64,000 bases of DNA from Ustilago trichophora. Taxonomy: Eukaryota; Basidiomycota; Ustilaginomycetes; Ustilaginales; Ustilaginaceae. The DNA is taken from the NCBI GenBank assembly GCA_900323505.1, contig OOIN01000013.1:496001-560000 (forward strand), in the 5' to 3' direction. Both the position numbers and the translations under genes were made by a program. The notes beneath the pieces were generated by a model. It was not told the DNA's origin. It did no database searches and saw only the letters and a program-made list of their open reading frames with translations. Shown here piece by piece: positions 1 through 64,000 of this stretch (position 1 is its first letter; every line of letters starts with the position of its first letter).

Positions 1-951
1 GTTGTAGATCGGCGAAGTCAGTGGCCAAATAAGGGGATAATGGGGTAGACAAATGGAGCTTACATTAGAACCTGTGCTGGCGTAACCGCATGTTTCTTGG
101 CAAGTTTGACGATCGCCGGATGGTCAAATCGTTCGGCCCTCACCAAGGGACCCCAGCACTGGACGTCAACGAGCAAGAAGTTTTCAGCATGTCAGCAGCT
201 CCGAATCGTTTCAACTGGGCCAGAATTGAGAAAGCTCACCTCCATGACAATACCCTGTGATGAGCACCAGTCGACCAGCTCTCTTCTCGCCATAAAGGGA
301 TGCAGATCGCACTGATTTACCGTAGGCCTATGTTGCGAATTTGACTCGAGCAGCTCCTCAAGATGCCTCTGCCCGTAGTTGCTCACACCGATACTCTTGA
401 TGAGTCCTTGATCTTTAGCCTCTTGGATCGCTTTCCAACTCTCCAGCCTCTTCTTTTTGCCTCCATAGGGGCTGTGAATGAGGTACAGATCAATGTAACC
501 CAGGCCGCATTTTTTGAGAGACTGCTCGATACTGCGCTTGGCCGATTCGTAGCCGTTGTTGGATTGGAGCTTTGAGCAATAGAATATGTCGGCTCGCTTG
601 ATGGGACAGTTGGGGGATGAGAGGAAGTGGGAGATGGCTGTGCCTACGCTTTGTTCGTTGTAGTACCACTCGGCGCTGCCCAAAGCAGCATACAGTCACA
701 TTCAAGAGCACGAGGGATATAGTGAGCAATACGTAAGAGCAATGGAGTGATGTACTGTATATGCTTGGCGGACAGACTTACCAGTCGAAATGACGATAGC
801 CAGCCTCAAGAGCCCAAGTGACGGCACGAGAAGCTTGCTGATCCGACATCTCGTAGACTCCCAATCCAAGGCGGGGGATGAGATTGCCATCCGAGAGCTT
901 GACTTTCGAGCCGAGGTTCAGCTTGCTCGTGATGCTCGTTTTGGTCGCCAT
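1..951 (-). CDS. Aldo/keto reductase, incomplete at the left edge
   Basis: NADPH-dependent aldo/keto reductase that should reduce aldehydes or ketones in the cytosol. Seen: exon 1 951-782 (ATG at 951), intron 781-676 (GTAAGT...CAG), exon 2 675-240, intron 239-159 (GTGAGC...CAG), exon 3 158-64, then a GTAAGC donor at 63, so the last exon or exons lie beyond the window. The exon phases join perfectly and no frame break is visible. The catalytic tetrad is present: Asp and Tyr in FDCAEWYYNE (across the first splice site), Lys in FYCSKL, His in LIHSP. The GVSNYG motif and MECWGPLV follow. About 233 residues are visible of a family norm near 280-330. The start at 951 is the first ATG in frame that gives the standard N-terminus (VKLSDGNLIPRLGLGVYEM). 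The substrate cannot be told. Confidence 0.9.
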
Positions 952-2176
952 CTTGACATGTGCTGTAGTTCCACGGACGCAGAGATATGTTGATGGGCGA
1001 ACTGAACAAAAGCCGATTCTGATACCGAGAAACCTTACTGCAGCTTGGAATGCCTCCACTTTTGGCCAAATTTGCCGTGTTGATCTCGGCGAAATGACGG
1101 CGCATTGGTCACACAATTCACTATTCGACAGCTCCTCCTTCAAGCTCACCATCGAGGCGAGCGAGCTTTGGCTGTATCCTACAGCAACTGATGGCATCAT
1201 ATGGAGGAGCCCCGCAATCCGGACATTGATGCAAGATGCAAAAGCCCGGACTTAGCTAAGTGGGTGGAAGTCGTGGGAAAACCGCTGCTTTCGGCGAGAC
1301 CCACAAACAAAGACAATCAACAGCGTTGTAGGATCTGCCATCGAACCATTCGACTCTCTTGCAGCATGGCTGGTTGTTGTAGAAGCGATTGCTGCATGAA
1401 CTGTCTGATCCTCGTCGAACTGGCACCACACACACAGCCTCTGTGGACAGAAATGCATGCGAAGTGCGGAGTCTAGTCCTGAACCAAAGAACCGGATCTA
1501 GCCAGAAGATACACCACTCCGAGATCCGATCCACGCCCCACAGCTTCGTGGCGATATCAAAAGCTCCGGTGATAGTCTCGTTCCTCTCCGCCGATACAGT
1601 ATAGAAGTAAAGTGTGTGTGTGTGTGTGAGGGTGATACACATACTCTTGCAGCTGTCGAAACGCGCTTTGGCTTTGATTAGGAGAACATCAGCGCGTATC
1701 GCGGCGGTCCACTTGCAAGAAAATGAAGAATTTTAAATTTAGACGCGCCTGAAAGTGCCGTTCGTATCGCTAAAACAAAAGAAGTTGTCAGCTCATGGCG
1801 GCGTAAGCAGCAGCATGTTTGCCTTTGGCTCGGCTATTAATTTTAAACGCTCGTATTTCTGCTGCTCTACATCCGGCTGCAACCCTGGTCCAAGCTCCGA
1901 ATGCTCTCTCTCGTCTTCGTTACGCTTTGCCACTCCGCTCTTTACTATTGTCCACCATAAGCCTGTCTTTGACATTGCTTGCCACGACGTCGACAACGAG
2001 TCGCCTTTCGACTACATATATCAACTAGGACGCTTCACGCAGGCTGTTCTTATCCCAATCCCCAACCACTCAACCAATCGCAGCACACCTCTTCGCGCCT
2101 TATCAATCACTCTCGCGTCATCATCCAACGCACATCCCAATTGATCTTTGCAAAATAGCCACCTCTCTCACCCACC
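952..2176. other. Divergent intergenic region between the reductase and DPL1
   Basis: No convincing gene on either strand. The stretch is the shared 5' region of the divergent aldo/keto reductase and sphingosine-phosphate lyase genes. It contains a short (GT)9 run at 1612-1629, one copy of the TACAGTA motif at 1595-1601, and C/T-rich sequence just before the lyase ATG that looks like a smut-type leader. Short open frames here have no recognisable protein. Confidence 0.6.
1612..1629. repeat. (GT)9 microsatellite
   Basis: Uninterrupted GT dinucleotide run of 18 bp in the divergent intergenic region. Confidence 0.95.
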
Positions 2177-3963
2177 ATGGCAGCCCGCACACCAGCACGC
2201 GAGGCAGCAGCGGCCAAGATCAAGGCTCTCTCCTCCACCGTTGCCGCTTCGTCTTCGTCATCCGCTGCCAAACGCACTCTTTCCACCGCCGACGAATCCC
2301 TCCTCATCACAACCCTTCGAATGCTGGCAACCTTTGACAATGCCAAAAATGCCATCTTTGCCCTCGTCGTCTATCGCTACACCACCGCCTCATGCGCCGC
2401 TTGAAGGTCTATGGCGTAACCGAATCCCTCTTCCAGCTCTACCGTCTGGTATCAGCCCGTGCCTTTGCCCTGCTACTCAAGACCCCCGCGGCGAAGCGTA
2501 AAGTCAAACGCGAGCTCGACACGGCCATGGCCGAGGTCGAAGCCAAAATCGTACCTCGACCTTCGCATCTCGAAATTCACCGCGACCTGCCGCAGCTTGG
2601 AAAGGAAGCCGAGTGGATCCGTGCAGAGTTGGCCAAGCTGCAAACGATGGAAGCTGGAGTGGACAGCAAAGTGGTGGAAGCCGAATGGCAGAATCGCGAC
2701 GGACAGATGGTCTGGAAGGGAGGAAAAGTCTCGGGAGCTGTCTATCATGGTGGCGATGATCTCTCCGAGCTTCTGGCCGATAGCATCAAGCAGTTCTTGG
2801 TCAGCAATCCTCTGCATCCGGACGTCTTTCCGGGAGTGCGCAAGATGGAAGCAGAGATCGTGTCGATGGTGCTGAGAATGTACAACGCGCCACCCGAGGC
2901 GGTGGGTGCAACGTCTAGTGGTGGAACCGAGTCGATCTTGCTCAGCTGCTTGGCGATGCGCGAATGGGCAAAAGCTACAAAGGGCATCAAGGAGCCCGAG
3001 TTGATCGTCAGCGTCTCTGCCCATGCCGCCTTTGACAAAGCTGGACAATACTTTGGCATCAAAGTGCATCACATCCCTGTCGATCCCATCACACGCAAAG
3101 TTCAAGTCGGTCGCGTAGCCCGGGCCATCAACAGCAACACCATCGGCTTGGTCGGTTCCGCACCCAACTTCCCAGATGGAGTCATCGACGACATTCCCAA
3201 CCTTGCCAAACTTGCCAAACGCCACAACATTTTGCTTCACGTAGACTGCTGTCTCGGATCCTTCCTGGTCCCCTTCCTCGAGAAAGCCGGCTACGAAACC
3301 GAACCTTTTGATTTCCGTCTCGACGGCGTTACCTCGATCTCCTGCGATACCCACAAATACGGCTTTGGACCTAAAGGCCTCTCCACCATTCTCTACCGCA
3401 ATGCTGAACTCCGACGATTCCAGTACTACGTCAAGACGGATTGGCCGGGAGGAGTCTATGCCACACCTACGCTCTCCGGATCGCGTCCTGGCTCTCTCAT
3501 CGCCGGTACCTGGGCAGCCATGATGAAAATGGGCGATTCCGGCTACACCCAATCCTGCCGTGACATTGTTGGAGCCTCGAAAGAGATCCATACACGGATC
3601 GAACGCGAAATTCCCGAACTCTTCGTACTCGGTAAACCAATCGTATCCGTCATCGCCTTTGGAAGCGCCGCATCCAACATAAGCATATACGACGTTGGAG
3701 ATCACATGAGCAAAAAAGGTTGGCACATGAACGGTCTAGGTGGAGACATTCCTGCTATCCACATCGCCGTTACACGTCTAACCATCCCAGTCGTATCCGA
3801 ATTCATCTCGGATCTCAAACAAGCCGTCAAAGTCGCAAGATCCACTTTCAGCGGTAAAAAAGGAAGCATGGCTACATTGTACGGTCTAGGAAGCGGCGTA
3901 AGTGCAACAGCCATAGTAGGTCAATTAGCTACTAGGTTTATTGATACGCTTTACTTGATCTAG
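2177..3963 (+). CDS. DPL1: Sphingosine-1-phosphate lyase
   Basis: PLP enzyme of the ER membrane that splits sphingosine-1-phosphate (phytosphingosine-1-phosphate in fungi) to a fatty aldehyde and phosphoethanolamine, the exit step of sphingolipid metabolism. Seen: an N-terminal hydrophobic segment (NAIFALVVY) followed by the group II decarboxylase fold. The PLP lysine lies in SCDTHKYGFGPKG (about 3340-3378), the PLP-contacting Asp in LHVDCCLGSF (about 3235-3264), and a GGTES substrate loop is present. The frame that starts at ATG 2177 runs to about 2390 and the rest of the protein is one base out, from about 2392 to the TAG at 3961. The offset equals loss of one base, near GCCTCATGCGC, so I keep one gene of about 596 codons (human enzyme 568). 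The start has an ACC context before the ATG. Confidence 0.93.
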
Positions 3964-4225
3964 TATAGCATTGTAAATTTGATATGGTCGATAGTGTAAT
4001 GCAATTGTTTATTCAGTCATTTGTGTCGCAACATGCTTCCCTTTGCAGTTCTTGGTGCATGCTACTCGAACCCGCTCCTCTACTCTCAGAGACACTCGCA
4101 CCGCACTCTCCAGCACCCATTCAACAACTGGCCCCCAGAAAAAAAGATAAAAAAAAAAACCAAAAAAAAAACAAAAAATTGATTGACTTTGACACCAAAT
4201 ACAAAAACTACAGCCTGACCGGCAC
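3964..4225. other. Convergent 3' region with an A-rich tract
   Basis: Short spacer between the ends of DPL1 (+) and TSC1 (-). It holds an A-rich stretch at 4139-4180 broken by single T, C and G bases. No gene seen. Confidence 0.7.
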
Positions 4226-7200
4226 TCACTGACTGAGCTCGGTCAAAGGCGGTACGTCGCTATCCGCCTCCTCATCCACATCCTCCTTCTTCGGCTTGTC
4301 TTCCGATGCATTGACCTCTTCCAGCTGAAGCGATTCCAACTTGGCCTTGAGGTCTAACAGTTGCGCCGACAAACTTTCATTTTGACCCCGGAGCTCGTCT
4401 CGTTCCCTTTCCAGTTGGGTCGCTTCTTGCAGAGCTTGTTTGCTCTGAGGTTCTGCTTCGACTACCAGTTGGGCTTTATCTTCTTTGAGCTGTTTCATGT
4501 TGCTGAAAGCGACTTCGAGCTCGGCTTTCAGTCGCTCGTTGTCGGCTTCCAGTTTGGCGTACTTCTCTTCGACTTCGCTAAGCGTCGCTTCGGTCGCTTC
4601 GACCAGGTAAGCCATCTCGTCCCACTTGTTGAGCAGCTTTTCCATCTCCTGTCTCTGCTGCTCGTACTTGAGCACGTCATTGTCCCAGTATGCTAGGCAG
4701 GTCGTCAGCTGCGCAATCTTGGCTTCGTACTGCTCAAGCTTGGCCAACTTGGGCTCGTCGGCTTCCATCTTGGTTTGCAGTTCAAACAGCTTTGCTCCCG
4801 ACTCTTCGAGTTGACGAGTCAGCGAGGTAATGTTGGCGGTATCCTCCTCGGCTTGTGCCTTTAGTTGGCGTGCCTCCGTGGTCCAAGCCTTTCGTTCTTC
4901 GCGGTACGCTTTGAGCTTATTGTTGAGGTCAGCTTCCCACTGGACATGACGTGCTTTGGTAGAAGCCGCTTCGGCACGACATCGCTCAAGTTCGGCATGC
5001 TGCGCAGCGTTGGAGGCGCGAAGGGTACGAACAGTGTGGTACAGGTTCTGTCGCTCTGCTTCGAGTGCAGTGTCGGTCACCTTTTCGCGATGGAGACGAC
5101 CAATGTGACGCAGATGCTGCTCCTTGAGATACAACTCAAAGTTGAGCTCGTTTCTCAAGAGCAGATTCTCTCGCTGCAGGAAGGAGATGATGGAAGCATC
5201 TCCACCCATGGCTTGCGAAGCCAAGGCATCGAGGCATCGCTGGAAGGGATGGCCAGGAACTGCTTCTCGCTGGTCTCTTGCTGTGGCGTCAGCGGGTCGG
5301 TAGGCAGATGGCTCGATGCCAAAGGATGCCTTGCTGCTGATGTGGGCGAAGTGGGTGTGGCGGCGCTCGGCGAGTTGTTGATCGATTGTAACGAGGACAG
5401 GGATCCAGATCGCGAGCGCATACGGGCAAGAGAAGCGTGGTGGGCGGGAGAAGCTGGCATCGATCCTGGCACATGCGAGGCGCTCGAGCTGCCCATGGCC
5501 GTGACTATAGCGGGTGTTGCAGCAGCCGTCGCGCTGGCTGCGGGCAACAGCCTGGGAAGGGTGCCGCTCGCTGTCATGCCTCCAGCCATCCTCGTTGTTT
5601 GCGGAATGACCGGGGTAGCTGCCGATTCGTCCAAGCGCTGCGCCGCGGCTGTCATGGGCTGAGTATGGGTCGTTATGCCAAAGCCAAGTGCGGTGGGCGC
5701 ATTGATGCTGGCTGCCTCTGCAGCAGCGGTGGTCGACATGAGCGGCGCACCGGATCGCAGAGATGCATAGGTCAACAGAATGTCATCGGGATTGACCGAG
5801 TGTGGCACTCTTTGGTAGTGGCGGTGGGCCGATCCGCTGGGAGACGAGGGATGCATGAGAGCGACGGCACTGCGGCGTCGACCCATGTCAAAGGGACCAA
5901 GCCTGGCTTCCGAGGAGAAGATGCTTGCATTCTCGTCGTCGGGCGCGTCGTGCTCCATGGATCCCTGGCGTTGGCGCTCTGCCTGCACAATGTGGGAAGA
6001 GTTGACGTCATGCCACTTGCCCAAGAACAAGCCAAGACACTCGGCATTGATATCCGCCGAATCATGGTCTAGCCAGCGCTGCTTGTCGGTAAGCTCCGTC
6101 TCTGCGTCCATGGTGATGATGGCCGGATGAATCGTGTGCCGACGCAAGATGGGCCGGATCGATTCTGGACGGCGATCTCATCCATCATATTCTCCCACGG
6201 CCCTTCAAAGGGGCTGTCGAACGATGCTTTGCGCAGATAGTCGATAGGCGAGCGAAGGAAGCGGATAATGTTGCACGGGAAGAGACCATAGAGGAAAGTG
6301 AAGAGATGCTCTGCGTTGGGTGGCGTCGACATGGTGGTATCAAACGTGGATTCGAGCCTGTTCCAGTGCAAGGAGGGCTTGATGTTGAGGCGCTTGCCAA
6401 GGCGATCGATCTCGGTAAACTCTTCATCCTTTTCTCGACGCATCTCGTCGAGCTCAGGGTCGTCGCCGACGCGGCTCTCCCAGCCATGGCCGAGACGCCT
6501 CCAATCGACGATTCGGGCAAAGATGCTGAGCAATGTGGGCAGTCCACCGGCGCCTCCATTGGCGATCCAGTTGGGAATGTGAGGGATGAGCATGATGAAA
6601 GCGGTCACGCCGAGAGAGACGCAAGTGGTCGAAGTGTCGAGCTGGAGCGAAAGAATCAACATGCGAGGCAGAGCCGTTGATGTAATGTGGTAGGCATGGA
6701 TCGGATAGAGACGCAGGAAGGTCGAGAGAAGGAAAAGGAGCGGCACACGCGCTGTTGGTTCGCTAAACGATTCGGCGATGTGGTGGAAAAACTCTTTGGG
6801 CTTCTCGTTGCTATATACGAGCAGAATGGACTCGAGATTGCCCTTCCAGACGAGGGCAGCAGGATCCCTGAGCAAGTGGCCACTGTGGCTGAGATCCCGG
6901 GCAACGGCGTGACTACCCATGCCAGCTGCCACCGATCCAGAGACACTACCGGCAACGCTTCCATTTCCGGTGGAGCTTGGCTTTGCGCCCTCGGGCCCAC
7001 TCGCTCTCCTCTGGTCTCGCTGGCCTGCATCGTCGGCACGGATCTGTTGGCTCTCCTGTGCAGCTTCGGCAAGGTAGAGGTCGAGGATGCGCTGTGTGAA
7101 GCGGCGAAAGGTATCTTGTCGCGAAGCCACCGACGTGGATCGACTGCCGGGTGCTGATCCTGATCCTGCGTTGATGGATGAGCTGCGTTGGGGTTGGCGC

Positions 7201-7870
7201 AAAGAGGAAGAGGAAGAGGACGAGAGAGGCGCGGCGGCTGACATGGGATATGGGACCGCACGTGCTCGGCGAGGGCTTGTCGAAGTAGAGTCGGTCGGGG
7301 TATCGATGGGTGCGGTTCGAGGAGCAGGCCAAACGGGAGTGGGCGAAGGCTCATCTTCGTATGCAGTGCTAGGGGCTGCCACCATGGCGCGAACTACGAG
7401 CTCGCGAGCACGATGAGCTGTGATGTTTTGAACCGAAGCGTTCTTAAGCAGAGGACGAAGGACGAGGTCCCACCATTCCATCACGATGGTTGTAGGTCCG
7501 AGCAGAGGCATGACGACAAAGAGCACATCGACAAGAGCTGGGAGCTTTTCCTTGTGCTGTGTGTCGAGTTCGTTTTGAAGCATGTTTTGGATGGCATCAT
7601 TGATGCGAAGCGAGATCTGCGACTTGATCTGAGCGGTGGGAGAAGGGCCTGCTGCGGCAGGATGGTTGGCCTCATCGGCTTGAGCGGCTGTTTTGAGGGA
7701 GTTTGCCTGCTCTTCAACGGCAGTTTCGATGGCACTGAGAATTGAGTGTCGTTTGGACTCATCGGGAGCCAAGAGAGCCGAACGAATCTTTTGGATGATA
7801 TCCTTGAGCCAGACTGGATGGCTCGGGGAAGGACCACAGCGGTCTGATGGGAGAAGGAAGGGGGCGGCAT
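4226..7870 (-). CDS. TSC1: Hamartin (tuberous sclerosis complex subunit TSC1)
   Basis: TSC1 binds and stabilises tuberin (TSC2), the GAP for Rheb, and so restrains TORC1. Seen: an N-terminal helical hamartin domain from ATG 7870 (for example LFLLSTFLRLYPIHAYHI, then SLGVTAFIMLIPHIP), a central Ser/Pro/Ala-rich linker, and a long C-terminal coiled coil opening with ENLLLRNELNFELYLKEQH, the hallmark hamartin coiled-coil start, ending in an acidic tail at the TGA 4228-4226. The protein would be about 1,210 residues. The frame changes three times: near 7840 (after VVL), near 6155 (NR|RPILRRH) and near 5240 (before RCLDALASQAMGG). Each offset equals one missing base. An out-of-frame GTG start at 7892 is the alternative if the first break is wrong. 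I infer one intact gene with assembly errors. Confidence 0.88.
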
Positions 7871-8728
7871 GATGCACTGCTTTCAGCCCCACTCCTGACG
7901 ATGTGGCGATTCCGAATGAGTGATGCTAGGGAAAGCTATTTTTGGGGTGTATGCGTACGCCAGCGATGTGGAGCACTTGAATGCTTTTTGGGTCGAGTGG
8001 ATGCTGGAGATGCAGAGATGCTGAGAGGCTATGGAAGCGAGGCAAAAGTCGAGATGGATGGGAGGAAAGAGGTGGGGAGGAGCTGGCTGGTGTCTAGATA
8101 GTTAGTATAACGGCAACCCTGACCAAAGACGGCTGACATTGAGAAAGAGGATTGGTCGACAAGAGGGGCGATGCGTTGCGTTGTGATGTAGGGTAGAGAG
8201 AGGCCTCGATGGCGGAGAGAGATATCAAGTCAGCGTGGATGGCAACAAAGAGTTGAGACGCTGATCGATGGCAAGGCAATGGCCAGTATTAAAGGAGAGC
8301 CATTGGAGCCGTAGCTAGGACTGGCTTGATGTGAGGAAAGAAAAAGGCGTAGAGATGGAAGTCCAACGACGTCGGCAAGGGTACAGTCGTGGATTGCTCG
8401 CTGATGTTGATGGTGGTGGTGCAATGCGTTGGCTAGAGTGCCGAGAGGATGATAATCGATTGAGCGTGACGGTAGGAGGAGAAGGGGACGAGGGAAGTTG
8501 AGGAGCGAGATACGGGTGATGCTGAGTGTTGGGTTGTGAGCAATGCAGCATTGAGAAAGATTCACACACTCTCTCTTTCTCTGCACGGATAGCCGCCGTT
8601 GCTAGGATATCGAGAGAGCGGAGCTGACTCCGACTTTGCCAGAGAAAGGCCAAGCACCAAGCAAGCCACACGCTGCAGACAGTGTACAGTACAGTACATT
8701 CGCTTCCAAATCACACCTTTTTCCTCTG

Positions 8729-8769
<41 letters not shown>

Positions 8770-10000
8770 TTTGGAGCGGGACCACGCCGATGATGAGTCG
8801 GATTTTCCGGCTTACTTGTTACGATACACGCTTAGCAGTCACGCAGTCGGCAACCCTCTGTTTGTCAGACAAACGGGCTTGGCTTCGATGCTGTGGAGAG
8901 GTGGGGAGGTGGGATGATTCTTTTTTCCTCCATATTGTCCAACTTTTGACGGAAGCTGGTGTCGGATGTAAAGGAACAAGCGGCGACAGCGACGACACTC
9001 TACTCTGAGTCACCACAGCTGCAGAGTGGTGGTGTCGTACTGTAAAATCAGAGTCTCGTGTTCCCGCTCTCTGCTCTTCCTCTAGGACCGAATCACGATT
9101 TTAAGCTCAATCTCGGTCTCCTTGTGTCCCCCCTCAGCACAACACAGAGATGCCGCTTGACCTGACATTGTCATCCCTACTGCTTTATCGGCCATCTTTT
9201 GGATCATCAGCATCATCATCATCATAGCACATTCTCGGCATGGTCGTCTGCAATTCTAACTTAACTAAGTCTACTGTGCAGCGTATGAAAGGCCACCACT
9301 TAGCCTTGGGTTTTTCCCCTCTCTCTCTCTCTCTCAAAGTTGAGTCTGTGATATAGGCTTCGACTGTGATAGGCTGGACAAGACCAGTTTATCGGTGCCT
9401 TTTTTTCATGCGCGTGCGATGCTCCCCTTGTCGGTCTCAAACAACCCTTGCTCGGTTCCAGAGTACAGTCTGCAAGGAGTCTCTTCTTCATCTCTCCTGT
9501 CCAGTTCAGTTGAATTTCAATTTTAATCTTTTATTTTTGCGTGCGTGTGCCGACAGCTGACGTTCTTTCTCGTCACTGCCCTTACGATCTTTTTCGGTTT
9601 GCTTCTTTTCGGCTCCCCACAGTTGTACAAAGCTATTTTCAGCTCAATCGAAGCTTAGACGTCATCGCTCTCTGACAGCCCCTTTCCACTCCCACTCCAC
9701 TCACACACCCTTACTCGAACCCTGTTCCTTTCCCCCGCACTTCCGTCTCTGATCGTCACCCAAAACAAATCTCCTCGAACCTAGTTCGCTCTTCCTTGTT
9801 CAACAAAGTCACATGTGCAATCCAAAGCTCCTTTCACAAGCTCAAACATTTGCATTCGAGCTATCAGAGTCGTCAAAACTTTGGTCTGTAAAGCCACAAC
9901 CTCACACATACACCGCAACGAATACCATACCTAAACCCCCATCCCATTGAATCAATACAAATAAAGAGACCAATGACACAAAGCTTCAGCTTGGAAAAAC
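7871..10000. other. Intergenic region with poly-T tract
   Basis: About 2.1 kb upstream of TSC1 and downstream of the CDCA7-like gene (both -). No protein family recognised on either strand. It contains a 38-base T run, three TACAGTA/TACTGTA motifs (8685, 8690, 9038), a (CAT)n-like run near 9207-9226 and CT-dinucleotide runs near 9320-9336. The first part presumably holds the TSC1 promoter. Confidence 0.6.
8731..8768. repeat. 38-base homopolymer T tract
   Basis: Uninterrupted run of 38 T on the + strand (A on the - strand), about 860 bp upstream of the TSC1 start codon. Its true length may differ because the assembly appears to shorten homopolymers. Confidence 0.9.
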
Positions 10001-13000
10001 CTACGGAGCCAACTCCTCACGATGCCAAGCAAAGTACTCTTTCGACTTGTTGAGCCTTTTCACCAGCTGCTCGGTTTGCTTTCTCCTCTCCTCCTGCGTC
10101 TCCTTGAGCATCTGTTTGGCTTGCGAATCGCATACGACCTCCTTTATGTTCACTTTCTCCATTGGACCCTGACGCGGAGAAGCAGTTCCGTTCTCACTTC
10201 TCTGGCCAGTCGTGCTTCTTTCTCCCGCTCTTGCATCCCAACGTTCTCCTCATACTCGACTTGCTCGAGACGGTACGTTACGTATTCGATCAGCGTCTTG
10301 ATGGTGAGCGGATTGTTGGCCCCCATGCAGATCCGTCTTGACGAAGCCGCTTCGTCGGATGCTCCGTTGGCTGCTTCTTCGGCCTTGAGCGAAGTTGGCA
10401 GGCCCAGTTTGACATCCTCGACTTCGAGTTGACCATTGTCAGAGGTACCGTCGAGCGAAGTGAGCCCGCTATCGTCCTCAGTCTCGTCCTTCTTGGTCTC
10501 GTTTCCGGCAGCTTCTGCCATGCTGACATCCGCTTCACCCTTCTCGACCTCCTTCGCCTCCTCCTTTGGCTGACTGGGATCCATCGGAAAAGCGGGACCG
10601 AGAACCACCAAACACCATGCAAATCTGCCCTCGGTGAATTTAGGCATGCGTTCCTGGTACTCGCGCAGATGCCAGTATTCGCGACCATCCACATCGTGTC
10701 CAATCGAACCTGTTCGTAGCGCATGCGTGTCGATCGCCAACTCTGCAATCACCCTTGCCTCCTGTCTTCGCCATGCGATATCGTGCTCCAGCTGCTGCTT
10801 TTCTGCTTTCCACTTTTGGTATTCGGGCGACACAATGCTCGGCGCGCGCTTGTTGAGCTCGGCGAGCTCCTCGACGTTTTCCTTTTCCATATCGGCGTGG
10901 CTGGCTCTCTGCACGCGTTCCATGGCGACAATGTTTTCAGCAGCCGTCTTGAGCTCTTCGGCCACGCCGTCGGCCATGACTGCTGCATCAATCAGGGCGC
11001 CAATGATCGAGACCTTGGTTTCGAGATCCGGTGACTCCAACTCGCACTGGTCTTGCTCAGTGCGCAAATCATCTTTGTCCTCCGAAGCACCGTTCTTGTC
11101 CTTGTCTTCAGCGTCTGGCTCGGCTTCGTCATCCGAATTGCCGGCCGTAAGTCTGCGCCTCTTCTTGTGACTACGACCGTTGGTATGCGCTCGACGCTTT
11201 TCGCGCTCCTCTTCGTCATCGGATGCATCGCTGATCGTGCCCTTGCTGCTGCTGCTGGCGGCGGTGGAAGCACGACGCTTGCGAGCCTCATTCTCTGCGT
11301 TGGCTGCGTCCTCCTCTTCCTTTCGCTGCTTTGCTTCTTCCTCCTGCTGCAGTTTGATCGCCTGCTGTCGACCCGTGAGTCGTACTTCGGGAGCGGGCTC
11401 CTTTTGGGCGGGCTTGCGCGCTCGACGACCGCGTGCATTGTCATCCGGATCAGCCATGCTCTCGTCATCGCTCGGGTCGTCATAGACGTAGATCGACTTT
11501 TTGGGCGGTGCACGTTTGCGCTTGCTTGGCATTGCATCCTCGTCGTCATCGTAAGCCTCGCTTGCCGTACCACCAAACTCATCGTCCTCCCAGCTGTCGA
11601 GTAGCGAGAGTTGACGTGCAGTCTCGTACTGGTTGTTCTCCTTGGCTCGACGCGCCCTTGTGACACGGGTGGCCGGAGGTGAAGGCGAGCGTTGCGCAGC
11701 TGCGGCTTCGACCTCGACGGGGATATCGTGCTCGACGAAGGGCAGAGGGATGCGTGTCAGTCCCAAGCTGGCAAGAAGCTCGGTGGCAGCGGACCAAGGC
11801 TCGCCTCGTTGCAAGCTCTTGCCGTGGGTGCGATAGGCGGTGATGGCTTTGACAAAGGGTTTGGTGGTTGTCCCTTTTCGATGTTGCTAAGCCCAGCGAT
11901 GGTTTTGAGTAGACAAGCAAGCATGTCCTGAACCATCGAGTGGGTCCAGTTTTCAAACTTGTCAAGTTGGGTGAGGACGGTACGGTTGAGACCAAACTTG
12001 TCGAAACGAACCATGCTCTCGTAGATCCACATACGTGCGCGCATGTTGTCCTCGGGTAGCTTGGTGGGGATGACCTCAAAGACGGGAGGTGGGGCTTGTG
12101 TGGGTGGCTTGATGGGTTTGAATACAGGCGCGCGAACGGCAGTGGAGGAAAGAAGCGAGGCGAGTGTCTTTTTGGGTGCAGGCTTGCCGTCGGGTGGCGG
12201 AGGAGTGCTGATGCCGTCGTCCTGCTCATCTGGGTCTGCATCGGTCCATGTTTAGCTGTGCTTGCCTTTGCCTTGGGTTTAGTCGCTTGCTTGTTCGCTG
12301 CTGCGACTGCCTCAACAATGGTGCGCTCCTTTGCTTTGCCCTTGGATGATGCAGCTTTTGCACTGCTCTTGGAAGTGCCGGCTCGCTCCGATGCGTTGTC
12401 GTTCTTTGCTTTTGCTTTGCCCTTGTTGGCTTTGCTGATACTGGCATCGGCAGTTGCATTGGCATTGGCATCGACATCGACATCGGCATCCGCATCGACA
12501 GCTTCTGCGTCAGCGACAGCTTTCTTCTGTCTGGCACCGCCAACCCACTTGCCTAGAGGCTCAAGACCAGCCGCTTTGCGACAGGTGGAGCATGCACACT
12601 TTTTACGGCAGCGAGGGCACTTCCAAGCGTATTTTGTCTCAGAAGGTGGACAGTGCTCTTGTGGGTTGATCATCATGCGGTTGGACTTGACGATGGTCTC
12701 TGGATCCATGTCGTAGAAGCGCTTGAGGGACGAAAAGCAGTAGCGACCCTGGCATCGCTTACCGGGAGCACGCATGAAGGTACACTCGAGCAGAGGACCC
12801 TTGCAGGGTTGATGATGCTGGTGGCAGATCTTGATTGGGTTGCCCTCGCAATTGACGTGAGTGCGTGCACGGACGACATCGCTGATGGGAGTCGAGCGTG
12901 ACGAGGAGGCTTTGGGGGGAGTGCCATCGTCGCTAACCTTTGGCTTTGATTTGGAAGGCTCCTTTTCGTCGTGCTTGACGTTGCCATTGGAGTGCGACTT

Positions 13001-13273
13001 GGGGATAGGCTCCGACTTTCTGGCCTTTGGCTTTGGAGTGCCATTGGCAGCCAATTTGGTTTTGGACTGTGGCTTGGCAGCAAGACTCGAGAAGAAGCCG
13101 AGGTTTCAGTCGAGGAGCAGCTGAGGATTTGGCGGGTGAGAATGAAGTCGACTTGGGTTTTGACTTGGCAGGAGAGGAAGAGGTAGCAGCTGCATCGGAG
13201 AGTTCTGACAGAGACTCGTCATCGTCGTCCATGGTGAGATCCACGTAGGCGGAGGGCTTTGCTGACCCGGCAT
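10001..13273 (-). CDS. CDCA7-type (zf-4CXXC_R1) protein with DDT-like and WHIM-like regions
   Basis: Nuclear chromatin protein. Seen in order: ATG 13273 with a SUMO-interacting-like segment (YVDLTMDDDDESL); a basic, Lys/Ser-rich linker; a Cys-rich domain with many CxxC pairs (CHQHHQPCKGPLLECTF, RCQGRYCFSSLKRFY, WKCPRCRKKCACSTCRK), which fits the zf-4CXXC_R1 fold of CDCA7; a DDT-like helical stretch (MRARMWIYESMVRFDKFG); acidic and basic linkers; a WHIM-like motif (RTGSIGHDVDGREYWHL); and a C-terminal coiled coil ending HREELAP, TAG at 10003-10001. The frame changes near 13265, 13110, 12245, 11845 and 10165. Most offsets equal one lost base; the one near 13110 equals one gained or two lost bases in low-complexity sequence. 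Family knowledge: CDCA7 recruits HELLS-type remodellers. That role here is inference. Confidence 0.8.
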
Positions 13274-14392
13274 GGTTCGGAAAGATGACTATGAGCGACT
13301 CTGCACGCGCGACCAAAGAGTAGTGGCGAAGTAGATCTTCAAGATGCTTGCAATGAATTTGGGAAAGGACACGAATGCGATGGCAACTAGATAGCTGAAT
13401 AGCAAAACCAGATTGAACATGCAGTCAAGGAAGGTGCTTGTGACAAGGAGAGGGAGAAGGCCAAGGCGACGATGAAAGCTGATGGGAGTGGGCCGAAGAG
13501 AGACGAGTGAAGAGTGAAGAGAAAGAGAGTGTGGAAGAGCTACTGTAAGTGTAACGGATACGGGAACGCAAAACTGAGCTTGAGCCTGAGCCTGAGCTGG
13601 CACCGACCGACACTTTTTGATCTCAAAAAGCAGCGTGTCGAAAGTGTCGAGAGGGCGTCTTGAATTGCGCTTTGGCAAGAGGAGTAATTCCACATGAAAC
13701 CCTCGGATTCATTTGCGTCTGCTCCTAGAGGACATGTTTCGACGAGACGACGAAGAGTGCTCAGCTGCCTTTGACTGACATTCGACTCAATTCGCTTGGA
13801 TGTGTGACATGACGGTGATCATACGGATTTCCAGTTGATTCGGATTGCACCAAAGTAAAGTACTCTCTTCTTGGTGAATTCGACCAAGCAGGTCCTGAGA
13901 ATTCGATCCAAACAGAGCGGGTATGGCGCACTGACACGTCTATTCTGCTCAAGATGGAACCTCTGTTGTGTACTGTATGTCGAAATGGAAATCTAGATGG
14001 CACTTTCCTCTGTGGATATCAGCGACACCACGTTCCCGAGCTTGTGCGCACTAAGCCCATTTGTGAACTTACGATAGTTGTGCAACGTACAACTCAACCA
14101 TTTAGGCTACATCGGTGAAGCTCCACTTTACACGCTTTCTTCGGTCTCAGCTTCTTCCACAAACGCGTCGCGTGATACAAATGTGGAAGTCCAACACCCA
14201 CTACCCGACAGCGATCTAACAATTCCAGGCGGCTTTAATTACGCGTTGGGCGGCTGAGGCTGAGTTTTGTGCATGTGCAAAGTAGTGTTGGTCTTTCGAG
14301 ACCCTTGATGCTCTCCTTCCTTCTTCTCTCTCCACTCTCCACTCTCTCACTCTCTCTTGCTGCCATCACACTCATCACATCCTTCTCTCAGC
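13274..14392. promoter_or_regulatory. Divergent promoter region between the CDCA7-like gene and POT1
   Basis: About 1.1 kb between two opposite start codons (13273 - and 14393 +). No gene seen. Contains TACTGTA at 13542-13548 and 13971-13977 and a C/T-rich leader with CTCTC runs just before the POT1 ATG. Calling it a bidirectional promoter is inference from the layout. Confidence 0.55.
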
Positions 14393-17300
14393 ATGCCTCG
14401 CAAGAGGAAGGGCCCAAAGAGGGAGCCCAGTGAGGGTGACCCGACAGCTCATCCACATCCAACCACATCGTCTCGACCTCAGCAGCGACGCTACAGCGCC
14501 ACCCTCTGCCAACACTCTACCCACCGCCAGCCGACTGCTGAGCCGTCATCCATCATCCACCGTGATCAGATATCTACCGTCACTCGAACAAACGAGCACG
14601 TCATCTTCCGACGCAGAGGAGGACGTCTAGGCAAGCTCGTCGGTCTCGAACGCTGGCTCGAAAGTGTAGGCCACGGCAGAGGTGCCGCAGTCTGCGTCTG
14701 TGGCGAGGTCGTCCAAGCTACTCCTTCCCCGGCTGCACCTCCGATGATGGATTCCACCTCGAGCTCAGCTGCTTCCAACCCAATGATCCCGCCGACGTCT
14801 CATCTCTCAGTCACTTTCAAAGGCGAGCTTGCGTCTAATGTGTCGGAGCCCCTCTCCTTCTGCACAGGCTCGGTCCACCAGCTCTCGTATACCTCTCAGG
14901 ATTGCTGCCAACCTTTTGCCTGCACAACAGCAGCAACAAACGCCTCGAGCAGCGTTCCTGCACCAAAATGCCGTCCTCAAAATGTCGCCACAGCCTCCTT
15001 CCAGCGATCCCACTGCACCAACATCTGCTATCTGGATCGAGCAACTTGCCACGCCTCCCACTCTACCACCCGCTGCTGACAATGCTCCTGCGGCCCAGCC
15101 GCCCCACTGTATCGGCAACCACACTTCAGCACGTTCACCAGCCCTCTCCAATCCACAACACAGTTAGCGATGCTCGAGACACCAAGTGGACCCTCTCCGC
15201 CAAGCCAGCTCAGCGACTGGTTCTCTACGCCTACACCGACAGCCCCGCCCTGCCCTGCCTGCCCTGCCCTCCCAATGCACGCTCTACATCTACTGCTGCT
15301 GCAAACCTGACAACACTCCCGCCACCACCACCGCAGCCCGTCAGACAGCTGCTGCTTCGACCAGCGCCGCACCCGGGCAACCACCGTCGTCAAGAGCGAA
15401 GCTCAGCCTGCACCTCTTCCTCCTCGCCTCGTCCCGCCAGGGCCTCCTCCAGGCAGGCCCTGCTGCTCCACAGCAGGCGTTCGGCGTAACGCACCCCATG
15501 TCAAGCCCCGCCGTATGGGCAACTGCCTCTACACTCCCATGTCCATGGTCGTGACGGCGAGCGCGCTAGCATCATCGGTGTCGTCATGGCCGCGGGTGAC
15601 CCTCGCAGATCTTCCAGCGGAACACGCGACCTCAGTATCAAGATCACCATGGCCGACGCTTCTGTCTCTCAGGTACGGTTATGCAAAAGAGCTCGCACGT
15701 TCCATGACCATCATGCTCTTTGCACAGCAAGCGAACGCATCCCTCAGACATCAGCCAGGCCACATCGTCGCCGTCCGGGCGTTCAGATTCAGATGTTCGG
15801 AGGCAAGCCCCAAGCTGTAGGCAAGTCGTCCGCACCATGGAGTTGGGCCACTATGACCCGTGTCTGGAGACGTGCGCGCCTCCTCCAACTTCCCGCTTGC
15901 CTCGCAGACCCCGCCGGAATGCAGCGCAGAAGAAATGGATCACTTCCGTGACATGGCCAACTGGTTCTCGGAACTGCAGGGAGTCGACGCCAACGTCATG
16001 ACCAGGTCTCTCGCCCTACACTCAAACTCAAGGACGTCGGCGAGAACAACTTCTTGATACCGTCGTCGAGGTCCTCAAGTTTACACTCACACTTGGCACC
16101 TGATCTGTACGTCTCGGACTACACCAACCATGCCCTCTTCTACCGAGGCAATGACAGTATCTTCGTCTTGAAACCGACATCCTTATCCCGATGACACGGA
16201 TGGTGGGGCCACGTCTTCCAAATCAGCCTCTGGGACAGCCACGCCACCATCGCCGAAGGCTACAAACAGGCGACATCATCCGCATCCAGAATGTCCGACC
16301 CAAGCTCAATCCTCGAGGTCTCCTCACAGGTGGTCTTGGCAGCAGCACCGACAGCGGCATCAAGATTCGCACGCTCAAACCTACAGACGAAGCTCGCATC
16401 GATCTCGAAAAACGACGCGCACGCTTCCTGAAACCCTCTGACAGCTGAAGAGGAAGCTTTCGCCGATAGAGTCGAGCGCGACATTCGTCAGGCATCCGAG
16501 CATCAGTCGCAGCAAGAACGAACCACCAGCGCTTGCAACTGAGCAACAGCAGCAAACAGAACAAGCAGGCCCGCGACCGAAATCGAATCAGCCTCTGAAC
16601 ACGCATCCACTTCCGCAGCAACACCCCGGCCGTGGTTCCAGCGCAGACGACCGAGGTTGCAGTTGACGTGCCATCAGCTACATCGACGAACGCTATAGCT
16701 GTGCCAACAACCTGCCAGGACCCAGATACCCCAACCATCCGAGCTGTAGCGGCAGGAGAAGCGAGTCCACTCTCGGCGACTCAACCACCTTTCCCTACTC
16801 CTGCTCAAAGACAGCTGCGTTCGATACAGCAATGACCCATCAAAGCAGCGTTGGGCGTCAGCAACAACAGCAACCGGGTCCTACCACCTTCCGCCGTCGA
16901 GACGCCCGAAGTTAAGCCGCACGTCATCATGGGACCGCCCGGCTGCCATGGCGAGCGACGATCATGATTCGATGCAACGCTCCGCATCCATCCCCTTGAC
17001 TGCACTAGCCGAGCTGTCGACCACCTCGCTTGTCCTGGCATGTACAAAGTCAAGGCGCGCATAATCTCGACCAATCCGGCCAAGGTGGAGCAGTGGGGCC
17101 GCATGGATGCAAAGCTTGCAAGCGCATGGTTCCGCACGACCAACGTTTCTGCATCAGTGTGGCGACGAGGACGGCGAGTCGCTCTCTTACTGCCTACGCT
17201 TCGCCATCATGCTCGAGGAGGTGGATGCAGAGTTTGTGTCGCGCAAGCAGCAGCACAAGAACCAAATGGCAGTGCTGCCCGCTGCTTCTGCTTCTGCCGA

Positions 17301-17579
17301 GACGGCTTAAAAAAGGTGACGATCCACTGCTCTTCCATGGACGAACGGCCGAGGTGCTGCTACCTGTGTCGATGCCAAGGCGGTGTTAACGGGAGCGGTC
17401 CAGCATCAGACGTTGAGGCGATTCACAATCGTCTGCTCCATCCGCACGAGTATGGAACCGAGTCAGAACAGGTGCTGGCGGTCCATTCATTTTGGTCCGA
17501 GGAAGCCGGTCGCAAGGTACGCAGGTTTGCGGCGCTCAAGGAGCTCAACTGTCTACATAGCCTGCGTGATCTGCTGTGA
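14393..17579 (+). CDS. POT1: Protection of telomeres protein POT1, many frame breaks
   Basis: Shelterin protein that binds the single-stranded telomeric G overhang through OB folds. Seen: a basic N-terminus (MPRKRKGPKREPSE) with a long Ser/Thr-rich linker; the first OB fold from about 15565 (ASIIGVVMAAGDP, then TRDLSIKITMADASV, the POT1 telomere-binding signature); a second OB region at about 15900-16440 (MDHFRDMANWFSELQ, QISLWDSHATIAEGYK, GDIIRIQNVRPKLNPRG); and a C-terminal OB region with a zinc knuckle at about 17090-17190 (CKACKRMVP, HQCGDEDGESLSYC), ending HSLRDLL at TGA 17577-17579. The gene is split into at least eight frame segments. Where adjacent segments can be compared (17040, 17030 and 17107 frames) each shift equals one lost base. 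This is one of the densest break clusters in the window, so true decay cannot be excluded. It faces the CDCA7-like gene across a shared 5' region. Confidence 0.72.
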
Positions 17580-17740
17580 GTGGTGCACTGACCACTGTAT
17601 GCACCTTGGCAATCTAAATGTGACAAACATCGAGTCGATACACGTGGACTGAAGCGAGGGAGGGGTGGCTGGAAATCTATTGAACACTCTATATCGTTCG
17701 TTTTCTGTTGTACAGGGATACATGGATGCAAAAACTTTTC

Positions 17741-19088
17741 TCAGGCGAGACCTGCAGCCTTTCGCACCTCCTCGGCAAAGCCCTCACTGAAGACTCTTGA
17801 GGAGCAGCAGTCTCTCCTAGCTCCCAGCGGTGCATGTCGATGACCTCGACACGTTGTTGTTGCCGTCGAGTTTGTTATGATTGCCCAGGACGAGAGGACA
17901 TCTGGACGACTGCGAGTTGCTTTCCGGGCTGGGAGCTGCTGCGGGGAGAAGCATCATGAATGGCTGCTGGTAGAGACAGTGCTGACCTCTGACTGCGATC
18001 CTCTGCTGCTGCTGCTGCTGTGGTGTGGCGGAAGAGGATGTGTTGATGGATTTGGTTTCCATTCCGGCCACCTGTCGCGCCAGACTCCTTGTCAGGGCTC
18101 GAATGTTGGTCTGAATCGACCCGTCGTGGAAGCAAGTGCGTCGGGCAGCTTGGGGCTGGCGAAACGGGTCATGAGGAGCGAGCGACTTTGCCGCTGGTGA
18201 GACGTAGCCGGGCTTGTTGGTCCTTGGCAGCAGCGAAACCGGCCGATCCACCATGGCAAAGGCGGAAGCCAGATCAACGATGGATCCACCCTGGCAGTGC
18301 CCGTCTCTGACCTGCGAGCAGCCTCGGGCGAAGGAACGGAAGGTGGAAGGATAGCAGCTGCTCGAGCATCGAGATCTTTTCACCGAGACGTGAAACAACG
18401 TCGATGATGGCGAGCCAACGGTCTTGGGTGCCACACTCGACCCCTGTGCCTCGGGAGAACTGGGAAGCAGCGGGAAAGCCAACAGCTCTTCGACTGGGAC
18501 AGCGACAAACCCGCCCTGGTGCGACTTGGTCTCGCTCGCCAATGTCGGGAAAAGTGCAACCGTGTGAACGATATCTTGACGAGCTGGGGAAAACTCGTTC
18601 TTGGCGACAAAGTCCGTCTCGCAGTTGACTTCGACAATTCCACCCGCTGCCGCACTGGTCGCCCGATACCGGCATCTTTGCCTCGTCCTTGAGCTGCCCT
18701 TGAGCTCTACGGAGCTAGGCAAGCCATCGGAGAGAACAGTGACAGCAACAACACCTTCACGAGCCTGTCTGCCAGCCACCTTGTCGCCTTCTTGGCGCCG
18801 ACTTTTTGCGATCTGCTTCGAGCCATTCCAGAGCGAGTGGGATCGAGTCTTGATCGGGTGAAGAGGAAGGACGCGAGGCAGCAAGGCTCCTTGGCCTTGA
18901 TCATGCTGGTTCCGGGGACAGTTTGCGGAGCTCGGCAATGGCTTGATCGAGGGCTTCTTGGGTTCGGCTGCGACCAGGGCCGAGCGTGAAAAGGTGCGGG
19001 CAAAGGCGTGTTGAGAGGATGAGATGGGAGGAGGATGGAGACGGGCGATGCGCATGCTGCGCAGAACGGTGGCAGAACTCGAGATCAT
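17741..19088 (-). CDS. TSF1: Mitochondrial elongation factor Ts
   Basis: Guanine-nucleotide exchange factor for mitochondrial EF-Tu. Seen: ATG 19088 with an Arg/Ser-rich, acid-poor presequence (ATVLRSMRIARLHPP, FARTFSRSALV); a UBA-like start (AIAELRKLSPGTSMIKAKE); the segment GAKKATKVAGRQAREGVV; the family signature VEVNCETDFVAKNE (about 18600-18645); HQGGFVAVPVEELLAFP; and a C-terminus WELGETAAPQESS then EGFAEEVRKAAGLA with TGA at 17743-17741. The pieces lie in all three frames, with at least six changes in 1.35 kb and no intron-like sequence at the joins. The stop at 17741 is chosen because its frame gives the typical EF-Ts tail. It is convergent with POT1 (161 bp apart) and divergent from the LRR gene. 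Confidence 0.85.
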
Positions 19089-19776
19089 GACGATTGCTGC
19101 CGAGGGTGAGGTGTAGAGAATAGAGATGCGGCCAAGGTCGGTGAAGAGTACAAGAGGCAGCATTCTTCTTGAACCAGATTTTGACCAAATCACCCGATTC
19201 TACCATGTTCTCCGATCACGAGATGAGGACCCTGAGTATGCATACAACCCCATTTTCTAAGAGCAGGTAGACACACACTGGCCCAGTGCCAAATCAACAC
19301 AGCACAGACCCTTTGTCGGCATACAAAGCCGATCGCGAGTGGCCAAAAAGTGATGCAGTTGACGCAAGACGGATTGCCGCTTTGACCTCACAGGCCTCAG
19401 GTTGGACAGGATGAGCACAGAATAGCGTTTGGCACAACACCACCAACATCCTTGCAACCACACTAGCATACATCTCAGGGGTAGCTGCTCCATGTCACGT
19501 GTTGACGGTCACATACTGCATCATCAACGACCTCTGCGTGTCGACCGCTCTTGCCAGGTCTCGTTGCCAGCTCAAACACAGGCACGGGCGAGGAGAAGAC
19601 AACCAATCCGACTCAGTATTGAACTAGAGACGCCTCTACACGAAAATGGTCGGCAATGACTCTTTCAAACCGAGCTCGCTGATCTCTCAAGCTCGATTCT
19701 GACAGCTTATCGACAATCTATCCAGGGAGGATTTCATATCGACACTGCTGATTCCCCTACTTTATCTGCTGCCACG
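19089..19776. promoter_or_regulatory. Divergent intergenic region, EF-Ts / LRR gene
   Basis: About 690 bp between opposite start codons. No gene and no strong motif seen. It should carry both promoters. Confidence 0.5.
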
Positions 19777-22700
19777 ATGGACTCGATCCCAGCAGATCAG
19801 TGGATTGGCGAGTATGCCAGGTGGCTGCGCGTCCACGAGGCAAAACTCGGTGATCTCGCAGCTTCAGCAGCAGCCGCAAAGCGCAACGCCAACCGCGATG
19901 CACCCACATCTACGCTCTCTTCCACCTTTTGGAATGTGGTCAGCCTCGGGACAGCAAACACCGCCACCACCCAGTCCAGCGCGATCATCGTCCAACACAT
20001 CGTCAGCCGCTTCAGCATTGGCGGCTCGACCTATGCTCCTGCGGCAGAACCCTCACAACCTCTACTACCTCCTCATCCGCTTCGAGCTCTGGGTCTACCT
20101 GTCGGCTCCCTCGACACCAAATTCCCATCGCAGCACGTCCCACCTCCTACTTCTCTTTTGTCGCTGCGACCGCTGCTGACAAGAATCGTGACGATACCAT
20201 GTCGATGAGCTCCATGCGCAGTCGCATCAGTGTCGTTTCCTCTTCTTCAGTTCCTCGCTCTCCTGGTTTGGCACATCCGCCAACAAACCCGATCCCTCGC
20301 GAGACGTGAAATACATCTACTCGTGCTTCACAAAGATCCCCAGTCTGCGACTTGGACCCATCCCAGCACGCAAGCTGATTCAGGACTTCGAAGACTGCCC
20401 AGGCCAGTCAGCCGTACCACTAGACGTCTTTAAGAATCTGCAGATGCTCGAGCTGGACGACGTCGATCCTCGCACGTTGATCGGATGGGATAGAGTCTGC
20501 ATCCAGCTACGCAGCTTGACCTGCAAGAAAAGCAATATCGAAGATCTGACGGATCTGTTGGTGGATTTGGTCGTCGTGGATACCAAGAGGAGGCGCGGTG
20601 AAAAGGTCGATCCGAGGCGTTTGCGTCGAGCGCCCCCTCCTTCGGATGCACAGGAAGACTTGTCCGCTTCCAACACCACGGCTTCCAATACGGACGCTGA
20701 GGACAACCTCACAGAGGCTTCAATCGAGCCATCAGCCTCCGCCTCTACGTCTGACGCTCCTTCTACGATAACAACAGCAAAAGAGGTCACGCCAACGCTA
20801 CCAAAGGATCTGCCTTCACTTGCATGGCATTTCTTGCGCTATCTCAATCTCTCGTCCAACAATCTCACATTTGTACCCGTCGAACCCCTTTTCTGCCTTT
20901 CGGCCTGACGAATCTCGACCTCTCCTCGAACCTGCTCAACATCGTTCCACCCGCCCTGTCCCATCTGCCCTCATTGACATCACTCAACATCTCGGACAAT
21001 CTGATAGACTCTGTCCTCGGCATCTACGACACGTTGCCCGCCATTCGCGTCCTGAACCTGGCTAAAAACCGCCTTGAGAGCTTGTGCGGGCTGGAGAGGC
21101 TGTACACGCTGCAGCGGATCGACCTACGCGGCAATGCGATCTACGAAGCGGGCGAAGTAGGCCGTCTGGCGCCACTGCCGGCGATTGCCGAGGTGTGGGT
21201 CAAAGACAATCCGCTGGTCGAAGAGCTGGTCGACTATCGGGTGGACTGCTTTGTCGAGTTTGCACAGGAGGGAGGTCGGTGATCTTGGACGGCGAGGCGG
21301 CGGGATTCTTTGAGAGACAGAGGATCGCCGAGCGCGTGCCGAATGCTGCCGAGCTTTTCGCCAGGGCAGCAGCAGCACAGGTGGCAGCCGACTTGTTGGA
21401 AGTCCTTCGAGGAATGCGACGGTCCGAGGCGGGAAGAAAGCAACAGGACAGGCGGCCGAGGAGAACGAGGCGCAGCTGGCACAAGATGTTGCTACCACCA
21501 GCCGCAACGCGACCGTGGTCAAAAATGTTCGCCATCGAGCCGCTCCTCGCGCTGCCAACGCGGACAATGCAAGAGGTAGGAGCGAGCTTCTCAACCTCCC
21601 AAGTAGCAGCAAGAACGGCTCTCGACAGATGCTGTGAAGACGCCGAATCTAGATCACGATCGACATCGCGCACTCGAGACAGCTCGCGTTTGCAGAACGG
21701 CGGAGCCAGCAGCGCCCAAGCAGGCGGAGGAAGAAGGCGCAACCAGCGAGTCGTAGACCTCGATACCTCACCGCAAAAACAGCCATGCCGAAGCGCGAAC
21801 GCACACTGACAGAATCGGATCGAATCAAGCAAGCCGCACTCTCCGGCAACAATCGGCGGCGATGGAAACTCCCGACCCCTCAACCATCAAAAAGCAGCGG
21901 CGGGAGCAAGGTGGAACTGCAACGACACCCACTCCATCTCCGCTGAAGAACGGCAAATTGACTTGGTCGCGCAAGGCAGGTGCTTCTGCGGCGCAATTGG
22001 CTGCTGCTGAGAGTGAGCTTCGGCCAGGGGCACGGATGCAGACGAAACGAACCAGACTTCTTCAGTGAAGCCGATGCGGATGCACTCGCTGCCCACGCGG
22101 GGATGCTGTTTGCCCTTCCGCCCGGTCTAGCTGGCCCAAACTCGCCAAGCCGAAAGAAAAGCAGCGCACCCTGACATCGCGACGCCATCCCATCGACTCT
22201 AGCACGCTGGGTCGTAAGTCTGCTGCTGCTCGCCCAATGGCTTCGGATCTTTTCGCTACGTCGTCGAACAATGGCAATGCATCTGCTGCCGAGGCGGGAG
22301 GGGCGACGAATCTGGCGGCCGACCACGGCTACTGGTGGAGGGGGGAAGAAGCATCAACACAGGATACGCCAGCGGCACTTGCGAGGCAGAGAATCGTACG
22401 TCCGCGCCAAGGATCCTCAGCTGCACTGGCTCGAAGATCGCGCGTCACAACGAGCATGTACGAGCCGGATTTGTACGCTGCGGCGACTGAATCATCATCT
22501 CTGCTGAAAGGCGTTTCCGAAGAGGACGACTCCAAGTCTCACCAGCCACGAACCTGTCCCATCCAGCGGTGTTGCTGCTCCGAGCCAACGAAGCCGAAGC
22601 CGTTCATTCGCAGGCCAATACCGGTAGCAGCTCATCAACAACAACAGCAGCAGCAACAACCACAACGGCCAGCGAACGCAGCGAGGCATTTCGAAGACGA

Positions 22701-23015
22701 ATCGAGGCGCTAAAATCCGAAGTGGGGGATGACTGGTTGCGCCTCTTGGCGCGAGGTGGGGGTACAGCCGGAGATCGAAACTCTGCGGCAATGTTGATGC
22801 TTTCGGATGCCAATAATGAAGATGGAGCATCTCAAGGTGGAACAGAGGCAAAAGGGGAGGTGACTCGAGTGGTTCGCCCCAAGAAGAGCAAGAAAAAGAT
22901 GCGCACCAGTCATAACAACCATATGAAGGAAGGCGAAGGATCTTCTCGTCGTACATCAATGGACCGTACAGAAGAAATGGGCTCTTCTCGACGTAGAGAG
23001 GCACGCATCACTTGA
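19777..23015 (+). CDS. STK11IP/LIP1-type leucine-rich-repeat protein
   Basis: Seen: ATG 19777 with a helical N-terminus (DQWIGEYARWLRVHEAKL); the LIP1-like segment VKYIYSCFTKIPSLRLGP followed by FKNLQMLELDDVDP and GWDRVCIQLRSLTCKKS; an acidic Ser/Thr linker (about 20640-20800); a run of LRRs (YLNLSSNNLTFVP, LTNLDLSSNLLNIVPPAL, LTSLNISDNLIDSV, IRVLNLAKNRLESL, LQRIDLRGNAIYEAG) with a cap (VWVKDNPLVEELVDYR); a Ser-rich low-complexity region; and a C-terminal helix RRRIEALKSEVGDDWLRLL before TGA 23013-23015. The closest family I know is the LKB1/STK11-interacting protein, with LRRs of Nischarin type. The fungal role is unknown to me. At least six frame changes occur. Those near 20150, 20290, 20900 and 21275 each equal one lost base. 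Confidence 0.75.
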
Positions 23016-23250
23016 CACCGCACCGCCATAGCATGGTACTGTACCACATGACCAACTTTGGTTGTGAAGCAAAGATGACCTTGTAGATGTATGAATTGTG
23101 TGATACGGTAATTAATCAGATAACCTAAAAGCGAGCCGGCGCGGACGGTTCTAGCGGGGGTTGCAAAGAAGATGTGAAAAAGAAAAATTCGATCTCCGCA
23201 CGAAAGGCGAGAGATGATCTGATAAAAAAAAAAAAAAAACTTGAAATCAA

Positions 23251-23272
23251 GCAGCAGCAGCAGCAGCAGCAG
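23251..23272. repeat. (GCA)7 trinucleotide repeat
   Basis: GCA trinucleotide run directly after a 16-base A tract, in non-coding DNA downstream of the LRR gene. Confidence 0.9.
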
Positions 23273-24048
23273 CCGACGCCGCCGCAAACTACTGTACATC
23301 TACAGTCTTTCGAGAGTGTGGGTGCCAAGAATTTTCCAAGACCGTGCTAATGTGGATTTGTGCTTGTCATGCAAGCTGTCTCAAGAAAGATTTGATGAAA
23401 CGATGGCATGCAGGACCATCATTGCTAGAGCATGTTCGGATGCTATTGATCCGAGATTTGCGGTTGGACTTGCTCTCCCCCCACGTCCATGACTGGTGCC
23501 GTACGCAAAGCAATCAAGGACGATTTTTGCTGTAGCTTAGACTTGGGTATATACAGTACTTCGAAACACCTACACTGCTGTAAGCCTGCTACAAAGTGAT
23601 CAAGGGTGCTACTAGAGAGCCGATGGCCTGTGTCAACAACTCTGAGCTGCACTTGAATCTGATTGGACGCTAAAACCCATAAAGCGAAGAATGCGACGCG
23701 ACCTCGGCAAAAAAAAAATGCATCATCCACCCAGTTGCAAGTTTCAACAACACACTCACGCTATTCCACGCTAGTCAAGTAAGGTCCTTGCATTTGAATC
23801 CGCTAGCTCTTAATGCAGCTCTGTGTGTGTGTGTGTTTGTGTTGGGCTTGCGCTTGGCATTCAATCCCCTCGCTCGCAAAGCAAAAGAAAGATGGATTCG
23901 TCGGTGCCGGAAAAAGATTATTCTTGAGCTTGATGGCATGCGATCTGATAACAATTTTTTTCTTCTAGTGGCGGCTTCTGCTGGACGTCGGAGCGAGTGT
24001 TGCCGTATCAGATCTCTTTTACGCCGATGACGGTGTGTAGGAATGGAG

Positions 24049-24050
<2 letters not shown>

Positions 24051-24086
<36 letters not shown>
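24051..24086. repeat. (GT)18 microsatellite
   Basis: Uninterrupted GT dinucleotide run of 36 bp about 390 bp upstream of the ABC transporter start. Confidence 0.95.
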
Positions 24087-24087
<1 letters not shown>

Positions 24088-24473
24088 TCGTCAAAGATTG
24101 ACAAGATTGCGTTGAAGTCCTGTGCGTTGTTTGAACCAAAGGACCCGGCTCATGAGCATTGCTTGACACATAACTATCACCTTGTTTTGCTCTTCTGACC
24201 TCTTGGATCATCTCTCGATTCGCCACGATACGCTACGATACTGTACGAAACGCTTCAGAAGGATTCCGATCAATCGTTGTGTACAGCTCTCTCGTTGCAA
24301 CGACGCCCTTGATTTATTGGACAAGTCCACTTCTAGGTAGCCAGTCTCTACACTATCATTGTCCAATAGCGATCTCGAAGGCCACTGTAAGGATCAGTAG
24401 CAACAAGCCTTTCCACCGTCACTTGCAGCCTGAGTCCAAGCGGTAGGTTTCTCCCTACCACCTACTGGCAAAG

Positions 24474-27400
24474 ATGCAATGGAGAGCAAAGGGAGTGTTT
24501 GACATCAAAGGGCGTCGCTCTTGGGCGAACAATCTGCCATCACCAAGATCCGCTTCAGCTCCAACTACTTTGCCCTGTACAAAGCTGCTGATGGCACCGA
24601 CATTGCCCTCCTTGTCATTGGCATCATTGCAGCCATCGGTTCTGGCGTACCCCTCCCTCTGATCGGTATTCTCTTTGGCCAGCTGATCGATGGCTTCAAC
24701 TCTGCCGGTTGCGGCGGCTCTGGTCGACCCACCAACACCTCGCTCTTCCTTTCCTCGGTCGACGACAAGGTGGAAAAAATCGCCATCATCGCAGCGGTCA
24801 ATTTCTTTCTCATCTGGACCTACACCACCTGCTGGTCCAACCTTGGTGAGCGCCTGGTGCGCAAGATGCGTCAACGCTATCTTCGCGCCGTCCTCCGTCA
24901 GGACATGGCCTTTTTCGACACGCTCACACCCGGAGAAGTCGGCACTCGGCTCTCTGCCGATCTGTTGACCATTCAGAACGGCACCAGCGAGAAGATGGGC
25001 ATTTTGATCTCGAGTGTCTCGTACTTTGTCACGAGTTACATTGTAGCTTTCATCAAACTTCCTAAGTTGGCAGGCCAGCTCGTTTCGCTACTGCCGGCGT
25101 TTGCCATTGTCAGCATCTTGGATCCAGATTTGTGGCAAAGGCGCAGAAGAATACTTCGACGCATCTCTCCCGCGCCAGCAGTTTGGCTGCCGAGGCGCTT
25201 AATAATCTTGCGGTGGTGCAGGCATTCGGGTCGCAACCGCGTCTGTCAAATATCTACCAGAGTCATCTGGATCTGGCGAGGAAGCAAGGTACGCTCAAGG
25301 CACTGGCGGCGGCTTGTGTCATGGGAAGTCTCTTCTTTGTCGGATACTCGGCTAATGCGTTGGCCTTCTTCAGCGGGTCGAATTTGATCGCGAGTAGTGG
25401 CAACCCGAGCACCGTCGGTTCGGTGTATACCGTCATCTTTCTACTTCTGGATGCATCCTTCATCGTAGGCCAGATCGCCCCTTACCTTCAGACATTTTCG
25501 GCGGCTAGTGGTGCCGGCCAGTCGCTCCGAGCAACCATCGACAAGATTTCGCCCATCGACGGCACAGACACAAAAATCGGAATTACGCCTCCACCAGGTG
25601 ACGTCAACGAGATTGCCGTAGAATTGCAAAATGTCGAATTCAGCTATCCAGCCAGACCCGACGAAAAAGCGCTTCAGGGTCTTAGCATCAGCGTCCCCGC
25701 CGGACATCGTGTGGCACTCGTCGGATTGTCTGGATCTGGCAAATCCACCGTTGCCTCGCTCTTGCAGCGCTTTTACGATCCTACCTCGGGCCGAGTCTTG
25801 TTGAACGGTACCGACTTGCGAGACTACAATGTGCGCTGGTTGCGCTCTCAGATCGGCCTTGTCGGACAGGAACCCGTCCTCTTTGACTGTTCCATCCTCC
25901 AATCCATCGCACACGGTCTCGTTGGATCTCCCGCCCACTCTGCACTCCACGCCACCGTTTGGCTTTCTCCCAAGTAGGACAGGAGAAGACCGGTACCGAT
26001 CTCCACCAGATCCTCACCACCCAAACACACTGGATCAATTGGAAGAGATCAAACGTCTCTGTATCCGCGCTGCCAAACTCGCCGGTGCCCATGGATTCAT
26101 CGAGAAGCTCCCCCAGGGATACGACACCCAAGTTGGCGAAGCCGGTGGCAAACTCAGTGGTGGTCAAAAGCAAAGGATCAGTATTGCCAGAGCGATTGTC
26201 AAGCAGCCTAAATTATTGATCTGGACGAGGCGACGGCGGCGCTGGACAGTCATTCAGAACATGCGGTTGCCAAAGCGCTGGATAGTATAAGTGAAGGCGT
26301 CACGACAGTCGCCATTGCGCATCGTCTGGCAACGATTCGGAATTATGATCAGATCGTGGTGATGGGTGCAGGTAAGGTGTTGGAGAAGGGACGCATGAGG
26401 AGTTGTTGGCGCAGAAGGGTTACTATTACAAGCTGGCAGTAGCTCAGGATACTCGGGCTAGTGAAGAGGAGGATGCCGAGTCGCACGCTAGGATGATGAC
26501 GATGATGAGATGCATGATGAGCAAGTGACGGTCGAGACGGAGAACAACCAACGAAGCCATCGGATGGACGATGCTGTCGAAGGCGACGAGTACGAAGGTG
26601 CTGTCACCAGCGATGACGCTGATTCTCCCTCCCGCGGTTCCAACTCATCCACTTTGCACCGCACCAGCAGCAGCAGCGACAATGCTCCACACAACGAACA
26701 CACACCAAACCAACTGAAAAAGAAGCCATCGAGGCTCAACTTTCCTCCCCCGCTCTCAAGTATCCTCCTCGAGTCATACTCAAACGCATCATCTGGCTCC
26801 TACGTCGCGAATGGCCCTACATCCTCTTGGGCCTTTTCACTTCCGCCATTATGGGCGGTTCATACTCGGGAGAAGCCGTCCTGTTTGGTCACGTCATCGA
26901 GGCACTCAACCCGCAATGTCATTCACCCGACGGCGTAAGGAGCGCAGGTCGAGAATTTGGTCTCTACTTTTTCATCCTCGCTCTGATTCAATTCTTCGCC
27001 TACTCGATCAACGGTTTAGTCTGGGGTCTCGTCGCCGAGCGATTGCTATTCCGTCTCCGTCGCGTTTCTTTCAACACGATGATGGATCAACGTCTTACCT
27101 GGTATGAAGCCCAAGGTCAGAATCCAGCCTCTATGATCGCTTCCCTCTCCAACGACGCCAACAACCTCGGCGGTGTTACGGGTACCGTTATCGGAACCAT
27201 CTTTTGCATCCTCATCAATCTCATTGCCGGCATTTCCGTCTCCCTAGCCATCGCCTGGCGAATCGCAATCGTCATCCTCGCTCTGGTCCCCATCATCCTC
27301 GCTGCCGGCTACCTTCGTCTCAAAGTACTGGCAGATTTTCAAAAACGTCACGAAACCGCCTACATTAAATCCAACTCGCTCGCCATCGAAGCCGTACAGT

Positions 27401-28795
27401 GCATCAAGACCGTCATCTCTCTCGGGCGCGAAGAGGACGTGATGCGTAAATTCGAACGCAGCTTGGAAGACCTTATCGGGAAGGCATGCGACACTTTTTA
27501 TTCGGCAACGTGTTTTTGGCTCTCGCCCTGAGCATTAGCTACTTTATCTATGCCTTTGCCTACTGGTGGGGAAGTCAGAATATCGCAGAGGGAAGGTATA
27601 GTCAGACAGCTTTCTTTATTGTACTTCCAGCTCTCTTGTTTTCGGCACAGGCGAGTGGTCAGCTTTTGGCTTTTGCTCCGGATTTCAGCAAGGCTCATGT
27701 CTCGGCGGTCAACTTTTTCAAGTTGATGGATCAGAGACCTGCTGCTGTCGAGAGGCGGAAACGGGTAGAGCAGGAAAAGAAGGAGAGACGCGGCAAGTCG
27801 ATGTTCAGCTCTCGTGCAAAGGCATCGGACAACTCGTTTGAAAAGAACAACGAGGATGATGTCGAGACAAGAGCCGCAAGCGACCAAGGTGCAGATGCAG
27901 TCGAGAAAACCCAACCATCAACCATCATCTTTGACAATGTCAGCTTTACCTACCCGACACGATCCGATCCAGCCCTTAAGAACGTCTCGCTCACCATCCC
28001 GCCTGGATCCTTCGCCGCGTTTGTCGGTCAGTCTGGGTCTGGTAAGACTACGGCCATGTCATTGATCGAAAACTTTTACACCCCCTCTTCCGGTAGCGTT
28101 ACTGTAGATGGCCTTCGTACGGATCGTACTCCCGATGCTATATTGAGGAGGGACATTGCAATTGTTCCGCAAGAACCTGTTATTTTCTACGGCACGGTAC
28201 GATTTAACGTCCTTCTCGGTCTACGACCCGATCTTGACGCCCGCTCTTCCTCCTCAACACTTGCTCTTCGCTTCGTCGACGAAAGCACCGAAACCTCTCT
28301 ACCGCCGAAGCCGAAGAAGCCGAAGAGGAAGAAGCACTCCTCGCGCCTTACAAAGAAGACACAACATGGCAAACCTCGATCCCCGAATCCATCATCATCG
28401 AAGCTTGCAAAGCCGCTGGCATCCATGAAACCATCATCAGCTTCAAACACGGCTACGACACCCTCATTTCATCCTCTCAACTCTCGGGTGGTCAGAAACA
28501 ACGTCTCTCAATCGCACGTGCACTCATCCGTAAACCTCGTCTACTACTCCTCGACGAGAGTACAAGTGCTCTGGATAGTCAGAGCGAACAAGCTTTTCAA
28601 CAAACTTTGACCCACATCCGCGAAAAGGGACAATGTACCATTCTGGCAATCGCCCACAGAATGAGGACCATCAAAGATGCCGATTTGATCTTTTTGTTCG
28701 AAAACGGACAATTAGACGCCAAAGGTGGATATGCACAACTCATCAGGACCAGCGAAAAGTTTAAAGCCATGGTCAGTTATCAGTCCCTCAACTGA
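24474..28795 (+). CDS. Full-length ABC-B (MDR/Ste6-type) transporter
   Basis: ATP-driven exporter with TMD1-NBD1-linker-TMD2-NBD2 layout, about 1,430 residues. Seen: TMD1 ([20 protein letters not shown]); NBD1 with Walker [10 protein letters not shown] (about 25723-25750), signature LSGGQKQR (about 26155) and Walker [12 protein letters not shown]; an acidic Ser-rich linker; TMD2 ([20 protein letters not shown]); NBD2 with Walker [10 protein letters not shown] (about 28028), LSGGQKQR (about 28483), [12 protein letters not shown] and IAHRM; TGA at 28793-28795. Both ATP sites look complete. Around ten frame changes occur (near 24510, 25110, 25950, 26020, 26222, 26388, 26492, 26715, 27500 and 28300). 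Each offset I computed equals one lost base. ATG 24474 is preferred, because the frame of ATG 24479 meets a TGA. The substrate (pheromone, drug or metabolite) cannot be told; no a-factor or biosynthetic cluster is adjacent. Confidence 0.9.
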
Positions 28796-28999
28796 GACCA
28801 CTTGCCACATACAATACGCATTTCCTCATTTAGATTACATTTAGAATCAATTATAGACTTGGAAAACTTCATCTCAAACATCACATTCTCTCGGTTTGCC
28901 TTCCAAATCCGATCTGTGATCGTTGTGTCAAGTCGATAGCACGAAGCGATGAAATGAATTGAGACATGGAATGTATGGTTCAAAAAGAGAGTTGGTTGA
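28796..28999. other. Convergent 3' spacer
   Basis: 204 bp between the stops of the ABC transporter and ILV1, AT-richer than its surroundings. No gene. Confidence 0.7.
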
Positions 29000-30814
29000 T
29001 TAGGCAGTGGCGCCGAGATATCTCCTGATGACGGGATTCTGCGTCTCTTCGTGATACTGGTAGCCTAGATCGTTCAAGAACTTATCCAACTGTGCATTAT
29101 CCTCTTTGGGTGCCTGGATGCCCAACAGGATCTTACCTACGTCGGCACCGTGATTCCTGTAGTGGAAGAGGGAAACGTTCCATCCGCTCTGCATTCCAAC
29201 CAGGAACTTGCGAAGTGCCCCTGGTCTTTCGGGGAACTCGAATCGGAAGATACGCTCGTTTTCGACGTTGGTCTTACCACCTACGAGATAGCGTAAGTGG
29301 GACTTGGAGACTTCGTCGCCGGAAATGTCGATAGCGGTCATTCCATCGGCCGAGAGAGCCGAGAGGATGGATTCTAGCTCGGAACCTCCGGATAGGGTGG
29401 ATGCTGCCAGGCTGTCAGAGAGTCGGTTGGGATCCGAAGGGTTGGTGAGCGAGGCGACCGAGGAAGCTAGCGATGCACCGGTTGCAACGTCGCCAGAGGC
29501 GGATTTGGTGACGCCTTCTGGGATGGGTACTGCTCCTGGAGCTTGTGTCTCGCCGGCAGAGGCAGGGAGGGGAGTTTTGGATCCATTCAACATGAAGGAA
29601 AGCAAGATCTGCGCCTTGTTCTTGTCGCCGTATCTGTAGCTGAATTCGGTCACTGATCTAGGATGGATGTGATTATGCAGCTTGAGGAACGCACCCGGTT
29701 CTTCGGGGATCTCGACGCTGAGTAAGGCCTCTTTGTTCTCTCCCAACTCTGCGCGTTCTGCGACAAAGCGGAGTCGTCCAAAGTTCATGTTGGCGCCACT
29801 GACCAAGGCGACAAACTTTTTGCCACTGCCCGCCAATCCATGGGTGGCAATGTACCTCTTCATTCCCGCCACAGCAAGTGCACCCGAAGGTTCCGGGATG
29901 GAGCGAGTGTCTTCAAAAACGTCTTTGATGGCAGCACAAATCTCGTCATTGTTGACGCGGACAACGCCATCGACAGTATCGCGGCAGACGCGGAAACATT
30001 CCTCTCCCACAATTCGGACAGCAGTGCCATCAGCAAAAAGACCCACCTCTTTGAGAAGCACCCTACGACCGGCCTCCAAGGATTGGGCCAGAGCGTCGGC
30101 GTCAAAGGTCTCGACTCCAATCACTTTGACGTGGGGAGGGGCAATACGTTTGATGTACGCTGCAACGCCGGCGAGCAAGCCACCGCCGCCAACACAGCAG
30201 AAAATGGCATCGACGTTGGACATGTCGGTCTGGCGGCAGATTTCGACTCCGATGGTACCCTGTCCTGCAATCACACGAGGATGGTCAAAGGGAGGGATGA
30301 TGGTCAAACCATACGCTTTGGAAAGACGAGTACACTCGGCTTTAGCCTCATCGAAATCCTGTCCGAACAATACCACCTTCGCACCCATCCTCTTGACATT
30401 TGCCGTTTTGATCTCGGGTGTGCCTTTGGGCATGACGATGGTACAAGGGATGCTCAGGTGGGCACCAGCCATAGCCACTCCCTGAGCGTGATTGCCGGCA
30501 GAACACGCAATGACACCTTTCCATTTTTGCTCCGAGTCCAACTGTTGCATCATGTTGAACGCTCCTCTGAGCTTAAAGGAGAAGACGGGTTGGAGATCTT
30601 CGCGTTTGAGAAGCACTTGGCAGCCGGTCTTGGCAGAAAGGTTGACACCGGGCTGGAGTGGGGTTTGTTTGACAAGATCGTAGACATCGGCGTTGAGGAT
30701 CAGACGGAGATAGTCGGAGTGTTGTCGGCTTGCATGAGATGCGGGGGAGGTCGGTGTATAGGTGTGTAGGAGGACTAGTCTCTTCGGAAGGGTAGGAGGA
30801 CTGTGGGGAGACAT
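29000..30814 (-). CDS. ILV1: Threonine deaminase (threonine dehydratase)
   Basis: PLP enzyme that turns threonine into 2-oxobutyrate, the first and isoleucine-inhibited step of isoleucine synthesis in mitochondria. Seen: one open frame of 604 codons. PLP lysine in [12 protein letters not shown], phosphate-binding glycine loop [12 protein letters not shown], Ser/Gly loop CSAGNHAQG, and a C-terminal regulatory half with two ACT-like parts ([18 protein letters not shown] and [17 protein letters not shown]). This is the longest break-free gene here. The N-terminus is doubtful. An ATG at 30895 in the same frame, in a strong context, gives MAATTASSSASAYLAGP but meets a TGA at 30826-30824, just before ATG 30814. 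A pair of indels there could restore a mitochondrial presequence, which the 30814 start lacks. Divergent from the GNL3L gene. Confidence 0.95.
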
Positions 30815-31278
30815 CGTGCTCGGTCAAAGCGCGGCCGGTTGGAAAGGGCCCGCCAGATACGCCGATGCCGAAGAGGAGGCGGTAGTGGCCGCCATTTTCG
30901 TGCAAGGTCGAGGTGGGGGTAAGACAGATGGATGCGACGTGTGAACACTTCGTTTGTTGAGGATGCTAGTACAAGCAGGAATGTTGATGAATGAGTGTCA
31001 CAATCGAAGCCCGAGGTTCGCTCCTCTCCCCAGCGAGTCACACAAGTAGCTGTGGGCTGCAGTACTGCATCTAGGCTGCATCGCTTCTTCTTCTTCTCAT
31101 TCGCTGATTGCTGACTAATCGTGACAGCTTGCTCCTCCACTATTCTCCCCCACTTTTTTTCTTCTTTTTTTGTCAATTTTTTGGAAAAGTGTCCGAACCT
31201 AATCTTTTTCCCAACTCTGTGAGATATCATACCACCTTATCATCATCACCTACATATCTCTGCTCAGGTATCTTCAAA
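30815..31278. promoter_or_regulatory. Divergent promoter region, ILV1 / GNL3L
   Basis: About 460 bp between opposite start codons. The first 80 bp may be the ILV1 presequence. Includes TTC/TTCTT runs near 31085-31165, which may belong to the GNL3L leader. No gene. Confidence 0.5.
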
Positions 31279-33690
31279 ATGGGTCGACAGCAGAGGAAAG
31301 AAGATCGCCAAGCGCGCAAAAAGACCAAGATCAGCGCCACCCAATCGCACGCCAAGTCCTCTTCAGGCGGCTCGAACGGCGTTGGCAAGCAAACGTCCAA
31401 TGCCGGCTTTGTGTTCAACAAAAATCAGTTCGCCTCTCTCGTCAACAAGGGAAAGCTAGACAACTACAGCAGATGCAACAACAACTAGCGGCCGCTCAGA
31501 GGCGACAAGGTGTAAACGCCAACTCGGATATGGACATGGATAACCCGGCGGCCCAAGGGAGCGCTGCCGCAGTAGCGAGGTTGCGAGAGGAAATCGCCGG
31601 TGCAGCTGCTAGTTCAAATTCGCATCAAGAGGACATGCAGCAGAGCAAGACGAAGATGAGGCATTCTTTGCCAGCTCAGGTTGCAATTAGACCCGACCTT
31701 ACGGGAGGAGAGACAGCTCGATCAAAGCGTACATGCGGGAGCTGCGCAAAGTGGTCGACAACGCTGATGTGCTTCTCGAGGTGGTGGACGCACGTGATCC
31801 TCTGGGATGTCGATCTCTCGAAACAGAGCGAATGCTCCTCCGAGCGGGCAAGAAGATCGTCTTGATCCTCAACAAAATCGACCTTGTCCCCAAGTCGAAT
31901 GTGGAAGCATGGCTTCGATACCTACGCCACGATTTCCCTACGCTTGCATTCAAGCCTCTACCAATCTCAACGAACCAATCTCTCTCAAGGTGCAAATGCC
32001 GTCAACTACTCCAAATCCACACCAATACAGCAACGGCGGGAGCGGACGTCATCACCGGCGGCTCGGAAGCAATTGGCGCAGGTGCCCTGCTCCAGCTTAT
32101 CAAAAACTATTCGCGCAGTCTCAACATGAAGACTTCAATGCCGTGGGAGTCTTTGGTGCGCCCAATGTCGGCAAATCCTCCCTGATCAACTCTCTAAAGC
32201 GTGCCCGTGTTTGCAGCGTTGCATCCACTCCCGGTCATACAAAAGTGGTCCAAAGTGTCATGCTCGATAAATCGGTACGACTCCTTGACTGCCCGGAATC
32301 GTGTTTTCGGACGAATCGGCCTCGGGTGCGGCGGCTCTCGGTCTGTCTCCAGAAGAGATCCAGATCCGACGACAATCCGCGTTACTTCGAACGTAGTCAA
32401 AGTCGAATGGTCGAAGACCCCATCACCCCGTCGAGGCGATTATGGCCAGAGTGGACCCGAACATCTGATGGAGGTGTACGGCTTGGAATGGTTCCAAGAG
32501 GGAATGCGCAGGATTTGCTCATGCGAATTGCGGTCAACGAGGCCGCATGGCAAGGGGAGGGAAGATCGATATCGAGGGAACGCGCGTACCTTACTTCACG
32601 ATTGGAATGTCGGCGGATCAATACTATACCCATCCGCCAGCTCTGCATCGTTCGGCGATTCTGTCGGCTGACATCCTACAGGTGACGCGCTCCAAGAGCA
32701 TTGGGGAGAGACTGTGGAAGGTGGTGCAGATGGCGGGTGGAAAAGAAGCTCGAAGAGAGCTCGGCGATTCTGAGCGGGTTCAGTGAGGCGTTTGACCTCG
32801 CTGCGCTTTGGGCGAGGCGGATGCCGAGGTGTTTGGTGGAGGCACTGGACAGTCGAACCCCCGCTTCCCGACGCACCGGCTCCCCGGTTCGCTCCTCTCC
32901 AGGAAGAAGCGGTTGAAGAGGAAGAGGAGGAGATTCAGGAGATCACGAGCAAGCTGCTGCTGCCTCTGCCGAACCCGCCCCTGCTGCCGACGCAGACACC
33001 TCCCGCCCTTCCACACTGGGAAACGCTCTCGTCACTCCTCCGCCTCTGATTCGGAAGACGATTCGGACGACGAATTCAACGCGTTCTCGTCTCGCCGCGT
33101 GTCTCCGTCCCTGGCCTCGATCCGCACGCCGATGACGTCTCAGACATTGAAGATCACGCACCCACTGCAGATCTAGCTTCACCTTCCAACCCCCTCCTCG
33201 AGCATCATCCACTAATGGAAACGCATGGTCCGACAAACTCGCGACAAAAGCATGGCCACATCCAAACGCACCGCCGAGCTCTCTTTAGCCTTCTCGGCAG
33301 AGGAGTTGGCCCAGATGGCTCCAAGCACCGGCGCATCAGACGAAAGCTCAAAAAGATGAAAAAGCGAGCTGACAAGGCGGTGCTGGCCTGGTGGGCAGAT
33401 TTGAGGGACAAAGTTGGACGAGGCGATGGAAGATGGTGGAAGTGAGGGACGGCAGATGGAAAGGGTGTCGGCGGGGCATGTTTGGTAATGTGAACTGCAG
33501 CAGCAGAAAAAGAAGAAAGGAAAGAAGAGTGGTGGAAACGGGGGAAGAAGGGACAGGAAGCATGTTTGATGTTCTGATGGAGGCCCAGGATATGGACTCT
33601 GATGAGGAGGAGGAAGACACTTCTGCGACCACAGCTGCTGCTGCTGCCCCTGCTGCAGCTGCGGCTGATGACTATGAAGAGGAACTGTGA
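31279..33690 (+). CDS. Nucleolar circularly permuted GTPase, GNL3L/Nug1/Grn1 family
   Basis: GTPase for maturation and export of pre-60S ribosomes. Seen: a basic N-terminus ([17 protein letters not shown]); a permuted GTPase domain in which the G4 motif comes first ([33 protein letters not shown]), then G1 [18 protein letters not shown] (about 32155-32210), a T-rich switch (ASTPGHTK) and G3 RLLDCPGIVF; a GNL3L middle ([34 protein letters not shown]); and an acidic C-terminal half with a [13 protein letters not shown] segment that matches the GNL3L tail. Ends at TGA 33688-33690 after a poly-Ala/acidic tail. At least ten frame changes occur. The seven I could compute in the first 900 bp all equal one lost base. 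That the C-terminal 800 bp belong to this gene rests on the tail match. Confidence 0.83.
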
Positions 33691-33948
33691 ATACACATAC
33701 CACCTATCCTACTCTATCTACAGCAATGCATTCATATCAGTTCATCCAATGAGGATTGCATCATCACAAAGAGTGTCTGTGTTGAAAGGACCTCGAGCGT
33801 CTTCCATGTCAGTAGAAAAAATTCCGACTTCCGAGTGTGGAGGAAAAAGTCGGGAAGAAATGCCACACCAACTTTAATTTCCCAGATGACCTTCTTCCCT
33901 GCACTTTTCTTGCAAGACACCTCGTTGCCAGCATCATCTTTGCCTACC

Positions 33949-35597
33949 ATGGCTGGCAGAGCGGCCACAGTGAGGGCTCTAGCAAGTCGCCCACGACTGA
34001 CTTTGCCAACACTCCTAGCTGGATGCTCTTCTTCTCGCGCCATTGCCACGTCTAGCGCTGCAACTCCTCATACCGCTCATCGCTCACGCAGAACCTCCCT
34101 TACCACCTTCAACACCCTTCGAGCATCCTACACCACCGAAGCCGCAAAGAGGGATCTGATAGATGAACTGGACAAAAGGGGTCTTATTCAAACGCTGACC
34201 TCGCGCGCGATCCGGTCGCATCTCTCCACCGCCCCTCGCGTAGTTTATTCCGGCGTCGACCCTTCAGCCCCCTCGCTGCATGTGGGGAATCTGCTTCCGC
34301 TGTTTACTCTGGCTCATTTCGCACGCTACGATCACAAACCGATTGTCCTTGTTGGAGGCGCCACTGGATCTATCGGAGATCCGAGTGGGAGGAGTACCGA
34401 GAGAAATGCGCTCGATAAAAAAGTGCTCGAGGCCAACGTCGAAGGGATCAAGCGACAGCTTAAAGCGTTTTTCGCCAACGTCCATGAGTACTACTCGGAG
34501 AAAGGAGAAACGATTGGTAACAGCAAAGAGTCATCAACCGCACAAGGAGTGCAGCTCGGAATGGGCATCCAGTTGATGAACAACTACGACTGGACCAAAG
34601 ACGTCACCTTGCTCGACTTTCTCGGTTCGGTAGGACGACATGCTCGACTCACCCAAATGCTGGCCCGCGATTCCGTCGCTTCTCGCCTCTCTCCCCAAAC
34701 ACCGCCATCATCCGACTCCTCTCCTTCTTCGGCAGGTGGCATGTCGTACACCGAATTCTCCTACCAACTCTTGCAAGCGTACGACTTTTCGCACCTGCAC
34801 ACCACCTCGAGCTGCACCGTCCAAATCGGAGGCTCTGACCAGCTAGGCAACATCACCGCTGGCATCGATCTCATTCGACGCACCACTGGCCTATCTCACG
34901 ACGATCCGGCATTCGGCCTTACTCTGCCTCTACTCACCACCAGTTCCGGTGAAAAGTTCGGCAAGTCGGCAGGAAACGCCGTCTGGCTCGATGGAGACAA
35001 GACGAGCGACTTGGACTTTTACCAATTCTTCTTGCGCTCCACGGACGCAGATGTTGGAAGATACCTCCGATGCTTGACACTGTTGGACGTAGAGTATGTT
35101 GACGAGGTGTTGGGATTGCATGAGGGAGAGAAGAAGAAGAGACTGGCGCAGAGGGTGCTCGCAGATCACATTACCAGTCTGATCAGGGGCAAAGCTGCCG
35201 CGCAAAAGTGCAAAGCTCTCACAGACATTCTCTTCTCCCACACCACAAATCTAGGGTCGGACGCCACTGCTGCAGCCAAAGATGCCCTTTCGAAACTCGA
35301 TCTCAGAAGCATCACTGAAAAGGACAACATTCTAACCAACCTCGGTAGGAACAGGTTGTAGATGAGGATGTGACAAAGGTGGTAGTCAGCGCAGGGTTGG
35401 TGAAGAGTAGAGGTGAAGCCAAGAGATTGCTGGCTAGCGGAGGTCTGTATGTCAACAATAGACAGATTGGGAAGGATGACGGTGGAGAGAATGGGGTGCT
35501 GGAAGAGGATTTGGTGGAAGCAGAGGGAGGCGAGGGTAAAGTGTGCCTATTGAGGGCTGGGAAGGGCGCCGTTCGCGTTGTTCACATCGCCAACTGA
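33949..35597 (+). CDS. MSY1: Mitochondrial tyrosyl-tRNA synthetase
   Basis: Class Ic synthetase that charges mitochondrial tRNA-Tyr. Seen: a presequence rich in Arg/Ser/Ala with no acid (ATVRALASRPRLTLPTLLAG, SSRAIATSSAATPHTAHRSR); HIGH-type motif SLHVGNLLPL (about 34275-34305); VLVGGATGSIGDPSGR; QIGGSDQLGNITAG; KMSKS-type loop KFGKSAGNAVWLDG (about 34954-34995); and a C-terminal S4 RNA-binding domain (SAGLVKSRGEAKRLLASGG) to the TGA 35595-35597. The S4 part is one base out of frame from about 35358, again equal to a single lost base, where a spurious TAG follows GRNRL. ATG 33949 is chosen for its ACCATGGC context; ATG 33886 upstream is in frame and possible. Same direction as GNL3L, 258 bp downstream. 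Confidence 0.93.
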
Positions 35598-35705
35598 CAT
35601 CTCTCACATAGAGCCGCCAAAGATCAAGTCAAGACTAAAATAAAAGGGAATAGGTGCGCTTTCAATGCTAGATGTAATTGTATCATGACGTTAAGTTATG
35701 CTTGA

Positions 35706-35740
<35 letters not shown>

Positions 35741-35757
35741 GCATGAAGTACTGTAGA
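35598..35757. other. Convergent 3' spacer with GT run
   Basis: 160 bp between the stops of the tyrosyl-tRNA synthetase and UTP13. Most of its middle is the GT run at 35708-35738, and TACTGTA lies at 35749-35755, directly before the UTP13 stop codon. Confidence 0.7.
35708..35738. repeat. (GT)15 microsatellite
   Basis: GT dinucleotide run of 31 bp in the short convergent spacer. Confidence 0.95.
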
Positions 35758-38700
35758 TTAGGATGAGGCAGAGGCATCCGACATCATCTCCTCATCGCTA
35801 TCCTCGTCCATCTCCAGTTGCTCTCCGAAGGTTTCACCCTTCTCCTCCGCATCTTCCCTTCCATCATGTCACCTTCATCATCGCTTCCCAACTCAGGACC
35901 AAGCAACGTGTCCATCGCCTCGACACTGTACTCGAGCATACTAGCCTCGATCAGGGTCCTATCAGCCCTCTGCCAATGTCTTTCCGTATAGGGCATCAGA
36001 CCTTCCACCAGAGTTCCCAAGTCGACATTCCTTTCCTTCTCGACTCTCTTCCTCCTGGCTTTTTCCTTGTCGCTCAACTGGGGAGTGATACCCAGCTCTT
36101 CGTTCTCCAGTCTCTCGGCCAGAGCTGCACGGTGCGACTTGGTGGAAGAGGAGAAGATGGAAATGAGCGACGAGGCCGAATGGGTCGAGAGGATGGCGTG
36201 CAGCAAGGTCTGAGCGATGGGTGAGGTGCGTGTCGAGGTGTTCCAGTCTCGGATGTAGACAAGGAGCTGGATGAGGTGTGCCGGAGGTAAGGTGGCGAGG
36301 ATGGAGTCGATGGAAGCGAGACCGGTGATGGATGTTGCGTCGGCATCGGTAGCTGTTGCAATGCCGTTGGGTTGAGGGGCAGTGTTGTGCTTCTTGCCAC
36401 CCTTGCGCTTGGATTTGATCACTCCGGCAGCTTCAAGCGCCGAGTCTTCTCCAAGATCCAAAACATCATCCTCGTCGTCAGAGTCCGCAGCGAGAGCAGA
36501 GGCCAACAGCCCTCCCCTACTCGAAGCTGAAGCCTCGGGCCTGTTCACAGCGACATGAGTAAACAGACCGAGCAATCTTCTCGGCTGTCCCATCTGCAAC
36601 GCCAAAGAAATCGCATTCCTCCAATCCCTCTTGGTCAGCATGTTTCCAAATTCCTGCTCCATCCTGACCTCTTCTTCCCTCTCCGCTCTCTTCTCCTCCT
36701 TCTCTTCCTCGGTTCGATCCTCCCACACCTTCATCCCTCCATCGGCAGCAGCACTGATCAACCAGCTCTCACTTTTGGCTACGGCAATACTCCATACCTT
36801 GTCGTCATGGGCATCGATCGTCGTCGCGCACTCCTCTTCCTTGATGTTCCACACTTTGACCAGTCCATCACCGGCACACGAGACCAGCTGCATACCAGAC
36901 GAGAGGAAGGAAAGCTTGAGGACCGAGTTCGTATGTCCTTCAAAGAGTTTGACCGATGAGAAGGTCTTGAGAGACCAAAGACGGATGGTCTTGTCTCCCG
37001 AAGCGGTGGCAAGGGCCAAGTCTACGGGGGAGAATCGACATGCCCACACTCCTCGCTTGTGACCTTTGAGGGTGGCGAGGTTGGAGAGGTATGCAGAGGC
37101 GGTGGATTTGGACGAGGAAGAGGAAGAGGGTGTAAAGTGGATCGAGAAGATCTTGGCCGTACGATCTTGAGATCCGGTAGCGAGCATGGCGTTGTTGGGA
37201 GAGACGTCGAGACAGTTGATATCCTTTTCGTGGACTCGCTGGGTGACCAAGCTCTTCAAGGGGATCGGAGTGGAGATGGGATTCGAGGATGCGAGGAGGT
37301 TGTTGATCGGGGACAAGTCCCACAGCTTGATGGTGCGGTCTTGGGAAGCGGTGACAATGAATGGTGCTCCTGGGGCGCCGGGTGCAGAGGGGCGGCGAGC
37401 AAAGGCGATGGCACCGACGGACTCGGCGTGACCTTCACAGATTCCTACGCATACCCATTCGCCTCGGTAATTTCCTCCCCGGCGCTGGTTGTGGTCAAAG
37501 TGGGTTTCCGCGAGACTTTTTTGCCTGCATCGTCGCCGCCACTTGAGCCGGAAAGGTTGGAGAGGCGAGAGCTCGGCACCCAAGCCCAGATCCTCGTTGT
37601 CCTGTCCTTGGCACCTGATGCCAACAGTCGCAAGTCGGGCGACCTATCGACACACAAGACGATATCGGTATGCCCCGCTAGCAGCTCGGCGGTCGTCTCG
37701 TCCTCTTCTCCAAGCGTGTAGATCCTCAGAGCCCTGCTGTTGGTGGCAACTGCCAGATGGCTTTCGACGCCATCCTTGGATGCAGAGGTGGAAAGCAGAG
37801 CCAGATCAACAATCTCGTCATTGAATCCGATCAACTGCCTCTGCTTCTGCAGCAGTGCATCTGGAGCTAGGGATCGGTACAACAACGTTCTGATCCGCGT
37901 GCACCGAAACCAAGCACGAAGCGGACGCAGAAGAAGGATTGATGAGGTGGATAGCAGTGATTGCGCGAGTCTCTTCTTCGTCCGCGTCGAGTTCATCGAA
38001 GTTGCTACGGCCAGAAGCGAGCGCACGCTTTTTGCGCTCTTGTTTTGCTTGAAGGGCCAACTGCTCGTTGAAGCCTTCGGTTCTTTGGCGATGATGCTGG
38101 ATGAGGAGACATCCCAAAGCCTGATTTGGCCATCTGATCCTCCGGTCCAGAAGACAGTCTGCACATCCTTTTTGCTACCGAGTGTGTTTGCGGGAGAAAT
38201 CCGACGGACTCGATGCCTTCATTGGCAGAGAGCGTTTCGGCCTGCTTCCATCCAGCAGCTGCATTCTGGATACCGGATTTCGCCGGTGGCAGACGCCAAA
38301 CGACGAGTGTGCGATCGCGAGAACCAGAAACAACCGTGTTGCCATCGTCGGCGACGGCGATTCCACGCACAACAGAGTCGTGTCCAGAAAGAGTGGCGAT
38401 GGGTTTGTGAAGCTCTGCAGGATTGTTGAGATCCCATACGCGAACTTTGCCATCGACGGAACCGGTAAGCAGTTGGATGACTCTCTGGTTTTCCGCCACT
38501 TTGCCCTTGTTCTTGCCTTTCTTTGGTGTACTGGTCGAAGTAGTTGCAGAAGTCGGAGGGAGATTCCAAGCCAGTGCGGAACCACACCGGCATGACCCTT
38601 GAAGGCATGTGTGCAGAAACCTCCTTCGATATCCCACACCTTGGCGACACCGTCCGATCCACCTGTAGCGAGTAGCGTGCTGGTCGGATCGACACTCATT

Positions 38701-39130
38701 AGGTTAACCTGGCTGAGGTGGCTTTTTGGGATACTCCTGACGAGCTTGCATTCTGGCAAAGAGAAGATGCGCAGCGCAAGCGAACGTGAAGCGACGATCA
38801 GATGCTCTCCAGAAGGGCTAACCGCAAGAGCGGTGACTTCTTCTGTGTCGCCTTCAATGCGCTGGACTACATTTCCAGTGCTCACCTCGACGATGGCGAC
38901 TTCCTCGTTGAGAGTGGCGAACAGAAGCGAGCCATCCGGTGTAAGAGCGGTTGCACCGCCGTGTAGAAGGGTTCGAAAGAGCGACGATTCTTGAAGGACG
39001 TCTTGAGACGGTGTTGCGAGGATGTTGCTGGTGCTGGTGCTGGTGCTGAGGAAGAGGTGGAGGCTTGCTGTTGTTGCGCAGCAAGAAGCTGTTGGATCTG
39101 GTCCGGAGTTAGGACCTGTGCGTCTGCCAT
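35758..39130 (-). CDS. UTP13: U3 snoRNP / SSU processome protein UTP13 (TBL3), tandem WD40
   Basis: Subunit of the UTP-B complex that acts on pre-18S rRNA in the nucleolus. Seen: ATG 39130, then the segment ALTPDGSLLFATLNEEVAIV opening a first WD40 propeller and a second propeller, with clear blades such as LLATGGSDGVAKVWDIEGG, LLTGSVDGKVRVWDLNN, VVSGSRDRTLVVWRLP, IVTASQDRTIKLWDLSP, MLATGSQDRTAKIFSI, LATASGDKTIRLWSLKT and LVSCAGDGLVKVWNIKE; then the C-terminal helical UTP13 domain (LTKRDWRNAISLALQMGQPR) and an acidic tail ending SDASASS at TAA 35760-35758. Total about 1,120 residues; yeast Utp13 is shorter. Frame changes near 39110, 38590, 38180, 38070, 37900 (two), 37440 and 35845 all fit single lost bases. 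An in-frame TGA at 35784 is reached only in the broken frame. Confidence 0.92.
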
Positions 39131-39528
39131 GTTTTCGATCGTTCCTTCTCTTCAACGGGAGAGAGACAGATCACACAAGGATGATGTTATGACGATGACG
39201 CTAAGGACAAATTTGTCTGTCGTACAGAGATGGTGTTGAATTGATTCTTCTTGGGCCGCCAAAAAGAAAAAAGAGAATTCTCCAATTTTTCGCCCATTTT
39301 TTGCTTTTGGAGCGTCCGACTTCCGAGATTGTCTCCGCCGCACAAATACGGCCGAATGGATTGGACTTCACTATCTCTCTCTCTCTCCCCGCCTTGAAAA
39401 TGAAATCCGGGATTCGAGGCACTGTCACACGAGTCAATTTGTGGAATGATATCCCCGCGTTTTCCATTTCCCAACCATCATCATCATCAACGCTATCGCT
39501 TCTCAGATCCCGGCGGTATACAACAGCA
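39131..39528. promoter_or_regulatory. Divergent promoter region, UTP13 / carboxypeptidase
   Basis: About 400 bp between opposite start codons, with a CT-dinucleotide run near 39373-39387. No gene. The carboxypeptidase frame stays open upstream to 39241 but without a better ATG. Confidence 0.5.
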
Positions 39529-41226
39529 ATGCGCAGCCTATCTTTGGCCGCATGGCTCTTTTCTCTGGCACTCACCACAAGTCAAACTTTGGCACAGCAA
39601 CAACAACAACAAGCATTCAGTTTGCCCGTTCAAGATGAACGCATCACGTTTGCATCGACTTCCCAACAGGCCAGCTTTGTCGGACAAAAGGTGGTCAGAA
39701 TCAGCACAGCAACGAGCACGCAGCATCAAAGCTTGATCGAACACGCACATAGCTTGGGACTTGATGTGTGGGGGGCCAAACTCGGCGCTGCTTGCGGAAG
39801 CGACGAGGAAGGGTATGGATGTGTGGATGTCAGGTTGGCCAGAGAGACGCATAACGAGGATCCTTCACGCGCAACATTATCCAGTCCGGCAGACAGCATC
39901 ATGACTGCTTTGTTTGCACCTTTCGGAGGTGCATCGAGGCCACGAGTCACCACATTGGTGGACGATCTGGACGAGCTCATCTCCGCTCAACGCCGCAGCT
40001 CTGGACGCAACGTGAAGGCATCGATGCGCGGCAAAGCCTGGCACAGAGACTACCACACCTTTGACGAGATCACCGCCTACATGCACATGCTAGAGCGGAG
40101 CTATCCCTCGCATGCCCAGGTCATCGAAATTGGAAAGACACATGAAGGTCGCCCAATTCTCGCACTCAAGATCTCGAACGATCTGCCCACTGATCCGAAC
40201 CACCCACACAGCCAGAACCGCAACCGGAGCCGGAACCGCAACCCGAACCACCCACGAATGCCACTTCTGCATCAACTAGTGGCAAGCTGGGCATCGTGAT
40301 CACCGGTGGCTCCCATGCGCGCGAATGGATCTCCACCTCTACCTCGCTCTTTTTCGCTTCGGATCTGCTGCGTGCTGCTCTTGGCAACCCGCATCCTCCT
40401 CCGCAACAGCCCAACACCACTTCCTCTTCCGACATCTTTGAATCCCTCAAGAAAGGCAAAAAGGGTCGCAAAGGTCGAAAGAAAAAGTCTCCTCGCACGT
40501 GGACCAAATCTCAAGCTCGTTCCATCCTCTCCACCTTTACCATCACCATCATCCCTGTCGCCAATCCGGATGGATACGTCTATTCATGGGATAAGAATCG
40601 AATGTGGCGCAAGAATCGACAACCCAACAAGTTTCCCAGTGGACTTTTCTGCAAGGGCGTTGATCTGAACCGAAACTATGGATTTGCCTTTTCGAGCAGT
40701 TCTGCTTCCTACAATCCTTGTTCCGAGATGTATCCCGGAAGTAGCGCATTCAGCGCTGCCGAGACAAGAGCGGTGGGCGAGTACCTGCAGGATCCAGTCA
40801 ACAACGTCAAAGGATTCTTCGATCTGCACAGCTATGGACAACTGTTGATGTATCCTTTCTCGTACAATTGCGAGGACACTGTTGCAGATGAAGAAGATCT
40901 GCTCGAGCTAAGTCTTGGTGCGATTTCAGCTCTGAAGGGCGTTCATGGTAGACAGTTCAACACGGGTAAAATTTGCCAAGTCTATGCTCAAGGTGGAGGA
41001 AATGCGGTAGACTGGAGTTACGCTAGCACCGATTTGGTACCCAAAGAAGGTGGAGAGCCAGAAGAAGGAATTAAAAAGAAGATCAAGTGGAGCTTCTCCG
41101 ATCGAATTGAGAGATGGTGGAACCTACGGGTTCCTCTTGCCTCCGAGCAATCGTACCTGCTAGTGAGGAGGCTACAGCGGCTTTGGTTATATGCTCAACT
41201 TTATCGCTAAAAAGGATTCTCGTTGA
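39529..41226 (+). CDS. Secreted M14 metallocarboxypeptidase with propeptide
   Basis: Zinc exopeptidase that removes C-terminal residues. Seen: signal peptide (MRSLSLAAWLFSLALTTSQT, then poly-Gln), an M14-type propeptide (VVRISTATSTQHQSLIEHAH, YGCVDVRLA), a start of the catalytic domain YHTFDEITAYMHMLERSYP, Zn ligands His and Glu in GGSHAREWIS, RNYG (substrate-binding Arg), third Zn ligand in DLHSYGQLLMYP, and the catalytic Glu in IELRDGGTYGFLLPP. A Pro/Glu-rich spacer precedes GGSHAREW and a very basic insert (GKKGRKGRKKKSPR) follows it. The insert and YVYSWDKNRMWRKNRQ resemble fungal ECM14, but unlike ECM14 the catalytic Glu is kept. Frame breaks: one lost base near 40200, a probable extra G near 41101, then three losses before the end. 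I take TGA 41224-41226, which gives the tail NFIAKKDSR. Confidence 0.87.
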
Positions 41227-41632
41227 GAAGCTCTTTTGTATAAATTAGTTTTCGACAAGGGTCGATGTGTATTATCTTTTGTGTTAGCATCAACATTGTG
41301 TCGGTGCAAGTGTGATTTGAATAGGTGGGTGAAAGATGCAGGAAGCAGAGAGTGTCAAGATTTGTGCCGCATTACATGACACTCTGCTTCTCTAGGAAGT
41401 TCAGAGTTGTCCTTGTTGATCGGAACGATTGCAAAAGGGCAGACATAGCCCAAGCACGGCTCGAAGCAGAGCATCCTTTCGTCTTGCGCATCATCTATCC
41501 TTCGTCATCTTCGATGTCACAACCACAGTCGATGAAACGCAGGCACAAAGAAGTGAGGAGACGATCTACGCATTGATGCGCTTTTTTCTAACAGTACATT
41601 TAGGTGAATGGAAGAGTGAAAGTAGTACGAGT
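41227..41632. other. Convergent 3' spacer
   Basis: 406 bp between the ends of the carboxypeptidase and leucyl-tRNA synthetase. No gene, repeat or motif seen. Confidence 0.6.
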
Positions 41633-44600
41633 CTAAGCTTCGGTGTTGAAGAAGGTGAAAGAAGGCTGACCAGGCTCAGCGGTCTCGAGCACCTTGGGGT
41701 CGATCTCGAGTCCTTGTAGCTCTCGGTATCCTCGATGGCGTGAATGTGGATCTGCTTAAAGTTCATGCTCTTCTTAAAGTATCCCGAGGCAGCTTGAGCG
41801 TCTCGATCTCGTTGAAGGGGAGGAGACGGTTGAAGGCGGTCTGGGCGCCAAAGTCGGCAATGCGCTTCTTGAAGGTGACGATAAAGTTCATGACCTTCTT
41901 GTCCTTGAGCATGCCATCCTTGGCAGCTGCTCGCGGATGGCCTTGTCGTCAAAGGCACCTGTCGAGGCATCGTAGTGCGCCTGGACGACCGAGACGCACT
42001 TGTCCTGCCACTCGGGGAAGTTCTTGGCAACAAACATGCGGCACTCCTTGGGGGCACGCTCGTTGTACTTGACGCCAGCGGCAGCCGCGCGTTCTTGCCC
42101 TTGGCCTTCTTGGTGAGCAGGATCTCGGCATCTCGAACCGTCTTGACAGTGCCAGACACGTAGGCAAGAGCCTCGGTGATCGAGTTATCGACGGGTGCCG
42201 ATGCCTCGGGCCAGCGAGCGGTCTGGATCGAGGTCTTCTCACCGAGGAAGTTGCGCCAGACGTGCTCGGCAAAGTGAGGTGCGATGGGAGTGATGAGCAG
42301 GGCCTGAGTCTGATCCATCGGAGCACGAGATCGACGTGCATGCCAATGTCGGAAGTGGCCTCACGGTACAGATCACGAGCGGTCTGAAGCTCGTAGAAGC
42401 CGAACTTGGTGGCATCCTTGTAGAGCGCTTGGCGTAGCATCGTTGGTGAGCTGGGTGAGATTGTTGATCTGGTTCTCGAACGACTTGTCCCAGAACGAGT
42501 CCTTGGGCCGGAGCGGAGCTTGTCCTTGTTGGCAACGACCTCGGCACACCAGTCGATGAGAGTGTGAGACGGAGAATGTTGGCGTTGGCAGTCTTCTCCT
42601 CGAAGTTGGCATCCTCGATACCGTCACCGGCGTCGGCGAGGGAAGACGAGTGGCATCGGCACCGAACTTCTCGACCGACTGGCGGAGAGAGAGCGAGTTA
42701 CCGGTCGACTTGGACATCTTCTTACCGTTGAGCATGAGATGGCCGTTGGCGCGGATAGCCTTGGGCCAGTGGTGCTCGGGGAAGATGGCCGAGTGAACGT
42801 AGACGCAGAAGGTCAGGTGGTTGGGGATGAGATCCTTGCCCGAGGATCGGAGGTCCATGGGGTAGAAGTATCGGAACTCGCGTCGGAGCACCTCAGCCTT
42901 CTCCTTGGGGATGGTGCTGTCAGCTGGGAAGGCACTGTCGCCGAGAATGTAATCCCAGATCTCGTCGGTGAGCTCCTCAGCCTTGATACCGATGGGACCG
43001 ACCTTGCTGCCATCGGCCACACCGCCCTGGAGGTGGTGTGCAATGGTGTAGTAGGACATGTAGATGGTCGAGTCACTGAGCGACTCGACGAGGTACTGTG
43101 GGTCCCAGGAAGCTTGGAGCCAAGACCGTAGGAACGAGCACAGGCCCACTGCTTGAGCCAGTCGATGGTGCCTTCAAAGGCGTTCTTGACTTCGAACCAA
43201 AGGTGTTCATCTGAGCGATAAGCTTGCTAGCCTGGGCCTTCCAGACTCCTCACCGTAGTCCATGTACCATTGGTCGCAGAGAGCAACGACACACTCGTCG
43301 GCACTTCGGCTGATGATCTTGCCCTCGGCTCGGCGTAAGCGAAGGCGAGGTTGGCCTGATCATCTCATCGCGAACCTTGTTCTTGGCCTCCTGGACAGGC
43401 TCGCCCTTGTAGGAACCGACGAGCATGGTACCGTTGTAGAAGCCCTCCTTGTAGGCGAGATCCTTGGCCTCAGCCAGTGGTTCTTGTCCTTTGCGCTCTG
43501 GATCTTGAGCTGCTTGACGAGGGTCTCGGCGGTCATGTCACCGTAAGCGGGGGTTCGGATGACGGGAATGGGCTCAAAGGCGGCCCACTGAGGGTCAATC
43601 TTGAAGTACTCAGCCTTCTTGCGGAGGTCCATGAGGGTGGCGTAGTCATCGGGCGAGTCGGATGGCACCGAAGTGACAACACCGGTACCCTTGGTAGCGA
43701 GAACAGTCTCCATGGGCAGAACGTAGACCTCGGGATAGAGACCAAAGGGAGCCTTGATCTTGGTACCGATGAGCTGCGAACCCTTGACGGTGGCGAGCGA
43801 CTTGACCTCGCCGCGCTCCTTGGTGATGCCCTGGTAAGCCATGTTGCGGGCAGCACGCTCGGTGCAAATGAAGACGTCGGTGTCGTTGATCTGGAAAGCG
43901 CCGTAGTCGATGGTAGGGCCGACGTAGCAGTTGGTCTGACCGTACATGGTCTCTGGACGGAGGGTGGCGGCGACAAAGTAGACGTTTTTGCCCTGGAGCT
44001 TTGCGTCGAGCTCGGGAGCGGCAAGAGCGCCCCACTGGACGAGCTCCATCTTGAGACCAGTGTACTCCTGAGGACCGAGACCCTCACCGTCGGATCGGTC
44101 ATGGTCCATGCATGGCTGGCCGTCCTTGGGCGAGTAGATGGTGTAACGCTCGCCGAACTTGATCTTGTTCATGGCGTGGAGCTTGTTCATCTGCCATCGG
44201 ACGAAGCTGTCGTAGTAAGGGTTGACGTCGGTGGTGATGAAGGCACGTCGCCAGTCGATTCGGGAACCAAAAGCGGTGCAGTCGGCCTTGGCGATGGGAG
44301 GGAAGTAGCTGAGCCAGTAGTTGGCATCGGCAAACTTCTTGATCTCGTCCTTGGGAACACCCGAGTTGAGCATGATCTGAAACTGGTACTTGAGACCGGT
44401 GTCCTTACCAGCAAGCTTTCCTTTGGTGGCCTTGGCTACGTTGGTCTTGGTGACACTCGAGGTGTTTTCGGTAGGTGCCGGTGGCTCAGGGGCGGCTTGC
44501 TCCTCGGCTTCATCTGCGGGGTCCTTGTATCCGGAAAAGTCCTCGCCAAAGAGCTCGATCTCGCGAACGAGCTTGTCGGCGGCAGCGCGAATGGGCATAC

Positions 44601-44949
44601 CGGTGCAGTGGAAAGCCCATGGGAAGAGGGCACGCTTGCCCTGCATGCGCTCGTAACCGGCAGCAAACTCGACTTTGGAAAGGGTGAAGGCATGACCAAG
44701 ATGGAGGGAACCGTTCATGTAGGCGTATGGGATGGTGGCGAACCATTTGGGGTACTTTGCTCGCACCTCTTCGGGTGTCATGTCGACGAGACCGTCATCC
44801 TGGGTAGGGGCGTTGATGTCAAAGACGTGCTGCTGTGCCCAAAAGTCCTGGGACTCCTTTTCGAGTTTTTGAAGAAAGTCACGCTTTGCGGTGTTTTCGA
44901 GCTGGATAGGACCGGCCGAAGCATCCTTGGCGGCGTCTTTGGGAGGCAT
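41633..44949 (-). CDS. CDC60: Cytosolic leucyl-tRNA synthetase
   Basis: Class Ia synthetase that charges cytosolic tRNA-Leu. Seen: ATG 44949 ([16 protein letters not shown], context CCAACATGCC); HIGH motif in [20 protein letters not shown] (about 44690-44745); [13 protein letters not shown]; an editing domain ([36 protein letters not shown]); [23 protein letters not shown] in [15 protein letters not shown] (about 42700-42735); an anticodon-binding region ([18 protein letters not shown]); and an archaeal/eukaryotic-type C-terminus ending SFTFFNTEA at TAG 41635-41633. Length about 1,110 residues. The first 1,580 bases are unbroken. After about 43490 the frame changes at least nine times. The gene is essential, so true decay is unlikely. 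The open frame continues upstream of the ATG (see findings). Confidence 0.95.
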
Positions 44950-45787
44950 GTTGGCGATGTTGGTGGCGAAACTGGAGATGATGGGAGTGGTCGAAAAAGA
45001 TCTCGTCGCCGCGAGATTTGATGAGGAAAGAGGCCCTGGACGCGGCTTCAGGGCCAGAGATCGGAAGAAGCGAAGAGTCGTCGTTGTGCCGGCGACCGAC
45101 TGTGACTGGAACGAGAAAAGGGCGTGGGAATGTGACGGTATGAGAGACACCGAGAATGACACAAAAGATGATGGTTGTAGTGTATTAAGCTAAGAGCAGC
45201 AGCAGCAGCAGCCACGGTTCTTCCGATTGACACTTTTTGCCCGCAAAGTAACTCCTCGCTGTCCAGTCTACTGTGCGTGTGTGCGCTTTTTGACTACTCT
45301 GGTGACTCTGAACAAAAAGTCCCCTTTGGAACGCTCAGCCGAAAGTCTGGACAATCCGAATTCCTTCCTTCAAAATGCATTTATTCGCAACTCGCACGAT
45401 ACAAACTTTAATCTACACTGGATGAGCATTGGCCCACGCTGATCATGTTCGGTTGGTCCGACGTTGATTGAACCCTGAATTGGTCAAGCGGCCGTGTCTA
45501 GGTGTGATGCTGTGGAGAAGCCAAATGGCATACCAACGACGACCACCAGCTCTTTGCTCTTCCCCATCACGACTCTAGCAACGCCATCTCGCCTGCTTTT
45601 GCCATCACTTGCACTGACATCGGAGAGCAGCGCATAATTGCAGAGAGCCATCACATAGACCACATCCATCTCTTCCGTACGGCGGGGCTCTTTGATCTTC
45701 AGAAACCATGTCATCCTAATAAACGATGCCGACAACACATCCAGCCCGCCTCGAGTCTTTTCTTGACTCACTATCGTCACCATCGAC
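44950..45787. promoter_or_regulatory. Divergent promoter region, LeuRS / MED12
   Basis: About 840 bp between start codons. The part next to LeuRS stays open in the LeuRS frame to 45189 (no ATG, no acidic residue after the GTG at 45162). A GCA run lies at 45196-45212. No separate gene accepted. Confidence 0.5.
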
Positions 45788-48700
45788 ATGACCTCGCTAC
45801 AGCCATCGCTGCTCCGCGGCAGCCGCGCCGGGCCGTCATCAGCATCATCTGGCAAACGATCAAGACAGGATGATACACAGCTTCCCGAAGCATATCAGCA
45901 GCAACGTCCACCGTGGAGGCCCCCTCTCCATTCGGCTGCTGCGGATCAACATGTACCGGATCTTTTCCCCACAAACCCAAATCAACCAGAGGATGACATG
46001 TCTCAGATCTCCGTCCGCAAGGGCTTTGCAGCACGTCCCTACGTCCGTAACGAGACCTTTTCAGCCCACGAAATGATCTACACTCGACTCGCATCACCAG
46101 ATACACTCCAGTCGCTCTCTAGCTGGATGGACGAAGTCATACAGCGACGCCGTGAACTCGACCGTGCCAACATCGCCCCAAGTCAGTACAAGGCTCCTTC
46201 GCGTGTCACCCTCAACGAAGCCAAACTCGCCAACTACGTCAAAGACCTTGCAGACCCCAACGTTCCCTTGACCCGTCTCTCCAGAAGCGTCCCTCACGGT
46301 TTTCGAGGTGAAAAACTCTTCGAAATGCTATGGGCTGGCGGTGCTCTCCCGTCCACCGCCGCCCCAACTGCCAACCACTTGAATCCTCGCACTGCATCCT
46401 CCGCCCAGATGCCGGCTCCATCCTCTGCTTCGACCCCTTCCGCTGCTCCATCTGCACCTAAGAAGAGCGTCGACATCTCGCGCGCTGTCTGGTTCATTCG
46501 AGCGCTTGGTGCTGCTGAATTGTCTTCCCTTCGGAACAAGTCGGCTGCCACCATCGTTCCCGAAATCACCTCCAACCTCTGCACCTGGATGGCCAAGCAG
46601 ATCGCCGAGCTCAACCTAGTTCAAACCGCCGAATCTTCGTCCACCGCAGCTGCGTCTCCTGCTCCAGTCTCACCCTCAACCCATCTTCCCAGAACCCCTG
46701 GCGCTCCCTCTTCTTCTTCCCTCTCGCGATCGGTGGCAGCCGCGCATTTCGCTCGCACCCCTTCCAACCTCAACCCTGCTTCCTCGCCATCGCCTGCACC
46801 CAAAGAGGTCTGCTCTGTTCTCCAAAATGTGCTCTACGAGGAGCGATGGACTGCAAAGTGGTCTTACAGCTTATCCCTGGCGCGTCACCTCCATGCACAG
46901 CATCTTCTCGATCGTTCTATCCTCGTTCGCTGGATCGTCGACGCCTTTGCCGCCTCCAATCTCGTCCAGCTCCCTTTTCTCGTAGAGCTGGTTCAAGAGG
47001 TTCTCGTCTTCATCCTGCGTCGCCGATGCTTTGTCAAGCCTTTCCTTGCTGCACTTTTGGTACAGATTCCAGCGCTAGATGCCCGCCTCGATCGCACAGC
47101 CGGTGGTGGACTTCGAGTCAAGCTCCTGCTCCTCTTTCGCATCGTCTGTGAGACTTGTCCGGACGCCCTCGTCAGTCCTCGTCTCTGGTCCGAGCACGCC
47201 GTTACGCTCACCCAGCTCTTGCACGAGATCAACACCGACACTGAAGCTGAAACGCGCCCGCAGCGCCTCTCCAAATCGTAGAGTACGTCGAGCAGACGGT
47301 CCGACCCCGTGTTGAACGACTCTTGCTGCATTCACGCAGTCGCAGCTCGGACGAGGTCGCAAACGCGTCGACACAGCCGCCAGCTTCAAATGCTCTGCAA
47401 CAGCACTTCGATATCCAAGCCCTTGATTCCTTCGACATGAAAACCATCGACCATGTCTTCCTCCAGCAGACGACAACAGACAATCGTTCCTCCAAACTCA
47501 GCAGAGATGATGGGCCCTGGGCGCCGAGAATTGAAACCATCCTCACTTGGGCCTGCACTGGGCGCCGCTCTGGCGTGGCACGTCAGTATCTTGCTGCCAC
47601 CTTGATCGAAAAGATCCGCTTTGGTGTGTCGTGGGAAGAGTCGAGCGAAGAGACCGATCAGGTCTCGTTGCCCGCTTTCGATCTTGACCACCATTCCAAG
47701 AAGACGCGCAAAATCAATGTGGAGCCCATGCTCATCAAATGGCTCGGCGACGTTGAGGCGTCTTCTACCCCAAACGTAGACCCAACCACTACGAACCAAA
47801 CGCGCTCCTCTCTCTTGGCCACCATCGAGGTCGCCTCCATCGTCATCCTGGTAGGTGAGCTTGCCAGGAGGGGTGTCTTTTCGTACACAAAGTATCTGCA
47901 GAGGTTGATAGCCCGTGGCATGACCAGCGCCTCTTCTGGTAATAAAGACGGGACAGATGCCGCCGCACCTGCGCCTTCGAATAGCACCCCATCCTCCCGC
48001 GACTCGCTACATTTACGTCTTCTCCGGTCGCTGCCATTATATGATCAGCCCGCTTCCGTCTACCAGCAGCGCAGACAAGCCATTTACGGGGATCGCACCA
48101 AGGAGACCTACGAAGACGCTGCCCAGCGTCGTGCTTTGCGTCAATTGCAGTCCTTTCTGCCCTTTGCTTTGTTGAACAGGCCGAGACCAACGTGGACGTT
48201 CCAATAGCTTCTCACGCTGCCATGCCAGTACAAACTGCGGCAGATGTGCGCGATCCTCGAGCAGCTCTGTCGCGTCTGTGGTCTGCCTCGCGGTTTGTGC
48301 GCTGCAGGATCTTTCGAAACGAGTTGCTCCCTGCTGTGTCGGCACGCATCGATCATTTGAATGGAGAGCAACTCTCGCAGATCTCATAGTCCTCGTCATG
48401 GCCGATGATTTCGAAGGTCTAGCCCAGCTTCTTGCGACCCTCCTGCTTCGCCCGTTGTCTGACAGCCTCGCTCGTGCCGCTTTCAACATGGTCATCGAGT
48501 TCAGCCTCATCTGGCGGTCCATGGACATTATGGGCACACTCAACCAACTCGTGCGGCAGCAACTCAATCACTCGAGCTCGGTACGGAACGACAGGCAGGC
48601 CGTGATGGCGTCGACGACTCTACTTCGTCTTCGCACCCTCATCGAAGGCATTCCCAGCCGCATCCATGCTCCAGCATCCGATTTCACCGCAGAGCACGAT

Positions 48701-51449
48701 GCAATCCAGCAGCATGTGCAAGCGCTCAGACCCAGTGTCGATGCGCTGCTTGGCAGATTCGCCAAACTGACCAGATCCGCTGCTGAGTCCAGAGAGAGTA
48801 GCGCGCCGACGCCCGATGAAGGCTCAGACATATTGACGCCCTTCCGCAATCTGTTTGTGCAGGCTGATGCGACCAGCGACGAGATCATCGAACGTACCAT
48901 TGTTGAAAGTATACTGGAACAAGCCAGCGTGGAGCTCGTCCCTGCAGCTGTACGCCTGATTGATCAGCTCTACCTCGAGGCCTCGCTCGAGATCGATGAG
49001 CGACATGCGCGATGGCTCATCCACCTAGCCAACAGCATCGAGCAACGCACATACAGCGAGACATCCGTCAAAGCATTGCTGGCGCTCTTAATCCGTCTTG
49101 TGGCGCACGGTACCCTCAACTTGCAGCTCGCAATGGACACGTTCCTGCTGCCTTGTTTGATGTCGTCTGTCCGAAGGATGACTGATCCAGCGACACGAGG
49201 CAATGAAACGGCATCTCATCTCGTCGCCGTGGTCAGCAGCCTCGCCGACATGTTCGCTGGCAGCCTCGGCGAGGTAGGCAAGGCGACATCCTGTGAAGAC
49301 ATGCGCGCGTTTGGTGCGCAGACCATGCTACTGTTTGCGCAGGTCAATTTGCCATGCCTATTGCGCGCAGCGGCTTCCCTCATCTGTGCCTCGGACGAGT
49401 CTTCGCCACTCAATGCTACGGAAAAGACGCAGGTCGAGGCCTTCTGGACGTCGCTCCTGCGGTCGGAACCGATGCAGATTGCCTTTCGTCAAATCCTCGT
49501 CTCGGCATGCTGACAATCAGAGACACATGCAAGTCGATGTGGGGCTGCACTCCATCTCGTGTCATGGATCAAGCGATGGCGTGTCTCGATCCAACAAGCT
49601 TGCTGCTCCACGGCGTTACTAGCATAGATGCCGCCTCTGTCAAGGCGAGAATGGACGGATGGGACACTGCTGTGGTAGCTAACGAGCTCGTCGAGATCTT
49701 TGAGCGCCTGCAGCTTGTCGAATCGAGTTTCCAGTCGAGAGCTGATAGCAAGACCAAGGCTCTGGCGTCTGGCATCTTTGATGATCTGTTCGTCAGGTTG
49801 CCCGATATTGGCGCTCAGCTCATGCGGGATTGTCAGTCAAGCGGGCTCATCTCGAGGTTCACCGACATTGGCATCAAGACTCTTTCCGATAAGGTCAAGG
49901 CGCAGGTCGACGCGGTGAAGACCGCTGAGCAGCTCAACATGGCCAAGAAGGTATCGGTGGGTGATGCCGTCGATGCGCAAAAGAGCGATCACACTGATGC
50001 GGAGACCAAACACGTTGTTCAGGACGCCGCCACATCGAATAGCAACTGCACGAGCGTGACCGAAAGCCAGCAGTGCTCTCCCGCGTAGAGGTCGAGTCGA
50101 CCATGCGCTCCGTCCTGCGCATGTGCGAGCAGCAAGACAGCTTTATTTTCAATGCAACCGACGCCGACTCTTGCGGCCAGCTTCTGCTCCACGTCATAAC
50201 TTCCCTCGAGGCGGCGGTCAGTGTCACAGAGCCAACAGTGGAAGATAGTGTGCCGCATCTGTCTGCACTGCTGCATAGTAGCATGACCTTCCAGCTGCTT
50301 CACCTCGTCATTCGATTCGGTTGTCTCTGGAATGGATCGATGAAGGCCGTTGCTCTCCGATTAGTCAAGACGCTGCTAAAGTGACCCTCCAAGTTGGGCA
50401 GATGGCACAGTGCGGTGGACAATTCGTTCTTCTACTCGACTCGTTAAGCTTTGTGTTGGACGAAATGCCACCGCCATTGCTAGGAGCATGCGTGCCCGAC
50501 CTAGAAATGCAGCTGCAGCAAGCGGAGCTAGCGACGTCCGAGCGAACAGAAAAGCTGCAGCAGCTCTCGTCACGCTGGACAACACGACAACGGCAAATGG
50601 ATGGTTCGTTGCCTCCAGTGCAGGAGCTGCATTGAAAAAGGGATGGTTTACGCCCGGGGGTCTGAATCCTTGGGAATGCGCAGAGTATCTGAATGCGACG
50701 CCAGCAGGAGCGACTGCACCAGGTGGTGCTGTAGCTGTAGGAGGACTGCATCGGTGCAGCAAGCCCGCGCAGCTGCCAACCCGCGATCAGCACCTGGCCA
50801 ATCTCAATCTGATCAGAGACGCCAACTCTCCCAGGCGCAAGAACGGGATGGCTTCCAAATTGTCGCTCAACACAGCCATCCCGATGTCTATGCTCGGTCT
50901 GCGAGTGACTCGCGACTTGGTCCCGCACTATGCCTCGCCCGCATCTCCCAGGTTGCTTCTGTGGGCAGCAACGCCGATGCCTCGACCACCACCGGTATCC
51001 AATCCCCCATCAATTCTACTGCCCCTGCTGCGTCGCTCTGCTCTGCGTCTGCGTGGAGGAAGATGACCCGTATCCACTCTACCGGTCTTTGTCGAATCTG
51101 AACGGTCCTATGGAGATAGAATGCTGGCGAGCCCTCCTTTTCGCGCGATCTCAGGCGAGGACTGCTGCTCCACCAACACTGCCACGCGACTTTTCCGCTG
51201 CATCCGCGCCCTCGCTGTCAGCCACTTTGGCGCATCTGCCGCAGAGCGACTTCTCAAAGCGGCGGAGGAGAGGAAGCAGGGCGCAGGGATGCAAGAATGG
51301 TCGGCTTGTCAAGCGACGCCATTCCAGTGATCGATCTCACTTGGGACGACGATGAGGTGATGCCATCCACTCAGACGCAACAGCAGAACGAAGCGGCGAC
51401 AAGTCAGCCCAATAGCAGCAGGAAACGGAGGATGTCGAAGCGCGATTGA
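45788..51449 (+). CDS. SRB8: Mediator kinase-module subunit MED12
   Basis: Subunit of the CDK8 kinase module that links MED13 and Cyclin C/CDK8 and controls Mediator. Seen: ATG 45788; the Med12 N-terminal signature SQYKAPSRVTLNEAKLANYV, DLADPNVPLTRLSRSVPHG and FRGEKLFEMLW (about 46185-46330); a long all-helical body with the LCEWAV-like part (YEERWTAKWSYSLSLARHLH, then RSILVRWIVDAFAASNL); Leu-rich helices such as LLRLRTLIEGIPSRIHAP; Gln-rich stretches; and a C-terminus with a SUMO-interacting-like motif IPVIDLTWDDDE and a basic end RKRRMSKRD at TGA 51447-51449. About 1,890 residues. Frame changes near 47275, 48190, 48380, 49510, 50080, 50375, 50480 and at least three further on. All computed offsets equal one lost base. 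The last 1.1 kb is hardest to phase. Confidence 0.9.
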
Positions 51450-51768
51450 ATCGTCATCTGACAATGACATGCTTGATCTGGAACCATCTTGGCTTGCCTC
51501 AAGGGAAGCGTTGTCGGCGTTTCGAGAGATGTCAAGAGTGCGCAATCTGAGCTTGGTTGATCGCGTGTGAAGACGTTGTCCGTGAATTGCAGTCCTGCCG
51601 AGCGAAGGAAGATGTGTGTGTACAGGTCGTAAGTGTCTTACGCGCCATCGAAACGCTTTTGTGGTATCACGTCATGTGGGATGGATGGCTTTTAACGTGC
51701 GATTGAATTGCGTGAACCTATACAAGCGGAATAAAGAATCGTGCTGTCTTTTGCTTGGTCGTATGTGA
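51450..51768. other. Convergent 3' spacer
   Basis: 319 bp between the MED12 and ARPC4 stops. No gene seen. Confidence 0.6.
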
Positions 51769-52510
51769 TCATGCGAACTGTCCAGAACGAATCGACAAAG
51801 AGAACGGGATTGTCAGCATGCCACTTCAACAAGCATCTTGGGTCATACACATAAAGAGGATCGAGTACTTACAGCGCTCAATAGCTCTCGGCAACAATTC
51901 TAGCCCTTGCATTGATACTCAATTCATCTCGGAGATTTCCTTGTCGACCTCCTCCATGAATTCGATGATGAAATCGACCAATTTGTGTTTGAGCATTGTT
52001 TCACTGTGAAAGTTTGTGATCAAAAAGCTGATATCGTAACCCTTGACCGGTTTTCTCCTTAGATGACGAAGCTCTCGGCGCGTTGCATGAGGAAGCGGGT
52101 GAATTTGTGGGCTAGGATGCGTTCGATTTCGTCGGCCTGTTTGATCTTGATGCTGATGCGGATCGAGTTGACGGAGGGTTCGATGAGGACTTTTTCGTTT
52201 TCATTGCGACTGATGGTGAGCGGGGTGAGGAGGACTTCTCGGGAAGAGGCGGCTTCGATTTCGGGTACGTTGTGACGTTCGACGGTTTGCGAGCGAAGTT
52301 GTCAAGTGTCAATGCGGCGGTAAGGGTGGAGCGCACACATGAGAGGTAGGGTCGGAGGGTGTTCGACTGCACGAGCAACAGCAAGATGTAGGCGTGGTGA
52401 GAGATGCGCATAGCAGCGAAGGTCAAAGTATGAGTAGAGAAACAGAGGTCTGAGTCAGAATACAGTGCGATAAGGAGAAAGAAGGCAGCGGGAGAGGGTC
52501 GACATACCAT
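51769..52510 (-). CDS. ARC19: Arp2/3 complex subunit 4 (p20)
   Basis: ARPC4 is a core subunit of the Arp2/3 complex that nucleates branched actin at patches. Seen: exon 1 is just the ATG (52510-52508), then intron 52507-52367 (GTATGT...CAG); exon 2 from 52366 ([103 protein letters not shown]) to 51873; intron 51872-51778 (GTAAGT, branch-like TGCTGAC, ACAG); exon 3 51777-51769 coding Phe-Ala-stop. The end reads AESYLSAFA, which matches the usual AEEFLKNF-type tail of this 168-residue family. Four frame breaks (near 52292, 52065, 51915 and 51880) each equal one lost base. Without the last one, a TGA at 51880 would end the protein early. Confidence 0.9.
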
Positions 52511-53220
52511 GATGAGATCGACTAGAACAGCTATACAGCAATGTCGCTTCTTCAATCTTTAGAAGGCCATAGTCCTATCGTGACCTTCGAATCCGATGAT
52601 GCTTCGAGACGTCAAGGTTTGTTTTCGCAAAGGCTGCTGTTGAGCAGATTATCTAGGTAGTCGAAGCGAGTGCTGATGATGATGATGATGGAGGTGGTGG
52701 ATGATATGTACGTGAATTGGCTGTGCCGGATGACACTTCGTGACAGGTGTGTGGAGTAAATGGGGCTGGCTTGTGCGATTCGCGATGCCCATCGTTTCGT
52801 ACGAGAATTTTGCAGCGATCCGCGGAGTTGAATTTCATTACGATGCTTCAGATCTTCTTCGCTTCTTTCATTTCAGATGTTTGGCTTTGCGTACATTCGA
52901 TGCACTCCAGCTGCTTACTGACTGACTTGACACTGACCAAGGGTCGTCTAGTGGTGACCGAATGCATATTGCAAATCTATTCGATAGGTGTTCAGAAGCC
53001 ACCCGGTCGTGCATATACACGGAGAGTGTATTTTTTTCAAATCTCAGAGAAATGGCTCTGCAACAAAATCGCCGAAAAAATCTAGGCACCAAAATACGGA
53101 GAGCTCACAAATTGCTCATGTGTATGACGAGAGAGGAAAGAAGCTGGTCGATTTCGTGCAACAATCGACTTGCAGTCTAGAAGTGTGTAAAGTATACAAG
53201 TGGAGTCATCCCGAGGTTGT
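52511..53220. other. Intergenic region upstream of ARPC4
   Basis: About 710 bp between ARPC4 and the phosphate-carrier stop (both -). Contains a GAT trinucleotide run near 52675-52692. No gene recognised. The ARPC4 promoter should lie in the first half. Confidence 0.55.
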
Positions 53221-54593
53221 TTAGGCCTTGGAGATCTCGACGGTGTTGGTGGCACCGAGGGCGCGCTTGAGCTCACCGTAGATGGCGAACTGACCAGCGG
53301 TGATGGAACCGACCATGACGAGACGGGTGGTAAGACCACCGAAGAGACCACGAACACCGAGCTCACCGGCCATCTTGGTGATCCTGCCGGTGATGGTCTC
53401 ACCGGGGAGGGCCTTCTGCTTGTTGATCTTGGAGAGCAAGGTGTCAGCGGGCTGGGAGATGGTGGCAGCGGCGAAACCGGCGATGAGACCCGAGCCGAGG
53501 TTGAGGAAGGTAGCCTCACCACCGCTGAGCTCCGACTTGGGCTTGCCGTAGGTCTGAATGGCCTTCTCGAGAACGACCTCCATGGTGGCGAACTTGGCCA
53601 TGTTGTAAGGAATCTGCTTGAAGAGGATGGGACCGAAACCGGCGTAGAAGCCACCGAGACCCTCCTCGCGGGCGATGCGGAGGAAAGCGGGGGCAAGACC
53701 GTTGGCGAAAGTGGGCTGCGAAACGAGACGGATACGGGTGGCCTCGAGGGGGCAGAGAGCAATGTCGGCGAAGAACTCGGCAATGGCAGAGGCACCAAGG
53801 TAGATAGCCATGCGGTTCTTAACGGCGGTCTCGTTGTCCATCTGCGAAACAAGGACCTTCTTGAAGAGCTCGTAACCACCGAACTTGAAACCACCCTGGA
53901 GGAAGTATCCGAGAACGGTAGGGCCGAGACCGTGAGGAGGGCGCCAGCACCTTCCTTGGCAATGACCTGACGGAAACCGCCATCATACCCTTGTTGTAGA
54001 CGGTGGGCTCAAGTTGGATACGGGTCTTGACGACATCGATGGGGGTGACGGCACCGTGGGTGATGGAGCTGCGCGCAAGAAAAAAAGGGAAGAAACAGTA
54101 AAAATTGTCAGTATGCTGCATCGATTTCAGCTCTGAGAGAGATCGCTATTCATCGCAACGCATCGGATTCTATATCTAGCTCGCAGTCTGCTGCTCCTAT
54201 ACAGCCAGTTCTCATCGTCCTCTCATCGAGGAAACGATTTCCGGCGTTGCAGCAATCGCAATCCAAGACCGAGAGCGTTTTTTGCGACCCGCTCCTTTCC
54301 TTTCCAATTCCAGCTCATTGTATCCATCCTTTGATGCATCGCCAGTCATTCCGATCTATCCATTAGACTCTGGCCCGCGACTCTTGTTGAGGTCGTGTGC
54401 GAGAGGTGCGAGTCCTGCGTTGCAACGAAGAAGGACGATTCTAGATCTTGATCGGCAAAACTCACCAGCAAAGAGCACCGGCAAGGAAGAACCTCGAGTA
54501 GAGGTCAACACCCTGCGGGCCGGGCTTGACGGCCTCGGCGACCGAGTGGATGGGGTAGGCACCCTTGGTGAAGCGTTCGGTGAAGGTGGCCAT
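53221..54593 (-). CDS. MIR1: Mitochondrial phosphate carrier
   Basis: Inner-membrane carrier that imports phosphate with a proton for ATP synthesis. Seen: exon 1 54593-54466 ([20 protein letters not shown] ... [11 protein letters not shown]), intron 54465-54069 (GTGAGT...GCAG, 397 bp), exon 2 54068-53221. The three carrier repeats each have the Px[D/E]xx[K/R]-type signature: [28 protein letters not shown] and [18 protein letters not shown]-type [20 protein letters not shown] marks it as phosphate carrier rather than another SLC25 member. About 310 residues, normal length, TAG... stop at 53221. Two frame breaks near 53978 (ATGATGGC|GGTTTC) and 53930 (CTCAC|GGTCTC) each look like CC read as C. 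Strongly biased codons suggest high expression. Confidence 0.95.
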
Positions 54594-57500
54594 TTTTGCT
54601 ATTCTTCGATGTGATACGAAAGAGATAGGGAGAAAGAGGAGGAGAGGTGGTGGTGGTAGTAGTGACGGTGACGAAGGGATGTTTCCGTGCGCGCTATCTG
54701 TCAGTCTTGGTTCGATGACGCTTGTGTGTGTGTGTTGAACTGAACTGAATCCCCCACGCCGGTTCAGATCGACACCTTCTGTGTGCTGTGTGGTGTGCTG
54801 TCACGGCAAATTTTTCGTCTCCTCTCTCTCTCGATCTGAGGCGCACAAGAAGATTCAAAAAAAACCCTTTTCTTTCAGACGACGAGTTCAACTTTCCGGT
54901 CCGCGAGGTGAGATTGCGCTCTCTGGAAATTCGCCAATCCTGATTTGACACCATCTCGCACGCCAATTGTATTCAACCAACCTCGGTTTTGTATTGGGGA
55001 CCGCGAATCTTCCTGAAATTCAATTCTTAAGGGTCGTTCCGAATATCGCCGCGTCGCCACTGCACCGATAAAATGCTGTGATAGGAACGTGGACACCAGA
55101 CCAACACTCTTCACAAGATTCGAGATGGATTGTCCAACAACACATGTTCTCGCTCAGATCAGTCATAACTTGAATGTGCTCGAGAGAGAGAGAGCATTAA
55201 TCAGAGCTTTGTTTTTTCGATTCTTAATGGTGTTCAGAGGGAGAACTGGTGAATGGCGGCAATCGGGTGGCGAATGGCGGCAGACTCTGACAGCCAAGAA
55301 GCAAGCGAGGGAAAGATCCGGAAAAGGTGTTGGTTGAAATTCGCCTATCGATAGAAGAGAACAGGAGCGCCGATCGATGATTTTCCGAAAGGGTTGCATC
55401 CAAATCGCAGAGATTCTGTCCCGATGCTTTCCATCGGTGATACATGTCTCGATGATTTTTTGGTTACATGGCCGTTGGTGGTCTAACATTCAGTTAGGTT
55501 TTCCGGAACACGGATCTCGGGATCTGCAGACGCCCAAAAAGGATCTGCATGCATGCAAACTTCTTCGCGAGACTTCTACCTCTGCACAACACACCGCCGC
55601 CGCCGCATTTGGTTTGTGTATATCTATCTGAATCTTGCACACATGCAACACAACACACTCCATCCCTCTCACATGTCCAACACACGCCACCAAAGAAAAG
55701 GGACTCCGAATGCGCATTGTATATGTACTTACTCCTAGCATGTGTCTCGACGCCACCACTAAGCAGCACGCAACACACGGGGTTCGATCCTGTATGCAAC
55801 CGTAGCATGTCCATAAACGAACAACGCCGCTGGCCTTGTCTCCCTGTTGCGAGCGGTGGTCTGTTGGTGCTCATTGTCAGTTCATATGGTGTGTGTTCAA
55901 AGGTCCGCATCGGGCAGATGAGGCTCGTCTTGAAGCGAGATCAGGCGGCATATGCCTCTCAGCTGGTCGTAGAAACAGGCCCGGAGCCGATCTAGACCTC
56001 TCACTTAAGCTCGTCTCCTAAAAAAAAACCAACCGTCGTAGTATGAGAGCTTAGTTGCCGTACTGGACACTCTTGCTGGCGCAGATCTTGGCAAACTTGG
56101 CCGAGGTCAAAGGCGTCGACAAATTTGGTTGCCTCGTATTGACCGTGCCAGGTCTCGCGTATGCGCTGGTTTCAACCCCCCCAGAGCAAGACCTCGAGTC
56201 TAGCTCCCTGCCGGCCGACCTTTCCCCTCAACATCGAGGGTCTGCCGATGATCAGGGACGCAATAGAGAAACGTGCTTCAAGCTATTTAGCACAGCCGAA
56301 AGAGACTGAACGTAACCAACGACTCTGATTGGCTCTCCACAGCGCTAAGCTAGAGCATGGTCTTGTTCCGGACTTGTCGTCTCCGATTGTGTACCGCTCA
56401 AGGGTTTGCCGTTCTCTGTCTCTCGCGTAACTGGTTCGCTAGCGGTAAATGCTATTCCAGCCGAGTAGATTGGGGTTGCAAGGACTACTATTTCCGTCGC
56501 TGTTGCGCGGATGTGTATGGGTGCAAGGGCCATCCAAAGCTCCTTGCGTACCCTCCTTGTGTGACCGACGGAATCGGGTGGATCGGCGGCTGTACACTGT
56601 ACTACCCCTGACTGTGACACCACTTTCAGTATTGTGTGCGACGATCGGCTTTCCTTCTTCCAACTCTATTTCTGTCGTGGAGCTCAACAAACATCTTTGA
56701 GTTGAAAGCTTCGGCGAGGGCCGCATGCGCTTGCTCCCCGACTTCTGTGAGACGAGAAAGGATCCGTTCAGACATGCGACAAACACCAAAATTTGATTGT
56801 GGGCGGAGTGTGTGTCGGAAGTGAGGGAAAAACACGGAAGAGCAGCAGGAGTGAGCCTACATACATTGGCGGAGCACGATGGCCCCTAGCGGACTGGCGG
56901 ATGCTGAAAAATTAACACCTATACATGTGCTCTAAAGGGAATCAAGAGTGAGTATCGAGTAGGGTCTGGATTCGTGTCTTAGTAGGGGCTGAGAACTGCC
57001 GTAGAGGCAGAACCGGGAGCGGGTGCAACAGGCGAGGGGAGAAGGCGGAAAAAAAAAGCAGGGACCAGGCAGCAGTAGCATCGAGAGTTGACTTTGTTGG
57101 TTCACAAAGCGGCGCTTCTTGTTTCACGGCTCCCAAGTGGTCGTCAGCCGTCGGTCTGCGCAGCCGCCGCTCTATCATGCTTCCATCGTTTGTATAGTCC
57201 ATGAAAAGCGGCATAAGAGAAACCTCTTGATTTTTGTATTGCATCATTTGAGCTCCGACTTTGCGGTACATAATGCAATCATTACAGTAGTGTGAACCGC
57301 ACGATGGCTGGACCCGAGAGTGCGGGGCATAGCGTGAATGGAAGCGAGCCGTAACCCGCATGCGCGACTAAGCGCTGAGTTTGAGAACACCAAACTCCGC
57401 TCTTGCTTGCTTGCCTTGGCTCCCTTGGAGATGCCAGGAGCTGCCAAGCATGACAGAGCGGGGCTGAAATTGGAGGAGGGTCAAAGTTCAGCTGAGAGAG

Positions 57501-60475
57501 GCCTTGTCTGACACGGCGCCGCTCCGGGAAGCTGTCAGCTTTCTCATCAAAGCGCAGACTGAAAGACGCCCAGTCTCCCCAAGAAACTTAGCCCTCGATC
57601 GGCTCTGAGTTTTGATAGTTGGCAATCCATTTTGCCGGTCGGTTCGGGTCTCAGTTTGAGAGCAGAGAATAGTAATTGTGGGGTTCGTAAGCGCCCGACT
57701 GACTCTTTCTTTCGCCCAGTTACTTGGCCGTGTTCCACTACGGTGAATGAGATGGCGGTCAAATGGGCTGACACGAAGAGATGCCGAGCAAATTCGGAAC
57801 GAGTTTGCCAATGCAACAGAGACGATCAATCTCAACCACACAAGCCAATCAATCTGCCCCTATAGAGCGGAAGATCCATCGGCCATGCTTCCAAGAAGGA
57901 GATTTGCGTGAAAGTTAAGCAAGGGGCTACCACTTTGCAGATCCTCTTTTTCCTTCTTTCGTGAACAAGCCCCGACGGTTCGAGTTCCGCTTTTGCATGC
58001 GCAGGATTCGCATTTTTTTGCCGCTGCCAGGAAGCTATCTGTTTGCTTCTTGCGAAGAATGGCAACCACGGATCGATGCGGTTTGTTGAATTGTTTGGAG
58101 CGGTAAGTTGCACCATGCTTGCTTTGCATTCGCATTTGGTGCACGCAGTACGTACTTGTTTTGGACATATGTGCAGAACAAGGCGAATGAACGCAAAACC
58201 GAGCTAGTGAACCTTCAAAAGTTGCCCCGTCAAGTGAACCCATTGTTGCTAAGATTTCTCCTGACGAAGGGTGTCACTCTCATCGAACGATCTTTGCGGA
58301 CAACAATTGCGCACTTGCTGACAGTAGCTCAAAGCAAAAGCAAGGTAGCCGCCCTGACATCACCAATAGCGAAGGAGGAAGAGGCAAAGAAAGAAAGAAA
58401 AAAAAGTGGCGTCGATTGAATGGCGGATCGGCAGTGCGAATGAATAAAGAGTGGGATGGGATCTTGTGAAACACGGCTGGCGCTCGGATGCTGGACCTGC
58501 ATGGAAACGATCTGCCTCTCCTCTCGTCAAGAGGCTCCAAAGAGTGTTACTTGTTGCACAAAGTCTGTCAGTGTTCACAAGCTAGGTATGCAAGCACACG
58601 GTGACTATGGACCGTCCCTTAATTTGAGCTCCCGCGTTGCTGCAAGGTCCATCACTGCAGCGCCGGTTGCAACGTCGTTTTTAGGCGAGACATTTCCCGC
58701 TCGCACCCCTCTTTGTGCCTTCGCTTGAGCTAAAATCAGAATGGCTTCCCCAAGAAGGCGGCTGAGACAATGGCTGGGAACAGAGTTGGTGTCTCAAGTC
58801 GATCAAACTCATGTACTGTCCGTACAGTACATACAGTACACAGATGCATTGCCTTTTTCGACCCCGCTCCAACGCCTTTTGCCGCCCGTCACCATCACCT
58901 GTCCGTTTCTGCCAACTTGTCTCTCCCTCCCCTCTCTCTCCAAGTACATCCGCCCTTCTCCTCATCAATTCTGCCTGACCCTCTGATCCGCAGGTTGGTT
59001 TTTTCCAATTTCGCAGACTCACCCGCTGCTACTGCGACCTCCTTACCTGCTGCACTTTGGCCTTTCATGCAGTTTGCCGATCTGACCCTCTCGAAGAGAG
59101 AGAGAAGCCGTTCCTGGCGCTAACCCTCCACACATCTTGAGTACCGTATGCCCATCCACACGGCTTCCATGCTTTGCCTTAGCTTCCTGCCACCTTTCTA
59201 GCCAAGATTCTCCGCAACCCATCTGCCGTCTAGCCCAAGCTTACGCACTCCTCAACGACTGGACGCGATCGAAGCGCTCCTCGTCTTCGCTACCACCACA
59301 TCTGACCCTTCGTCCGCTTTCGGACATTCAATCTCACTGCAAACTCCTGTGTCACTTTACTCACCCTCCTCGCGCCCTCGGCTCCCGCACAGACACACTC
59401 CCGCACAACTCCCCTCCCTCACACGGAATCACCGTCCTTACGCCTTTGCGTGATCGTCGATGCAGCCTAGAGCCAATCAGACGTTGGAAACCGTCGGACT
59501 ACCGTCAGCGAGTCACCTGTCCACCAGTGCGATCAATGCACGACCTTTGCATTTGCTGTTCCCATTCTGAAACATTGGCTTCCTCTCTCTTTCCAGAAAC
59601 TTTTCGCGCATCATGCTAGCCTTCCTTCTCCGACCCCAACAGATGCCTTGAGACATCCTCTTATTCGCTTAAGCCCTTTGGGCGTCGGTCTACCTTCAAG
59701 GCCTTACGCTCTCCCTCCGCCATCAGTTCGCCAACTATCCAGCTTGCTGGTCTGAGACACGGCTTTCTCTTCCAAGCCTTCTTTGCTCAGCGCCCCGCAG
59801 TGCCAGAATGCCCGGCTGAGACCTCTCCCTTCCATCTTCCTGTCCATCAGTGCCGCCTGTCCAGCTCATGTCCGAGGATTCACACCCACCCACCCACCTA
59901 CTCACCCCTGCTTGGCTAACTCGACGCAGTCTGTGTCTCTCTGCCGGCTCGTCTATGCCTCTCGCTTGGAGAGCATAAGCGCTCGCATCGCCAAGCGTCC
60001 TAGCCTCTTGACGCCTTGTTGTGGTCGATTTGTGCCATTCAACTTGCGCAAGACCAGGCTGTCCAGCAGCTCGCCAGCCATTAACAACTGTTCCGCGACA
60101 CACTCACGGACTCCCATTGTGAATGGTTCTTTCGTTCAAGCGGCTCCTGCTTTGGCTGCCCTGGTGCCTGCTGCCAATCCGCTCCGGGTTCCTGTCCGCT
60201 GTCTTTGCCTACTTCTCCGACACAAGGTCAGCCAGACAACAAACCCTGTTCCTACCCAACCCCTTACTCGACACCATCTCCCCTTTCCAAAATGTCGATA
60301 TAAGTAAGCACCCTCTATCGTCTCTATTCCCTTCTTCTTCCCTCATCAACAACTTACCGCCTCCTCCTCCTCTCTCAAAGGGCCCCTTCCCTCTCTTTGG
60401 CTTGGCTCAACACATCCTTGATCTCCCTCCTTCTCCTTACACTTGCTCGCTAGACGCGGCGATCTATTCTTCGGG
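54594..60475. other. Gene-free stretch of about 5.9 kb
   Basis: By far the longest stretch without a recognisable gene; elsewhere spacing is 0.2-2.1 kb. No protein family, tRNA or transposon found on either strand. The left part is the phosphate-carrier promoter. At 56042-56165 (-) there is a short, codon-biased open tail (see findings). The right 1.7 kb (about 58,740-60,475) is C/T-rich like a long leader for the secreted repeat protein, and contains the palindromic TACAGTA cluster at 58812-58840. Confidence 0.6.
58812..58840. promoter_or_regulatory. Palindromic TGTACTG...CAGTACA cluster
   Basis: TGTACTG at 58812-58818 and CAGTACA at 58825-58831 form an inverted repeat with a 6-base spacer. 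A second TACAGTACA half follows at 58832-58840. It lies 1.6 kb upstream of the secreted repeat protein. A protein-binding site is inference; no known factor is assigned. Confidence 0.4.
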
Positions 60476-63149
60476 ATGAAGATCAAGCTTACTTCGTCGG
60501 CCCTTGTGCTGGCCTCCCTCTCTCTCGTCTACGCCGACAACGGCACCTGTGCCCCTCCCGCAGCTAACGCCACTCAGGCTGTTCCTGTCCCCCAGTCCTT
60601 CCCCGTCCCCACATACTCTCAGGCCCCGCTAGCCGGCTGCTACTGCACATGCACTTCGGGCTGGAACCCGACTGGTGGCGCTCCTTGGGGCTCCAGCGGT
60701 GGCTCTGGTGGTTCCGGCTGGGGTTCTGGCAGTGGCTCGGGCTCTGGCTCGGGTAGCGGCTCGGGTAACGGCGGTGGATCTGGCTCTGGCTCCGGTTCTG
60801 GTGGCAAGGGCAACGGCGGTGGATCCAACGGTGGCGGATCCGGCGGCTCCAACGGTGGTGGATCGAACGGCGGTGGATCTCACAATGGCGGCTCCAACGG
60901 TGGCGGCTCCAATGGTGGAGGCTCTAACGGTGGTGGCTCGCACGATGGTGGCTCGCACGATGGTGGATCCAACGGTGGCGGATCCAACGGTGGCGGATCC
61001 AACGGTGGCGGATCCAATGGCGGCGGTTCGAATGGTGGTGGCTCCAACGGAGGCGGTTCACACAACGGCGGCGGCTCCAATGGTGGCGGTTCCAACGGCG
61101 GTGGATCCAACGGTGGAGGCTCCAATGGAGGAGGTTCCAACGGTGGTGGATCTAACGGCGGCGGATCTAACGGCGGCGGCTCCAATGGTGGCGGCTCCAA
61201 TGGCGGAGGCTCCAATGGCGGAGGCTCCAATGGCGGAGGCTCCAATGGCGGAGGCTCCAATGGCGGAGGCTCTAACGGTGGTGGCTCCAACGGTGGAGGC
61301 AACAACGGCGGCGGCAACACTGGTGGAGGCAACGGTACCGGAAACGGTAACGGCAACTCTGGCATCGGTGACGGTATCGGCAACGGTAACGGCAACCTTG
61401 GCTCCAACAACGGAAACAACAATGGAAACAACAACTCTGGTCCCTTGATGGTTCCCTGAACGGAAACGGTAACCTCGGTTCCAACAATGGCAACAACAAC
61501 GGTAACAACAACTCCGGCAGCCTTGATGGAACTGGCAATGGTAACCTCAACGCCGGCTCGAACAACGGCAACAACAACGGCAACAACAACTCTGGTTCGC
61601 TCGATGGTTCGTTGAACGGTAATGGCAACCTTGGCAGCAACAACGGTAACAACAACGGCAACAACAACAGCGGCAGTGGTGATGGTACCGGCAACGGAAA
61701 CCTCAACCTCGGCAGCAACAACGGCAACAACAACGGCAACAACAACTCGGGTTCGCTCAACGGTTCCGGAGATGGCAACGCCAACCTTGGCTCGAACAAC
61801 GGTAACCAGAACGGAAACCAGAACTCGGGCAGCGGTAACGGCTCTCTCGACGGCAACCTCAACGCTGGCAGCAACAACGGAAACCAGAATGGTAACCAGA
61901 ACTCTGGCAGCGGCAATGGTATCGTCGATGGCAACGCCAACTTGGGCAGCAACAACGGTGACAAGAACGGCAACAACAACTCCGGCTCTCTCAACGGTGC
62001 TGTCGATGGCAATGGCAACCTTGGCTCCAACAACGGTAACCAGAATGGCAACAACAACCCTGGCTCGGCCAACGGTGTTGCCGACGGTAACCTGAACGGT
62101 GGCAGCAACAATGGCAACCAGAACGGTAACTCCAACACTGGCTCGCTCAACGGTGTCGCTGATGGCAATGCCAACCTTGGATCCGACAACGGCGACAAGA
62201 ACGGTAACAACAACGCTGGATCTGCCAACGGTGTCGCAGATGGAAATGCCAACCTTGGATCTGACAACGGAAACCAGAACGGTAACAACAACCCTGGATC
62301 GGCCAACGGTGTAGCTGACGGCAACCTCAACGCAGGCTCTGACAACGGCAACCAGAACGGTAACTCGAACACTGGCGCTCTCAACGGCGTTGCTGACGGT
62401 AACGCCAACCTTGGATCGACAACGGTGACAAGAACGGCAACAACAACTCTGGTTCGGCTAACGGTGTCGCTGATGGCAATGCCAACCTTGGATCTGACAA
62501 CGGTGACAAGAATGGCAACTCCAACTCTGGCTCTGCCAACGGTGTCGCTGATGGCAACCTCAACGCTGGCTCTGGTAACGGTAGCAACAACGGAAACACC
62601 AACAGCGGTGCCCTCAACGGTGTCGGTGATGGTAACGGCAACCTTGCCTCTGGTGCCGGTTCCAACAACGGTAACAACAACTCTGGATCTGGCAACGGTA
62701 TCCTCGATGGCAACCTCAACCTCGGTGGTGGCCAGATTGGATCCAACAACGGCAACGGCAACACTGGTTCTGGCAACGGCTCCGGTGCAGGCAACGGCAA
62801 CCTTTCGCTCGGTGACAACACTGTTGGCTCCAACAACGGTAACAACGGCTCTGGAACTGGTCAGGGCACCGGAAACGGCAACTTGAACCTCATCCTTGGT
62901 AGCGGTAACGACGTTGGATCCGACAACAAGGGCAGCGGTAACGGAAATGGAAACATCATCATTGGTAACAACCAGAACGTCGGATCGGGTCAGGATGGCA
63001 ACGGTCATGGTAACGGCAACATTATCGTCGGTACCGGTCTTGGAATTGACATTGGACCTCCCGGTGACAACTTCCACATCAAGTTGCGCCGTGCTCGCCC
63101 TCTCGGCGGCGGAAGGCTCTGGGGTAACACTGCCCAGGTCATCGTCTAA
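60476..63149 (+). CDS. Repetitive secreted Gly/Asn/Ser-rich protein
   Basis: No known family recognised. Seen: ATG 60476 with a clear signal peptide (KIKLTSSALVLASLSLVYA, cut before DNGTC); a short segment with four Cys (GTCAPP, AGCYCTCTSG); a Gly/Ser linker; a (GGGSN)n tract to about 61320 with a few His/Asp variants; 17 regular 26-residue units at 61385-62708, each two 13-residue halves of type GNxNxGSxNGxxx; looser units to about 63045; and a non-repetitive end (GDNFHIKLRRARPLGGGRLW, then GNTAQVIV) at TAA 63147-63149. About 890 residues. Two frame breaks, near 61442 and 62417, each equal one lost base. The regular spacing suggests a repeat fold such as a beta-solenoid, and a cell-wall or extracellular-matrix role. 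Both are inference. The acid side chains of later units (VAD, DNGDKN) could bind cations. Confidence 0.85.
60811..61320 (+). repeat. Coding 15-bp (GGGSN)n tandem repeat
   Basis: About 30 copies of a 15-bp unit coding Gly-Gly-Gly-Ser-Asn, with occasional Ser-His-Asn or Ser-His-Asp variants near 60875-60965 and 61065. Synonymous third-base changes (ggc, ggt, gga; tcc, tct, tcg) show that copies differ at silent sites while the protein stays constant. Confidence 0.85.
61385..62708 (+). repeat. Coding 78-bp tandem repeat, 17 units
   Basis: Seventeen 26-codon units. 17 x 78 = 1326 bp, while the stretch is 1324 bp, exactly two bases short, matching the two frame breaks. Each unit is two diverged 39-bp halves. 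Later units share the segment ANGVADGNANLGSDNG, so the right half of the array expanded more recently than the NNGNNNGNNN-rich left half. Confidence 0.9.
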
Positions 63150-63937
63150 AGGCCAACCACCCAACCCCTTTCCAAACTCCACTCTTCACCTTCACCTTCA
63201 ACTAGTATTTAGAACACTCTCTTTTTAGTTCTTCTTTCGTTTTGTATTTTCTTTTTTTCCCGTCTTGGTTCGATTGGGTCTACGGGCAAGCTCTTCTCAG
63301 CTGGACACCGGGACTCAACACACACATTCGTTTACTTTCTCTCTTTGTCTCTCTCACACACACACACTCTGTCTCTCTTTCTGTAGTTTTGCTTCCGTAG
63401 TTATGGTTTCGGCTTAATACAGCGCTCCTTTTGGATCTCTCTTTCTTCCGTACGATCTGATGGTGAGGGGCTCCGCGACGCGACACTGATGACACACAAA
63501 ATTTCCACACCTCGGCAAGTCCGACGAAAAATTTGCTGAGAGCCTATCTTGCAAATCTCTCCTCCTCGTCTGCACCTTGAACAGCACACGTTTCTCGCAA
63601 CCGGCAGATTCAGTCTCAAAGTTGACCAGAGCGCTGCTCTACGGCAATAACGCGCATCATTGACACGCCCAACGTTGATCAAAAGCATACAAACGGTAAC
63701 TGAGGTCGCTTTTTTCTCTCCTGTCTTGCTGTGCCTAACACCGTCGACATCATCCGTCTGTCACACAAACATGTTTCGGATCGCACGAGATGGAAACTCG
63801 TTGCATCTAAATCAAACTGAGATTGATCCTTTTTCTTGTTTGGGTGGTGAAACGAGCAAGAATTGGACGCTGTTTGCATACATCAAGAAGAAATAGAGAG
63901 TCTATATGGGAAACCATTCGCATTTACGTGCGCTCTA
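63150..63937. other. 3' region of the secreted repeat protein
   Basis: C/T-rich then mixed sequence with CA/CT runs near 63315-63380. No gene recognised; several short open frames have no family. Confidence 0.55.
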
Positions 63938-64000
63938 GATGAGCGACGAGGCCTCAAGAAGCAAGATGATCGAGTGGGTGATCTCGGCGACCGACTGGCG
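63938..64000. other. Possible edge of another gene, strand undecided
   Basis: The last 60 bp have codon-like composition on both strands: on + an ATG at 63939 opens MSDEASRSKMIEWVISATDW; on - the frame reads VAEITHSIILLLEASSLI and stops (TAG) at 63940-63938. Only one can be right and 60 bp cannot decide. Confidence 0.25.

What the first reader, a model, noticed from the sequence alone, without database searches (positions are those of the whole stretch)
60476..63149. Undescribed-looking secreted protein built from a 13-residue GNxNxGSxNGxxx period
The protein combines a signal peptide, a Cys-rich start, a (GGGSN)n tract, 17 strict 26-residue units (each two 13-residue halves) and a non-repetitive tail. 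Gly and Asn fall at fixed places, as in short-period beta-solenoids (compare the 12- or 15-residue repeats of insect antifreeze proteins), but the 13-residue Asn/Gly period matches no family I know. Candidate roles are cell-wall matrix, surface coat, adhesion, ice or cation binding, or a plant-facing repetitive effector. Silent-site variation between units suggests selection on the protein pattern.
Basis: partly seen in the sequence, partly recalled or inferred. Interest (0 to 1): 0.85.

Follow-up and report, generated by a model that had tools for sequence, protein, structure and literature searches.

The report
Secreted 13-residue asparagine-glycine repeat protein
A fungal gene, split over three reading frames in this assembly, encodes a secreted protein made mostly of a strict 13-residue asparagine/glycine repeat; relatives with the same rhythm occur in other fungi, bacteria, plants and algae, where it probably builds surface or matrix material.

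Summary
The repeat is real: 34 consecutive 13-residue half-units (17 x 26) run from 61331 to 62654, with lag-13/26 self-identity far above shuffles. But the reading frame is broken twice: half-unit steps are 39 nt except two of 38 nt, where the open frame changes. The genome has four paralogues with uninterrupted frames. None of the seven pieces or paralogues matched Pfam or NCBIfam above chance; four of seven were searched against PDB sequences, with no match. Profile searches found 29 relatives in fungi, bacteria, plants and algae; the best lag is 13 or 26 in 26. I read the period as 5+4+4 (231 of 329 gaps). Bacterial genes come in clusters, in three of five checked loci beside a LuxR-type regulator and histidine kinase. 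Asn/Gly repeats in hydrophobins and Geosiphon are in print as possible amyloid or disorder. Best reading: a surface or matrix rod, fold unproven (pLDDT 63 for a paralogue, 46 for the window piece). I found nothing specific for effector or ice-binding roles.

The parts
60476..60535 (+). putative signal peptide, 20 residues ending VYA
   Evidence: translation; judged by eye, no predictor was run
60536..60655 (+). short mature N-terminus with four cysteines
   Evidence: translation
60842..61315 (+). (GGGSN)n linker tract, 15-nt period, 31.4 copies
   Evidence: Tandem Repeats Finder; best protein lag 5 in piece 1
61331..62654 (+). array of 34 consecutive 13-residue half-units (17 x 26 residues), read as NxGxx + NGxx + NGxx
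   Evidence: one further half-unit at 62694
61409..61459 (+). first frame change: half-unit step of 38 nt between 61409 and 61447; piece 1 ends at the stop 61457-61459
62383..62421 (+). second frame change: half-unit step of 38 nt
62655..63146 (+). irregular repeats, then Ile/Val-containing tail (GNGNxIIxG...) and basic C-terminus; stop 63147-63149; tail resembles that of paralogues L014 and L015
   Evidence: pairwise BLASTP E = 4e-4 and 6e-4
61272..63185 (-). 637-codon open frame on the other strand; taken as a by-product of the repeat's codons, not as a gene
   Evidence: the reading as by-product is inference

Best explanation
The gene belongs to a small family of secreted fungal repeat proteins (signal peptide, flexible linker, 13-residue Asn/Gly rod, tail). 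Shown: the period, the paralogues with the same period, and a tail similar to that of L014/L015. Inferred: the chain is exported; the linker (GGGSN here, Ser/Thr-rich in L014/L015) spaces it from its anchor; the rods stack through regularly placed Asn side chains and Gly turns into an extended, self-associating surface or matrix material, much as proposed in print for the Asn/Gly N-termini of fungal hydrophobins. The window copy has either two real single-base length changes or two assembly errors.
For: Periodicity. Four paralogues with uninterrupted frames; dN/dS 0.09 between L014 and L015. Relatives in extracellular settings: N-terminal segments that look like signal peptides by eye, two plant proteins with the precomputed Root_cap domain PF06830, a Microdochium protein named hydrophobin by UniRef (Hydrophobin_2 at E 0.022, below Pfam's cut-off). 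PMC10796529 (passages) cites Matsuyama 1999, whose title places a maize glycine-rich root-cap protein in mucilage. Similarity depends on residue order: with the window's middle piece 28 of 29 relatives outscore all 40 shuffles of their own repeat region (residue shuffles, so this is not specific to the 13-residue register). Asn is AAC in 92% and 95% of cases in pieces 2 and 3 and in 94 of 94 in the small pair, against 60-73% in six other window frames (10-23 Asn each); piece 1 (75%), L014 (78%) and L015 (84%) are less biased. This fits high expression of some members. Bacterial relatives lie in clusters, in three of five checked loci beside a LuxR-type response regulator and a histidine kinase, a setting like that of curli (recalled).
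Against: AlphaFold is unsure: mean pLDDT 62.9 (small paralogue) and 46.4 (window piece); no Foldseek match at E <= 0.001. One half of each 26-mer has few hydrophobic residues. No expression, wall-proteome or imaging data. Similar Asn/Gly regions are described as disordered in print. The small pair L027/L026 shows dN/dS about 1.1. In L036 and L028 the two neighbouring frames tested in each showed no such regulators.
Confidence: 0.5

Rival explanations
1. An intrinsically disordered, hydrated Asn/Gly brush or gel; the 13-residue register comes from repeat duplication and mild spacing constraint, not from a fold.
For: Low AlphaFold confidence for the window piece. PMC12375992 (passages) shows a Gly/Ser/Asn-rich hydrophobin tail as disordered and says many extended tails are predicted mainly disordered, some with low-confidence secondary structure. 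PMC8786786 (passages) calls Glomeromycotina Asn/Gly proteins IDPs.
Against: The same rhythm recurs in proteins with quite different partner regions and in distant lineages; the small paralogue is modelled with recurring strands at pLDDT about 72 over residues 91-140.
Confidence: 0.3
2. The window copy is a decaying pseudogene in this strain (a question about its state; it can hold together with the others).
For: Two frame changes, each at a 38-nt step.
Against: Only two such steps in the array; the three pieces carry no other stops and keep the repeat. Single-base errors in repeats are also common in assemblies (general knowledge). The breaks were not checked against reads.
Confidence: 0.3
3. 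A plant-facing repetitive effector.
For: Secreted-looking and repetitive; repetitive secreted proteins with roles in infection are known in Ustilago (PMC4617103 passages; PMC5923269 search listing).
Against: Organism and lifestyle not established; repeat length differs from the 31-55 residues given for Rep1 and Hum3; relatives in bacteria, plants and algae.
Confidence: 0.08
4. An ice- or cation-binding solenoid.
Against: No regular Thr or Asp ladder in the units; the matches are weak and below unrelated beta-helices.
Confidence: 0.05

Closest known systems
Asn/Gly-repeat N-termini and spacers of class II hydrophobins (QID3, HCF6, CFTH1, Vdh5)
   Same: Secreted fungal Asn/Gly repeats; cell-wall binding and Ure2p-like stacking proposed (PMC2253510 and PMC9783231 passages). 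Microdochium P0009 joins the 13-residue repeat to a Cys-containing region and is named hydrophobin by UniRef.
   Different: The window pieces have no Pfam hydrophobin domain. Whether QID3, HCF6, CFTH1 and Vdh5 have exactly a 13-residue period was not tested.
GN-rich IDPs of Glomeromycotina and Geosiphon GpRIC proteins
   Same: Asn/Gly-rich repeats; the Geosiphon proteins P0006 and P0011 have best lag 13.
   Different: GpRICs carry KR motifs (PMC8786786 passages), as do P0006 and P0011; pieces 1-3 have no KR. The paper's BLASTN searches found nothing significant in Basidiomycota or Ascomycota; here a protein profile finds relatives named Mycena (P0007) and Microdochium (P0009). That P0006 and P0011 are GpRICs was not checked.
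Plant Root_cap (PF06830) proteins with Asn/Gly N-termini
   Same: P0015 and P0019: 13-residue repeats after an N-terminal hydrophobic segment.
   Different: No Root_cap domain in the window pieces.
Mycobacterial PPE-MPTR / pentapeptide repeats (motif recalled)
   Same: The NxGxx pentad also occurs in direct runs in relatives (62 of 329 gaps hold no tetrad).
   Different: Here two tetrads usually follow each pentad; no Pfam pentapeptide match.
Curli (recalled)
   Same: Clustered secreted-looking repeat genes beside a LuxR-type regulator in some bacterial relatives.
   Different: No Pfam curli match; repeat length and residues differ (recalled).

Membership tests
Class II hydrophobin with Asn/Gly extension | Hydrophobin domain with eight conserved cysteines | tested here: not met
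   0 Pfam families at E <= 10 for pieces 1 and 2, only an AbrB-like chance match (E 0.32) for piece 3; four cysteines in piece 1
Class II hydrophobin with Asn/Gly extension | Asn/Gly repeat of the same period | tested here: inconclusive
   Period 13 in pieces 2 and 3, the paralogues and P0009, but QID3, HCF6, CFTH1 and Vdh5 were not fetched
Geosiphon RIC / GN-rich IDPs | Asn/Gly-rich tandem repeats | tested here: met
   P0006 and P0011 share best lag 13
Geosiphon RIC / GN-rich IDPs | KR (Kex2-like) sites | tested here: not met
   no KR in pieces 1-3 (by eye); one LRR near the C-terminus
Root_cap protein | PF06830 domain | tested here: not met
Pentapeptide repeat (Pfam) | Match to a Pfam pentapeptide model | tested here: not met
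   no such match for the seven sequences or the ten
Beta-solenoid proteins | Regular coils of parallel beta strands | tested here: inconclusive
Insect antifreeze proteins (features recalled) | 12- or 15-residue coils | tested here: not met
   period 13
Functional amyloid | Fibre formation | not testable with these tools
   needs a bench test

The most novel reading that the evidence does not exclude
One unnamed repeat module of 13 residues (NxGxx + NGxx + NGxx), with 5- and 9-residue variants, is a cross-kingdom extracellular building material: one physical solution (an Asn-ladder rod) used by fungi, rhizobia, plant root-cap proteins and green algae, reached by convergence or by horizontal transfer.
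Probability: 0.4. Interest if true: 0.8.

Novelty: new variant of a known kind. Interest (0 to 1): 0.55.

Why it matters
In the papers I saw, Asn/Gly repeats of fungal surface proteins are noted group by group and described as disorder or possible amyloid. A common 5+4+4 rhythm seen in fungi, bacteria, plants and algae gives one testable sequence rule, and short members with uninterrupted frames (163 residues in this genome; about 140 in Mesorhizobium) can be made and imaged. It also qualifies the published conclusion, from BLASTN searches, that such proteins are limited to Glomeromycotina among the fungi searched (PMC8786786, passages).

Tried and rejected
Single uninterrupted gene: rejected. 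Introns at the frame changes: not favoured, because the half-units run on through both sites with a step of 38 nt, so no stretch is left over to remove; no transcript was available. The 637-codon minus-strand frame: taken as a by-product of the repeat's codons. Homology of the Ile/Val tail to RTX-like coils of unnamed relatives: not supported; the best of 29 real proteins was L015 tail against P0028, E 0.013 and 25.8 bits, but E 0.55 for the near-identical L014 tail; 580 shuffled proteins reached 25.0 bits. Plasmid search with P0001: no match at E <= 1e-5, with BLAST's low-complexity filter on. First database search with piece 3: none at E <= 0.001 among 7984 candidates scored. Rfam at gathering scores: none in the window or L014. 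The window-piece model was not searched for folds because its confidence was too low. That Foldseek and VIA-align did not list a family excludes nothing. Literature on a 13-residue Asn/Gly repeat: none recognised from titles and abstract starts (11 of 11 papers listed; 20 of 102; 30 of 161; 20 of 202, mostly unrelated words; none found); the library holds no bioRxiv collection and few subscription papers. Organism: not identified.

Cautions: the 29 relatives were found by period-13 profiles, so sharing the period is partly by construction; the 5/4 tokens were defined after looking; the 48 sequences include close relatives, 5 of the 48 have z below 3, and piece 1 scores z 6 there without the 13-residue rhythm; the residue shuffles destroy all order, not only the register; bacterial counts include the genome that supplied the centre.

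Full report
WHAT IS THERE. The window is G000 contig C12:496001-560000 of a 38.8 Mb, 45-contig genome. At 60476 a plus-strand frame starts with a signal-peptide-like segment (by eye) and goes on through four cysteines and a (GGGSN)n tract (15-nt period, 31.4 copies). From 61331 to 62654 there are 34 consecutive 13-residue half-units, that is 17 units of 26, in the main alternating NGNxNGNxNSGSx and NGxxDGNxNLGSx; one more half-unit is at 62694. The middle piece has lag-26 and lag-13 self-identity of 0.78 and 0.53; the highest value over lags 4-31 in 100 shuffles was 0.29. An irregular tail with GNGNxIIxG-type segments and a basic C-terminus ends at the stop 63147-63149.

THE FRAME. The region is not one open frame: piece 1 is 60476-61456, piece 2 is open 61390-62883 and piece 3 is open 62403-63146, each in another frame. 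Of 34 steps between successive half-units, 31 are 39 nt, two are 38 nt (61409-61447 and 62383-62421, where the frame changes) and one, at the far end, is 78 nt. The pieces carry no other stops. Either two single-base length changes are real, or the assembly is wrong at two places in a repeat; I could not tell. The gene was studied in pieces.

FAMILY IN THE SAME GENOME. Protein searches of G000 found further places on C33 and C35 and on C7 and C6. In 10-kb stretches I read four uninterrupted frames: L014 (557 aa) and L015 (570 aa), 94% identical, with a Ser/Thr-rich linker in place of GGGSN; and L027 (163 aa) and L026 (162 aa), 83% identical. The C7 match row shows one TAA because the match runs past the stop that ends that frame. 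L014 and L015 have dN/dS 0.09; L027 and L026 about 1.1, with low pS (0.087). The L014 and L015 tails align pairwise with piece 3 at E = 4e-4 and 6e-4, including the C-terminal hydrophobic-basic motif. Asn is AAC in 92% (piece 2), 95% (piece 3), 75% (piece 1), 78% (L014), 84% (L015) and 94 of 94 (small pair), against 60-73% in six other window frames. Strong expression would fit; it is not shown.

RELATIVES ELSEWHERE. Three window pieces and four paralogues matched no Pfam family beyond an AbrB-like chance match (E 0.32) and no NCBIfam family beyond a sigma-factor chance match (E 0.47). PDB sequence searches with pieces 2 and 3, L027 and L014 were empty; piece 1, L015 and L026 were not searched there. 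Piece 3 found nothing in the large protein database. Profiles of the small and the large pair found 10 and 19 proteins at E <= 0.01, among 7985 and 7986 candidates scored. Named ones are Mesorhizobium (2), a Flavobacteriales MAG, Geosiphon pyriformis (2), Mycena olivaceomarginata, Microdochium bolleyi (UniRef name 'Hydrophobin'), Prunus mume and Salvia hispanica (precomputed PF06830 Root_cap), Coccomyxa (3) and a Cichorium record that may be contamination; the rest have no organism shown. In 26 of 29 the best lag is 13 or 26; the exceptions are P0013, P0023 and P0028. Of the window pieces and paralogues 6 of 7 have best lag 13 or 26; piece 1 has 5. With the L027/L026 profile 29 of 29 score above all 40 shuffles of their own repeat region, with the window's middle piece 28 of 29 (not P0019). 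As these hits were chosen by period-13 profiles, the shared period is partly by construction; more telling is that the repeat sits beside different partner regions in distant lineages.

RHYTHM. I split repeat regions into pentads ([ND]xGxx) and tetrads ([ND]Gxx). Over 48 sequences, 231 of 329 gaps between pentads hold two tetrads (5+4+4 = 13), 62 none (5, as in mycobacterial MPTR repeats, recalled), 35 one (9) and one three. Coverage was at least 3 standard deviations above shuffles in 43 of 48. The tokens were defined after looking.

BACTERIA. My pattern found such frames in 13 of 14 (not in L039), and in each of the 13 at least two on the same strand, with 13-, 9- or 5-residue rhythms (a further L031 frame is). 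Pfam on ten selected neighbouring frames gave a response regulator with LuxR-type (GerE) domain and a histidine kinase in L029, L041 and L040; two frames each from L036 and L028 showed neither. Spread is patchy: matches in 29 of 99 genomes of the genus of G001 (the genome of L031), 9 of 99 of the genus of G002 (the genome of L040) and 2 of 289 of the class of G001; each count includes the centre genome.

LITERATURE (passages seen, unless stated). PMC2253510: Asn/Gly repeats in the N-termini of some Trichoderma hydrophobins, QID3, HCF6 and Claviceps spacers, with cell-wall binding (cited there for QID3) and Ure2p-like stacking of Asn side chains proposed. PMC9783231: Vdh5 of Verticillium. PMC7827705: GN-rich stretches in Cordyceps CmQHYD. 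PMC12375992: a Gly/Ser/Asn-rich hydrophobin tail shown as disordered. PMC8786786: GN-rich IDPs in Ambisporaceae, Paraglomeraceae and Geosiphon (GpRIC), judged limited to Glomeromycotina. PMC10796529: Root_cap proteins; its reference list names the maize mucilage paper. PMC4617103: Rep1 and Hum3 of Ustilago. PMC5923269: search listing only. Searches for a 13-residue Asn/Gly repeat showed none in what was listed.

VERDICT. The protein belongs to a known loose kind (secreted Asn/Gly repeat proteins) and adds a precise, testable 13-residue rhythm found in several kingdoms. Mechanism: most likely a self-associating surface or matrix rod (0.5), next a disordered gel or brush (0.3).

Noticed in passing
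L014 and L015 (C33/C35), L026 and L027 (C7/C6): Colinear duplicated segments on different contigs (repeat proteins 94% and 83% identical; neighbours matched by eye) suggest a partly doubled or hybrid genome, yet the Tyr-tRNA synthetase and the full-length threonine dehydratase of this window each have one copy.
   Followed up: partly
G000 C33, C35, C6, C7: The four paralogues lie about 35-63 kb from a contig end; the window copy (C12:556476-559149 of 910607) does not.
   Followed up: no
L027:5049-5537 and L026:4543-5028: The small pair has dN/dS about 1.1 with low pS (0.087) and only AAC for Asn: codon selection or fast protein change.
   Followed up: no
L029-L035, L037, L038, L040, L041: Bacterial loci hold neighbouring secreted-looking genes with different Asn/Gly rhythms; in 9 of 9 Mesorhizobium loci one frame ends with LGLPPGTIPDF plus one to three residues.
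   Followed up: partly
P0023, P0025, P0028, P0029: Unnamed proteins combine the Asn/Gly repeat with RTX-like coils (recognised by eye); no convincing similarity to the fungal tail.
   Followed up: partly
P0018: A 903-residue protein recorded under Cichorium endivia contains the repeat; possibly a contaminant.
   Followed up: no
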